In this document: positions 1 through 50,185 of the stretch, one piece after another
How positions within the stretch are numbered: position 1 is the first letter of the stretch
How the letters are laid out: every line of letters starts with the position of its first letter
NCBI GenBank assembly: GCA_019690095.1
Contig: JADGGD010000007.1
Span: 1 to 50,185 of the forward strand
Reading direction: 5' to 3'
DNA from: Chloroflexota bacterium
GTDB lineage: Bacteria > Chloroflexota > UBA6077 > FW602-bin22 > CADDYW01
Length of the DNA: 50,185 nucleotides
Translations under genes and position numbers: made by a program
The notes under the pieces: model-generated
The model's input: only the letters and a program-made list of their open reading frames with translations
The model's database searches: none
What the model was told of the DNA's origin: nothing

Positions 1-198
1 GACCGGCGGGAACACGTAGATCTCGGCTGGTGATTTCAAAGAGGACGACACGAGCCAGAAGAACGGCGTTAGCATCAGGAGCGCACCGCCCCCGAGCACA
101 AGGTGAATCAGCGCGCGCCCAACCAGGCGACGAACACCGGACCGGCGAGCTGCCGGCCGCACCGCACGGTGCGCTGTCAGAGTCACCTCCCTCTCCAT
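1..198 (-). CDS. Sugar ABC transporter permease, MalG type (partial)
   Basis: Only the first 66 residues lie in the window; the gene runs off the left edge. Reading the minus strand from an ATG at 198 gives a basic N-terminus, one hydrophobic segment (about residues 28-50, ending TPFFWLVSSSLK) and then SPAEIYVFPP. That is the usual beginning of MalG-type inner-membrane permeases of carbohydrate ABC importers. The start lies 4 bases after the stop of the MalF-type permease, so the two are probably translationally coupled and pair as a heterodimeric channel. The ATP-binding subunit is not visible here, and such systems often share a distant one. The sugar cannot be told from this fragment. Confidence 0.85.
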   Translation of the reverse strand, partial: MEREVTLTAHRAVRPAARRSGVRRLVGRALIHLVLGGGALLMLTPFFWLVSSSLKSPAEIYVFPPV

Positions 199-202
199 GC
201 TC

Positions 203-1177
203 TCAGTCCACTTTCCTGCTCTCGTAGAATACCCAGCGTCCCTGGGTCCGAAAGGCGAGCGCAGTGAGGAGCATGATGATCACGAAGAGCACCCAGGCCA
301 TGGCCGACGCGTAGCCATTCTTGAAGTACTGGAACGCGTTCCGGTAGAGATAAAGAACGTAGACCAGGCCGGCGTTCTCAGGGCCGGCCGAGCCGGTGCT
401 CGTCGTCGGATCGTTGGCGAAGAGCGCGTAGACCAGAGTAAAGACCTGAAAGCTCTGAATGATGCCGATCACCAGATTGAAGAAGATGATCGGCGTGGTC
501 ATCGGAAAGGTCACGTGCCAGAATCGATGCCAGCGGCCAGCCCCATCCACCTCGGCCGCCTCGTACAAGTGCTGAGGAACCCCCTGGAGCCCGGCCAGAA
601 AGATCAGTACCGAGTTCCCAACTCCCCACAGGTGGATCAGTACCAGCGACGGGACAGTCCACTCCGGATCGACCAGCCAGCCCGGCGCCGGGAGGCCGAG
701 CAGGCGGAGCGGATAATTGACCGGCCCGAAGTCGCGGTTGAGGAGCCATCCCCACAGCATCGCATTCGCCACCGCCGGCACGAGCGAGGGGAGATACCAG
801 CAGGTGCGGTAGATGCTGATGCCCCGCACCCGCTGGTTCATGAGGAGCGCGATCATATAGGCAACGATGAGCGACAGTGGGATCGATAGCAGGCTGTAGT
901 AGGTGGTGATGCCCAGCGACTTGCGGTAGAGGGCATCACGCGTTGCCATGGTGATGTAGTTCTCCAGGCCGATCCATTCGGGTGGATTGACAATGTCGTA
1001 GCGGGTGAAGCTGAGATAGAGCGAGGTCAACACCGGATACACGCTGAAAATGAGCAGGCCGAGAACGGCCGGGAGCACTAGCAGCCAGCCGAATACCGCC
1101 TCGCGAAACCCGAGACGTCGGTGCCAGCGCGCACGGACAGTGACCGTCGGAAGTGCCCGCGGAAGCGCCTGGCTCAC
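203..1177 (-). CDS. Sugar ABC transporter permease, MalF type
   Basis: A 324-residue inner-membrane permease with about six membrane segments. The first (about 30-52) is followed by the YLSFTRYD stretch common in this family. The cytoplasmic EAA loop that contacts the ATPase is clear: EAAEVDGAGRWHRFWHVTFP, about residues 207-226. The start is a GTG with a GAGGTG ribosome-binding site 5 bases upstream. The gene follows the solute-binding lipoprotein (39-base gap) and precedes the MalG-type permease (4-base gap), so it belongs to the LacI-controlled operon. Length is normal for the family. The substrate is probably a mono- or oligosaccharide, inferred from the binding protein and the LacI regulator rather than from this sequence. 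Confidence 0.92.
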   Translation of the reverse strand: MSQALPRALPTVTVRARWHRRLGFREAVFGWLLVLPAVLGLLIFSVYPVLTSLYLSFTRYDIVNPPEWIGLENYITMATRDALYRKSLGITTYYSLLSIPLSLIVAYMIALLMNQRVRGISIYRTCWYLPSLVPAVANAMLWGWLLNRDFGPVNYPLRLLGLPAPGWLVDPEWTVPSLVLIHLWGVGNSVLIFLAGLQGVPQHLYEAAEVDGAGRWHRFWHVTFPMTTPIIFFNLVIGIIQSFQVFTLVYALFANDPTTSTGSAGPENAGLVYVLYLYRNAFQYFKNGYASAMAWVLFVIIMLLTALAFRTQGRWVFYESRKVD

Positions 1178-1216
1178 GGTTTCACCTCGTGCCCTGTCAT
1201 TCGCCTTCCCTGCCGC

Positions 1217-2671
1217 TCACGAGGTCGCTGGCTCGCCGGTAGACAAGATCGTGTCCATGACCCGGCCGACCTCGGCGGCAATGTCCTTGTACTGCTTCTT
1301 CCCGCGCAGGACCGCGTCGTACATGGGGCCGAAGGCATCGATCCAGTACTGACGGTAGCCGAGGTAGAAGGTCTGCTGTGCCTGTCCAGGCCACTTCAGA
1401 GTATCTCCATTATTGAGCTCGTCAACGAAGACCTGGCGGTACTCCTTCGCCGGCGGCTTCGGGTTATTGACGAAGTAGTCCTGGAGGTCCTTCCGCGTCG
1501 GCTGGAGCAGGCCCGCATCGGCCAGAAACTTCTGACCGTCTTTCGAGAGTGAAACCCAGTACATCCATTCCCAGGTCTGGTCCTTGTGCTTGGAGAGGCG
1601 GGTCATGCACTGCCCAGAGTACTGGCCATAGGAGACCGGGATCTTCTGCATTGGGAAGGGTGCAACACCCCAGTTCTTGACGACCTCATTGACCCGACCG
1701 ATGAGCCACACGCCATTCTCCTCCATCGCCACGTTGCCGGAGCGAAAGTCGATCGGCTGGGTCTGCTTGTACTCCGGGTTCGGTGCCACCAGATGCTTCG
1801 CCCCCCAGTCAGCCAGCTTCTGATACCCCTCAATCGTCTCTGGCCGGGTCATGACCGGGGTGACTTTCCCGTTCTCGTCGATGATCTCACCGCCGATGGT
1901 ATAGAACCAGTGCTCATGACCGTGGACAGTGGTGGGGTTGAAGCCGTACTGCTTGATTCGGGACGGATCGAAGCCCGGCTCGCCCGGATGCTTCCCGTTC
2001 ACGTCCAGAGTCAGCTTGATTGCCTTGTCCAGGAGCTCGTCCCAGGTCATGCGCTTCTTGGGATCGGGAAGGGGGACATTCGCTGCCTTGAAGAGGTCGA
2101 TGTTGAAGAAGAGAGCCATCGCGCCGCTATCGTAGGCAACTGCGGTCCGCCGGTGATCATAGACCTCGGTCAGCCAGGCACCGGGGATGTGGTCATCGTC
2201 TTTGAAGCGCTTGTCAGCCTTCAGGTAAGGTTCGAGGTCTTCGATGACCTTTTTCTTCCACCCCAGGCCACCGGTGCGGACGCTTGCATCGTGATAGGCG
2301 TCCGGTGGATTGCCCGCAGCAACCTCGGTGAGGATCTTCTGGAAGTGATCACCGTTGGTGTGATCATTCTTGACCCGGATGTTTGGATTGGCCTTCATAA
2401 ACTCCTTGGCCAGATCCTGGGCGATCTTCAGAAGATCATTCCCACCGCGTGACTGGAAGCGGATCTCGACGATGCCGGCCGAGGATGCCGCCTGGCCGGC
2501 CGGCGCGCTCGTCGCGGCAGTCGTTGGCTGGGCTGCTGTCGTGCCACTGGTTCCAATGGCCGTCGGCGTCCCGCTCGGCGCGCCGCATGCCGCCAGGGCC
2601 ACTGCGGCGCCCACGCCAGCCGCCAGGCCGAGAAGGTCACGACGGGTCAGCTTTCGGGTGGGTCGCGCCAT
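1217..2671 (-). CDS. Extracellular sugar-binding lipoprotein (family 1 type)
   Basis: A 484-residue solute-binding component of a carbohydrate ABC importer. The N-terminus has a Tat-like signal (RR at 10-11) ending in a lipobox LAAC with Cys29 as the predicted lipid anchor, then a Ser/Ala/Thr/Pro-rich linker to about residue 65. The mature part looks like the MalE/UgpB-type fold: FMKANPNIRV near the start, then AGNPPDAYH, FFNIDLFKAANVPLPDP and MTWDELLDKA. A GAGGAGGG ribosome-binding site precedes the ATG. The first 25 bases overlap the 3' end of the LacI gene, so the binding protein is probably coupled to its regulator. The ligand is unknown. Confidence 0.92.
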   Translation of the reverse strand: MARPTRKLTRRDLLGLAAGVGAAVALAACGAPSGTPTAIGTSGTTAAQPTTAATSAPAGQAASSAGIVEIRFQSRGGNDLLKIAQDLAKEFMKANPNIRVKNDHTNGDHFQKILTEVAAGNPPDAYHDASVRTGGLGWKKKVIEDLEPYLKADKRFKDDDHIPGAWLTEVYDHRRTAVAYDSGAMALFFNIDLFKAANVPLPDPKKRMTWDELLDKAIKLTLDVNGKHPGEPGFDPSRIKQYGFNPTTVHGHEHWFYTIGGEIIDENGKVTPVMTRPETIEGYQKLADWGAKHLVAPNPEYKQTQPIDFRSGNVAMEENGVWLIGRVNEVVKNWGVAPFPMQKIPVSYGQYSGQCMTRLSKHKDQTWEWMYWVSLSKDGQKFLADAGLLQPTRKDLQDYFVNNPKPPAKEYRQVFVDELNNGDTLKWPGQAQQTFYLGYRQYWIDAFGPMYDAVLRGKKQYKDIAAEVGRVMDTILSTGEPATS

Positions 2672-3822
2672 GATTCTCCCTCCTCACGGGTCTCTGTTGC
2701 CCTTTCGGGCATGCCACGCGGTGATCCCGCGCTCGATCGGGAAAGGGTATCGGTGCTTGCCGGCCGTGTCTCTCCGCGCTCGCCTCCCTTCCACGTCGAT
2801 TGTCGAACCACAAGGTGTGACGGGAACATCTCCTGGACCGGCGGGGTGACCCGCTGGTAGATCAGATCGAGCAGCATCGTCGTCGCGCGAGCAGCCATCT
2901 CTTCGATTGGCAGGTGTACCGTCGTGAGCGGCGGATCCTGGTAGGCCGCAAATTCGGCGTCATCGCAGCCGACGATGGCGATGTCGTCTGGAACCCGCAG
3001 GCCGTGATCGCGAATCGCCCGCATCGCGCCAATAGCCAGGAGATCGTTCGTCGCGAAGATTGCCGTCGGCCGTTCGCCAGGCGGTAGGGCTATGAGCGAT
3101 TCAGCGGCGGCATAGGCATCATGCGCCCAGCTCGTTCCAGCGGCGGGCGCCTCAGGCCCCGGCGCAAGCCCGGCCTGCTCAAGCGTTACGCGGTAGCCCT
3201 GGATCCGGAGTGCCTGAGCCTGTGAGCCACTGGCCGCCGGGTAGATCAGCCCAATCCGACGATGGCCGAGTTCAATGAGGTGCTCAGTGGCCATCCGCCC
3301 CACCGCGACACTATCGGTATTGACCGCACTGTGGCGCGTATAGCGCTGGAAGAGAACTACCGGCACGGCTGGCGTCAGCTCCTCCAGATACGCGTCATCT
3401 GCCGCTGAGGTGTTCGTGACCAGCAGGCCGTTAAACCAGACGGGCTCCCGGAGACCCCGGAGACGGTCCAGGTGGCCGAGTTCGAAGGTCTCGATCGTGA
3501 GCTGGACGGTGACCCCCGGATGCGCCGCTGCCTCGATCGCCCGGAGTTGCTGCTGAACGCCCCGAACGATCCGACTGATCAGCGAGAGACGGCTATCGAG
3601 CGGATAGGCAATGGCCAGAACAATCGTCCGCATATGGGCGCCGTTGCTCCGCAGGCGACGGGCAGCCAGGTCGGGGGTGTAACCGAGCTCCCGGGCCGCT
3701 GCGAGCACAGCCTGGCGAGTCGCTTCAGAGATACGGACCGGTGAAGGGCGGTCACCCAGCACGATCGAAACAGTGCTGACTGAGGTGCCGGCCCGGGCGG
3801 CGATGTCCCGTAATCGAACCAT
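2647..3822 (-). CDS. LacI-family transcriptional regulator
   Basis: A 391-residue repressor-type protein. The N-terminal helix-turn-helix and hinge occupy about residues 2-60 (MVRLRDIAARAGTSVSTVSIVLG, then ARELGYTPDLAARRLRS). A periplasmic-binding-protein-like sensor domain follows, including TAIFATNDLLAIGAMRAIRDHGLRVPDDIAIVGCDD. The last 50 or so residues after VVRQSTWKG are hydrophilic, have no counterpart in typical LacI proteins, and overlap the start of the binding-protein gene. The tail may simply be what remains before the first stop. The gene heads the sugar ABC operon and probably senses the transported sugar and represses its own operon through the palindrome just upstream. Confidence 0.92.
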   Translation of the reverse strand: MVRLRDIAARAGTSVSTVSIVLGDRPSPVRISEATRQAVLAAARELGYTPDLAARRLRSNGAHMRTIVLAIAYPLDSRLSLISRIVRGVQQQLRAIEAAAHPGVTVQLTIETFELGHLDRLRGLREPVWFNGLLVTNTSAADDAYLEELTPAVPVVLFQRYTRHSAVNTDSVAVGRMATEHLIELGHRRIGLIYPAASGSQAQALRIQGYRVTLEQAGLAPGPEAPAAGTSWAHDAYAAAESLIALPPGERPTAIFATNDLLAIGAMRAIRDHGLRVPDDIAIVGCDDAEFAAYQDPPLTTVHLPIEEMAARATTMLLDLIYQRVTPPVQEMFPSHLVVRQSTWKGGERGETRPASTDTLSRSSAGSPRGMPERATETREEGESWRDPPES

Positions 3823-4168
3823 TGCAGACCATCGTTATTCCTATAACGTTTTATCAGCGCCGCGACTCTACCCCAGAATTGCGATCACGTCAAGGGACGA
3901 GGAACCGTCTGCCCGGCCTAGCGCATCTTGGTAGGATCACGGCCGGCCGCATGGGCCGGTCACCCGCAGGCGGGACTGGCTGGCCGGGGCGCGGCTCCCC
4001 CTTTCACCAGGCCGCGCCGGTCGGGTAAGATCGTGCGCGGGAACACCCGTGCGGCCGGCCGCCGGGCAATCGCGCGGCCGCGGGCGGCGTGCCGCCCGGC
4101 CCAGCCGGCACCCGCCTGATCGGGAGATGCCCTCGACACACCCGAACTCTCTCCAGAGGAGATCGAGC
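3823..4168. other. Divergent intergenic region without a gene
   Basis: This separates the LacI operon (minus) from the receiver protein (plus). The left 40 bases are AT-rich and hold the candidate operator. The rest is very GC-rich with short CG-type inverted repeats and no convincing reading frame. A weak promoter-like pair for the plus-strand gene is TTCACC (4003-4008) and TAAGAT (4026-4031), 17 bases apart. Confidence 0.5.
3833..3848. promoter_or_regulatory. Candidate LacI-type operator
   Basis: A perfect 6-4-6 inverted repeat, CGTTAT-TCCT-ATAACG, lies 10 bases upstream of the LacI start in an AT-rich patch that stands out from the GC-rich surroundings. An overlapping 12-base near-palindrome centred on CG (TATAACGTTTTA, 3842-3853, 5 of 6 pairs) also resembles LacI-family operators, which commonly have a central CG. 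Autoregulation of the LacI/ABC operon is the natural reading. There is no binding evidence. Confidence 0.45.
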
Positions 4169-4546
4169 GTGAACGTCTTGATCGTCGAAGATGATGTCGA
4201 GGTCCGCCGCCTCCTGCGGACTATCCTCGCAACGAGCGGTTATCCCTTCGAGGTTATCGAGGCAGGGAGCGGGACCGATGCGCTCGCCCTGGTTCGGCAG
4301 CATCTTCCCGATGTCGTTCTCCTCGACCTCTTCCTCCCCGGCCTCGACGGCCTGCAGGTATGCCGACAGATCAAGGCCGACCCGGCGACGGCACGGGTGC
4401 CCGTCGTGCTCATTACGGTGGAAACCGAACAGGACGAGAAGGAGCGGGCCCGCGAGGCTGGCGCCGAGGCCTATCTGACCAAGCCCTTCAGTCCCCAGCG
4501 GCTTATCCGTATGCTCGAGCAGCTCCTGGGCCTGGGGCCCGCCTGA
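4169..4546 (+). CDS. Single-domain response regulator (CheY-like)
   Basis: A stand-alone receiver of 125 residues, probably a phosphotransfer or signalling partner rather than a transcription factor, since no output domain follows. Acidic residues are at 7-9, the phosphoacceptor is Asp53 (VVLLDLFLPGLDG), and conserved Thr83 and Lys105 (YLTKPF) are present. I chose the GTG at 4169 because AGAGGAGA lies about 8 bases upstream and the protein then begins directly with the first beta strand; an upstream ATG would add 40 low-complexity residues. No kinase is adjacent. It is convergent with the peptide ABC operon, and the two stop codons sit in one hairpin. Confidence 0.9.
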   Translation: MNVLIVEDDVEVRRLLRTILATSGYPFEVIEAGSGTDALALVRQHLPDVVLLDLFLPGLDGLQVCRQIKADPATARVPVVLITVETEQDEKERAREAGAEAYLTKPFSPQRLIRMLEQLLGLGPA

Positions 4547-4566
4547 GACCGCCGAGCGGCGCTCAG
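4543..4566. terminator. Hairpin spanning two convergent stop codons
   Basis: CTGAG-AC-CGCCG-AG-CGGCG-CTCAG forms a symmetric stem over the stop codon of the receiver gene (plus) and the stop codon of the OppF-type ATPase (minus). There is no U-tract, as expected in very GC-rich genomes. It could act as a bidirectional terminator. Confidence 0.5.
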
Positions 4567-5627
4567 CCCCGCCCCTCCGCGCCGGACCCGCCCGCGGCCG
4601 GAGGCTGGATGCCCACCAGGTGCAGCTCCTCGGCCAGGTGGCAGGCCACCTGCCGACCCGGCGCAATCTCTCGCAGGCGCGGGACTTCGCTCCGGCAGAT
4701 CTCCCGCGCGTAGCGGCAGCGCGGGTGAAAGCGACAGCCCGGGGGCGGGCTGGCCGGGTTCGGAACATCCCCCGGCAGAACGATCCGCGTCCGCCGCTCA
4801 TCCGGGTCTGACCGCGGGATCGCGGAGAGGAGGGCTTCGGTGTAGGGGTGGCGCGGCTCGGTGTACAGCGCCTCGACCGGCGCTGTCTCAACGATTGTCC
4901 CCAGATACATGACCGCCACCCGGCTGCTCACGTGCGATACGACCGCCAGGTCGTGGGAAATAAACAGGTAGGCCATCCCGAACTGCCGCTGGAGCGCGCG
5001 CAGCAGGTTCAGTACCTGCGCCTGGATCGATACGTCGAGCGCCGAGACCGGCTCGTCACAGACGATCAGGCGCGGCCGCAGGGCCAGTGCTCGGGCGATG
5101 CCGATCCGCTGGCGCTGGCCGCCGCTGAAAGCATACGGGTAGCGGTTCATGTGCTGGACGCGCAGTCCGACCAGCTGGAGCAGCTCCCGCACGCGCGCCC
5201 GGATCTCCTCCTCGTCCTTCACGCCGTGGATCCGCAGGGGCTCGGCGACGATATCCAGCACGGTCATGCGCGGGTCCAGCGACGAATACGGATCCTGGAA
5301 GATGATCGAGACCTCGCGCCGGTACTCCCGCAGCGCCCGACGCGGCAGAGCAGTCAGATCGATCAGCCGACCGTCACGCCGGTAGCGAATTGTCCCCGCA
5401 GTGACATCAAGCGCACGCAGAATCAGTCGCCCGACCGTCGTCTTGCCAGATCCTGACTCGCCGACCAGCCCCAGGGTCTCGCCCTCGTGGATGGCCAGGT
5501 CCACCCCATCTACCGCCCGGACATACCCGACTGTCCGGCGGAAGAGGCCGCGCTGAATCGGGAAATACTTCTTGAGGCCGCTGGCCTCCAGCAGGATCGG
5601 CCGATCGCTCGGCGTGCTCTCGCTCAT
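4563..5627 (-). CDS. Peptide/nickel-type ABC transporter ATPase, OppF/DppF type
   Basis: A 354-residue cytoplasmic ATPase that powers the importer. Walker A GESGSGKT is at 56-63, a Q-loop at FQDP about 110-113, the ABC signature SGGQRQR at 168-174 and Walker B LIVCDEP at 187-193, followed by SALDVS. The C-terminus carries the oligopeptide/dipeptide extension with four cysteines in [14 protein letters not shown]. It is the last gene of a five-gene operon (binding protein, B, C, D, F), 12 bases after the OppD-type gene. OppF and OppD normally form a heterodimer. The substrate could be peptides, nickel chelates or other small solutes. Confidence 0.93.
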
Positions 5628-5639
5628 GGTCTCACATCA

Positions 5640-6653
5640 TCACCCGGGTCTCGCATCATCGTAGAGGGTACAGCGCACGAAGTGGCCGGGCTCGACCTCG
5701 CGCAGGGGGATCCCCTCCGGGCTCCGGCAGCTCGGCCGCGTCCGGGCCCGGCAGCGGGGATAGAAGGCGCAGCCAGACGGAACCGCAAATGGGTCCGGCA
5801 CGCTCCCGGGGATGGGGGTCAGATCACCCTCGGCACGCACGCCCGGGCGCGGCGTCGAGCGGAGCAACCCCACTGTGTACGGGTGGAGCGGGCGGTGGAA
5901 GATCGTCCGGGTATCGCCGCTCTCGACGATCTTCCCCATATACATCACCGCGACGCGGCTGGCCATCTCGGCGATCACCCCCAGGTTGTGGGTGATCAGC
6001 AGGATCGCCATGTGGAACTGCTGCTGGAGATCCTTCATCAGCTCGAGGATCTGGGCCTGGATCGTCACATCGAGCGCGGTCGTCGGCTCGTCGGCGATCA
6101 GGAGCGAGGGGTGACAGCTCAGGGCCATCGCGATCATCGCCCGCTGGCGGAGGCCGCCCGAGAGCTGGTGCGGGTACTGGTCGAGCCGCTGGCGGGCCGC
6201 CGCGAAGCCAACCCGCTCCAGGATCTCCACTGTGCGCTCGCGCGCCACCGCCCGGCTCACGCCCTGATGGAGCTGGATCGCCTCGCCGATCTGATCACCA
6301 ATGGTGTGCACCGGCGAGAGGGAGGTCATCGGCTCCTGGAAGACCATGGCGATCTCGTTGCCGCGGATGTCGCGAATCAGGTCACCGCCCGGATCAACCC
6401 GCGCAAGATCGATCGGCTCGGTCTGCCCCCGGCGGCGGAAGAGAATCTGCCCGCCGACGATCCGCGCGCTCCGGGGGAGGAGCCGCATGATCGAGTAAGC
6501 AGTCATGCTCTTGCCGCAGCCAGACTCGCCAACAAGGCCCAGCGTTTCGCCGGGCTGGATCTCCAGCGAAACGTCGTCAACCGCCCGGACGATCCCGTCG
6601 GGCGTGAAGAAGTGCGTTCGGAGGTTCCGGATCTCGAGCAGGGGCTGTGACAT
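5640..6653 (-). CDS. Peptide/nickel-type ABC transporter ATPase, OppD/DppD type
   Basis: A 337-residue ATPase with Walker A GESGCGKS (42-49), Q-loop FQEPMTSLSP, the signature SGGLRQR, Walker [13 protein letters not shown], and the C-terminal HPY extension with the cysteine cluster CAFYPRCRARTRPSC. The ATG follows the stop of the OppC-type permease after one base. It should pair with the OppF-type ATPase encoded next. The signature has Leu where most relatives have Gln (SGGLRQR), a variant also found in other OppD proteins. Confidence 0.93.
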   Translation of the reverse strand: MSQPLLEIRNLRTHFFTPDGIVRAVDDVSLEIQPGETLGLVGESGCGKSMTAYSIMRLLPRSARIVGGQILFRRRGQTEPIDLARVDPGGDLIRDIRGNEIAMVFQEPMTSLSPVHTIGDQIGEAIQLHQGVSRAVARERTVEILERVGFAAARQRLDQYPHQLSGGLRQRAMIAMALSCHPSLLIADEPTTALDVTIQAQILELMKDLQQQFHMAILLITHNLGVIAEMASRVAVMYMGKIVESGDTRTIFHRPLHPYTVGLLRSTPRPGVRAEGDLTPIPGSVPDPFAVPSGCAFYPRCRARTRPSCRSPEGIPLREVEPGHFVRCTLYDDARPG

Positions 6654-6654
6654 C

Positions 6655-7815
6655 TCAGGATACCGTATAGGGGTCCGAGGCGTCGCGCAGCCCGTCGCCG
6701 AGAAAGTTGAAGGCGAGGACGGCCACGGCGATAAAGGCGAGCGGCGAGAGGAGCCACGGATAGTTGGCGAGGGTCTCGATGTTCTGGGCTTCCTGCAGGA
6801 GGACGCCCCAGCTCGTGAGGGGCGGACGGATGCCCAGCCCGAGGAAGCTCAGGGCCGTCTCTGCCAGGATCATATTCGGCAGGGCCAGCGTCGCGATGAC
6901 GATGATGTGGGAGAGCGTCGCCGGGATCAGGTGGCGCGTGATCACCCAGAACGGGCTCGCTCCGGCGATTTCGGCCGCATGGATGTACTCCTCCTCCCGA
7001 AGTGCGAGTACCTTCCCCCGCAGCTGACGCGCCAGCCAGGTCCAGCCAATGAAGGAGAGGATGACGGTAATGCCGAAGTAGGTCAGCAGGGGCGGCCAGT
7101 TCGGCGGGAGCGCCGCCGAAAGCCCCATCCAGAGCGGGATTGTCGGGAAGGAGCGGATCAGCTCGATCACCCGCTGGATGAGGTCATCGAGTCGGCCGCC
7201 GAAATAGCCTGAGGCGATCCCGATGATCGTGCCGAAGATCAGGCTGAGCACAACCCCCACCAGCCCGACCGTCAGGGAGATCTGGCTCCCGATCAGAATG
7301 CGCGAGAGCAGGTCTCGCCCCTGACGATCGGTCCCCAGGAGCAGGACCGCCGCGCTCGGATCATCCACTCCGAAGAGGTGCACATCCGTAGGAATCAGCC
7401 CGAAGAGGCGGTACGGCTCGGCGTGGACGAAGAAGTGAAGCGGGATCACCCGGCTCCGATCGACGGTGTAGACCTTGCGCAGGCTGGTCGGGTCGATCGT
7501 CAGCTTGATCGGATAGATGTACGGCTCGAACCGACCGTCGTGAAAGAGATGGATGCCCTGGGGCGGCGCATAGAGGTACTGGAAGAAGCGGTTCTCCACC
7601 GAGTAAGGGGCCAGGAAGTTGGCGAACAGCGCCGTCAGGTACAGGATCCCGATCACCACGCCGCCGACCAGCGCCGCCCGGTTCCGAACGAAGCGCCGCC
7701 CCATCAGCCGCCACTGGGAGACCATGTAGCGGCGCTCGTCGGCCTCAACCGCCGCCTCGGCCAGCTCGACTTCGGCCGGGAAGATCAGCTCGGGCGGATG
7801 CAGTTCGATGCTCAT
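6655..7815 (-). CDS. Peptide-type ABC permease, OppC/DppC type, with long insertion
   Basis: A 386-residue inner-membrane permease. The first membrane segment (about 45-70) comes after RRFVRNRAALVGGVVIG. An unusually long hydrophilic stretch (about residues 75-170) separates it from the conserved LLGTDRQGRDLLSRILIG; ordinary OppC proteins have a much shorter loop here. The EAA loop AAEIAGASPFWVITRHLIPATLSHI and the C-terminal LSFLGLGIRPPLTSWG are typical. The ATG overlaps the stop of the OppB-type gene (ATGA), indicating coupled translation. The large external loop may contact the long 686-residue binding protein of this operon; that is a guess. Confidence 0.92.
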   Translation of the reverse strand: MSIELHPPELIFPAEVELAEAAVEADERRYMVSQWRLMGRRFVRNRAALVGGVVIGILYLTALFANFLAPYSVENRFFQYLYAPPQGIHLFHDGRFEPYIYPIKLTIDPTSLRKVYTVDRSRVIPLHFFVHAEPYRLFGLIPTDVHLFGVDDPSAAVLLLGTDRQGRDLLSRILIGSQISLTVGLVGVVLSLIFGTIIGIASGYFGGRLDDLIQRVIELIRSFPTIPLWMGLSAALPPNWPPLLTYFGITVILSFIGWTWLARQLRGKVLALREEEYIHAAEIAGASPFWVITRHLIPATLSHIIVIATLALPNMILAETALSFLGLGIRPPLTSWGVLLQEAQNIETLANYPWLLSPLAFIAVAVLAFNFLGDGLRDASDPYTVS

Positions 7816-8795
7816 TCGTACCGGATCCTCGGATCCACCCAGGCGAGGCAGATGTCAGCGATCAGGTTCCCCACCATCAGCAGAATCACCGCGAACAGGA
7901 GAATCGAGCCGGCCAGGTACATGTCCACGTCGATCAGGGCCCGGAGCAGAAGCGGACCAACCGTCGGGATCGAGAGGACGATCCCCAGGATCGTCGCACC
8001 CGAGATCAGGTTGGGGATCTGCATGCCCATCACCGAGATCAGTGGATTGATCGCCACCCGGACGGCGTACTTGTTGATCACTACCGCTTCGCGCAGCCCC
8101 TTCGCCCGCGCGGTGGTGATGAACTGCTGGCCGAGGATGTCCAGCAGGTTCGCCCGCATGATCCGGATCAGCTGGGCCGTCCCTCCCAGGCCCAGGATGA
8201 TCGTCGGCCAGATCAGGTGATTGAAGAGATCCAGCGCCTTGGCCAGGCTCCATGGTGCGCTCTCCATGCCCGGCGAGAACAGGCCGCCGACCGGCTGGTG
8301 GAAATAGAACGCCGAAATGAAGAGGTAGATCAGCCCCAGCATGAAATCGGGCACCGAGAGGCCCAGGAAGCCGATCAGCGTGAGCAGGTGGTCAAGCAGG
8401 GAGTACTGGTGGGTGGCCGAGTAGATCCCGATCGGCAGGGCGATCACCCACATAAAGACCATCGAGGCGAGAGATAGCAGAACAGTATAGAGGAGCTGAG
8501 CCTGAATGAGCGGCCCAACCGGCCGCTGCCACTCGAACGAGTAGCCCAGATCCCCGTGCAGCAGGCCGCCGATCCAGCGGAGGTACTGGACGTAGAGCGG
8601 CTGATCAAGGCCGTACTGGTGGCGGAGGGCGGCCATGCTCGCCTGGTCGGACGAGCTTCCAGACTGCGCCGCCTGCGCCACCAGCGTCGTGACGAAGTCG
8701 GCCGGCGGCAGACGGATGATCGCAAAGATCAGCATGGACGCGATGATCAGGGTGGGGATCATCGCGGCCAGCCGCCGGATGACGTAGGCGAGCAT
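7812..8795 (-). CDS. Peptide-type ABC permease, OppB/DppB type
   Basis: A 327-residue permease with the family's N-terminus (MLAYVIRRLAAMIPTLIIASMLIFAIIRL), the segment RHQYGLDQPLYVQYLRWIGG, the EAA-like loop ARAKGLREAVVINKYAVRVAINPLI and a final VDPRIRYE. About six membrane segments are visible. It begins 3 bases after the binding-protein stop and its own stop overlaps the OppC start. It forms the channel with the OppC-type subunit. Confidence 0.93.
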   Translation of the reverse strand: MLAYVIRRLAAMIPTLIIASMLIFAIIRLPPADFVTTLVAQAAQSGSSSDQASMAALRHQYGLDQPLYVQYLRWIGGLLHGDLGYSFEWQRPVGPLIQAQLLYTVLLSLASMVFMWVIALPIGIYSATHQYSLLDHLLTLIGFLGLSVPDFMLGLIYLFISAFYFHQPVGGLFSPGMESAPWSLAKALDLFNHLIWPTIILGLGGTAQLIRIMRANLLDILGQQFITTARAKGLREAVVINKYAVRVAINPLISVMGMQIPNLISGATILGIVLSIPTVGPLLLRALIDVDMYLAGSILLFAVILLMVGNLIADICLAWVDPRIRYE

Positions 8796-8798
8796 GGC

Positions 8799-10859
8799 TC
8801 AGGACTGCTTGAAGTAGAACTGGAACGGGTTCAGGTTATCCGGGCTGAACATGATCCAGTCGGTCACCGCCGTCTCAGGCACGTTCATGAAGTTATTCTT
8901 CACGATCACGATGGACGGCACCATCCCGACCGTGCCGATGGCGAAGACGTTCTCCGCGGCGATCTTGCAGATCTGCTTGCCGATCTCGATCTGCTTTGCG
9001 CTGTCCACCGTGCTCTTGAACTGATCATAGAGCTGCTGGACCTGGGCGGCCGGCCCCTCCGGCTTCTCCCCCTGCTGGCCACCGGTGTTGTACCAGACGC
9101 CCCACTGCGGGGCGAACCAGCTCCGGTTGTCGAACGGGATCTGGTAGATCGGGTCAACCATCGGCTCCAGACCGCGATCGATCCCCCAGGTTGCCATCTG
9201 CACCTGGTTGCCGATCGCCCGCGGCCAGTACAGCGAGCGGTCCATCGTCTTCAGGTCAACCTTCAGGCCGATGGCCTGCCAGTTCTTCACCACGAGCTGG
9301 AGGGCATCCAGGCCGGTGCCGGCGGTGATCGAGCTCTCGATCAGGAACTGGACCGGCTTGCCGTTCGGGAAGGTGCGGATACCGTCGGCGTTCTTCTTCA
9401 GCCCCATCTCGTCGAGGAGCTGCTCCGCCTTCTTCGGGTCATAGGTCGCGTAGAGCTGGTCGATCCCCTCGCTGTAGTACGGCGACTGCGGCAGGACCGT
9501 CGCCGCCCGCGGCGTCCCGAGCCCGAGGTAGGCGACCTGGTTCAGCTGGTCCCGGTTGATCGCCAGCGAGAGCGCCTGCCGGAAGCGCACATCGCGGAAG
9601 GCACTCCGCAGATCCGGGTCGTCGATCGTCTGGTTCGGGAAGAACGCAAGCTCGCTCCCGTCGGCGGCCGGCCACTTCAGGATGTGGAAGTTGCCCGCCT
9701 TGGCCTTCTCCGAGAACACCGAGTACTTCGACACGTCGATGTTCCGGAACTGGAAGTCGAGCTGGCCGTTTGCCGCCATGAGGTTGATCACCTCGGAGTT
9801 TGCCACCAGGTGCATGTAGATCCGATCGATGTAGGGATACTGGTTGCCCTCCGGATCAACCTTCCAGTAGTACGGATTGCGCTCGGCGATGAGCTTGTTC
9901 TCGTTCGGCTTCCATTCGGTGATGCGCCAGGGCCAGAGAACCGGCCGGTCCGGATTGAGGTCGTCTGCCTTGGCGGCGAAGGTCTTGTAGTCTGACTTCG
10001 GATTGTACTTCGGGTGGAACTGCTGGAGATAGTGCTTGGGTGCATAGAAGCCGAACTTCTCGAAGGCGGTCGGCCACTGCCCCCCGTGGAAGGCGAGCAT
10101 CCGCAGGGCAAGGCCATTCGGGCCGGCGTAGTGGAGGCGGACGGTGTAGTCGTCGACTTTCTCGACCTCCATCGGCTTGCCGTTCACGACGTACTCGGCG
10201 TGCGGGGCCGGGGTCAGGTTCTTGTCGAGCTCGATGTCATTCCACCAGAAGAGGATGTCATCCACGGTGAACGGTTCGCCGTCTGACCACTTCAGCCCCT
10301 TGCGCAGGTAGAGGGTGAGGGTCTTGTTATCGTCGCTCCATTCCCACTTCTTGGCGAGGTTGGGCTCGATCGGGTTGCGCAGGTCGGCCGGCCAGCGCAG
10401 CATGGCCTCGTAGGTGTTGCGGTCAAAGGCGTGGAAGTCCGCCGGGCCGGTGAACGCCTGGTTCCAGGTGCCGCCGTACTGGCCGATCTCGTTCAGCGGC
10501 TTGACGACAAGGATATCCTCCGGATCAGGCAGACGCTTCTCGACCGGCGGCAGTTTGCCCTGCTTGACCAGGTCGGCCAGCATCGGCGCTTCCTTGAACT
10601 GGCGGATCGTCGTTCCGCTCGCCGCGACCGTCGGGGCCGCGGCCTGGGGAGCGGGCGTGGCCAGAGCCACCGGTGTGGGCGTGGGCGCGGCGGCTGTCGG
10701 CGCGGCAGTGGGGGTCGCCGCGGCCGGGGCGGCAGGCGCGCTTGTCGGTGCCGCCGGCGCGCTCGAACCGCAGGCACCGACGGCGAACACCGACGCGGCG
10801 GCCGCCGTCATCGCGAGAAAGCTCCGGCGCGAGAGGTGTCGGGTGCGCATGCTCTGCAT
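8799..10859 (-). CDS. Peptide-type substrate-binding lipoprotein (SBP family 5)
   Basis: A 686-residue extracellular binding protein, first gene of its operon. The signal is Tat-like (RR at 11-12, SFLAM) with a lipobox ending in Cys30. A long Ala/Pro/Thr repeat linker (about 31-80) lifts the domain from the membrane. Family 5 features include WEWSDDNKTLTLYLRKGLKWSDGEPFTVDDILFWW, FRDVRFRQALSLAINRDQLNQVAYLG and PQSPYY. It is longer than E. coli OppA (about 540 residues), mainly from the linker and central insertions. It probably binds a peptide or other organic solute; family 5 members also bind nickel chelates and opines, so the ligand is open. Confidence 0.92.
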   Translation of the reverse strand: MQSMRTRHLSRRSFLAMTAAAASVFAVGACGSSAPAAPTSAPAAPAAATPTAAPTAAAPTPTPVALATPAPQAAAPTVAASGTTIRQFKEAPMLADLVKQGKLPPVEKRLPDPEDILVVKPLNEIGQYGGTWNQAFTGPADFHAFDRNTYEAMLRWPADLRNPIEPNLAKKWEWSDDNKTLTLYLRKGLKWSDGEPFTVDDILFWWNDIELDKNLTPAPHAEYVVNGKPMEVEKVDDYTVRLHYAGPNGLALRMLAFHGGQWPTAFEKFGFYAPKHYLQQFHPKYNPKSDYKTFAAKADDLNPDRPVLWPWRITEWKPNENKLIAERNPYYWKVDPEGNQYPYIDRIYMHLVANSEVINLMAANGQLDFQFRNIDVSKYSVFSEKAKAGNFHILKWPAADGSELAFFPNQTIDDPDLRSAFRDVRFRQALSLAINRDQLNQVAYLGLGTPRAATVLPQSPYYSEGIDQLYATYDPKKAEQLLDEMGLKKNADGIRTFPNGKPVQFLIESSITAGTGLDALQLVVKNWQAIGLKVDLKTMDRSLYWPRAIGNQVQMATWGIDRGLEPMVDPIYQIPFDNRSWFAPQWGVWYNTGGQQGEKPEGPAAQVQQLYDQFKSTVDSAKQIEIGKQICKIAAENVFAIGTVGMVPSIVIVKNNFMNVPETAVTDWIMFSPDNLNPFQFYFKQS

Positions 10860-10976
10860 CTCCCTGGTCAGCGATCTGCGCCTACGGTTCTATCGGCACG
10901 GGCAGTCTGTCACCGCGCGGCATCTGTACCCGGGCCCGCCGCGCGAGTCTGCAGATCCGACCGTAGGCAGGGGCTA

Positions 10977-11006
10977 ATAGTACGCACCGAGTTGGGAGCC
11001 TGTCAA
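10977..11006 (-). promoter_or_regulatory. Promoter of the peptide ABC operon
   Basis: On the minus strand a perfect -35 TTGACA (11006-11001) is followed after 18 bases by TACTAT (10982-10977), about 118 bases upstream of the binding-protein start. The left target duplication of the insertion sequence begins only 7 bases beyond the -35 box, so the element landed just outside the core promoter. Confidence 0.6.
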
Positions 11007-11013
11007 GACATCC

Positions 11014-11022
11014 CTCCCGGCA
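11014..11022. repeat. Target-site duplication, left copy
   Basis: The 9-mer CTCCCGGCA directly abuts the left inverted repeat of the element; the identical 9-mer abuts the right end at 12438-12446. A 9-bp duplication is a length known for part of the ISKra4 family. Confidence 0.85.
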
Positions 11023-11045
11023 GAATGCATCAACTACCTGGCGGG
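11023..11045. repeat. Left terminal inverted repeat of the IS
   Basis: Pairs with 12415-12437. The outer GnATGCATCAA and the inner TGGC and GG are conserved between the two ends. The transposase stop codon is only 4 bases inside this repeat. Confidence 0.8.
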
Positions 11046-11048
11046 TAA

Positions 11049-12335
11049 CTAGGCTGCTTTGGGTGGGTAGGAGCGCCGTTGCAGCCAGTGTTGGTCCCAG
11101 TCACCGTTGAGGTAGAGGACCCGGAGGGTGGCCAACGCGTCGGCATTCTTGCGCCACCAGCGCATCCCCCGTCGCCCCTTGAAGCGACGGTTGATCACGA
11201 GATCCCCGGCCTTCTCGACGGCTCCGCTGCCCACGTGCTTGCCGGTTGCCAGGTCGGCCTCGTCGTTGATGATCGCCGAACGGTGACGCTCCACATACCC
11301 AATCGTCTTGGCGAGCTCCTTGGGGACCTCGCGGTACCTCTCAGCGAACCCGCGGAGTTCGGCCAGCGTTTCCTCGGCCTTGCCCTGACGGATCCAGCAC
11401 CGCAACTTCTCACGCTGAAGGATCAACTCGTCGGGTTGGCTGGCGAATACGGACTGGAGAGCCCGCCTGATTCGTCGCTCCAGGTGCCAGAGGTCGAGCA
11501 CTCGTTTGGCGCGAGGGAAGTGCTCGGCTTGGATGGTCTCCTCCCAGGCTGCCCCATCCCCGAGCAGCCGCAGACGCTGTGCCTGCTCTACTCCCAGCTT
11601 GCTGGCTTCCGCATCGACCAGCTTCCCGAGCAGGTCGGACCCGTTGAAGGTGACGGCATATCGACGGTTGACCAGCTTCCGCCGATCCTTGCCGACCTTG
11701 GCTACCCCCGTGTCGACGACCCCCACCTTGCCCTCCATTCCTTCGGGATTGTCCCGACTGCGAACCCAGTCACCATCCACGACCACGTTGATGCCCTGGG
11801 GGTCCTCCGCGCCTTTGTCCATCACGGGAGCCTCCAGCACCGCCTGGGCCTCTGTGGCCAACTGCGTCGCCACGCGCTCCCCGTCGGCAGTGGAAACCTG
11901 GCGAACTTGCTCGTGGCTGATCGGTCCCAAGAGCACGCGCTCGACGATGGTTTCGGCTGCTTCAAAGGGCCAACTCGCCCCAGCCAGGCAAGCCAGCTCC
12001 TGCACCAACCAGGTGGCCCGATGCTCCCCCAACGCGCGAAGCCAATCATCCAGCGGCTTGGCAATCGTGCCACACTGCTGACACTCCAGCCGCTGGCGGG
12101 GCAAGTCAACCTTCCCGAAAGCGGTCAAGAGGTCAAAGGTCTTCTCTCCAGCGCTCTCGACCTCGCGACTACCGCACTGTGGGCAACGCCAGTGCAGCGC
12201 CTGGAAACGCTGCCAGAGCGTGCCAAAGAGCTCACGCATCAGCGCAAAGCCCTCTTCGCGTACGATTGCCTCCAACGCATTGACGCCAACCAGTTCGTCT
12301 GGTACATCAATCACGCGGGTGATCTCTATCCGCAT
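11049..12335 (-). CDS. ISKra4-family transposase
   Basis: A 428-residue DDE-type transposase that would cut and join the element's ends. The N-terminal third has two CxxC zinc-binding pairs (CPQCGS and CQQCGT). The catalytic core shows NVVVDGDWV (first Asp) and RLLGDGAAWEE (second Asp), and the third acidic residue lies in GSGAVEKAGDLVINRRFKG, close to the C-terminal RRGMRWWRKNADALATLRVLYLNGDWD typical of this family. I prefer the ATG at 12335 over a GTG at 12392 because AAAGGAGG lies 11 bases upstream. The gene is not disrupted. Confidence 0.9.
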   Translation of the reverse strand: MRIEITRVIDVPDELVGVNALEAIVREEGFALMRELFGTLWQRFQALHWRCPQCGSREVESAGEKTFDLLTAFGKVDLPRQRLECQQCGTIAKPLDDWLRALGEHRATWLVQELACLAGASWPFEAAETIVERVLLGPISHEQVRQVSTADGERVATQLATEAQAVLEAPVMDKGAEDPQGINVVVDGDWVRSRDNPEGMEGKVGVVDTGVAKVGKDRRKLVNRRYAVTFNGSDLLGKLVDAEASKLGVEQAQRLRLLGDGAAWEETIQAEHFPRAKRVLDLWHLERRIRRALQSVFASQPDELILQREKLRCWIRQGKAEETLAELRGFAERYREVPKELAKTIGYVERHRSAIINDEADLATGKHVGSGAVEKAGDLVINRRFKGRRGMRWWRKNADALATLRVLYLNGDWDQHWLQRRSYPPKAA

Positions 12336-12414
12336 CGGTGAGACTGGCCTCCTTTCGCTCTCAGCAAGCAAAAGGTAGCATGCCAGTCTCACTTATTGTC
12401 TAGCAACCAGCCTG

Positions 12415-12437
12415 CCTGCCACATAATTGATGCATCC
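12415..12437. repeat. Right terminal inverted repeat of the IS
   Basis: Partner of 11023-11045, on the transposase 5' side. The outermost base of the element is 12437, next to the second CTCCCGGCA. Confidence 0.8.
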
Positions 12438-12446
12438 CTCCCGGCA
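12438..12446. repeat. Target-site duplication, right copy
   Basis: CTCCCGGCA, identical to 11014-11022. Removing the element and one copy restores a continuous intergenic sequence between the ABC promoter and the P450 leader. Confidence 0.85.
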
Positions 12447-12550
12447 ACCGGTGCTTTTCAGCGCGGGCGAGGCGCAGATGCGGTACACTTCATGCCAGGC
12501 ACCGTGCGTGCGATCGCGGAAGACCGGGCACGGCGCCGCAGGAGGAGACC

Positions 12551-13954
12551 ATGGCGGTCACCGACGTCCATCCACCCCGCTCGTCCGCTGGCCCGAAGCG
12601 GCCGCTGCGTGAGCCCCCCGGGCCGGTTGGCTCCCCGTTCGTCGGGGTCCTGCCCGCGCTCCGGCGCGACCCGATCCAGTTATTCCTGGATGCCTGGCGC
12701 GCCCACGGCGATGTGGTCCGCCTTCCCCTCGCCGGCGGCCGTCATGGCTACCTGCTCGCGCACCCGGATCACGTCCGCCACGTCCTTCAGGAGAACCACG
12801 CCAACTACCGGAAGGATCCCCGATCGAACGAGAAGCTCAAGGAAACCCTCGGCGAGGGGCTCCTGACCGCCGAGGGCGAGCACTGGCTCAGCCAGCGCCG
12901 CCTCATGCAGCCGGCCTTCCACCGCCAGCGCGTCGCCGCCTTTGGCACGCTCATGACCGAGCGCACCCTGGCGATGCTCGAACGGTGGGAACCGCACGCG
13001 CGAACCGGCGCACCGCTCGATGTGGCCAGCGAGATGATGCGGCTGACGTTCGAGATCATCGGTCGGGCGATGTTCGGCGCCGACCTGCGCGACCTGGCGC
13101 CAACCGTTGCCCGCGCGCTGGCCGTTGGCTTAGAGCACACGATGCGGCGGATCCAGGCCTACCCGGACCTGCCGCCGTGGCTTCCCCTGCCCGACAATCT
13201 TCGGTTCCGCCGGGCCCTCCGCGATCTTGACCAGGTCGTCTACCGGGTGATCGAGGGGCGGCGGGCGGTGACGGATGCCCCGGATGACCTCCTCTCCCTC
13301 CTCCTCCACGCGCGCGATGAGAGCTCCGGCGCGTGCATGGACGATCGTCAGCTCCGCGACGAGGTGATGACAATTCTCCTCGCCGGGCACGAGACGACGG
13401 CGGTTGCGCTGACCTGGACCTGGTACCTGCTCTCCCGTCATCCAGAGGTGCGGCGGCGCCTCCAGGCTGAGCTGTCGGCCGTGCTGGGTGACCGTCCGCC
13501 GACGGTGGAGGACCTGGCGCACCTCCCCTACACCCACATGGTGGTGCAGGAGGCGATGCGCCTGTACCCACCGGCCTGGGTCATCTCGCGTGTGCCGCTC
13601 GCCGATGATGCGGTTGACGGCTTCCGCCTGCCGGCCGGTCAGGTCGTTTTCTTAAGCCCGTACGTCACCCACCGCCACCCGGCCTTCTGGGAAAATCCCG
13701 AGGGATTCGATCCGGAGCGGTTCGCGCCGGAGCGCTCGGCCGGCCGTCCCCGCTATGCCTACTTCCCCTTCGGGGGCGGGCCGCGCCTCTGCATCGGGAA
13801 CAGCTTTGCCCTGCAGGAGGCCCAGCTCATCCTGGCCACCATCGCGCGGCAGTACCAGCTCGATCTCGTCCCCGGCCACCCGGTGGCACTCCACCCTCTG
13901 ATCACCCTGCGCCCGCGATACGGCATGCTCATGACCGTTCGCCGCTGGTGCTGA
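12551..13954 (+). CDS. Cytochrome P450 monooxygenase
   Basis: A 467-residue haem-thiolate monooxygenase, soluble with no membrane anchor. The I-helix oxygen-binding motif AGHETT is at 278-283, the K-helix ExxR at 334-337 (EAMR), the meander PERFAPE near 388-394, and the haem-binding loop FPFGGGPRLCIG at 405-416 with Cys414 as the iron ligand. The QxxxRRLMQPAFH stretch near 115-124 and overall layout resemble CYP102/CYP110-like and other class E-type bacterial P450s acting on fatty acids or terpenoids, but the substrate is not evident. GGAGGAG precedes the ATG. No ferredoxin or reductase gene is adjacent, so electrons must come from elsewhere. Confidence 0.95.
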   Translation: MAVTDVHPPRSSAGPKRPLREPPGPVGSPFVGVLPALRRDPIQLFLDAWRAHGDVVRLPLAGGRHGYLLAHPDHVRHVLQENHANYRKDPRSNEKLKETLGEGLLTAEGEHWLSQRRLMQPAFHRQRVAAFGTLMTERTLAMLERWEPHARTGAPLDVASEMMRLTFEIIGRAMFGADLRDLAPTVARALAVGLEHTMRRIQAYPDLPPWLPLPDNLRFRRALRDLDQVVYRVIEGRRAVTDAPDDLLSLLLHARDESSGACMDDRQLRDEVMTILLAGHETTAVALTWTWYLLSRHPEVRRRLQAELSAVLGDRPPTVEDLAHLPYTHMVVQEAMRLYPPAWVISRVPLADDAVDGFRLPAGQVVFLSPYVTHRHPAFWENPEGFDPERFAPERSAGRPRYAYFPFGGGPRLCIGNSFALQEAQLILATIARQYQLDLVPGHPVALHPLITLRPRYGMLMTVRRWC

Positions 13955-14058
13955 TGGAGCGCCGCCTGCGGCCGCCAGGTGCGCCATTTGACATCGCGCG
14001 GACCAGACCGTACGATGGCCCCGGGGGCGCAGGAGATACTGCCCCGGGGGTGCGCGCG

Positions 14059-14247
14059 ATGTGCGATGGATATGTCGATCAGACGACCTGGACGATCCGG
14101 GTGCGCGCGACTGGCGAGCCCCTGCGCACGGCGGAGGGCTACACCTTCAGCTTTACCGACGAGGCGTCCGCCCGTGCTTTTCTGGACGGGCGCGCCGACG
14201 CCGCCAACCTGGAGATCGCCCGGGTCGAGGCGCCGGTTCTGAGCTGA
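14059..14247 (+). CDS. Small uncharacterised protein
   Basis: I do not recognise this family. From ATG 14059 it is 62 residues: MCDGYVDQTTWTIRV, then a middle part with EGYTFSFTDEASARAFLDG, ending IARVEAPVLS. It is acidic, has no membrane segment and looks like a small alpha/beta domain. The same frame is open back to a GTG at 13948 that overlaps the P450 stop, but those extra residues look like non-coding GC-rich sequence. It lies 104 bases after the P450 and 42 bases before iolD on the same strand, so it may be co-transcribed with iolD. Confidence 0.55.
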   Translation: MCDGYVDQTTWTIRVRATGEPLRTAEGYTFSFTDEASARAFLDGRADAANLEIARVEAPVLS

Positions 14248-14289
14248 GCAGGCCCATCAGTACAGCCGTTTGGGGGAGGACGACGAGCG

Positions 14290-16167
14290 ATGAAGACCGT
14301 GCGATTGACCGTTGGCCAGGCGATCGTGCGCTTCCTGGCCGCGCAGTATACTGAGCGGGACGGCAGTGAGCGGCGCCTCATCCGAGGCGTCTGGGGCATC
14401 TTCGGCCACGGCAATGTTGCGGGGCTCGGGCAGGCGCTCGAAGAGCTCGGCGGCGCCGTGGATCTCCCGTACTATCGTCCTCAGAACGAGCAGGCGATGG
14501 TGCACGTGGCGGCGGCCTACGCGAAGATGACCAATCGCCTGTCTACCTTCGCCTGCACCAGCTCGATCGGTCCCGGCGCGACGAACATGCTGACCGGCGC
14601 GGCGGGCGCCACAATCAATCGCCTGCCGGTTCTGCTTCTCCCCAGCGACTACTTCGCGAACCGAATCCCAGATCCGGTCCTCCAGCAGCTGGAGCACCCG
14701 ACCGAGCGCGATGTAAGCGTCAACGACGCCTTCCGGCCGGTCTCGCGCTACTTCGACCGCATTTATCGCCCGGAGCAGCTCCTGAGCAGTCTGCCGGAGG
14801 CGATGCGGGTCCTGACCGACCCGGCCGAGACCGGCGCGGTCACGATCGCCCTGCCGGAGGATGTCCAGACCGAGTCCTACGATTTTCCCGAAAGCTTCTT
14901 CGACCGCCGCGTCTGGCGAGTGCGCCGGCCGGTGCCGGAGCCGGAGGCGCTGGCCCGCGCAGTCAGCCTGATCCAGGCGGCCCGGCGCCCGCTGATCATC
15001 ACCGGCGGCGGGACGATCTACGCCGAGGCGACCCAGGAGCTGGCGCGGCTGGCCGAGCGCCACGGCATTCCGGTCGCCGAAACCCAGGCCGGGAAGGGAG
15101 CCCTGCCCTGGAATCACCCGATGAACGTCGGGCCGGTGGGCGCGAATGGAGGAACGGCCGCCAACCGCCTCGCCGCCGAGGCCGATCTCCTGATCGCCGT
15201 CGGAACCCGCCTCGGCGATTTCGCCACTGCCTCGCGCACCGCCTTCCGCAACCCGCGCCTGGCGGTGCTCGGGATCAATGTCGCGCCCTTCGACGCGGCG
15301 AAGCTCAACGGCCTGCCGCTCGTGGCCGATGCCCGGCGCGCCCTGACTGCACTCAGTGAGGCACTGGGTGCGGCGGGCTATCGCACCGCAGCCGACTACC
15401 AGCAGGAGATCGCGCGCCTGAAGGCGGAATGGGACGCGACGGTGGACAACCTCCGCACGGTGAAGAATCCCGAGTGCCTCTCCCAGGCAGAGATCATCGG
15501 TCTGGTCAACGAGGCTGCGGGCGGCGCTGGCGTCGTGGTCAATGCGGCCGGTTCAATGCCGGGCGATCTGCTGAAGCTCTGGCGCACCGAGGATCCAAAG
15601 GCCTATCACCTCGAGTACGGCTACTCCTGCATGGGCTACGAGATCCCGGCCGGAATCGGCATCAAGCTCGCCGATCCGGACCGGCGGGTCTTCGTCCTGA
15701 TCGGCGACGGCAGCTACCTGATGCTGAACTCGGAGATCGTCACCGCTGTCCAGGAAGGGATCGATCTGACGATCGTGGTGGTCGACAACCACGGTTTCCA
15801 GAGCATCCACGGCCTCCAGCGCTCGGTGGGCGTCCCGAGCTTCGGGAACGAGCTGCGCTTCCGCGACCGCCAGTCCGGACGGCTGGCCGGCCCGTACGTT
15901 CCGGTCGATTACGTCAAGCACGCCGCGGCCATGGGGGCGCAGGCGGTCCTGGCCTCAACAGCCGATGCGCTTCGCGCGGCGCTCGCCCAGGCCCAGGGCA
16001 CGCCGGGCGTCCATGTGATCGTCGTCCCGGCCGATCCGGAGCGGCGTGTTCCCTCGTTCGAGGGCTGGTGGGATGTGCCGGTCGCTGAGGTCAGCGCCGA
16101 GCCGTCGGTCCAGGAGGCCCGGCGTGCCTACGACGCGGCGCGCCGGAAGGTTCGCCTGACCTTCTGA
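14290..16167 (+). CDS. iolD: 3D-(3,5/4)-trihydroxycyclohexane-1,2-dione hydrolase (IolD)
   Basis: A 625-residue thiamine-diphosphate enzyme of the acetolactate-synthase fold. IolD opens the ring of the diketone made from scyllo-/myo-inosose to give 5-deoxy-glucuronate in inositol breakdown. The family start is clear (LTVGQAIVRFLAAQYTERDG, then GIFGHGNVAGLGQAL), followed by an ENEQAM-like cofactor-activating Glu region (YYRPQNEQAMVHVAAAYAK). The thiamine-diphosphate/magnesium motif is GDGSYLMLNSEIVTAVQEG with the following DN. GGGGGAGGA precedes the ATG. Other iol genes are not in the window, so the pathway is scattered or the enzyme has a related role. Confidence 0.9.
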   Translation: MKTVRLTVGQAIVRFLAAQYTERDGSERRLIRGVWGIFGHGNVAGLGQALEELGGAVDLPYYRPQNEQAMVHVAAAYAKMTNRLSTFACTSSIGPGATNMLTGAAGATINRLPVLLLPSDYFANRIPDPVLQQLEHPTERDVSVNDAFRPVSRYFDRIYRPEQLLSSLPEAMRVLTDPAETGAVTIALPEDVQTESYDFPESFFDRRVWRVRRPVPEPEALARAVSLIQAARRPLIITGGGTIYAEATQELARLAERHGIPVAETQAGKGALPWNHPMNVGPVGANGGTAANRLAAEADLLIAVGTRLGDFATASRTAFRNPRLAVLGINVAPFDAAKLNGLPLVADARRALTALSEALGAAGYRTAADYQQEIARLKAEWDATVDNLRTVKNPECLSQAEIIGLVNEAAGGAGVVVNAAGSMPGDLLKLWRTEDPKAYHLEYGYSCMGYEIPAGIGIKLADPDRRVFVLIGDGSYLMLNSEIVTAVQEGIDLTIVVVDNHGFQSIHGLQRSVGVPSFGNELRFRDRQSGRLAGPYVPVDYVKHAAAMGAQAVLASTADALRAALAQAQGTPGVHVIVVPADPERRVPSFEGWWDVPVAEVSAEPSVQEARRAYDAARRKVRLTF

Positions 16168-16207
16168 AGTGCCTGAGCGCCCCGGGCGGCTTTGCCCGCG
16201 CAGGTGG

Positions 16208-16738
16208 TCAGCCGCCTCCTGTCGCTGCCGGGAGGGGCGGGCGGCGCGCCGCGCACGCCGCGCAGAGGCCGGAGATCGGGAAGTGGGTCACGTCCGCCTG
16301 GAAGCCGTAGCGCTGATGGAGTGCGCGGACCAGCGGCTCGGCGAATGACAGGTCCTCGACGTCGACCGTGTGGCCACAGCGGTGACAGACCAGGTGGACG
16401 TGACGGACGTCGCCGGCCAGGTGGTAGCGGGCCGCCCCGTCCGCTTCGTGACCGTGGCGCACCAGGCCGAGCCGTTCGAGCATGTCCAGGGTCCGGTGGA
16501 TCGTTGAGCGGTTGATCATCGGGTAGCGGGCGTGAACGCGCCGATAGAGGTCCTCCGGGGCGATGTGGCCGGAGGACTGCTCGAGAAGCTCAAGGATCAT
16601 CAGCCGCTGGGGGGTCAGGCGAAACCCGCGGCGCCGCAGCTCCAGTGCCGCTCCCGCAAGCTGCCCCGCATCCGCTGTCCGCAGCCCGCGCTCGTCCCCG
16701 CCTCGTCCGCTCGAGGTGATCCTGTTCTTTCTCGCCAT
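16208..16738 (-). CDS. Fur-family metal/peroxide-responsive regulator
   Basis: A 176-residue DNA-binding regulator of the Fur/Zur/PerR superfamily. The winged helix is about 36-105 (RGFRLTPQRLMILELLEQS, then STIHRTLDMLERLGLVR), followed by the dimerisation domain HVHLVCHRCGHTVDV. Structural zinc cysteines are CxxC at 118-121 and 159-162. I start at MARKNR (16738) because the 30 residues before it read as GC-rich leader. Iron, zinc, manganese or peroxide sensing cannot be separated by eye. It is downstream of an EamA transporter on the same strand and near a CDF metal exporter. It is a candidate to bind the Fur-like box at 31520. Confidence 0.9.
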   Translation of the reverse strand: MARKNRITSSGRGGDERGLRTADAGQLAGAALELRRRGFRLTPQRLMILELLEQSSGHIAPEDLYRRVHARYPMINRSTIHRTLDMLERLGLVRHGHEADGAARYHLAGDVRHVHLVCHRCGHTVDVEDLSFAEPLVRALHQRYGFQADVTHFPISGLCAACAARRPPLPAATGGG

Positions 16739-16824
16739 CGGCCCCCCGGAGGACCGGGTGATCTCCGCGACCGGAGTGTAGCACGGCCCGGCGCGCACGG
16801 ACAAGCCGCGCCGCCGGTTCGCGC

Positions 16825-17733
16825 TCATCGTCCTACCTCGGCGAGCAGCATCGCCGCCAGCATAATCGCCGCACCGAGGATGGCCGTCGGGCCCAGCGTC
16901 TCGTGGGCGAGAAGATAGGCGAAGATCGCCGCGAACACCGGCTCCAGCGAGAAGATCAGCGCGGCGTGGGTTGCGGTCGTGAAGCGCTGGATCGTCGTCT
17001 GCACTGCTAGGACGAACGCCGTGGCGACCGCGCCGGTGTAGAGCACGGCCCTCCAGACTGACGGCCCCGGCAGAACGAGGAATGGCTTCTCGAATGCCGC
17101 CGCCGCAAGTCCGGCCAGCGCCGCGACCACCGCCACCTGGACAATAGCCAGGCCCAGCGGGTCATACCGCCGCGCGAAGGCACTGATGGCGACAATGTGG
17201 GCGGCGAAGGCGCCGGCACAGGCCAGCAGGAGCACCTCGCCCGGGCCGAAGGAGAGCCGCTGGCCGGTGGTCAGGAGCCAGAGCCCCAGCGGTGCCAGCA
17301 GTACGCCGATGATGACGCCGCGCCGCACCCGCTGACCCAGGACGGCGAAGTCGATGATCGGGACAATCAGCACTGAGAGACCGGTGATGAACGCCGCTGT
17401 AGAGGCACTGGTGAAAAGGAGCCCCACCGTCTGAAGGGCATAGCCCGCAAAGAGGAAGAGCCCGATCAACACACCAGCCCGCCAGCCGTCCGGCCCAAGC
17501 CGACCGAGGCGGCGGTGGAAAAACAGCGCCAGCACCGCCAGCGCTACCCCGAAGCGCAGGGCAATAAACTCGAGGGCCCCAACACCCGCCAGGGCGTCCT
17601 TGATGATGATGAAGGTACTGCCCCAGACCACGGTGATGGCCAGCAATCCCAGGTCGGCCAGGTAGGCCGCGCGTCGGCGAATCGCGCGCCGCTCCACACC
17701 GGCGAGGGCGCGCGGCCCTTCGGGACTCTCCAT
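16825..17733 (-). CDS. EamA/DMT-family transporter
   Basis: A 302-residue inner-membrane protein with about ten membrane segments in two EamA repeats. The first repeat starts LGLLAITVVWGSTFIIIKDAL, a hallmark of the drug/metabolite transporter superfamily; the second ends with FSLEPVFAAIFAYLLAHETLGPTAILGAAIMLAAMLLAE. Such proteins export amino acids, nucleobases or other metabolites. I start at the ATG at 17733 because the long open frame upstream is proline/arginine-rich and non-membrane. It precedes the Fur-type gene by 86 bases on the same strand and is divergent from a small membrane protein. Confidence 0.88.
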   Translation of the reverse strand: MESPEGPRALAGVERRAIRRRAAYLADLGLLAITVVWGSTFIIIKDALAGVGALEFIALRFGVALAVLALFFHRRLGRLGPDGWRAGVLIGLFLFAGYALQTVGLLFTSASTAAFITGLSVLIVPIIDFAVLGQRVRRGVIIGVLLAPLGLWLLTTGQRLSFGPGEVLLLACAGAFAAHIVAISAFARRYDPLGLAIVQVAVVAALAGLAAAAFEKPFLVLPGPSVWRAVLYTGAVATAFVLAVQTTIQRFTTATHAALIFSLEPVFAAIFAYLLAHETLGPTAILGAAIMLAAMLLAEVGR

Positions 17734-17819
17734 CGGCACATGCTCCAGACCTGACGGCTTCCAGAATGCCCACCCGCTCTGGCCCCTCCGGCGCGCGCCC
17801 GCCGGCTCGCCAGCCCGAT

Positions 17820-17849
17820 TTGACAGTGCCGATGCGCCGGACCGATACT
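17820..17849 (+). promoter_or_regulatory. Sigma-70-type promoter for the small membrane protein
   Basis: A perfect TTGACA (17820-17825) is followed after 18 bases by GATACT (17844-17849). The downstream gene starts at 18014, giving a leader of about 155 bases. The surrounding 280-base intergenic region (17734-18013) holds no other gene that I can support. Confidence 0.5.
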
Positions 17850-18013
17850 TGCGGGCGGGCCCGGTGTCGGGCCGGGATCCGGCTCCGGAGCGGGGAACAA
17901 TGCAGGATTCGTTCACCGGCCGCGGCTGTTCTCGTTCCGGGTCCGCACAGCGGAGACCGGTTGACCGCGCGGCGGGGAGATCCCCGCCGCCGGGATGTCG
18001 AAAGGATGCTTCC

Positions 18014-18247
18014 ATGAACTCCGTGCGACGCCTGTTCGCGCTCCTCGGGTTGTGGTCGATCGGCGACGCGGCCTGGCTCCTCCTCGCGCCGCGCGGCTGG
18101 GCGCGGTGGTGGGGCGGGCTGGTCAGCTGGGCAGGGCGCTCCTTCCGGGGGCGGGTTCTGCTGGCGCTCCTCGAGGCGGTGATTGGCCTCTGGCTGGTCG
18201 CCCGCGCTGTTGAGGAGGAGCGCGCCGGCACGTCCCTGGCCGGCTGA
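18014..18247 (+). CDS. Small two-helix membrane protein, unknown
   Basis: A 77-residue protein with two hydrophobic segments: about 7-24 (LFALLGLWSIGDAAWLLL) and 48-63 (LLALLEAVIGLWLVAR), separated by a tryptophan- and arginine-rich loop (RGWARWWGGLVSWAGRSFRG). GAAAGGA lies about 8 bases before the ATG. I cannot assign a function; the two-helix layout is found in several small inner-membrane families. It has its own promoter-like sequence and is followed by GC-rich hairpins, so it may be a single-gene transcript. Confidence 0.6.
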   Translation: MNSVRRLFALLGLWSIGDAAWLLLAPRGWARWWGGLVSWAGRSFRGRVLLALLEAVIGLWLVARAVEEERAGTSLAG

Positions 18248-18280
18248 CCCCGCACCCGGCGAGCGGTCGATAATCATCCC

Positions 18281-18309
18281 GTCCGCGAGCGCCGCGCACC
18301 GGCGCGGAC
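18281..18309. terminator. GC-rich hairpin after the small membrane protein
   Basis: GTCCGCG pairs with CGCGGAC at the base; GCGCCG and CGGCGC give an alternative inner stem. A second perfect stem, GCCCGGG-TAG-CCCGGGC, lies at 18334-18350. Neither is followed by a T-run. They sit 33 and 86 bases after the stop at 18247. Confidence 0.4.
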
Positions 18310-18491
18310 CGCTCCTCATCCCCGTCGGGGGCCCGCCCGGGTAGCCCGGGCGCGGCCGAAGTTCTGCGCCCGGCTTGGTCTGCGATGCCCCAGTCCGGCC
18401 TGCCGCGCCGCACCAGGCGGTCAATCGAACGACCTTCTTTCCCGTCCTCCCGTCTTCATGGTAGACTCGGTACAGGTATTGAGGCTCCCAC

Positions 18492-19457
18492 ATGAAGCGA
18501 CACAATCACGGGCCCCTGGCGGGAGGCGCTGGCATCCAGGCGAGCATTGCCCTTCGACTGCGCGCCGCCGTGGCGCTTACCGCGCTCTTCGTCATCCTGG
18601 AAGGGATCACCGGCCTGCTTGCCCACAGCCTCGCCCTGCTCGCCGATGCGGGCCACAACCTGACTGATACCCTTGCCCTGGCGCTGACCTTCTGGACCTA
18701 CCAGCTCGCCAGCCAGCCGTCGAACGCCCGGCGGACGTTCGGCCTGCACCGGGCGGGCGTGCTCGCCGCGCTCGGCAACGCGCTTACCCTGGTGGTTATC
18801 GCCCTCGGGATCCTGGTCGAGGCATACCAGCGCTTCCGCGCCCCGGAGCCCGTCAGCGCGCCCGCGATGATCGCGGTCGCGGCGCTCGCCGCGCTCCTCA
18901 ACCTGGTGATTGCCGCCTGGCTCCACGGGCACGCCCACCACGATCTGAATGTGCGCAGTTCCTTCCTGCACGTCGCGGGCGATGCCGCTTCGGCCGCTGG
19001 CGTGGTGATCGCGGGTGTTCTGCTCGCCCTGACCGGGCAGGCCTGGATCGATCCGGCTGTTTCGGTGCTGATCGCGCTGTTCATCCTCTGGTCCAGCCGG
19101 GGGGTCATCGTCGAGGCGGTGGATGTGCTCCTCGAGGCCACACCACCGGATCTGGACGCACGCCACGTCCGGGCAACCATGTGTCAGGTGCCGGGGGTGC
19201 TGGACGTGCATGATCTCCACCTGTGGAGCCTGTCGTCGTCGCTTCGGGCGGCCAGCGCCCACGTGCTGGTGCAGGATATGCCGGTGAGCAAGGCGTGCGA
19301 CATCCTCGCGGCGGTGAACGCCGTGCTTGCTGAGCGCTTCCAGATCGCTCACACCTCGCTCCAGCTCGAGACAACCGCCTGCGATCCGAGCGAGGTGTTC
19401 TGCCGCATCCACGAATGCGGCGTGCCGCGTCCACGGGAAGACCAGGTACTGCGGTAG
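18492..19457 (+). CDS. Cation diffusion facilitator (zinc/cadmium/cobalt exporter)
   Basis: A 321-residue inner-membrane antiporter of the CDF/CzcD family that exports divalent metals in exchange for protons. Six membrane segments are visible from about 25 to 195. The metal-site signature is in segment 2 (LLADAGHNLTDTLALAL) and the matching DAASAAG in segment 5. The His-rich cytoplasmic loop is short (HGHAHHD, about 139-145) and the C-terminal domain has HDLHLWSLSS. A likely -10 TAGACT is at 18462-18467, giving a short leader with GAGG before the ATG. It is convergent with the class V aminotransferase. Confidence 0.93.
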   Translation: MKRHNHGPLAGGAGIQASIALRLRAAVALTALFVILEGITGLLAHSLALLADAGHNLTDTLALALTFWTYQLASQPSNARRTFGLHRAGVLAALGNALTLVVIALGILVEAYQRFRAPEPVSAPAMIAVAALAALLNLVIAAWLHGHAHHDLNVRSSFLHVAGDAASAAGVVIAGVLLALTGQAWIDPAVSVLIALFILWSSRGVIVEAVDVLLEATPPDLDARHVRATMCQVPGVLDVHDLHLWSLSSSLRAASAHVLVQDMPVSKACDILAAVNAVLAERFQIAHTSLQLETTACDPSEVFCRIHECGVPRPREDQVLR

Positions 19458-19487
19458 CCCGCCGCTCAGGTGGGGCGCAGTGTGCGG

Positions 19488-20663
19488 CTAACGGGACCGC
19501 GGCGTGCCCACAAAGCGCCGGACGCACTCGACCAAGCGGTCGAGCTCACTCTCGTCGTTGAAGAGCGCGCAGGAGACCCGGATCTTCTCGGACCCCGGAC
19601 CGAGGGTCCGCGGGTAGAGGTGATCGGCCTCAAGCTGGCGCTGGAGCTCCTGCTCATTGCGGCCGGCCACCCGGAAGCTGACCAGTCCACTCGATCGCTC
19701 CCACTCCGGTGGCGTGCAGAGCTCGACGCCGGGGAGAGCGGCCAGGCGCTCCTTCAGATAGGTGGCCAGGTGCTGAATGCGTGCAGAGATTGCCTCCCAG
19801 CCCAGCTGGTCGAACCACTCCAGGGCCAGACCGATGCTTGCGGGAACGGCGAAACCGCGGGTGCCGAACTCGAACCGCCGCCCGCTCGGCTTGAGCACCA
19901 GCCCCGTCTCGAAGCTGAAGCTCTGCTCGGAGCCCGCGCCGACGTAGGCCGGCTGGAGCCGCTCCATGAGTTCCCGGCGGGCGTAGAGAAATCCAGTTCC
20001 CTTGGGCCCGCCCAGCCATTTGTGGCCGTTACCGGTGAAGAAGTCACAGCCCATCTCCCGCACATCGATGGGGAGCACCGCGAATGACTGGGCACCGTCC
20101 ACCAGGGCCAGGGCCCCGTGCGCGTGGGCGAGGGCGCAGATCTCCTTGACCGGCAGCCGGACCCCGTACGGCGAGGTCACGTGGCTCGTGCCGATCAGCC
20201 GCGTGCGGGGGGTAATCAGGGCGCGAATGGCCTCCAGGCTCTTGCGAGGGTCCCAGTCGACTGCGAAGCGGCGGAGGATGATCCCGTGGCGCTGGGCGGC
20301 ATACTGCCATGGGTAGCTCATGGCCGGGTGTTCCTGGTCGGAGATGATCACCTCATCACCGGGCGACCAGGAGAGCCCTTCGGCCACGTAGGTCACGCCG
20401 TCGGTCGCGTTGCCGGTCAGGGCAATCTCCTCTGGCTGCGCATTGATCCGGGCGGCCAGCCGCTCCCGCGAGGCTTCGATCTCTCGGTGCAGGCTGCCGC
20501 TCTCGACCATGCCGCGCCGCTCGAAGCGCGCGATATTCTGGAGGTAGCCGGCCAGCACCGGCTCGGCCATGATGCCGTAGGTGCCGGTGTTGAAGTAGGC
20601 CATCTCGCGCAGGATGGGATAGGCATCGCGCACGCGGGCGACATCGAAGCCAGCACGGGGCAT
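19488..20663 (-). CDS. Class V aminotransferase (cysteine desulfurase-like)
   Basis: A 391-residue pyridoxal-phosphate enzyme. The N-terminal Y-F-N-T-G motif is about 23-27, the cofactor Asp is at 189 (LVDGAQSF) and the Schiff-base Lys is probably Lys215 (FTGNGHKWLGGPKGTGF). It resembles isopenicillin-N epimerase-like and cysteine-desulfurase-like members; the real reaction could be a lyase, epimerase or transaminase. I start at ATG 20663 because AGGAGG lies about 10 bases upstream; a longer frame to 20714 overlaps the preceding ATPase. It is the last gene of the second peptide ABC operon, so it probably processes the imported compound. Confidence 0.88.
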   Translation of the reverse strand: MPRAGFDVARVRDAYPILREMAYFNTGTYGIMAEPVLAGYLQNIARFERRGMVESGSLHREIEASRERLAARINAQPEEIALTGNATDGVTYVAEGLSWSPGDEVIISDQEHPAMSYPWQYAAQRHGIILRRFAVDWDPRKSLEAIRALITPRTRLIGTSHVTSPYGVRLPVKEICALAHAHGALALVDGAQSFAVLPIDVREMGCDFFTGNGHKWLGGPKGTGFLYARRELMERLQPAYVGAGSEQSFSFETGLVLKPSGRRFEFGTRGFAVPASIGLALEWFDQLGWEAISARIQHLATYLKERLAALPGVELCTPPEWERSSGLVSFRVAGRNEQELQRQLEADHLYPRTLGPGSEKIRVSCALFNDESELDRLVECVRRFVGTPRSR

Positions 20664-20710
20664 AATCGCGCTTCCTCCTGATGGTGTGGGCTGGCCGGGC
20701 CGCGCCCCGC

Positions 20711-21727
20711 TCATACGAGCACCTGCTCGTAGCGCCGGGCCGCATCCTCGGCAAAGTGGCAGGCGACCTGATGCCCGGAGGCAACTGGCCGCAGAGAGGG
20801 CTCCACGCGCCGGCAGACCTCCTGGGCAAGGGGACAGCGGGGATGAAAGCGGCAGCCGCTCGGTGGGTTGATCGGGCTGGGAACCTCCCCACCGAGCACG
20901 AGCCGCGACCGCCGCCGGGCCTCCGCCGGATCAGGGACCGGCACGGCCGAGAAGAGCGCCTGGGTGTACGGATGATGGGGGCGCTGGTAGAGCGCGTCGC
21001 GGTCAGCCAGTTCGACGATCTTGCCGAGATACATCACCGCGACCCGGTCGCTCATCTGGCCGACCACGGCGAGGTCGTGAGCGATGAAGAGGTACGAGAG
21101 GTTCAGGCGCTGCTGGAGGTCGCTCAGCAGGCGCAGGATCTGGGCCTGGATCGACACGTCGAGCGCCGAGACCGGCTCGTCGAGGACGATGAACGACGGC
21201 TCGACCGCGATGGCCCGGGCGATGCCGATCCGCTGGCGCTGACCGCCGCTGAACTCATGGGGATAGCGCTGGATATGTTCCGGGCTCAGCTCGACCATAC
21301 TCAGCAGTTCGGCGATCCGGTCCTGCCGCTTCCGCCCCTCATACAGGTGATGGACCGACAGGGGCTCGGCGATGATCTGCCCGATCGTCAGGCGGGGGTT
21401 CAGGGAAGCGAACGGGTCCTGGAAGACGATCTGCATCTTCCGTCGGAGCGGGCGAAGCTTCTCCTCTGGCAGATCCCCGATCTCCTGGCCCTGGAAGCGA
21501 ATCCGGCCGGCTGTGGGCCGTTCCAGGCGCAGGATCGCCCGGCCGGTCGTGCTCTTCCCACAGCCGCTCTCGCCGACCAGCCCGAGCGTCTCGCCCGGCC
21601 GGATCGTGAATGAGACGCCGTCGACTGCGCGCAGGAGATGCCGCTGGCGCAGCAGCCAGCCCTCGCCCTGGACGGTGTAGTGCACGGCCAGATCCTCAAC
21701 CTCGACGAGCGGCTGGAGGTCACTCAT
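20711..21727 (-). CDS. Peptide-type ABC ATPase, OppF/DppF type (second system)
   Basis: A 338-residue ATPase with [19 protein letters not shown], the signature [19 protein letters not shown] and the C-terminal [14 protein letters not shown] cluster. The ATG overlaps the stop of the OppD-type gene (ATGA at 21727-21724), so the start is well supported and an upstream in-frame extension is rejected. It forms the energising heterodimer with that protein. It is followed after 47 bases by the aminotransferase. Confidence 0.93.
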
Positions 21728-22728
21728 CGCATGATCTCCTCGGCCGAGGCCGCCGGCACCGGATTCCAGCAGGCGACCAGGTGCTCCGGACCTGTCTCTT
21801 CCAGCACCGGCGTCATCTCCTGACAGCGCGGCGTGGCGAAGGCGCAGCGGGGCGCGAAGGGGCAGCCCCGGGGCGGCTCGGTCACGATCGGCGGCGAGCC
21901 GGGGATCGTGTAGAAGCTCCGGGTCCGCTCCCGGGTGAGGCGCGGCACGCACCGCAGCAGGCCCAGCGTATACGGGTGACGCGGCCGGGCGAAGATCTCG
22001 TCGACCGGCCCGGCCTCGACGACCCGCCCGGCGTACATGACGACGACGCGGCTACAGTGGCCGGCCACGATGCCGAGGTTGTGGGTGATCAGGATCGTTG
22101 CCAGCCTGGCCTCGCGCGACAGCTCGTCGATCAGCTCGAGGATCTGGGCCTGGATCGTCACATCGAGCGCGGTCGTCGGCTCGTCGGCGATCAGGAGTTC
22201 CGGGCCGCAGGCCATGGCCAGGGCGATCATGACCCGCTGACGCTGTCCCCCGCTCAGGCGGTGGGGATACTCGCGCATCCGCTGTTCGGGATCCGGCAGG
22301 CCTACCCGGTGGAGCAGCTCGACTGCCCGGCGATTGGCCTCGGCCGCTCCCATCCCGAGGTGGACCCAGAGCACCTCGCGCAGATGGTCCCCCACGGTCA
22401 GGACCGGATTGAGCGAGGTCAGCGGGTTCTGGGGGATCATCGCCAGGAAGCGGCCGCGCAGGCGGCGCATCGCGCTCTCCGGCTTCCGCAGGAGGTCCTC
22501 CCCGTGGAAGAAGACCTGCCCGCCGACAATCTGCCCCGGCCAGCGGATCATGCCCATGATCGAGAGGGCCGTTACGCTCTTGCCCGAGCCGCTTTCCCCC
22601 ACGATCCCCACCGTCTCGCCCGCGCTGACGCTGAACGATGCCCCTTCGACCGCGTACACGGTCAGGTCGCGCACGCGGAATCGCGTCGTCAGCCCGTGCA
22701 CGGTCAGCAGCGGCTCGCGCGCGTTCAC
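21724..22728 (-). CDS. Peptide-type ABC ATPase, OppD/DppD type (second system)
   Basis: A 334-residue ATPase with [19 protein letters not shown], the signature [19 protein letters not shown] and the C-terminal [14 protein letters not shown]. It lies 28 bases after the binding-protein stop, with GGAGG ahead of the ATG. The Q-loop reads PQNP, slightly unusual compared with QEP/QDP. It works with the OppF-type partner. Confidence 0.93.
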
Positions 22729-22756
22729 CCCTGGCCTCCTTGACCGCGCTCGACCA

Positions 22757-24682
22757 CTAGACGGTCGCGTGCCGGTATTGATCGACGTTGCCGGCGATGT
22801 AGACGTCGTTCAGGCCGTAGTTGACGGGGAAGGCGCCCCACTCCTCACCATCATAGCCGTACTTGTCCTTCTCCAGGTGCTTGCCCTTGTAGTACGGCTG
22901 GTAGAGATACCCATGGAGCTGGTGGTAGACGAACACCGCGGGTGCCTCGCTGGTGAGGAGCTTCTGGGCATCGGCGTAGAGCGCGTTTCGCTTCTCCGGG
23001 TCGGTCAAGGGCCCCGCTTCCTCGAGCAGCTTATCGTACTGGGCGTTATTCCAGTTATGACGGCCGCCGCCCTTGTACACGCCCAGCATGTTCGACGCAT
23101 CGAAGTAGTCCATGCCGTAGGAGATCCAGCCAAAGGGGATCTGGGTCGGCTTGGCGTTGAGCTTTGCCATGAACGACGGCTGATCGAGCGTCTGGAGCTT
23201 GATCTTCACGCCGAGCACCTGCTGCCAGCCGGCCGCCAGGGCCTGGGTCACCGCGGCATCGGTCGGCGGCCCGCTCCCGCGAATGTAGAAGGTAACCTCC
23301 GGGAAGCCCTGGCCGTTCGGGTAGCCGGCCTCGGCGAGCAGTTGCTTCGCCTTCTGGGGATCATAGTTGGTCAGCGGCTTGAGCTCATCGTAGATCGCCG
23401 ACGGGAAGCCGGGCATCAGGAAGCCGTAGGCGGGAATCGCCAGCGGCGCCAGGATCGCCTTGATAATCGAATCGCGATCGACCGCGTGGGCGAATGCCTG
23501 ACGCACCTTGGGATTATTCCACGGCTTGATCGTCACGTCGAAGAAGGCATAGAAGACACGGAAATCCTGTGGATTCGTGTAAATGTGGAAGTCCTTCAGC
23601 TTCGGATCGTTCTGGATCACCTTGATGTCGGGTGAGAAGACCTCGACGCTGTCGATCTCCCCGGCCTGGAAGCGCTGGAAGTTGCTCCCCCCTTTGACGA
23701 TGTTGCCGTACATCTTCTGGATGTAGGGGATCACCTGCTTGTACGAGTAGGCCTTGTTCGGGCCGAGGACATTTCGGCGATCCGGGCTCCACTCCTCCAG
23801 GATGAAGGGGCCGCAGCTGACGCAGGTCTTCGGGTTGGTGTTGTAGACGCCCGAATGGTACTGGTCGAGCGCCCGGGCGCTGAGGGTCCAGGAGTAAAGG
23901 ATCTGGGCCGGCAGGTAGGGCACCGGCTGTTCGGTCTCGACGATCAGGGTGTAGGGATCCTCACCCTGGCGCACGCCGATCTGGCTCGTGGGAACCTTCC
24001 CTTTGACCGCATCGGTGTAGTTCTTGATCACCCCCTGCCAGTACCAGGTGAAGTCCCAGGCGTGCTTGGGATCAGCACTGTAGCGGAAGGTCTGGACGTA
24101 GTCGTTGGCGGTCAGCTCGTTCCCGTCGCTCCACATGATCCCCTTGCGGAGGTGGAAGGTCCAGGTCAGGCCATCCTTGGAGAGCTCCCACCGCTCGGCG
24201 ACGCCCGGGTAGATGTTGAAATCGGCATCGATGTGGGTCAGGCCGATCCCGAAGTAGTCGGCCAGGGGAGCCCGGTCGTAGACCGCCTCGTAGAAGTCCA
24301 TGGCCTTGTGGCCGCCCTCGCCCACGGTTACCGTCCACTGCTTGTCGAGGGGCGCGGCATCCGCCGGGAGCGCCTTGCCGAAGACATTGACCGCCCCGCC
24401 GGTTGCCGGCGTGCCGGCCGCCTGCTGGGCCGGGGTTGGCGTACCGGGGACGGCGGTCTGGATCACCACCGGCTGCGGCGTGGGACGTGGGGTTGCCGTG
24501 GGCTGGGGCGCTGCGGGCGTTGGGCTGGGTGCCGCGGCCGCTGGCGCCGTCGTCGGGGTCGCAGGGGTGCCGGCGCAAGCAGCAAGCAGGACAGCCGCTC
24601 CCATCCCGCTAGCCGCCAGGAGGCCGCGGCGGGAGATCAGCCGACCGGTCCATCGCGATGACAGCCTGTTCAGGTTCGACAC
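22757..24682 (-). CDS. Peptide-type substrate-binding lipoprotein (second system)
   Basis: A 641-residue family 5 binding protein. It has a GTG start with AAGGAG 7 bases upstream, a Tat-like signal (RR at 18-19) and a lipobox ending at Cys36, then a Pro/Thr/Ala linker to about residue 95. Family features include WELSKDGLTWTFHLRKGIMWSDGNELTANDYVQTFRY, NPKVRQAFAHAVDRDSIIKAIL and GYPNGQGFPEVTFYI. It is exported and tethered to the outer face of the membrane. The ligand is unknown; the neighbouring aminotransferase and DapA-family lyase suggest an amino-acid-like or sugar-acid-like compound. Confidence 0.92.
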   Translation of the reverse strand: MSNLNRLSSRWTGRLISRRGLLAASGMGAAVLLAACAGTPATPTTAPAAAAPSPTPAAPQPTATPRPTPQPVVIQTAVPGTPTPAQQAAGTPATGGAVNVFGKALPADAAPLDKQWTVTVGEGGHKAMDFYEAVYDRAPLADYFGIGLTHIDADFNIYPGVAERWELSKDGLTWTFHLRKGIMWSDGNELTANDYVQTFRYSADPKHAWDFTWYWQGVIKNYTDAVKGKVPTSQIGVRQGEDPYTLIVETEQPVPYLPAQILYSWTLSARALDQYHSGVYNTNPKTCVSCGPFILEEWSPDRRNVLGPNKAYSYKQVIPYIQKMYGNIVKGGSNFQRFQAGEIDSVEVFSPDIKVIQNDPKLKDFHIYTNPQDFRVFYAFFDVTIKPWNNPKVRQAFAHAVDRDSIIKAILAPLAIPAYGFLMPGFPSAIYDELKPLTNYDPQKAKQLLAEAGYPNGQGFPEVTFYIRGSGPPTDAAVTQALAAGWQQVLGVKIKLQTLDQPSFMAKLNAKPTQIPFGWISYGMDYFDASNMLGVYKGGGRHNWNNAQYDKLLEEAGPLTDPEKRNALYADAQKLLTSEAPAVFVYHQLHGYLYQPYYKGKHLEKDKYGYDGEEWGAFPVNYGLNDVYIAGNVDQYRHATV

Positions 24683-24875
24683 GGTGTCACTCCTTCCACC
24701 ATAACTGTGACTTTACCTTCGTGCGTTTGCATCGTCCCAGGATCACCCCGCGCGTGCGCACGGGGACATACGGTCGCTTCTCGGACCTCGCCGGGCGGCG
24801 CACAGCGCCTGGGCCGAGCCCGACGGCCCGGGCCAGCACTGGCCGCCGTCTACGCGGAGCGCGTCTACCGCGTGC

Positions 24876-24897
24876 GGTCCGTCAGGGCTGACGGCCC
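24876..24897. terminator. Hairpin inside the second ABC operon
   Basis: CCGTCA-GGGC-TGACGG is a perfect 6-bp stem with a 4-base loop, extended by GG/CC across one mismatch. It lies in the 286-base gap between the OppC-type permease and the binding protein. The gap otherwise shows no gene, only an AT-richer patch next to the binding-protein start that may hold a second promoter. It may trim transcription so that the binding protein is made at a different level from the permeases. Confidence 0.4.
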
Positions 24898-24968
24898 CCG
24901 AACCCGTTTCTCACCACCTCCTGACCCGATCTGGTTCTCGGCTTATCTACCAGGGCTGGGGTGCCCGG

Positions 24969-25856
24969 TTACTCCAGCGCGCTGGGATCGAGCGCATCGC
25001 GCAGGCCGTCGCCGACGAAGCTGAAGCTGAGCATGGTCAGACCGATCCCCACAACCGGCAGGAGACCGAGCAGGGGAGCCTGCTGCATGTACGGTGCGCT
25101 CTCGGTGATCATCTTGCCCCAGCTTGGGATTGGATCCTGGACGCCGAGCCCGAGGAAGCTGAGGCCGGCCTCACCGAACACGGCGCCGGGAATGCCCAGC
25201 ACAAAGACGACGATAATCGGCCCGGCCGCATTGGGGAGCAGGTGCTGCACCATGATCCGCCAGCCGGGGGTGCCGATGGCCCGGGCCGCGACCACGAACT
25301 CCCGGTCCCGCAGGGCAAGGAACTGGGCCCGCGTCAGGCGCGTCACCCCGACCCAGCCGGTCAGCCCCAGGAAGAGAATGAGGTGATCGAGGCCCGCACC
25401 GTAGATCGTCACCAGGACGAGGGCGACGATCACGCTCGGGATCGCCGTCATCGCCTCGACCATGCGGAGGACGATGAAGTCAATCCAGCCGCCGAACCAG
25501 CCGGCGAGCCCGCCGAGCACCAGCCCGATCATCGTTCCGATGAGCGGCACGAGAATCCCAACCGTCATCGAGGTGCGGGCGCCGTAGATCATGCGGCTGA
25601 GGAGGTCACGCCCGACCTCATCGGTGCCCAGGAGATGCCGGGCACTCGGCGGCTGGAGGGTCTCGGTGATCACCGCGTAGTCGTACGGCGCCGGCGCCAG
25701 CACGGGCGCGAAGATGGCGACGAGGATGATCGCCAGGGCAATGACGCCGCCCACGACCGCCAGGCGGTTCCGGCGGTAGCGCCGCCAGGCATCGCCGAGG
25801 GGGGTCGAGCGGCGGATCGCCACAGCTGACGTGGAGGCTGTCATCGTCGCGCTCAT
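24969..25856 (-). CDS. Peptide-type ABC permease, OppC/DppC type (second system)
   Basis: A 295-residue permease with RRYRRNRLAVVGGVIALAIILVAIF, then LLGTDEVGRDLLSRMIYGARTSM, the EAA-like loop AARAIGTPGWRIMVQHLLPNAAGPI and FGEAGLSFLGLGVQDPIPSWG. The length is normal, unlike the first system's OppC with its long insertion. The ATG at 25856 overlaps the OppB stop (ATGA); the longer open frame to 26141 is only the opposite reading of OppB codons and is rejected. Confidence 0.93.
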   Translation of the reverse strand: MSATMTASTSAVAIRRSTPLGDAWRRYRRNRLAVVGGVIALAIILVAIFAPVLAPAPYDYAVITETLQPPSARHLLGTDEVGRDLLSRMIYGARTSMTVGILVPLIGTMIGLVLGGLAGWFGGWIDFIVLRMVEAMTAIPSVIVALVLVTIYGAGLDHLILFLGLTGWVGVTRLTRAQFLALRDREFVVAARAIGTPGWRIMVQHLLPNAAGPIIVVFVLGIPGAVFGEAGLSFLGLGVQDPIPSWGKMITESAPYMQQAPLLGLLPVVGIGLTMLSFSFVGDGLRDALDPSALE

Positions 25857-26791
25857 CGCTTCAGCCCCTCCAGCCGAACCCGCGGGTCGACGATCGTGTA
25901 GGCGATGTCGCTCAGAAGGTACAGGATTCCCCAGAGGAAGCCGACCAGGAGTGCCAGGGCCATGATCATCGGGTAGTCGCGCGTCTGGCTGGCCGTTGTG
26001 AAGTAAGCCCCGATGCCCGGGATCGCAAACGTCGCCTCGATGAAGATCGAACCGGTCAGGATGTCCGGGATCTGCGGCCCGAGGATGGTGATCAGGGGGA
26101 TCAGGGCGGTCCGCAGGACATACCGCCGCAGGACCCGCCACTCCGGGAGGCCGCGCGCCCGCGCCATCATCACGTACTCGGTCCGCATCACCTCCAGCAT
26201 GCTGGTGCGGACAAAGCGGGCGACACCCGCCATCGGACCGAGGGCGTACGCGATCACCGGCATGACCAGCTGCCGCGGCTCGCAGCAGCCGCCCGTCGGA
26301 AACCAGTGCAGCTGGACAGCAAAGATCTGGATCAGGACGAACCCGACAACGAAGTTCGGAAGGGTAATCCCCAGGGTTGCCAGAAAGGTCATCGTGCCGT
26401 CGATCCAGGTATTCTGCCGGACCGCGGCGATGATCCCGAAGAAGAGGCCGAGAAGGTACGCGAGGGCGATCGTCAGGATGCCGATGCGCATGGTCACCGG
26501 CCAGGCCCGCAGGATCAGGCCGGTGACCGTCTCGGTGGGGCTCTCATAGGGGATGCCAAAGTCGCCGTGGAGTGCGGCCCAGAGCCAGCGCAGGTACTGC
26601 TCCCAGACCGGGCGGTCGAGCCCGTACTTATGCTTGATATTCTGCAGGGCGAAGTCGGGCAGGGGCTGTTTCTCGAAGTAGACCTCGAAGGGGCCGCCGG
26701 GGACTGAGTGCATCAGGGCGAAGAGGAGCATCGTCACGACGAGCATGGTGAGAGCCAGGCTGCCGAGACGCCGCGCGATGTAGGCGAGCAT
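25853..26791 (-). CDS. Peptide-type ABC permease, OppB/DppB type (second system)
   Basis: A 312-residue permease beginning MLAYIARRLGSLALTMLVVTMLLFALMHSVPGGPF, with KHKYGLDRPVWEQYLRWLWAALHGDFG, the EAA-like loop ARARGLPEWRVLRRYVLRTALIPLI and a final IVDPRVRLEGLKR. About six membrane segments. The start is 17 bases after the GntR stop, so regulator and transporter are probably one transcript. Confidence 0.93.
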   Translation of the reverse strand: MLAYIARRLGSLALTMLVVTMLLFALMHSVPGGPFEVYFEKQPLPDFALQNIKHKYGLDRPVWEQYLRWLWAALHGDFGIPYESPTETVTGLILRAWPVTMRIGILTIALAYLLGLFFGIIAAVRQNTWIDGTMTFLATLGITLPNFVVGFVLIQIFAVQLHWFPTGGCCEPRQLVMPVIAYALGPMAGVARFVRTSMLEVMRTEYVMMARARGLPEWRVLRRYVLRTALIPLITILGPQIPDILTGSIFIEATFAIPGIGAYFTTASQTRDYPMIMALALLVGFLWGILYLLSDIAYTIVDPRVRLEGLKR

Positions 26792-26808
26792 GTCCGTCTC
26801 TCCTGCGG

Positions 26809-27513
26809 TCAGCCCCGGGGAACGCCCAGGTGGAGTGCGATCATCGCCGGAATGTCCTCCACCCGGCGCCGGCGCAGGAGCTCGACGAGCTGGGCGTGGC
26901 TTTCCCGCAGGTAGGCTGGCGAGACCCGGTGGACGTGCGGCCCGGAGTAGGCGACCGACCAGAAGAAGCGGTTAAGGATCGTTCCCAGGGTCATCAGGAA
27001 GCGGTTGCCGGTGGCCGCCAGGAGGGCCTGGTGGAACTCATCGTGCAGGCGCTGGATCTCCTCCTCCGCAGAGGCATCGCGGAGGGCGGCGGCGATTGCC
27101 GCGAGCTGATCCAGTTCTGCGTCGCTGATCCGGGCCAGGACCAGCTCGAAGATGCCGCGTTCGAAGATCGCCCGGGTCTGGATGAACTCCTGGTTGTCGA
27201 GCTCGTCCGTATTGAGCCAGCTTGCGAGCTGCCGGAAGACCGTGGTGTCGGCGACATCGCCGACATAGATGCCCCGTCCCTGGGCGACCTGGAGGATGCC
27301 GAGCGTTTCCAGCGATGAGACCGCCTGGCGAATGACATTCCGGCTCACCCCGAGCGACCGTGCCAGCTCGGCCTCGGACGGCAGGCGATCCCCGCGCCGG
27401 AGGTGGTTAGCCAGGACGTAGTCCTTAATCGCCTCGGCGGCGCGGTCAATGAGGCGGGCACGCGGCAGGGCGCGCAGGGGCCGGGGCGATCGGGCGGCCG
27501 CTGGCGTGCTCAT
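26809..27513 (-). CDS. GntR-family regulator, FadR/FCD type
   Basis: A 234-residue regulator: winged helix about 22-87 (IDRAAEAIKDYVLANHLRRGDRLPSEAELARSLGVSRNVIRQAVSSLETLGIL) and a helical FCD ligand domain to the end, with DEFHQALLAATGNRFLM and a C-terminal His pair region (SHAQLVELL, ALHLG) that usually binds a metal and an acidic ligand. It lies between the DapA-family gene and the OppB gene, so it should control that cluster. A -10-like TAGAAT at 27533-27528 is about 15 bases from the ATG, suggesting a nearly leaderless message. Confidence 0.92.
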   Translation of the reverse strand: MSTPAAARSPRPLRALPRARLIDRAAEAIKDYVLANHLRRGDRLPSEAELARSLGVSRNVIRQAVSSLETLGILQVAQGRGIYVGDVADTTVFRQLASWLNTDELDNQEFIQTRAIFERGIFELVLARISDAELDQLAAIAAALRDASAEEEIQRLHDEFHQALLAATGNRFLMTLGTILNRFFWSVAYSGPHVHRVSPAYLRESHAQLVELLRRRRVEDIPAMIALHLGVPRG

Positions 27514-27527
27514 GCTATCGTCCAGTC

Positions 27528-27533
27528 ATTCTA
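27528..27533 (-). promoter_or_regulatory. -10 element of the GntR/ABC operon
   Basis: TAGAAT on the minus strand, preceded by TG, with no strong ribosome-binding site between it and the ATG at 27513. The predicted transcript start would be within about 10 bases of the initiation codon. Confidence 0.4.
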
Positions 27534-27628
27534 CATCTACCGGATGACGGCGCCGCGCATCCTACCACCGGCGCGGCGCTCCGTCAAGCCCTGTCGCGCG
27601 CCGACCGCGGCGGCCAGCTCCGGCGGCC

Positions 27629-28546
27629 CTAGCGTCCGTAGCGCAGGATCAGGGGGTCAAGCCGACGGGCGATCTCGAGGAGCCCGGCCCGGATCGCCGG
27701 GTGGAGCGGTGCCGTCGGGGCCCGCGTGGCCTCGGAGCGAATAATCCCGGCCTCCTTCATGAGAACCTTGGTCGCCCGAAGGCCACATAGTTTGTTCTCG
27801 TAGGTGATCAGAGGGAGGTAGCGCTCGTAGAGGGCAATGGCGCCGGCCCGGTCGCCCGCCTGGTAGCGGTCGAAAATCTGGCGGAAGACCTCCGGGATCA
27901 TGCCGCCGGGCATCGTGCCCGTCGCCCCTGCGTCGAGGTCGGCGATCATGGTGATCCCCTCTTCACCGTCGAACGGCCCTTCGATCGCCGCTCCGCCCAG
28001 CTGGATCAGCTCGCGTAGTTTGACCGCCGCGCTGGCCGACTCGATCTTGAAATAGCGAACGGCATCGATCTCGCGGGCCAGCCGCGCCAGGAAAGAAGCA
28101 GTCAGGGTGACCCCGCTGACCGGGCTGTCCTGGACCATAATCGGGATCGAGATGGCCTTCGCGACCGTCTCGAAGAAGCGGAGGATGCCGTCTTCATCGG
28201 GCCGGAGCGTCCCGTGGTACGGCGGCATGAGCATGACCATGGCCGCGCCGGCCTCCTGGGCACGCCGCGACCGCTCGGCGGCAACCCGCGCGCTGTAGTG
28301 ACTGGTGGTGACAATGACCGGCACCCGCCCCCGGGCGTGCCGGACCAGGAGATCGGTCAGATAGTCGCGCTCGGCATCCGAGAGTGCCATCTGCTCGGAG
28401 AAGTTGGCCAGGATGCAGTAGCCGTGGGCGCCCGCGTCGATCAGGAACTCCGCCGCACGAACCTGGCTCTCCGCATCCAGGCTGCCGTCATCCGCGAAGG
28501 TCGTCGGGACGATCGGATAGATGCCCCGGTAGGGTCGCTCCATCAT
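27629..28546 (-). CDS. DapA-family aldolase/dehydratase
   Basis: A 305-residue Schiff-base lyase of the dihydrodipicolinate synthase/N-acetylneuraminate lyase superfamily, TIM barrel. The catalytic Lys is Lys167 (YFKIES). The Tyr that true DapA enzymes carry in a Y-N-x-P stretch is absent: the matching place reads VQDSPVSG (138-145). A QD-P stretch here is seen in sugar-acid dehydratases such as 2-keto-3-deoxyarabonate dehydratase, so this is probably not a lysine-biosynthesis enzyme. AAAGGAG precedes the first of two adjacent ATGs. It leads into the GntR/ABC/aminotransferase genes and probably acts on the imported compound. Confidence 0.88.
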   Translation of the reverse strand: MMERPYRGIYPIVPTTFADDGSLDAESQVRAAEFLIDAGAHGYCILANFSEQMALSDAERDYLTDLLVRHARGRVPVIVTTSHYSARVAAERSRRAQEAGAAMVMLMPPYHGTLRPDEDGILRFFETVAKAISIPIMVQDSPVSGVTLTASFLARLAREIDAVRYFKIESASAAVKLRELIQLGGAAIEGPFDGEEGITMIADLDAGATGTMPGGMIPEVFRQIFDRYQAGDRAGAIALYERYLPLITYENKLCGLRATKVLMKEAGIIRSEATRAPTAPLHPAIRAGLLEIARRLDPLILRYGR

Positions 28547-28760
28547 GGTCGCTCCTTTCCTTCATCACCCGCTTCTTTATCAGGACGCTGACCGGCCGGG
28601 CGCCAGCAGTCCCGACCGGGTCCGCAGGGTGCACCGGCTTCCCCGGGCCGGGTGCCGGCCGACATCGTAGCACGGCACTGCTACTGCCGTCACGATGGAC
28701 GGCATCCGCCGCTCGCCGGCAGACCGACCGGCCGCACGCTGCAGCGTACGGCTCGGCCCG

Positions 28761-30707
28761 CTATGCCCGCTCTGATTGATGCGCACGCGCCTGCCGGCCC
28801 TGTCCGTGCGCGGGCGTCAGCGCCGCCGTGATCGCCGCGCAGAGATCCCGGGCCAGCTCTGCCGCCGACCGCCCGGGAGCATCTGGCTCCAGTTCGAGCC
28901 ACTGCTCCGATCCAGCGGAGAGCGCGGTTGGGATCGGCCAGCCCTCCTCGGCCTCCAGCGCCACGGCGTAGGGCAGGTCGTCTTCTCCGGGTGCAGACGA
29001 GCGATCCATCAGGCGATCTGGCTGCCGACCGGCTGCCGTGAGGAACTGACGGAACTCCTCGATCTGGCGGCGGATCCGCCGCCCGTCCCGCGCCGGGCTC
29101 GCCAGCAGGAGGCGGAGCACGGCCAGTTCGAGGGAGAGCCCGCCGACCGCCGCGATGACCGGCCACGGCGAGCGGGCGATCGCTTCCAGCGCGGCGGCAG
29201 TGAGCGCGTACGCGGCCAGGAAACCAGCAAGGGCGATTCCGCCGACGCGGAGCCGTTCGGGCAGGCGAGCGAACCGCACGCGGAGGAGCACCAGGCCCAG
29301 GACGAGCGCGGTGGAATAGACCAGCGCAAGCGCGATGATCAGCCAGAGGACGCCAGCCGCCAGGTCGAGCGCGGCGCGCTGGAGTTCGGCCAGCGCGGAT
29401 GCGCCCAGTGCCGCTGTGGCCAGGAGCAGAGCGGGCACGAGATAGCCCCCGCGCGTGGCGAAGTAGCGGTCTTCGTAGAGGGCACCAATCAGGCGCCGGA
29501 GCTCGGAACGGGCGCGGCGCAGGTCGCCAGCGTTCTCCGGCCCGATCTGGAACGCACCCCCGAATCCGAGCAGTTCGAAGAGGACTGCCCCCTCCTCGGG
29601 CGCGGGCGGCCGGCGGGCCGGTCCGGGGCGGCGCACGAGGGTGAAGGTCGGGAGCGGTCCGCTGGTGCCCGGCGCCGCTCTGGCTGGTGCGGGCCGGCGC
29701 TCGCGGATGATCAGGTGCCCCAGCACGGCCAGATTGAGGATGGTAGCCGCGAGCGCGCGGGCATCACAGGCCCCCGCAGTGAGGAAGCGCAGCGCTGCCG
29801 GGGAGAGGCGGTCGGGCGGGTGCACCACCGGAGCGGCAGGAGGGCGCGCCGATGGTCGTCGAACGGCCAGCACCGCCAGCGCCCCGTACAGCGTGGTCAG
29901 GAGCAGGCCCAGCAGGGCGATCCGAGATGACTCCCCGCGCGCTACAAGCGGCAGGCCGCGCCCGAGCCGGGAAGGCTCGCGCACGAATCCGCGCGGCCAG
30001 TCTACCGCGATGGTCAGGCCGCGCCCGGCAATCTGAGCACCGTCCACGGTGTAGGCAACAATCCCTCCACGCTCAACCGTCGGCGGGATCGGCAGCACGG
30101 GTGCCTCCGGTCGCCCGATCCAGCCATCACCGTGGATGTCAATCGGGGGGACGCCCGGCGGGAGCTGGATGGTGGCCGTGAGACAGCCGGGCGGCGCCGG
30201 ACCGACGCTTCCGAGAAGCGGCCAGACGAGCCGGTCCCGGTCCTCGAGGAAGATGACCCCTCCGGTAAAGCGGTAGGTCAGGGTGTAGGTGTGCTCGCCC
30301 GGTGCGGCCGCATCCGGCCTGGCAAGCTGGATCCGGACGGCGGCGTCGGAGGAGCTCACCGCGGCGTGCCATGGCGTGCCGTCGCGCCGCGCCTCCTCCA
30401 GCAGGATATCCAGGCTGACAGTGTGCCCCGGGGCAGCGCGGTAGCGGGTCGGAATTTCCCGAACAAGTGGGATCCGGTCATCGCCGGTCACGCGGATCGT
30501 CTCGCGGACGGTGACCGAGGCGTCCGGATTGATCACTAGGTCGCTTGCCAGTTCGCGGACGGCGGCGGCCGTCCCGGCCGGGCCGCAGGCCGCGGCCCGC
30601 GACGGGGTTGGGAGAAGCGCCGCGGCGAGCGTCAGGAGTGCGGCCAGGAGGGACGCGCCGCGTCCGAAGACGGTCCTCGGCAGCAGGCACATCATCAGAC
30701 GCGGCAT
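28761..30707 (-). CDS. DUF2207-type predicted membrane protein
   Basis: About 648 residues, cell-envelope located, function unknown. A signal peptide (SLLAALLTLAAALLPTPSRA) is followed by an extracellular beta-rich domain with VNPDASVTVRETIRV-like wording (residues about 50-230), typical of DUF2207. Then come a membrane segment (IALLGLLLTTLYGALAVLAV), a cytoplasmic domain beginning LSPAALRFLTAGACDARALAATILNLAVLGHL, and three or four further membrane segments. The C-terminus is charged. I start at MPRLMMC (30707) because it places the signal peptide near the N-terminus; a GTG-like frame to 30779 is also open. LemA, its frequent partner, is not next to it here. Confidence 0.8.
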   Translation of the reverse strand: MPRLMMCLLPRTVFGRGASLLAALLTLAAALLPTPSRAAACGPAGTAAAVRELASDLVINPDASVTVRETIRVTGDDRIPLVREIPTRYRAAPGHTVSLDILLEEARRDGTPWHAAVSSSDAAVRIQLARPDAAAPGEHTYTLTYRFTGGVIFLEDRDRLVWPLLGSVGPAPPGCLTATIQLPPGVPPIDIHGDGWIGRPEAPVLPIPPTVERGGIVAYTVDGAQIAGRGLTIAVDWPRGFVREPSRLGRGLPLVARGESSRIALLGLLLTTLYGALAVLAVRRPSARPPAAPVVHPPDRLSPAALRFLTAGACDARALAATILNLAVLGHLIIRERRPAPARAAPGTSGPLPTFTLVRRPGPARRPPAPEEGAVLFELLGFGGAFQIGPENAGDLRRARSELRRLIGALYEDRYFATRGGYLVPALLLATAALGASALAELQRAALDLAAGVLWLIIALALVYSTALVLGLVLLRVRFARLPERLRVGGIALAGFLAAYALTAAALEAIARSPWPVIAAVGGLSLELAVLRLLLASPARDGRRIRRQIEEFRQFLTAAGRQPDRLMDRSSAPGEDDLPYAVALEAEEGWPIPTALSAGSEQWLELEPDAPGRSAAELARDLCAAITAALTPAHGQGRQARAHQSERA

Positions 30708-30906
30708 GCCCGGCGGGTGGACCGGGGGCGGTCGCCGCCCGGGAATCCATGGGAGACCCACCGTGTCCGCGGACAGCATCCCCAGCGCGCCCTCTCGCGG
30801 TGATCGCGCGCCCGGCCTCCGGCTGATGGCGAAGGCAGATCACCCGGCCGGCGCGCATGCCGAGGATACTCGCGCGGCGGTGCGGACGCAATGCCGCCGC
30901 GCGGCC

Positions 30907-31473
30907 TCAGGCCTGGCCGAGAAGAAGACCCGAGAGGAAGACCAGCCCGCCGCCGAGCATCACCTGCAGGCTCGAGCGGGACAGAGGAACGTGGAAGAAG
31001 CGGTGGCGGATAAAGGAGATGGTGATCAGCTCCAGGCCGACGAGGAAGACGGCGAGGGTCAGGGCAACATGGTAGGCCGGGATCAGGAAGGGCAGGGTGT
31101 GCAGGAAGCCGCCGCCGAACGTGCAGATGCCGACGATCGAGCCGCGCCGAAGCGGATCGCCCCGGCCGGTCAGCTCGCCGGTATCCGACAGCGCCTCGGC
31201 GAAGCCCATGCTGATGCCGGCCCCGACCGCGGCCGCCATGCCGACGACCCAGGCAGTGTGCGAGCTCCGCGTGGCGACCGCGGCGGCGAAGATCGGCGCC
31301 AGGGTCGAGACGGACCCATCCATCAGGCCGGCCAGGCCGGGCTGCACCACCCGGAGCACGATCCCGTTGGTATCGAGACGATGATGATCCTCCCCGAGGA
31401 GCAGATGGCGAAGAGCATTCAGCCAGCGTGGACCAAGTGCCCGTCGGAGCATCTGCTCGCCTCCCATTCCCAC
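30907..31473 (-). CDS. VIT-family iron/manganese transporter
   Basis: About 188 residues, inner membrane, related to the vacuolar iron transporter/CCC1 family that moves ferrous iron or manganese out of the cytosol. The family stretch GLMDGSVSTLAPIFAAAVAT contains the conserved Asp and Ser of the first membrane helix, followed by GMAAAVGAGISMGFAEALSD with a conserved Glu. It is shorter than many VIT proteins and lacks a ferritin-like domain. I prefer the GTG at 31473 because AAGGAG is 9 bases upstream; an ATG at 31500 has no site. A Fur-like box overlaps the promoter. Confidence 0.82.
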   Translation of the reverse strand: MGMGGEQMLRRALGPRWLNALRHLLLGEDHHRLDTNGIVLRVVQPGLAGLMDGSVSTLAPIFAAAVATRSSHTAWVVGMAAAVGAGISMGFAEALSDTGELTGRGDPLRRGSIVGICTFGGGFLHTLPFLIPAYHVALTLAVFLVGLELITISFIRHRFFHVPLSRSSLQVMLGGGLVFLSGLLLGQA

Positions 31474-31497
31474 CGCTGTTATCTCCTTGGCAAGAAA

Positions 31498-31503
31498 CAT
31501 TAT
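31498..31503 (-). promoter_or_regulatory. -10 element of the VIT-family gene
   Basis: GATAAT on the minus strand; the expected transcript start, about 31491, lies just before the AAGGAG used by the GTG at 31473. This position argues against the ATG at 31500 as the true start. Confidence 0.5.
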
Positions 31504-31519
31504 CGTCTAATAACTGGAA

Positions 31520-31534
31520 TTAGAATCATTCTAG
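31520..31534. promoter_or_regulatory. Fur-superfamily box at the VIT promoter
   Basis: TTAGAAT-C-ATTCTAG is a 7-1-7 inverted repeat with only the outermost pair mismatched (TAGAAT-C-ATTCTA is perfect, 31521-31533). The 7-1-7 layout is that of Fur and PerR boxes, and the core also resembles the iron-control element bound by Irr. It lies in the -35 region of the metal transporter promoter, a position suited to repression. Confidence 0.55.
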
Positions 31535-31718
31535 GTAAGAGCATAGCAGGATCCGGTCCCGGTGGCAAGAGGGGTCTTTTCGCATGCCGGCAGATCCAGC
31601 GTGCGGCGGGAATCCGACCCCCTGGAGCAGGGGACGCGATGCGCGGAGACCCGTCTGGTTCGGCCGGAGAGGGGCTGTCCGGGGAGATCGGGCGTGGCCG
31701 GCGCCAGTGGAGTCACGA

Positions 31719-33071
31719 TCACGCCGGTGGGGCGGGTACAGCCGGCAGGGTGAAGGAGAACACCGACCCGGCGCCGGGCGTGCTCTCGGCCCAGATCCGC
31801 CCGCCGTGCGCCTCGACGATCGCCCGAGCGATGTAAAGCCCGAGCCCGAGCCCCTCGACCGATCCGTCTGGATCGAGCCGGCTGAAGGGCTGGAAGAGAA
31901 GCCCCAGCTTCTCGGGCGGAATGCCGATCCCCTGATCGCTCACCCGGACCAGGACATCGCCCGTGTCCGGGGTATGGCCGATCGAGACGCGCACCTCGCC
32001 GCCGTCTGGCGAGTACTTGATCGCGTTGGAGATGAGGTTAGACAGAAGCTGGGCGATCCGCTCCGGGTCCCACTCGCCCTCACAGCGAGGTGGGGCATCA
32101 AGGAGAATCCGGTGCGCCGCGCTGGTGCCCTGGAACAGGGCGATGACTTCCCCCGCGGCCGCGACCAGGTCCATCGGAAAGGGGCGCACGTGGAAGCGCC
32201 CGGCGTCGATCCGCGTCGCCCCGATCAGGTCATCCACCAGGCGGCGCATGCGGCGAATAGCGTTCTCGGTCGCCGGGAGGACCCGCCGCTCGACCTCGCC
32301 GGTGCGCCGCCGACTGGTCCGGAGGAGCTCGAACGAGGTGGCGACCACGCCCAGTGGACCGCGCAGCTCGTGCGCGATCATCCCGATGAACTGCCGGAGC
32401 CGCCGGTGGGCCTCTTCGGCCTCGCGGCGCGCTTCGCGCTCCCGGGCGTGCAGGCGCGCGTTCTCGATGGCGATCGCTCCGTAGGCGGCCAGGGTCTCGA
32501 GCAGTCGGATATCCGGGCTTCCGAGGGAGCGCCGTTCGCGCCAGTCCACGAAGAGGACACCGATCGCCCGTCCCCCGTGGCTGATGGGCACGGCCGCGAA
32601 CGACTGGCGGTCGTCCCGGTAGGTCTGGCGCAGGTGCGGATCGGCGCGGATATCCTCGACCACGACCGTCCGACCGGTCTGGAGGACGGTCCTCGTCAGC
32701 CCCTCCGGGCGGATCGCGGCGTGGTCATCCCAGTGGGGGATGCCGGTATGGCGGGTGGTGAAGCGGCGGTGGGGTACCCCCTCCGGGCTCTCCGGCAGGA
32801 GGATGCTCGCCGAAACCGCCCCGAAGATCTTCTCTGCGGCCTGAAGGATCGCCGCCAGGGCCTCCTCCAGGCTCCGCGAGCCAGTGATGTGCTGGGCGAT
32901 GGTATGGAGCTCCTCGGCCACGATGCGCTGTCGGCGCTCTATCTCCACGATCCGGCGCACCTCGTCCGGCCAGGAGCGAGAATCCGCCAGGGGGACGGAT
33001 TCGTCCAGTCGGGCCGGGTCCGCGCGCGGTTGGGCGGCTTCGGATCTCTCCACGATGAGCGGCCTCCTCAT
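31719..33071 (-). CDS. Soluble histidine kinase with GAF sensor
   Basis: A 450-residue cytoplasmic sensor kinase with no membrane segment. A GAF domain (about 65-205) is followed by a short coiled coil (AREREARREAEEAHRRLRQ). The HisKA domain has His234 as phosphoacceptor (MIAHELRGPLG), and the ATPase domain has the N box at Asn349 (LLSNLISNAIKYSP), G1 DQGIGIP (379-385) and G2 GLGLGL (407-412). No response regulator is adjacent; receivers at 4169 and 36030 are possible partners. It is divergent from a GntR gene across a 283-base region with tandem direct repeats. Confidence 0.93.
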   Translation of the reverse strand: MRRPLIVERSEAAQPRADPARLDESVPLADSRSWPDEVRRIVEIERRQRIVAEELHTIAQHITGSRSLEEALAAILQAAEKIFGAVSASILLPESPEGVPHRRFTTRHTGIPHWDDHAAIRPEGLTRTVLQTGRTVVVEDIRADPHLRQTYRDDRQSFAAVPISHGGRAIGVLFVDWRERRSLGSPDIRLLETLAAYGAIAIENARLHAREREARREAEEAHRRLRQFIGMIAHELRGPLGVVATSFELLRTSRRRTGEVERRVLPATENAIRRMRRLVDDLIGATRIDAGRFHVRPFPMDLVAAAGEVIALFQGTSAAHRILLDAPPRCEGEWDPERIAQLLSNLISNAIKYSPDGGEVRVSIGHTPDTGDVLVRVSDQGIGIPPEKLGLLFQPFSRLDPDGSVEGLGLGLYIARAIVEAHGGRIWAESTPGAGSVFSFTLPAVPAPPA

Positions 33072-33165
33072 CCAGACGGCATCCCCGGCGGCGGTGCTGC
33101 GCCAGGCCGACAGGCCGACAGACCAGCGCCGGCACCCCGGCGGGCAGACATCTGCTCCGTATCTT

Positions 33166-33208
33166 AACGCAAATCCAACGCAAAGAGTCCATCAGAATCC
33201 ATCCAGAA
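33166..33208. repeat. Tandem direct repeats in a divergent promoter region
   Basis: AACGCAAA occurs at 33166-33173 and 33177-33184 (11-base spacing, about one helical turn). Directly after come TCCATCAGAA (33188-33197) and TCCATCCAGAA (33198-33208). Spaced direct repeats of this kind are typical of sites for tandem-binding regulators such as OmpR-type proteins. The rest of 33072-33354 shows no gene. Confidence 0.45.
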
Positions 33209-33337
33209 CTTCGGCGCATGACCCGGCGCGGCCGTCTGCGGATTGCCTCATGCCCGACGCAGGTATCCGGTCCTGCTTGCGGTGCCGCCGGCATCGGGTT
33301 CCAGTGCCACCGTCTTTTGGGAAACACGCATCCGCTG

Positions 33338-33343
33338 TACAAT
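33338..33343 (+). promoter_or_regulatory. -10 element of the second GntR gene
   Basis: TACAAT ends 11 bases before the ATG at 33355, with no ribosome-binding site between, suggesting a leaderless message. TGTACA (33336-33341) overlaps it and matches the GT-AC core of FadR-subfamily operators, so autoregulation is possible. Confidence 0.4.
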
Positions 33344-33354
33344 ACCGACGGTAG

Positions 33355-34080
33355 ATGATCGACCGGTTGATGACATTCGATCCGGAACCCGCACACCGGG
33401 CCGCCCTCTGGGAGCCGATCGCTGCGGCGCTCCGCCGTGCGATTATCCTCGGCGAGCTGCCGGCCGGGCTGCACCTGGAAGAGCCTGCCCTCGCCGAGAA
33501 GTTCGGTGTGAGCCGCATCCCGATCCGTGAGGCGCTCGCCCGCCTGGCCCACGAGGGGCTCGTTCGGCTGGAGCCCCGCCGCGGGGCATTCGTCATCGGC
33601 ACGACCGAGGCTGACATCCACGACATCTATGAACTGCGCCAGGTGATCGAGATCCACGCGGCCCGCCGCGTTGCCGGTCACCTCGACCCGCCGCTGGTTG
33701 AGCGGCTCCGTTACTGTATTGAGCGGATCGTGCACGCAGTCGAGAGCGGGCACGCCGGCCACATGGCCGCGCCTGACTTCGAGTTCCACCGCCTGATCAT
33801 CGAGCGCGTGGGTAACCGCCGCCTTCTTGCGGCATGGGAGCCGATCGGCAGCCTGATCGGTACAATCCTCGGCGTCACCAGCACGCTCGGTCCTGATTTC
33901 GTCGCCTCGGTGGACTCGCATCGGGCCCTTCTGCTTGCCCTGGAGCGCGGGGATCCGGAGGGCGCCGCAGAGGCAGTGCGCCGGCAGCTCGAGACGGGCG
34001 AGCGCGCGATATGCGCGGCCCTGCGCGCCGCCCACGCCGCAGGCGGCCAGACGCTGGCGGCCGCACCGGGCGGTGCCTAG
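33355..34080 (+). CDS. GntR-family regulator, FadR/FCD type (second)
   Basis: A 241-residue regulator. The winged helix (about 17-78: LWEPIAAALRRAIILGELPAGLHLEEPALAEKFGVSRIPIREALARLAHEGLVRLEP) precedes an FCD domain with EFHRLIIERVGNRRLL and a terminal SHRALLLALERGDPEGAAEAVRRQL. The FCD fold binds small organic acids, often with a metal held by Asp/His residues. The adjacent genes do not reveal a target operon. An alternative ATG lies at 33370. Confidence 0.9.
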   Translation: MIDRLMTFDPEPAHRAALWEPIAAALRRAIILGELPAGLHLEEPALAEKFGVSRIPIREALARLAHEGLVRLEPRRGAFVIGTTEADIHDIYELRQVIEIHAARRVAGHLDPPLVERLRYCIERIVHAVESGHAGHMAAPDFEFHRLIIERVGNRRLLAAWEPIGSLIGTILGVTSTLGPDFVASVDSHRALLLALERGDPEGAAEAVRRQLETGERAICAALRAAHAAGGQTLAAAPGGA

Positions 34081-34271
34081 GCGCCCGGTGGGATCGGGAC
34101 GCGCGCTGACAGCCTCACCCTCCCGCGCGCACCCTGGGGAGGCAGCTGCCAGAGGGGCATGCGCAGGCACTCCGCCCGCGCCCGGTCTGGCGGGTTAGAT
34201 CGAGCACGGTCAACTCCCGCCGCGTGGCGCCGTGCCCCCGCGGCCGATCTGCTGGCTGTGGCGCCGGGCCT

Positions 34272-34279
34272 GCTATACT
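34272..34279 (+). promoter_or_regulatory. Extended -10 promoter of the selenoprotein gene
   Basis: TGCTATACT contains an extended -10 (TG, one base, TATACT at 34274-34279). No good -35 is visible, as is common with extended -10 promoters. The expected leader of about 30 bases includes GGGAGG at 34302-34307, 7 bases before the ATG. Confidence 0.55.
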
Positions 34280-34314
34280 AAGGTGTGTCAATCACCAGAA
34301 TGGGAGGGACACCC

Positions 34315-34581
34315 ATGGCGGATAAGAAGCTCAGCATTACCATCACCTACTGCATCCCCTGAAAGACCTGGTCACGGGCCGCCTGGATGGCGACCGAGCT
34401 GATCAGCCGCTTCCCCGACCAGATCGAGGAGATCACCCTGCGAGGCGGCCACGGTGGTGCCTTTGAGGTCAGCATCGACGGCCAGCAGGTCTTCTCGAAG
34501 CTCCAGTCCAACCGCTATCCCGAATTGAACGAACTCATCGAGCCAATCCGTCGTCGGCTGGAAGCCCCGACGTCGGCCTGA
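34315..34581 (+). CDS. SelW/Rdx-type selenoprotein, UGA read as selenocysteine
   Basis: An 88-residue thioredoxin-like redox protein if the in-frame TGA at 34360-34362 is read as selenocysteine (residue 16). It begins MADKKLSITITYCIP; the TGA follows, then KTWSRAAWMATELISRF continues in the same frame to a TGA stop at 34581. SelW/Rdx proteins carry a CxxC or CxxU motif after the first beta strand followed by a helix with RAAW-A-ELL. Here Cys13 and the TGA at 16 give exactly C-x-x-U. The rest (EITLRGGHGGAFEVSIDGQQVFSKLQ, then YPELNELIEPIRRRL) matches the family's second half. GGGAGG and an extended -10 promoter precede it. Taken as starting at 34387, it would lose its active site. A nonsense pseudogene is less likely but possible; sel genes are not in the window. 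Confidence 0.85.
34377..34395 (+). promoter_or_regulatory. Bacterial SECIS-like hairpin
   Basis: GGCCGCC pairs with GGCGACC (7 positions, one C-A mismatch) around a 5-base loop TGGAT with G in its second position. The loop starts 21 bases after the TGA, inside the coding sequence. Bacterial SECIS elements lie immediately downstream of UGA, have a small apical loop with a G in its first two positions, and recruit SelB. All three properties are met. Confidence 0.65.
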
Positions 34582-34584
34582 TCC

Positions 34585-34625
34585 GGCGTGTCCGCCGCCT
34601 GTAGAGCCCGGGCGGTGGACACGCC
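34585..34625. terminator. Strong hairpin after the selenoprotein gene
   Basis: GGCGTGTCC (34585-34593) pairs perfectly with GGACACGCC (34617-34625), and an inner CCGCC pairs with GGCGG. It starts 4 bases after the stop codon and lies between convergent genes. There is no U-tract. Confidence 0.6.
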
Positions 34626-34717
34626 AGCATCCTCCCTGGCATCCGTGCGGTCGGTCTGCCAGCGCGGGCGGAGAGGCGCCCGCTGCTGGGGCGATGACCT
34701 GCCGACGCCCTGGTGCT

Positions 34718-35179
34718 TCAGCCGCCGGGGAGAAGCTCGATGATTGTACCGAGCCTCGCTACCCCATCGAGATAGAGATAGCGCCCGTTCGGCCGCCAGT
34801 CCCCGCGCTGGACGAGGGAGAGTCCGTGTGCCTCGAGGGACGGCAGTTTCTCCATCATCGCCTCCACGCTCGGGAGCCGGAAGGCGAGGTGGTGCAGGCT
34901 ATCGCCGTGGCGCTCGAGCTGATCCTGCCAGGTGCTGGGCTCGCCCACCGGCTCGATCAGCTCGATATCGACGTTCTCCAGGTGGAAGAAGGCGAGCTTG
35001 GCCCGCGCAGGTGTCGGGCGCCCGCCGTACTCGGCGTGGGTGATCTCCGGGGGATCGGTGATGCGGATCTCCGGCAGCGGGAGACCGAGCAGGTCCGCCC
35101 AGGCACGGGCCGCGCGCTCGATATCGCGCACGACGATGCCGACCTGGGCCAGGCGAATCGTTCCGAGATGCTCGCTCAT
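34718..35179 (-). CDS. VOC-family protein (methylmalonyl-CoA epimerase/glyoxalase-like)
   Basis: A 153-residue vicinal-oxygen-chelate protein with two beta-alpha-beta-beta-beta modules: RLAQVGIVVRDIERAARAWADLLGL at the start and DSLHHLAFRLPSVEAMMEKL in the middle. It is closest in feel to methylmalonyl-CoA epimerases. Metal ligands can be placed at the HH pair (HHLAF) and the final Glu (TIIELLPG), but the first ligand, normally His in DHIGIAV, is Gln here (QVGIVV). It may therefore bind metal differently or have another substrate. I start at MSEHLG because AAGGAGG lies about 10 bases upstream. It is convergent with the selenoprotein gene. Confidence 0.85.
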   Translation of the reverse strand: MSEHLGTIRLAQVGIVVRDIERAARAWADLLGLPLPEIRITDPPEITHAEYGGRPTPARAKLAFFHLENVDIELIEPVGEPSTWQDQLERHGDSLHHLAFRLPSVEAMMEKLPSLEAHGLSLVQRGDWRPNGRYLYLDGVARLGTIIELLPGG

Positions 35180-35338
35180 CGCGGGGCAGCCTCCTTGCAC
35201 GGTGCTCGCCGCCCGCCCGTGTGCCGCGGGGCTCGGCTCCCCGGCCCCGGGCGGTCGGCGGCGATGCCATCGTGGCCAGCCGGCACGGCCCCTGTCAAGA
35301 TGGCGCGGGCGAGCACAACCGGGCGCTGACCCTGCCTT

Positions 35339-35794
35339 CTACAGCCGACCGGTCGCCTCGGCGCCGGTTGTCTCGTCAATCACCCGATACGCCTCAGTGA
35401 TCCGGGCGACCTTCCCCAGCATGGCCGAGGCCGGGCAGTAGCGCGTTGCCGAGAGCTCGACCGCCCGCCGCACGGCCTCCGGGCTCACCGCGTGCCCGCG
35501 CACCACGTGCTCGACGGTGATCGCGGTGAAGACCCGGGGATGGGTCTCGGCGCGACTGCCCTGCAGACGCACCTCGTAGGCGGTGACCTCCTGGCGCATC
35601 TTGCGCAGGATGCTGATCACGTCCATACCGGTGCAGCCGCCCAGCGCAAGGAGCATCAGCTCGAGCGGGCGCGGCCCCCGATTCTGCCCCCCGACATCTT
35701 CTGCCGCATCCAGAACGAGCTGGTGACCGCTCCCCGCAGTCGCCTCGAAGGACATTCCCTCGATCAGCCGAACAGTGCCTTCAAGATCGTCCAT
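35339..35794 (-). CDS. OsmC/Ohr-family peroxiredoxin-like protein
   Basis: A 151-residue cytoplasmic thiol peroxidase family member that reduces organic hydroperoxides using two cysteines. Cys54 (LLALGGCTGMDVISILRKMRQ) is the peroxidatic residue and Cys120 (ATRYCPASAML) the resolving one, both in the usual settings. The sequence looks like the YhfA/OsmC branch rather than Ohr. The ATG has only a modest GGAG site. A 14-codon open frame with its own AAGGAG starts at 35808 and overlaps the gene start in another frame. Genes on either side are unrelated. Confidence 0.9.
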   Translation of the reverse strand: MDDLEGTVRLIEGMSFEATAGSGHQLVLDAAEDVGGQNRGPRPLELMLLALGGCTGMDVISILRKMRQEVTAYEVRLQGSRAETHPRVFTAITVEHVVRGHAVSPEAVRRAVELSATRYCPASAMLGKVARITEAYRVIDETTGAEATGRL

Positions 35795-36029
35795 GCTCTG
35801 CGCTCCATGTTCTCCTTGCCCTCCGTCTCCTGCCAGCGAGCCCCGGCCTCGCCCGGGCGTTCCCGGACGGACCGCCGGCCCGCGGCAGGGCGCACCGACG
35901 GCCAGCAGGGGCCAGTCTGACCGGCGCGGGAGCCTGGGCGCTGCATCTGGCGGGGCTGCGAACGATCAGGCAGGATGACGGGACTGCCAGCCCATGATAG
36001 CGCAGGGCCGGCCGCTGGCCTACTCCTGT

Positions 36030-36407
36030 CTACCAGCCGAGGAGGCGAGCCAGCTCGTCGGCCAGGCCGAGAGGATCGAACGGTTTGGCGATCAGGGCTG
36101 TGGCCCCGAGGCCGAGGAGGTTGCGCCGCTCGGCCGCCTGGACCTTGGCAGTGAGGAAGACGACTGGGATGTGGGCGGTCGTCGGGTCACCGCGGAGCGC
36201 CCGGAGGGTAGCCGGGCCGTCCAGATCGGGCATCATGACATCGAGGAGGATGGCGTCGGGGGCCTGCGTGCGCGCGGCGGCGATGCCGTCCCGTCCGCTC
36301 GCCGCGGTGATAACCTGCCAGCCGCGCACCAGCTCGAGGCTTGCCCGCGCGACCTCCCGGATGTCTTCCTCGTCATCAATAATCAAAACCCGGCGGTCCT
36401 CCACCAT
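36030..36407 (-). CDS. Single-domain response regulator
   Basis: A 125-residue stand-alone receiver: acidic pair Asp11-Asp12, phosphoacceptor Asp56 (DAILLDVMMPDLDG), Thr86 and Lys108 (ALIAKPFDP). No output domain. It follows the large hybrid kinase by 18 bases on the same strand and is presumably its phosphorelay partner. Confidence 0.93.
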   Translation of the reverse strand: MVEDRRVLIIDDEEDIREVARASLELVRGWQVITAASGRDGIAAARTQAPDAILLDVMMPDLDGPATLRALRGDPTTAHIPVVFLTAKVQAAERRNLLGLGATALIAKPFDPLGLADELARLLGW

Positions 36408-36425
36408 CCGTGCGCATCCTCCTGG

Positions 36426-39359
36426 TCAGGCCACGCCCACCGGGTCGGCCGATGGCGCGCGCCGGTTTGGAACGATCTGATCGAGAAGCCGGAGCACGTG
36501 ACGCTCGAACTGCTCCGGCGAGACGCGGCCCTTGGTCTGGAACTCGGTATAGCCCAGGCGCAGGTGCTCGCGTTCCGGCTCATCGACATCGCGGGCGGAG
36601 TACACTACGACTGGCACGTGCGCCAGCCGTCCGTCGCGGCGCAGGCTTTCCACGACTGCCGAGCCGTCGCCGTCCGGCAGGCCGAGGTCGAGCACAAGCA
36701 GGTCGGGCACGACCGCGTGGCTCAGCCGCACCGCCTCGGCGCCGGTCGCCGCGCGGAACACCGCCACGCCGTCCGCCTGGAAGGTCCTGATGATCAGCCG
36801 GGCCGTATCCTCATCATCCTCGACGACGAGGACCCGCGCCGCCCGGGGCGTTGTCGCGATGGCATTCTCGACCTCGTGGACGAGGTCGCGCTCCTCCAGC
36901 GGCTTGCTCACCCAGCCGGCCACGCCCAGCTCTCCAAAGGGAAGGGCGCGCCCGTCCATCCGGCTGAGGATCACCACCGGGATTTCCCGTGTCTCCGCCA
37001 GCTCTTTGAGGCGCTTCATCGTATCCCAGCCATTCGGGCTCGGCATGAGCAGATCGAGCAGGATGACGTCCGGGCGGTCCTGCCGAGCGCGCTCGATCGC
37101 TTCGGCCCCCGACGCGGCGGTGATGACGTGATACCCATGGCGGGCCAGCATCTCGCGAGTGACCTCGACCGCTATCGGATCGTCGTCACAGACGAGGACG
37201 CTTCGGGTCAGCGGGATGGGTGCCTCCTCTCCCGATCGGTTCTCGCCGGGCACGGCCTTCAGGGTAAAGAGAAACGTGCTCCCCTGGCCGGGCGTGCTCT
37301 CCGCCCAGATCCGCCCGCCGTGCTGCTGTATGATGCTCCGGCAGATCGCCAGCCCCAGGCCGGCGCCGCCCTTCTCCCGCGCATCGGAGGCGTCGACCTG
37401 CTGGAAGCGCTCGAAGATCACCTCCAGCTTCTCCGACGGGATGCCCCGCCCCTGATCGCGCACCCGGATCACCACTGTGCCGCCCTCACGCGCGGCGCTC
37501 AGCCAGACTGTACCGTTCTCGGGCGAGAACTTGATCGCGTTGCCCAGCAGGTTTGTGAGCACCTGAACGATCCGATCCGGATCGGCCTCGACCCACGCCT
37601 CCACCGGCGTGGTCAGGATCCGCACGCCGCTCCGCTCGGCGGAACCCTGGACGGCCTCGACCGCCTGTTGGAAGAGATCGGGGAGGCGGCAGGGCTGCTT
37701 CTGCATGACGACCTTGCCGGACTCGATCCGCTCGATATCGAGGATGTCATTGATCAGGCGGACCAGCCGATCGGTGTTCTTCACCGCGATCGCCAGCATC
37801 TGCTGGCCGCGCTCCGGGAGCGATCCGACCAGACCACTGGCGAGGAGGCCGAGGGCGCCGCGGATCGAGGTCAGGGGAGTCCGGAGTTCGTGGCTCACCA
37901 CGGAGATAAACTCATCCTTCATGCGCTCGATCGCCTTTGCCTCGGTCACATCGCGACCCACCGAGACCAGCCCGACCACCCGACCGTCCTCGCCGAGGAT
38001 CGGGGAGAGGGTGAACGCGGTATCGATGAGCCGTCCATCCTTGCGCCGGCAGCGCATCTCCATGCGCTGTACCTGCCCCTGCTCGACCACGCGGCGGAAC
38101 CGATCGGTCAGGAGCGGGTCTGATAGTACACGCGGATCGGCGGCAAGGAAATCTCCTGGCCGGCCGACCGCCTCGGCTGCGGTATAGCCGTACAGCCGTT
38201 CGGCGCCGGGGTTCCACTCTCGGATCGTCCCGTCGGCTGCCATGCCGATGATTGCGTCATCCGAGGCGTTGACGATCGCCGCGTAGCCGGCCAGCCGCTG
38301 ATTCGCCGCCGCCAGGCGCTCGGTCCGGTCGGCAAGGGCGGCGAGCATCGTCGCGAGGGATCTGCCGAGCGTGCTCACCTCATCCTCTCCCCGCACGACC
38401 GGGAGCTCCGCCTGACCGCCTGCGGCGATTGTCCGGGCGGCCTGCGCGATCGCTTCGAGGGGACCGACGACGTTCCGGGCGAGGCCAAGGGAGAGAAGGA
38501 GGCCGACGATCAGACCGATCGCCAGCGGGACAGCCGCGTGCCCGAGCACCTCCAGCGCGAGCGAGTCGAGGAAGAACTCCGGCACCAGGGTGCCGATGTA
38601 ACCGACCGGGGTGCCGGTCGCATCCACCAGCACGCTGGTGCTCAGGCCGTAGGTCCGGCCGGCGAGCCGGATGAAGCCGGTGGTCGTATCGCCACTCGCC
38701 AGAACATGCTGGACAGTCGCCGGATCGAGGCTTCCCCCCTCGACCCTCCCGTCAAGCCGGACCAGAATCGCCGGGGTGCCGGTCGCCATTCCCAGCGCCT
38801 CGAGGAATGCCTGGTCGAGCGGGCGGCAGGCCACTGCCCCGGCGATGAGGCGCACGCCATCCTCGATGGGGGCATACGCGCACACTGCCAGGCGGCCGTC
38901 CGGTAGATGCTGGGTGGCGGTGCCGCTCTCGCCATTCAGTGCCTGCTGGATCGGCCCGTCCAGCCAGGCGGGCGGCGCATGCCCGGGCGCGATCTCCGGC
39001 CCCTGTCCGGCCAGCAGACGCCCCTCCTGGCTTGCAACGGCAACGGCGGCCGAGCCGAAGTCGGCCGCCGCCCGGCCCATCGTGCCATCCAGCGTGGCCC
39101 GGTCTCCCGTCTTGACGGCAGTGATGAGCCGGGGATCGCCGGTCAGCTCACGCAGGGCGTCTCGCAGGAGCTCGCTCCGGGCGGTGAGCATCCGGGCGGT
39201 AAAGCGGCCCCGGACTGCGATGTCCTCGCGCACGCCCTCGGTAGAGGCGGCCAGGGCAAAGTGGATCTCGAGCGCGGTCAGGACGGCAACGGGAAGGAAG
39301 ATCGCCAGAGCGATGGCCAGAAAGAGCTTGGCGCGTACGGAAAGGCGTCGGGCGATCAC
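36426..39359 (-). CDS. Hybrid histidine kinase with sensor, HAMP, PAS and two receivers
   Basis: A 977-residue membrane sensor kinase. Membrane segment 1 (about 11-31) and segment 2 (about 272-293) bracket an extracellular Cache-like sensor domain. Then come HAMP (about 294-347), PAS (about 355-472), HisKA with His490 (VVSHELRTPLTSIRG), the ATPase domain with Asn607, DQGRGIP and GGAGLGLA, and two receiver domains in a row with phosphoacceptors Asp769 (VILLDLLMP) and Asp891 (LLVLDLGLPDGDG). Their conserved lysines are Lys819 and Lys943. A separate receiver is encoded immediately downstream. No Hpt domain or DNA-binding output is nearby, so the relay must end elsewhere. The signal is unknown. 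Confidence 0.93.
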   Translation of the reverse strand: MIARRLSVRAKLFLAIALAIFLPVAVLTALEIHFALAASTEGVREDIAVRGRFTARMLTARSELLRDALRELTGDPRLITAVKTGDRATLDGTMGRAAADFGSAAVAVASQEGRLLAGQGPEIAPGHAPPAWLDGPIQQALNGESGTATQHLPDGRLAVCAYAPIEDGVRLIAGAVACRPLDQAFLEALGMATGTPAILVRLDGRVEGGSLDPATVQHVLASGDTTTGFIRLAGRTYGLSTSVLVDATGTPVGYIGTLVPEFFLDSLALEVLGHAAVPLAIGLIVGLLLSLGLARNVVGPLEAIAQAARTIAAGGQAELPVVRGEDEVSTLGRSLATMLAALADRTERLAAANQRLAGYAAIVNASDDAIIGMAADGTIREWNPGAERLYGYTAAEAVGRPGDFLAADPRVLSDPLLTDRFRRVVEQGQVQRMEMRCRRKDGRLIDTAFTLSPILGEDGRVVGLVSVGRDVTEAKAIERMKDEFISVVSHELRTPLTSIRGALGLLASGLVGSLPERGQQMLAIAVKNTDRLVRLINDILDIERIESGKVVMQKQPCRLPDLFQQAVEAVQGSAERSGVRILTTPVEAWVEADPDRIVQVLTNLLGNAIKFSPENGTVWLSAAREGGTVVIRVRDQGRGIPSEKLEVIFERFQQVDASDAREKGGAGLGLAICRSIIQQHGGRIWAESTPGQGSTFLFTLKAVPGENRSGEEAPIPLTRSVLVCDDDPIAVEVTREMLARHGYHVITAASGAEAIERARQDRPDVILLDLLMPSPNGWDTMKRLKELAETREIPVVILSRMDGRALPFGELGVAGWVSKPLEERDLVHEVENAIATTPRAARVLVVEDDEDTARLIIRTFQADGVAVFRAATGAEAVRLSHAVVPDLLVLDLGLPDGDGSAVVESLRRDGRLAHVPVVVYSARDVDEPEREHLRLGYTEFQTKGRVSPEQFERHVLRLLDQIVPNRRAPSADPVGVA

Positions 39360-39558
39360 CGTAATTCTGCCCCCAGGTTCGGCCCCAGCCGCGCCGCTGG
39401 AAGCACTGTGATGTCAGCAGAACGATACCACGGCCCATCGCGGCGGGCGGTAGCCTGTTCCTCCTAGCGCGGGGCCCCCTTTTCCTCCCAGGCCCGACCG
39501 ACCGCCGGGCGGGATCTGCGCGGGACGGCTGAGTGGGCATGGCGGCGCGGACCGGCGG

Positions 39559-39564
39559 TATACT
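39559..39564 (+). promoter_or_regulatory. -10 element of the FAD oxidase gene
   Basis: TATACT, 61 bases upstream of the GTG chosen as start. Because it lies downstream of an in-frame ATG at 39533, it supports the shorter protein. The rest of 39360-39625 shows no gene. Confidence 0.45.
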
Positions 39565-39625
39565 CAGGGAGAAAGACCACGGGCGCTGGCGGAGGCCAGC
39601 GCCTGCCCAAGGAGCACTGCCTGCC

Positions 39626-41032
39626 GTGCAATCTGTCCCCGTTACGTCTGCGGCCCGGGCCCTTGCCGAGGAACTGCGCCGCATCGTCGGGCCGGACCGC
39701 GTTCTGACTGCGCCAGAGGAGATGCACGCGCGCTACCGCCGGCTCGCCTGGATTCCTGCGACGCCGCGTGTGCCCGAGCCCCTGCCGCTCGGGCCACCGG
39801 CCGCGGTGGTCCGTCCCCGCGCGGCCGGGGAGGTGGCTGAGATCCTGCGCCAGGCCTCGCGCGCGCGCGTGGTCGTCGTGCCGTACGGCGGCGGCACCGG
39901 CGTGATGGGCGGGGCGATTCCGACCGAGGGCTGCCTGCTCCTGGATCTCGGCGGTCTGGACCGCATTCGGGAGCTCCGGCGCGAGGATCTGCTCGCCCAT
40001 GTCGAGGCGGGCGTGATCCTCGAGACGCTCGCGCGCGAGGCCGAGGCACACGGTCTGCTCTTCGCCCATGACCCCTGGAGCCGCCCGATCGCCACGGTGG
40101 GCGGAGCGATCAGCACGAACGGCGTGGGCTACCTCGCGGCGGGGTACGGTGCGATGGGTGATCAGATCCGCGGGCTGGAGATCGCCCTCGCGACCGGTGA
40201 GGTCATCACCTGGAACGGCGCGGTGAAGGGACCGGGGCCGGATCTCTGGCGGCTGTTCGTCGGCGCCGAGGGCACCCTTGGTGTCGTGACGGCCGCGAGC
40301 CTCCAGCTTCATCCTCTGCCGCAAGCGCGCTTGCTGGCCGCCTTCCGCTTTCCCCGCTTCGTCGACGGCTTCCGGGCCGTCTCTGACCTGCGCGTGCAGG
40401 GCATACGGCCGGTCATGGTGGACCTTGAGGAGACCGGCGGGCCGCCGCTGGACGCGCCGACCGACCTCTATCTGGCCTTCGACGGCCCGCCAGCGATCGC
40501 GCGGGCCTTGCTCCGCCAGGCCGTGGCGATCTGCCGCGCCCGGAACGGGACCAGCCGGGGCGCCCGGGCGGCCCGACACTTCTGGGACCACCGGCACGAC
40601 AGCGCCTACTGGTTCCTCCGGCGCATCGCCACCGGCAGCCGGCGTGATACATCCCCCGCGCTGTATGCGAACGTTGCCGTGCCGGCCAGTCGGGTGATCG
40701 AGTACTGTACCGAGGTTGTCCGGACCGCCGAGCGGTTTGGCCTGGAAGCCCACTCGTTCGGCCTCTGGGCACGGCCGGAGCTGGTCTCGTTCACCCTTGA
40801 GGCACCGAGCGTCGCGGCGGGCCGCGGGCGTCTCGACGAGGCCTCCGACACCGTGCTGGGGCTGGCGCGCGATCTCGGCGGATCGATCGAGTACTGCCAC
40901 GGCGTCGGCCTGCGCCTGGCCCACCTCCTCCAGGCCGAGCCCGGGGGAACCCAGGCACTCCTGGCGCGCATCAAGCACACCCTGGATCCCTCAGCGATCC
41001 TCAACCCGGGTAAGCTCGGGCTGACCGGCTAG
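39626..41032 (+). CDS. FAD-linked 2-hydroxyacid oxidase/dehydrogenase (GlcD type)
   Basis: A 468-residue flavoprotein of the vanillyl-alcohol-oxidase fold, probably oxidising glycolate, D-lactate or another 2-hydroxy acid. The FAD-binding half has VPYGGGTGVMGGAIP, DLGGLDRI, ATVGGAISTNGVGYLAAGYGAMGDQI and WRLFVGAEGTLGVVTAASLQLHP. The C-terminus ends with LDPSAILNPGKLGL, typical of the family. I choose the GTG at 39626, 11 bases after AAGGAG. No iron-sulfur partner (GlcF) is adjacent. It is convergent with clpP. Confidence 0.9.
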   Translation: MQSVPVTSAARALAEELRRIVGPDRVLTAPEEMHARYRRLAWIPATPRVPEPLPLGPPAAVVRPRAAGEVAEILRQASRARVVVVPYGGGTGVMGGAIPTEGCLLLDLGGLDRIRELRREDLLAHVEAGVILETLAREAEAHGLLFAHDPWSRPIATVGGAISTNGVGYLAAGYGAMGDQIRGLEIALATGEVITWNGAVKGPGPDLWRLFVGAEGTLGVVTAASLQLHPLPQARLLAAFRFPRFVDGFRAVSDLRVQGIRPVMVDLEETGGPPLDAPTDLYLAFDGPPAIARALLRQAVAICRARNGTSRGARAARHFWDHRHDSAYWFLRRIATGSRRDTSPALYANVAVPASRVIEYCTEVVRTAERFGLEAHSFGLWARPELVSFTLEAPSVAAGRGRLDEASDTVLGLARDLGGSIEYCHGVGLRLAHLLQAEPGGTQALLARIKHTLDPSAILNPGKLGLTG

Positions 41033-41087
41033 GGCCGCCGCGCAGCCCGGGTGGGCGCGCGGTTCCGTGGCGGCCTGCCGACCGACC

Positions 41088-41101
41088 GCCCCGATCGGGG
41101 C
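41088..41101. repeat. Perfect 14-bp palindrome
   Basis: GCCCCGATCGGGGC, 4 bases before the large terminator hairpin between the convergent oxidase and clpP genes. It could form part of the same termination region. Confidence 0.5.
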
Positions 41102-41105
41102 AGCA

Positions 41106-41136
41106 TCCCTGGCCCGGGGCTCCCCCGGGCCAGGGA
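41106..41136. terminator. Perfect 14-bp-stem hairpin between convergent genes
   Basis: The arms 41106-41119 and 41123-41136 are exact reverse complements (TCCCTGGCCCGGGG on the left) with the 3-base loop CTC. It lies 74 bases after the oxidase stop and 21 bases from the clpP stop. Without a U-tract on either side, it is probably a bidirectional terminator or a 3'-end stabiliser for both messages. Confidence 0.65.
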
Positions 41137-41156
41137 CAGCAAGCGGCAGTGGGGAT

Positions 41157-41774
41157 TCAGGACGCGCCGCGCACTGCCCCACTGCCGACGGCCATCACCT
41201 CGTCCACAATGCCGTAGGCCGCCGCTTGCTCGGCATCCATGAAGAAATCGCGATCGGTATCCCGGACGATCCGCTCCATCGGCTGGCCGGTGTGCTGGAC
41301 AAGGATCTCATTCAGGCGGTCGCGCAGGCGCAGGACCTCGCGGGCCTGGATCTCCACGTCGGCGGCCTGCCCCTGCATCCCGCGCGGGGCAAGCGGCTGG
41401 TGCAGGTGAATCGTCGCGTGCGGGAGGGCGTAGCGCTTGCCCTTGCTCCCTGCGGCCAGCAGGACCGTCCCGAAGCTTGCCGCCAGCCCCACGCAGATCG
41501 TGGAGACCGGCGCGCGCAGGAGCTGCATGGTGTCATAGATAGCCAGACCGGCGTAGATCTCCCCGCCGGGCGAGTTGATGTACAGGTTGATATCCTTCTC
41601 CGGGTCCTCGCGGTCGAGGTAGAGCAGCTGGGCGACCACCAGGTTTGCCACGTGCTGGTCGATGGGCGTGCCCAGGAAGACAATGCGCTCGCGCAGGAGG
41701 AGCGAGTAGATGTCAAAGGCGCGCTCGGCGCGCCCGGTGGACTCGATAACCGTTGGAACAATCAGCTCGGACAC
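41157..41774 (-). CDS. clpP: ClpP-family serine protease
   Basis: A 205-residue cytoplasmic peptidase that forms a barrel and degrades proteins delivered by a Clp ATPase. The catalytic triad is Ser100 (GLAASFG), His125 (TIHLHQP) and Asp174 (RDTDRDFF). NLYINSPGG and IYDTMQ are as in ClpP. The nucleophile loop reads GLAASFG rather than the common GQAASMG, a variation found in second ClpP copies. I choose the GTG at 41774 with AGGAGG 5 bases upstream; the longer open frame is rejected because it crosses the -10 element. ClpX or ClpA is not adjacent. Confidence 0.93.
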
Positions 41775-41795
41775 ATAGTCCTCCTCTCGGTATTC

Positions 41796-41801
41796 ATTAT
41801 A
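41796..41801 (-). promoter_or_regulatory. -10 element of clpP
   Basis: A consensus TATAAT on the minus strand, with a leader of roughly 15 bases before the GTG and AGGAGG inside it. Confidence 0.6.
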
Positions 41802-41833
41802 CGCCGATGCCGCCCGGGCGCCACCGTCCCTGC

Positions 41834-41839
41834 TATAAT
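41834..41839 (+). promoter_or_regulatory. Extended -10 promoter of the dehydrogenase gene
   Basis: TGCTATAAT has a TG one base before a consensus TATAAT. It is divergent from the clpP promoter, the two -10 boxes being 32 bases apart. The leader to the GTG at 41913 is about 67 bases. Confidence 0.6.
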
Positions 41840-41912
41840 CGGCTCCGCTGGCCCCGTTTGCACCTCCTCTGGGTACCGCCGGGGCGGCGCACGAGACCAT
41901 CGGGAGGACGCA

Positions 41913-42977
41913 GTGCCCCGCGAGCTGATCGCCATTGCCCCGCGCACCCCCGCGCTCCGCACGTACCAGGATGAGCCGCTCCGGCCGGGCGAGATTCGGG
42001 TGCGGACCGAGTTCGGTGCGCCAAAGCACGGGACTGAACTCCACCTGTACCGAGGCGACAGCCCGTTTGGCGATTCACACTACGACCCTGCGCTCCGCCT
42101 CTTCGTTCCCGGCCCGGCACCCTCTGCGGCCTTCCCCCGGCCGCTCGGCAACATGGCTGTCGGACGGGTGATCGAGGTCGGGCCGGGCGTCGAGGGCGTG
42201 GAGATCGGCGAGCGCGTGGCCGGCTATGGTCCGCTCCGGGAGACCCAGCGCTGGGTCTGGGGAGCACCCGGTGCCTACCCCGGCGTCCGGAAGATGCCGC
42301 CCGACATGAGCTGGAAAGCCGCGGTCTGCCTTGACCCGGCCACCGTCGCGCTCGGTGGTCTGCGGGACGGGCACGTGCGGATTGGTGACCGGGTTGCGGT
42401 CTTCGGCCTGGGGGCGATCGGCCTGATGGCGGTCCAGCTGGCCCGGCTGGCCGGGGCCGCCTTCATTGCGGCGATCGATCCCCTGGCCCGGCGGCGCGCC
42501 GTGGCGGCGGCGGCGCGCGGGGGGCTGGCCGCTGACATCGTCCTCGATCCGACCGAGGTTGACGTCGGGCTGGAGCTGCGGAAGGCCACAGGCGGGCTTG
42601 GCGTGGACGTTGCGCTCGAGACGAGCGGCAGTGCCCGTGCCCTCCAGCAGGCAATCCGCGCGGCGGCCTTCGGGGGAACGGTGGTAGTTACCGCCTGGTA
42701 CAGCGAGATCACCGGCGGCCTCGACCTGGGCCGCGAGGCCCATTTCAACCGGCCGACCCTGGTCTTCACCCGCGCCGAGAGCGAGCCCCACCGCGACCAC
42801 CCTCGCTGGGACAATCGGCGCCTGGCCGATGCCGCCTGGGAAATCCTGGCGGCCGGTCGACTCGACTGCGAGGACGTCGTTCAGCCGGTCGTACCGTTCG
42901 AGCAGTCGGTTGAGGCCTACCGGGAGATCGACGAGCACCCGGAGAAGTGCGTCAAGCTGGGGGTGCAGTTCATCTGA
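41913..42977 (+). CDS. Zinc-type alcohol/polyol dehydrogenase (MDR family)
   Basis: A 354-residue medium-chain dehydrogenase/reductase-like enzyme, cytoplasmic, NAD(P)-dependent. The N-terminal GroES-like part has [25 protein letters not shown]; the Rossmann fold starts at [20 protein letters not shown], followed by IDPLARRR; and [18 protein letters not shown] is typical. The usual catalytic zinc cysteine (GICGTD) is not obvious: KHGTELHL stands in its place, so zinc binding may be altered or absent. The GTG has GGGAGGA just upstream. The nucleoside hydrolase follows after 94 bases on the same strand. Confidence 0.87.
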
Positions 42978-43071
42978 GAGCGGCGCCGCGGCGCCGCCGG
43001 GTTCTGGCTGTCCGCGTGCCTGGCGGTGGTGGGCGGGCAGGGAGAGTCCGTCGGCAAGAAGGAGACTGATC

Positions 43072-43992
43072 GTGACCACGCGCGTCATCCTCGATACCGA
43101 CATCGGCACTGACGTTGATGACTGCCTGGCGCTGGCGCTGATCCTATCCTCACCGGAGCTCGAGCTGCTCGGGGTCACCTGCGTCTATGGGGACGTGCAC
43201 CTGCGGGCGCGCATGGCCGTCAAGCTTCTCCGTCTGCGCGGCGCAGAGGGCGTGCCGGTCTGCGCGGGCGTGGCCCGGCCGCTCCTGGGCCGCCGGCCCG
43301 TCTACTGGGCCGGTCACGAAGGGCAGGGGCTGCTCGGGCCGGAGGATGCGGCGCTGGCCCCCGCGCCGGAGCACGCGGTCGACTTCCTGGTGCGGACAGT
43401 GCGTGCCAATCCCGGACAGGTGCACCTGATCGCGATCGGTCCGCTCAGCAATATTGCCCTGGCGTTCCTCCGCGAGCCCACCCTGCCCCGCGAGCTGGCC
43501 CACCTTACGATCATGGGGGGAGCCATTCGCGGGCCCGGCGGGTTTCATCTCCCGTATGCCGAGCACAACATCCGCTCGGACCCGGAGGCCGCGCACATTG
43601 TTCTGTCGGCCGGTGCTCCGACGACCCTGGTCCCGCTCGACGTGACCACCCGGGTTCGCATCCGCCCGGCGGGGGTTGCTCGGATTCGGGCTGGCGGCAC
43701 GCCGTTCCACGAGGCCGTTGCCCGGCAGGTCGAGCTCTACCCGCCGTTTCGGGAGCGCGGCTTCACCTACCTTCACGATCCCCTGGCGGTTGCGACGGTG
43801 ATTCGGCCCGATCTGGTGCGGCTGACCGATCTGCACCTGGATGTCGAGACCGGGGGTGAGCACGCGGCTGGGGCGACGCTGGCCCGGGCGCCGACGGCCG
43901 ACGCACCGGCCAGCGCGGCTGTCGCCCTCGACGTCGATGCCGAGCGATTCGAGGCCTTCCTGGTCGAGCGCCTCGCCGCCCCCATCGGGTAA
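43072..43992 (+). CDS. Inosine-uridine-type nucleoside hydrolase
   Basis: A 306-residue enzyme that splits the N-glycosidic bond of ribonucleosides. The calcium-binding signature DTDIGTDVDD is at about 8-17, near the N-terminus, with LIAIGPLSNIALAFLREP and the GGA-containing TIMGGAIRGPGGFHLPYAEHNIRSDPEAAHIVL region further on. LHDPLAV near residue 238 supplies the His and Asp of the active site. GTG start with AAGGAG 7 bases upstream. It could work with the preceding dehydrogenase in sugar or nucleoside salvage, but the link is only positional. Confidence 0.92.
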   Translation: MTTRVILDTDIGTDVDDCLALALILSSPELELLGVTCVYGDVHLRARMAVKLLRLRGAEGVPVCAGVARPLLGRRPVYWAGHEGQGLLGPEDAALAPAPEHAVDFLVRTVRANPGQVHLIAIGPLSNIALAFLREPTLPRELAHLTIMGGAIRGPGGFHLPYAEHNIRSDPEAAHIVLSAGAPTTLVPLDVTTRVRIRPAGVARIRAGGTPFHEAVARQVELYPPFRERGFTYLHDPLAVATVIRPDLVRLTDLHLDVETGGEHAAGATLARAPTADAPASAAVALDVDAERFEAFLVERLAAPIG

Positions 43993-44260
43993 CTCCTCCT
44001 ATCGTGCCCCCGTCCTGCCGCCGGTCGCCTGCACGGGTCTTCGCCTGCCCTCTTCGCGTGATAGACAGGTTATGTTATGATTCATCGCGCAACGCCCGTG
44101 CAGTAGGATGCTAGCTCGGCATTCGGGACATGGGTAAGCACCGTCAGGGAGTGATCGGGCTCTGCCATGCCGCTCGACCAGCCCAGATGGCCTGTGCCGA
44201 TGATCGGACGGCGGGTTCGCCAGGAGCGTCGGGAAAGGGTATCCTGCTGGAGGATATCCG
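43993..44260. promoter_or_regulatory. Leader region of the cas operon
   Basis: No gene is supported here. An AT-rich patch with TTATG repeated twice (44070-44079) contains a -10-like TATGAT at 44076-44081, about 180 bases before cas3; no good -35 is visible. No CRISPR-type repeats occur in it. Confidence 0.35.
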
Positions 44261-47128
44261 ATGGGCGATTCGCTTCCTGAATCGTTCTTTCTCCTCTGGG
44301 CGAAGCTCGCCCGAGGTCCGGCCGGTGAGCCGACGTTTCATCCTCTCATCTGCCACCTCCTCGATGTCGCGGCGGTCGCCCGTGCCATGTGGGACCATGT
44401 TCTCTCGCCGCGAATGCGCGCCTGGCTCGCCGAGGCACTGGCTTTGGATGAGGATACTGCAAGGCGCTGGATCGCTTTCCTGGCCGGCATCCATGATCTT
44501 GGGAAGGCTTCGCCCGGTTTCCAGCTTCAGGATGATGCTCCGCCAGTTCTCAAGGACCGTTTGCGAGCCTATGGGCTGTGGTTTTCGGCGCCTCTACCTC
44601 ATCCCCCTGCTCACGGTTTGGTGACCGCGAAGGCCCTTCCACCTCTTCTGGAGTTAGAACTCAAACTGGCGGCACCTGTCGCCTCCCGGCTGGGAACAAT
44701 TGTGGGCGGTCACCACGGCATTTTCCCATGCTCGAAGGATCTCTCTGCTCTAACCCCTCAGGCCATCGGTACCGGTCCATGGGCAGACGTTCGCCTTGCT
44801 CTTGTCAAGACGCTCGTCGAAGCAGTGGGAGTGTCGCGGACAGCCGTTCCCCAGCGGCTCGATCATCCCATCGCTCTGGCGCTAGCAGGTCTTGTTTCAG
44901 TAGCGGACTGGATCGGCTCGGTAGCCGAGTATTTCCCTTATGCAGGAACTGAGGCTGTTGCCTCCTCTCCATCCAGCATGCTGAGGACCTACCTGCCGTG
45001 CACGGCGGAGCACGCCCTTCGGGCCCTCGATCATTTAGGATGGCGGGCGCTGCCACTCTCGGATGGTCCGCGCCCATTCGGTATGCTCTTCCCGGGGATG
45101 CCTTCTGCCCGCCCGGTGCAGAAGGCCGTGGCACTTCTGGCCGACCAGCTCTCTCCTCCTTTCCTGGTTATCCTGGAAGCGCCGACTGGCGAGGGGAAGA
45201 CCGAAGCGGCACTGTATCTGTCCGACTACGCGGCGGCAGTGCACGGCCAGCGGGGTTTCTATTTCGCCCTGCCAACCCAGGCAACGAGCAACCAGATGTT
45301 CAAGCGGGTTGGCGATTTTCTCAATAGGCGGTATCCGACCGCACTGATTAACCTCCAGCTTCTCCACGGCCATGCTGCCCTGTCAGCCGAGTTCGAGTTG
45401 CTGCGTCAGCGTGCCGACGCGCTCCTGCAGCCCGAGGGAATTGCTCAGGACCCTGACGTCACTACAACAGAGGCAGGAGTCATGGCAGCGGGCTGGTTCA
45501 CGCACCGCAAGCGCGGTCTCCTGGCCCCCTTTGGTGTCGGGACCGTGGACCAGGCGCTCCTGGCCGTCCTCCAGACACGTCACGGCTTCGTCCGACTCTG
45601 GGGGCTTGCCGGTAAAGTTGTCATTGTTGACGAGGTACATGCCTATGACACCTATATGACTACTCTCCTGGAGCGTCTGCTCGAATGGCTGGCTGCATTG
45701 GGCACGTCGGTTATCTTGCTCTCGGCAACGCTCCCACGCGGTCGGCTATATCGGCTGCTCGGCGCCTACGCTCATGGCCTGGGATACTCCACCCCCGTGC
45801 TCAAGCTGCCGCCCTATCCGCGCCTATCCTGGGTCACGTCGGCGGGAGCAGATGCCAGCCCGCTGCAGCCGGCGACATCGAGCGTGCGGACCGTCCGGGT
45901 GAAGTGGGTAGAGGGGACGATCCCCGCAGATCACCATGCGCCTTTCCCGCTTGGGGCGGACCTGAAGACAGCGTTGGCCGACGGCGGCTGCGCGGTGGTC
46001 ATCTGCAACACGGTTGCCCGTGCCCAGGAAGTATACTGGCGCCTCCGCCCTTACTTTGGCACGGTGGGACCAGATGGTTGCTTCACGCCAGAGCTCGCCG
46101 ACGACGGACAACCAGTGCTCGACCTCTTGCATGCCCGCTTTCTCTTCAAAGACCGGGAAGTGCGAGAAAAGCGCGTACTGCAGCGATTCGGCAAGGCGGG
46201 GAGCGTTGTCACGGTTGCGCCCGGCAAGGAACGCCTGGTCCGCCGTCCCAATCGGGCTGTGCTGGTAGCAACCCAGGTCGTCGAGCAGAGCTTGGACCTG
46301 GATTTTGACCTGCTGGTCACCGACGTAGCGCCGGTCGATCTGATCTTCCAGCGTATCGGTCGGCTCCACCGTCACGAGCGGCGGCGGCCGCCCGGTCTGG
46401 CGATGCCGACTGTCTGGATCTGCCGGCCAGCGCTCGATGCGGCGGGGGTACCGCAGTTCGGTCGGGGGGATGAGCACGTCTACGATCCGCACGTCTTATT
46501 CCGGTCCTGGCTGGTGCTCCGTGACCGATCAGCGCTCGATGTGCCAGCCGATATTGAGCCGCTTGTCGAGGAGGTCTACGATGATCGTCCCTGCCCGTCC
46601 GGACTGCCGGAAGCGCTACGGCGGTACTGGGAAGTGACCCGTGAACAGATCCTCCAGGCAGTCAAAGAGGAGCGGGGGGAAGCGAGGGCTCGCTGGATCA
46701 GAGGACCAGCCTCAAGCGACGCGTTATGGCATTTCACTGAGAACCCGCGTGAGGATGATGCCCCGGAGCTTCATCAAGCATACCAGGCGCTCACACGGCT
46801 TTCCGAGCCAACCGTTGCGGTGGTCTGCCTATACGGCACGGCTGAACACCCCACGTTCGATCGCCGTGGCCGTGAGCCGGTTCTGCACGGAGCGCCTGAC
46901 CTCGCACGGAGGCTCCTGGAGCGGTCGGTCGCGCTGACTGACCGGCGGGTTGTCTCTGTCTTGCTCGACCAGGAACCACCTGCGGCCTGGCAGATGTCGG
47001 CGCTTCTTCGCCACCATCGTCTGCTCATCTTGAATGAAGACGACCGAGTGCAGATCGGTCAGTACTGGCTACGTCTCCACCCGGAACTCGGCATCGTCAT
47101 CAGTGATGAGCCCCGCGGGTCCAGATAG
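44261..47128 (+). CDS. cas3: Type I-E CRISPR nuclease-helicase Cas3
   Basis: A 955-residue effector recruited by Cascade to unwind and degrade target DNA. The N-terminal HD nuclease has His27/His32-x-x-Asp35 (FHPLICHLLD), His78-Asp79 (GIHDLGK), His151-His152 (GGHHG) and Asp216 (SVADW). The superfamily 2 helicase follows with Walker A APTGEGKTEAAL (about 307-318), DEVH (457-460), the SAT motif (488-490) and a second RecA domain with VVEQSLDLDFDLLVTDVAPVDLIFQRIGRLHRH. It is the first gene of the operon, with a weak start context (GGAGGATATCCG ahead of the ATG). The base composition looks less GC-extreme than neighbouring operons. Confidence 0.95.
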   Translation: MGDSLPESFFLLWAKLARGPAGEPTFHPLICHLLDVAAVARAMWDHVLSPRMRAWLAEALALDEDTARRWIAFLAGIHDLGKASPGFQLQDDAPPVLKDRLRAYGLWFSAPLPHPPAHGLVTAKALPPLLELELKLAAPVASRLGTIVGGHHGIFPCSKDLSALTPQAIGTGPWADVRLALVKTLVEAVGVSRTAVPQRLDHPIALALAGLVSVADWIGSVAEYFPYAGTEAVASSPSSMLRTYLPCTAEHALRALDHLGWRALPLSDGPRPFGMLFPGMPSARPVQKAVALLADQLSPPFLVILEAPTGEGKTEAALYLSDYAAAVHGQRGFYFALPTQATSNQMFKRVGDFLNRRYPTALINLQLLHGHAALSAEFELLRQRADALLQPEGIAQDPDVTTTEAGVMAAGWFTHRKRGLLAPFGVGTVDQALLAVLQTRHGFVRLWGLAGKVVIVDEVHAYDTYMTTLLERLLEWLAALGTSVILLSATLPRGRLYRLLGAYAHGLGYSTPVLKLPPYPRLSWVTSAGADASPLQPATSSVRTVRVKWVEGTIPADHHAPFPLGADLKTALADGGCAVVICNTVARAQEVYWRLRPYFGTVGPDGCFTPELADDGQPVLDLLHARFLFKDREVREKRVLQRFGKAGSVVTVAPGKERLVRRPNRAVLVATQVVEQSLDLDFDLLVTDVAPVDLIFQRIGRLHRHERRRPPGLAMPTVWICRPALDAAGVPQFGRGDEHVYDPHVLFRSWLVLRDRSALDVPADIEPLVEEVYDDRPCPSGLPEALRRYWEVTREQILQAVKEERGEARARWIRGPASSDALWHFTENPREDDAPELHQAYQALTRLSEPTVAVVCLYGTAEHPTFDRRGREPVLHGAPDLARRLLERSVALTDRRVVSVLLDQEPPAAWQMSALLRHHRLLILNEDDRVQIGQYWLRLHPELGIVISDEPRGSR

Positions 47129-47158
47129 ATTGCTTTTAAGTTTCAGGAGGAAGAGCAA

Positions 47159-48865
47159 GTGGCCCATTTTGACCTCGTTTACGAGCCGTGGATTCCCTGC
47201 CTGCGTGCGGTTGATGGAAGATCAGAGGAGCTGGGGCTTCTCGCCGTGCTGGCGCGCGCTCATGAACTGCGAGAGATCAGTGATCCTTCGCCGCTCGTCA
47301 CCATCACCCTCCACCGTTTGCTGCTCGCCATCCTGCACCGTGTCCTCGACGGTCCTCGCTCGCCCCAGGCGTGGTGGGACCTCTGGAATCAGGGACGATT
47401 CGACCATGCCAGATTCGAGGCGTACTTCCGGCGCTGGTCTGAGCGGTTTGACCTCTTCCATCCGGAGTATCCCTTCTACCAGACGGCCGGGCTTCCTGAA
47501 GAGAAATCACAGGTCAGCGCGAAGCTGACCCCGGAAGTTGCCTCGCCTGGTAACGCGGTACTGCTCTTCGACCATACGCTGGACTCCGCCCTGACGCCAG
47601 CTGAGGCAGCCCGGGCTCTGATCGCATATCACGCCTTTGCCGTGGGGGGATTGGTTACATACCTGCCGGGGGAAGAGAAGCACCGCTCCGCTAAAGCCGG
47701 TCCCCTTACCGGAAGTGCGGTCGCGCTCGTCCGGGGGCCCACCCTCTTCCACACCCTGCTGCTGAACCTTCACCGGTACGATCCGGAGGATGATGTTCCC
47801 TGCCCGGCGGATCCAGATGATGCCCCTTGCTGGGAGCAGGATGACCCGGTTATACCCGCGGATCGATCCCCTCGTGGATACCTGGATTACCTGACCTGGC
47901 AGAGCCGCCGCAGTCGCCTGATCCCGACAGTCGACGCAGATGGGCATATCTTTGTCCGCCAGGCGGTGATTTTGAAGGGTTTCCAGTTTCCTGATGGTTT
48001 CGAACAGCCAGGGGTCGAGACGATGGTTGCGTTTGTGAAGAACCCGGCGGCCAGGAAAGGTGGGGATCCCTGGAAACCGATCGGATTCAACCCCGAACGG
48101 GCAATATGGCGGGATAGCCTGGCGCTCATGCAGTCGATCGCCGGCCAGAGCCAGCGGCCAAAAATGCTCTCCTGGCTGAGCGACCTGATCGTCGAGGGGT
48201 ATCTAGAGCGTCATGAGGTGTTGCCTCTGGATCTCTTCGGCATGGTCACCGACCAGGCGAATATCCTTCTCTGGCGGCAGGAGCGGTTGCCTTTGCCACT
48301 GTCCTATCTGCAGGATAGTGAACTCATCCGGGTACTCGGCGATGCACTGGGGCTTGCTGAGGAGACGGCACGCAGCCTCTATGCAGCTTCTCGGGAGCTG
48401 GCGGAGCTCCTCGAGGCGCCGGGGTCAGATCATCCCAACGCGCGCCAGCCATCTCGCGAGGCTGTCAGCACGCGCGTCAGGAGCCTGGCAATGGAAACGC
48501 GCTACTGGTCGTACCTGGAAGCAGCCTTCCACACGTTACTTGTCGAACTTCCTGCGGATCGTGCGGAATCTCATGGAGAGGTCACATACGGTTGCCAGGC
48601 GTTGCCAGCATGGGCACGAGAGGTTCGGCAAGCAGCCCTGACCGCCTTTGCGGCAGGTAGTGAAGGGCTGATGACCGTGCCTCGGACGACGAAAGCGGTG
48701 GCGCGAGCCGAAAACACCTTGCGCGCTGCCCTTCGGCGGATCCATCGGCCGTATATGCCGAAGGACGAGCCGAGCGCTGGAGAGATCAGTCCGGCCAGGC
48801 CGGGGTCGGCCGGTGCAGATCTGGCCGCCGTTCCGACCGAGATCGTGACAGAGGAGTTGGTATGA
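47159..48865 (+). CDS. casA: Cascade large subunit Cas8e (Cse1/CasA)
   Basis: A 568-residue large subunit of the type I-E surveillance complex; it recognises the PAM and helps recruit Cas3. The start MAHFDLVYEPWIPCLRAVDGRSEELGLLAVLARAHELREISDPSPL is the family's hallmark. FHPEYPFYQTAGL, then NPERAIWRDSLALMQS, are also typical, and the C-terminal helical bundle begins around residue 400. GTG start with AGGAGGA 8 bases upstream; 30 bases after cas3. Its stop overlaps the cse2 start (ATGA). Confidence 0.94.
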   Translation: MAHFDLVYEPWIPCLRAVDGRSEELGLLAVLARAHELREISDPSPLVTITLHRLLLAILHRVLDGPRSPQAWWDLWNQGRFDHARFEAYFRRWSERFDLFHPEYPFYQTAGLPEEKSQVSAKLTPEVASPGNAVLLFDHTLDSALTPAEAARALIAYHAFAVGGLVTYLPGEEKHRSAKAGPLTGSAVALVRGPTLFHTLLLNLHRYDPEDDVPCPADPDDAPCWEQDDPVIPADRSPRGYLDYLTWQSRRSRLIPTVDADGHIFVRQAVILKGFQFPDGFEQPGVETMVAFVKNPAARKGGDPWKPIGFNPERAIWRDSLALMQSIAGQSQRPKMLSWLSDLIVEGYLERHEVLPLDLFGMVTDQANILLWRQERLPLPLSYLQDSELIRVLGDALGLAEETARSLYAASRELAELLEAPGSDHPNARQPSREAVSTRVRSLAMETRYWSYLEAAFHTLLVELPADRAESHGEVTYGCQALPAWAREVRQAALTAFAAGSEGLMTVPRTTKAVARAENTLRAALRRIHRPYMPKDEPSAGEISPARPGSAGADLAAVPTEIVTEELV

Positions 48866-49431
48866 GTCCACCAACCGCACGAGAACGGGAGTTCGTCGAA
48901 TACCTTCAGTCACTCGTTGACCGGGAGGACCGCGCCGCACTTGCGGCACTGCGGCGCGGGCTCGGTAAGGCGCCAGGGAGTGTTCCCGACCTCTATCCGT
49001 ACGTGATTCCCTGGGTGCCGGAGCATGGGCCACCCTGGCACGAGGAAATTTACTACCTTGTCTCCGCCCTTTTTGCCCTTTATCCGGAGAACTGGTCACC
49101 GGAGGATGATCATGAGCCGACAAACCTCGGCGCATCCTTCCGCCGTCTGGCCAGCTCCGCTCAGAGCGCGAGTATTGAGCGCCGCTTCATCGCCCTGTTG
49201 AACGCCGGTCGCGACGACCTTCCGGAGCATCTGCGCCATGGGATCGCACTGCTCAAAGCGCATGAGATCCCGGTAGACTGGGCAGAACTCCTCCATGATC
49301 TGCGGGACTGGGAGCACGAGGACCGTCCGGTTCAGCGCCGCTGGGCCCGTGCCTTCTGGCGGGAGCCGCCGGGCAGTGTGTCTTCTCCGGAGTCAACCAC
49401 AGCCCCGACGGCCGTAGAGTCAGGCGCCTGA
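48862..49431 (+). CDS. casB: Cascade small subunit Cse2 (CasB)
   Basis: A 189-residue mostly helical small subunit that lines the target-strand groove of Cascade. Features are FVEYLQSLVDREDRAALAALRRGLGKAPGS near the start and RRFIALLNAGRDDLPEHLRHGIALLKAHEIPVDWAELLHDLRDWEHEDRPVQRRWARAFW near the end. Its ATG overlaps the Cas8e stop. The neighbouring order cas3-cas8e-cse2-cas7 confirms type I-E. Confidence 0.93.
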   Translation: MSPPTAREREFVEYLQSLVDREDRAALAALRRGLGKAPGSVPDLYPYVIPWVPEHGPPWHEEIYYLVSALFALYPENWSPEDDHEPTNLGASFRRLASSAQSASIERRFIALLNAGRDDLPEHLRHGIALLKAHEIPVDWAELLHDLRDWEHEDRPVQRRWARAFWREPPGSVSSPESTTAPTAVESGA

Positions 49432-49481
49432 CGGAGCGGTAACTATACGAAACTGCCTGCAAGGCAGCAAGGAGATGATCA

Positions 49482-50185
49482 ATGTTTGTCGAACTGCACC
49501 TCCTTCAGAACTTCGCGCCGAGCAACCTTAATCGCGATGACACTGGATCACCGAAAGACTGCGAGTTCGGCGGCTATCGCCGCGCCCGCATCTCCAGCCA
49601 GTGCCTCAAGCGCGCGATCCGGACCGCTTTCCGCATGCACGACATGATCCCGGCAGAGTTCCTGGCTATTCGGACCAAGAGGCTGGCTGATCGCCTTGTC
49701 GAGCTGCTAACTGCCGAGGGGCGAAGAGCGGATGAGGCAGCCCGACTCGTCGAGGTGGCCCTGGGCGGCATGGGGCTCAAGGTCGATCAGGGAAAGACAC
49801 AGTACCTCCTGTTTCTTGGTGAATCCGAACTGCTAGCGATTGCCAAACTGTGCAATCAGCACTGGGATGCACTGACAGCTGTGGCCGAGACGCCCCCGCA
49901 GAGCGGATCTCAAGCAAGTGCAAAGCAGGCCAAGAAGAATGCAAAGGAGGCTGTACCAGCCGAGGTCCGCCAGGCTTTGGAAAGGGTTTTAGATGGCAGC
50001 CGTGCCGCTGACCTTGCCCTTTTTGGGCGAATGCTTGCTGATCTCCCCGACAAGAATGTAGATGCGGCAGCCCAGGTGGCGCACGCAATCTCGACCAATA
50101 AGGTGACCATGGAGTTCGATTTCTACACGGCTGTTGATGACATTAAACCGGAGGAGACAGCGGGCGCGGATATGCTCGGGACGGT
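49482..50185 (+). CDS. casC: Cascade backbone subunit Cas7e (Cse4/CasC), partial
   Basis: The first 234 residues; the gene continues past the right edge. Cas7e polymerises along the crRNA. The N-terminus MFVELHLLQNFAPSNLNRDDTGSPKDCEFGGYRRARISSQCLKRAIRTAFR is typical, as is ALFGRMLADLPDKNVDAAAQVAHAISTNKVTMEFDFYTAVDD. A Lys/Ala-rich segment (about 140-165, SGSQASAKQAKKNAKEA) looks like a flexible insertion. AAGGAG is 7 bases before the ATG. A short hairpin, CTGCC-TGCAA-GGCAG (49453-49467), lies between cse2 and this gene. Confidence 0.93.
   Translation, partial: MFVELHLLQNFAPSNLNRDDTGSPKDCEFGGYRRARISSQCLKRAIRTAFRMHDMIPAEFLAIRTKRLADRLVELLTAEGRRADEAARLVEVALGGMGLKVDQGKTQYLLFLGESELLAIAKLCNQHWDALTAVAETPPQSGSQASAKQAKKNAKEAVPAEVRQALERVLDGSRAADLALFGRMLADLPDKNVDAAAQVAHAISTNKVTMEFDFYTAVDDIKPEETAGADMLGT

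Follow-up and report, generated by a model that had tools for sequence, protein, structure and literature searches.

Does a TGA in a short Rdx gene encode selenocysteine?

The window, the whole stretch of 50,185 nucleotides of Chloroflexota DNA that was analysed, contains a small reading frame with a TGA triplet at 34360–34362, and the question raised by this locus is whether the triplet ends a protein or is read as selenocysteine (Sec). A first-pass annotation made from the letters alone had favoured Sec, placing the TGA at the second redox Cys of a CxxC motif in a SelW/Rdx protein. In our reading, to which we assign a probability of about 0.97, the gene encodes an 88-residue SelW/Rdx-type CxxU redox protein in which UGA 34360 is decoded as Sec by means of SelD, SelA, SelB and a downstream stem-loop. 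The features concerned, all on the forward strand, are the following.

34302–34307 (+): Shine-Dalgarno-like GGGAGG, spaced 7 nt from the start codon and visible in the sequence itself
34315–34581 (+): predicted selenoprotein gene of the Rdx/SelW-like family, encoding 88 residues with Sec as the sixteenth, from translation with TGA as U and matches to PF10262 and TIGR02174
34351–34362 (+): CIPU redox motif (TGC ATC CCC TGA), aligned with the CxxC/CxxU of 66 relatives
34360–34362 (+): putative Sec-encoding TGA, codon 16; 39 Rdx genes in the phylum have TGA here, whereas the solved relatives 2oka and 2obk have Cys
34378–34394 (+): SECIS-like hairpin, from folding, covariation in 22 relatives and the bSECIS constraints of PMC13188914
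34387–34581 (+): truncated 64-aa ORF given by standard calling, devoid of the active site, from the mechanical ORF list
34579–34581 (+): true stop, also TGA; orthologues show no conservation beyond it

The gene starts with ATG at 34315 and, with the TGA kept open, its product reads MADKKLSITITYCIPUKTWSRAAWMATELISRFPDQIEEITLRGGHGGAFEVSIDGQQVFSKLQSNRYPELNELIEPIRRRLEAPTSA. CIPU occupies residues 13–16, and alignment with relatives places the TGA exactly at the second redox position, as first proposed. The family assignment also held, with residues 8–79 matching PF10262 (Rdx) of Pfam at 83.3 bits (cut-off 22.6) and the protein matching TIGR02174, which NCBI names CXXU_selWTH (a model of SelT/SelW/SelH), at 67.2 bits (cut-off 34.2). 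The solved bacterial Rdx proteins 2oka and 2obk, which carry Cys at the TGA position, match as well, and homology to these chains predicts a thioredoxin-like fold. In agreement with the first-pass annotation, the ribosome-binding site is good, and the standard ORF takes the internal ATG at 34387 as its start and leaves out the redox motif. The good promoter that it had also described was not recovered: a simple sigma-70 scan found none, only a lone TATACT (34274–34279) resembling a -10 box. No terminator was found, and an Rfam scan of the region returned only a chance miRNA match. An OsmC-like protein in Cys form lies near the Rdx gene (35339–35794, reverse strand), recognized by eye from its translation alone.

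Conservation of the TGA and of a downstream hairpin

When 101 genomes from the phylum were searched with PF10262, 67 places were taken into the alignment, one of which runs off its contig. Among the 66 that could be classified, the second motif position is TGA in 39 and Cys in 27, and in all 39 TGA forms the triplet stands at CxxU and nowhere else inside the domain. Orthologues with TGA at the same codon occur in three genomes of the same order; the closest (64% identity) belongs to the same family and comes from a Chloroflexi MAG of Centralia origin, and the other two share 49% and 47%. Recurrence of the TGA at this codon in these genomes and in 39 of the 66 Rdx genes excludes chance or an isolated error. 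None of the three has another stop in the domain, so the scattered disruptions that might have been expected of a decaying gene are missing while the TGA is kept. After the TGA, pN and pS are 0.16 and 0.58 against the closest orthologue, and 0.11 and 0.51 between the other two; before it, the sequence is also conserved as protein. These patterns indicate purifying selection on both sides of the TGA, in line with the coding quality ascribed to the flanking sequence. The TGA form co-occurs with selA, which scored above its cut-off in all 37 genomes with a TGA-form Rdx and in 47 of the 64 genomes lacking one (Fisher P = 1.7e-4, uncorrected for shared ancestry).

A contig search with the single Rdx protein as query returned no matches; with an alignment of the four orthologues as query it returned three Chloroflexi MAG orthologues, which are the genomes already counted above (G001, G005 and G011) and not new ones. 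In one of these, G011, a pair of distinct Sec-form Rdx genes occurs together with a single Cys form (L034, L065 and L074). Within about 1.5 kb on either side of the three orthologues, none of the neighbours that the Rdx gene has in the window was detected, so genomic context gives no help with function.

Directly downstream of the TGA, 34380–34383 pair with 34389–34392 in a 4-bp upper stem, the next outer pair (C-A) being unformed, around a 5-nt apical loop, UGGAU (34384–34388), with G at loop position 2. The hairpin lies 21 nt from the TGA, and the 51-nt stretch that contains it folds at -18.7 kcal/mol. A published bSECIS model (PMC13188914) describes an apical loop of 3–9 nt with G in the first two places, an upper stem of 4–16 bp, a distance of 16–37 nt from the UGA and a minimum free energy of at most -7.5 kcal/mol; the Rdx hairpin agrees with it in loop, G, stem, spacing and energy. 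The fold z-score of the stretch is modest (-1.8 with dinucleotide and -2.5 with synonymous shuffling).

Comparative evidence for the hairpin came from 22 TGA forms that share one register (type A, stem columns 19–24 with 30–35), in which the stem is paired in 89% of cells. Eleven cells in this set, which was chosen after the sequences had been inspected, changed on both sides of the stem vs 2.6 expected from shuffling; 0 of 500 shuffles reached eleven, and controls slid along the alignment gave at most two double-changed cells. The double changes run through C-G, U-A and G-C at one pair and C-G and U-A at another; as the stem lies within a coding region, codon choice shapes part of this signal. 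Over all 30 TGA forms the signal is weaker (79% of cells paired, four double changes) and the RNAalifold consensus is weak (-0.86 kcal/mol), because two hairpin registers occur, the stem of the GTGAGC forms lying about four bases nearer the TGA. The SelW-like forms with GTGAGC after the TGA in which the SECIS-like hairpin appears to be shifted in this way include L038, L040, L049, L054, L063, L065, L068 and L071, among others. Relative to synonymous-codon shuffles, TGA forms are more stable (mean z -0.69) than Cys forms, which show no excess (-0.08; P = 0.005).

Selenocysteine machinery and the decoding of the TGA

The source genome is a 3.8-Mb MAG of 403 contigs (94.8% complete, 5.3% contamination), the window being contig C148. 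All four components that the first-pass annotation had suggested searching for are present in it: selA (564 bits, C276), selB (full-length, 357 bits, C23), selD (370 bits, C35) and a tRNA-Sec (69.6 bits, C294) with anticodon tca (UCA) by ARAGORN. In this draft MAG the sel genes sit on contigs separate from the window. Their contigs have a GC content of 0.64–0.68 vs 0.67 for the window, and SelA identity to the protein of this genome is 66–71% in three same-family genomes, 53–59% in the tested genomes of the order and 48–53% in those of the phylum, a rise with kinship that fits a native gene and not contamination.

The selD gene is split between two contigs with an exact 99-base overlap (L058 on C35 and L059 on C400) and itself contains an in-frame TGA, in the context MDEQIRLTGFSHGAG-U-ACKLGP (GAG-U-ACK), the known Sec/Cys position of SelD. 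By its sequence, SelD of this genome would be a selenoprotein too, and contig annotation would truncate it. A formate dehydrogenase alpha(-like) gene (L099:1501-2247, C147:4680-5426) has a single in-frame TGA in NQARIUHSSTVPGLG, at QARIUHSST, the Sec site of formate dehydrogenase. The first-pass annotation, which had credited the organism with a Sec system for at least one redox protein, therefore understated the case, SelD and formate dehydrogenase carrying Sec TGAs as well; the full system appears to serve at least three proteins.

Could the TGA nevertheless be a true stop, produced by a nonsense mutation or a sequencing error in a Cys gene, so that the locus is a pseudogene or encodes just the truncated 64-residue protein? 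A single base change turns TGC into TGA, the genome is a draft MAG, and standard ORF calling does begin at 34387. Yet orthologues in three further genomes of the order have the same TGA and no other stop in the domain, the sequence ahead of it is conserved as protein, and the Sec machinery is complete, all of which makes a true stop very improbable. A pseudogene or sequencing error was rejected on the conservation of the TGA in other genomes. A reassigned code, with TGA read as another amino acid such as Trp, has precedent in some bacterial lineages, but here we regard it as the more far-fetched of the two: the gene's own stop is TGA, Trp is encoded twice by TGG, the UGA-reading tRNA in this genome is tRNA-Sec, and in Rdx, SelD and formate dehydrogenase alike TGA occupies a position where Sec is known. 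Reading TGA as Trp was discarded on the first two of these points.

Decoding as Sec, the preferred reading, draws on the sel genes, the conserved TGA, the SECIS-like hairpin and the co-occurrence with selA. The gene, its motif, their conservation, the SECIS-like hairpin and the complete machinery are shown by the sequences. We infer from sequence that Sec is inserted at codon 16 and that the product has a redox role. SelD would supply selenophosphate and SelA would convert Ser-tRNA-Sec to Sec-tRNA-Sec; SelB, while attached to the stem-loop that immediately follows the UGA, would deliver Sec-tRNA-Sec to the ribosome, and the UGA at 34360 would be translated as selenocysteine, residue 16. The product would be a small thioredoxin-like protein, most likely using a reversible Cys13-Sec16 selenenylsulfide for redox chemistry of the thiol-disulfide or peroxide-linked type. 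Standard annotation of this genome thus deprives a redox protein of its active site.

Sec and Cys forms, and relation to known SelW-like proteins

A tree of the 66 short sequences, unrooted and built on few columns, unites the four order-level Sec orthologues with good support, on a long branch, and places 26 of the 27 Cys forms in a second clade; the remaining Cys form lies within a Sec group. We tentatively consider, as a rather doubtful proposal, that the gene and its three orthologues make up a Sec-only Rdx subfamily of their own (CxPU[KR]TWxRAAWMA) and that Sec is the prevailing, possibly ancestral, Rdx state across Chloroflexota, Cys having arisen at no more than two points of the tree. 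The Cys form within a Sec group (L066, G022:C364:1425-1640) keeps a hairpin, GTCGCC-CTGAA-GGCGAC, close to where a SECIS would lie; it may be a fossil one, left after a Sec-to-Cys change.

The gene belongs to a long-known kind of protein. SelW-like proteins were one of 25 bacterial selenoprotein families, with 10 Sec members, in a 2006 count (Zhang et al, 2006; PMC1794560), and 427 SelW-like selenoproteins were found in the GOS marine metagenomes (PMC2398784), so a further one is unsurprising; its value lies in annotation and in further material on how Sec and Cys replace each other in Chloroflexota. Like the proteins of those two surveys, it combines an Rdx domain, Sec as the second residue of CxxC and a bSECIS-like hairpin directly past the UGA, and it differs from them in lineage alone, a small order-level Chloroflexota clade with the wording given above. 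With the solved Cys members of Rdx (PF10262/TIGR02174; 2oka, 2obk, 2fa8 and 2p0g) it shares the domain, the motif position and a similar W-x-x-RAAW region, whereas their second Cys is replaced by Sec in this protein. Two Cys-form paralogues of the same genome (C16:15523-15744 and C391:1360-1578) belong to the same family but have a CxEC motif, HSMYRDGG wording and no TGA, and fall in a separate clade.
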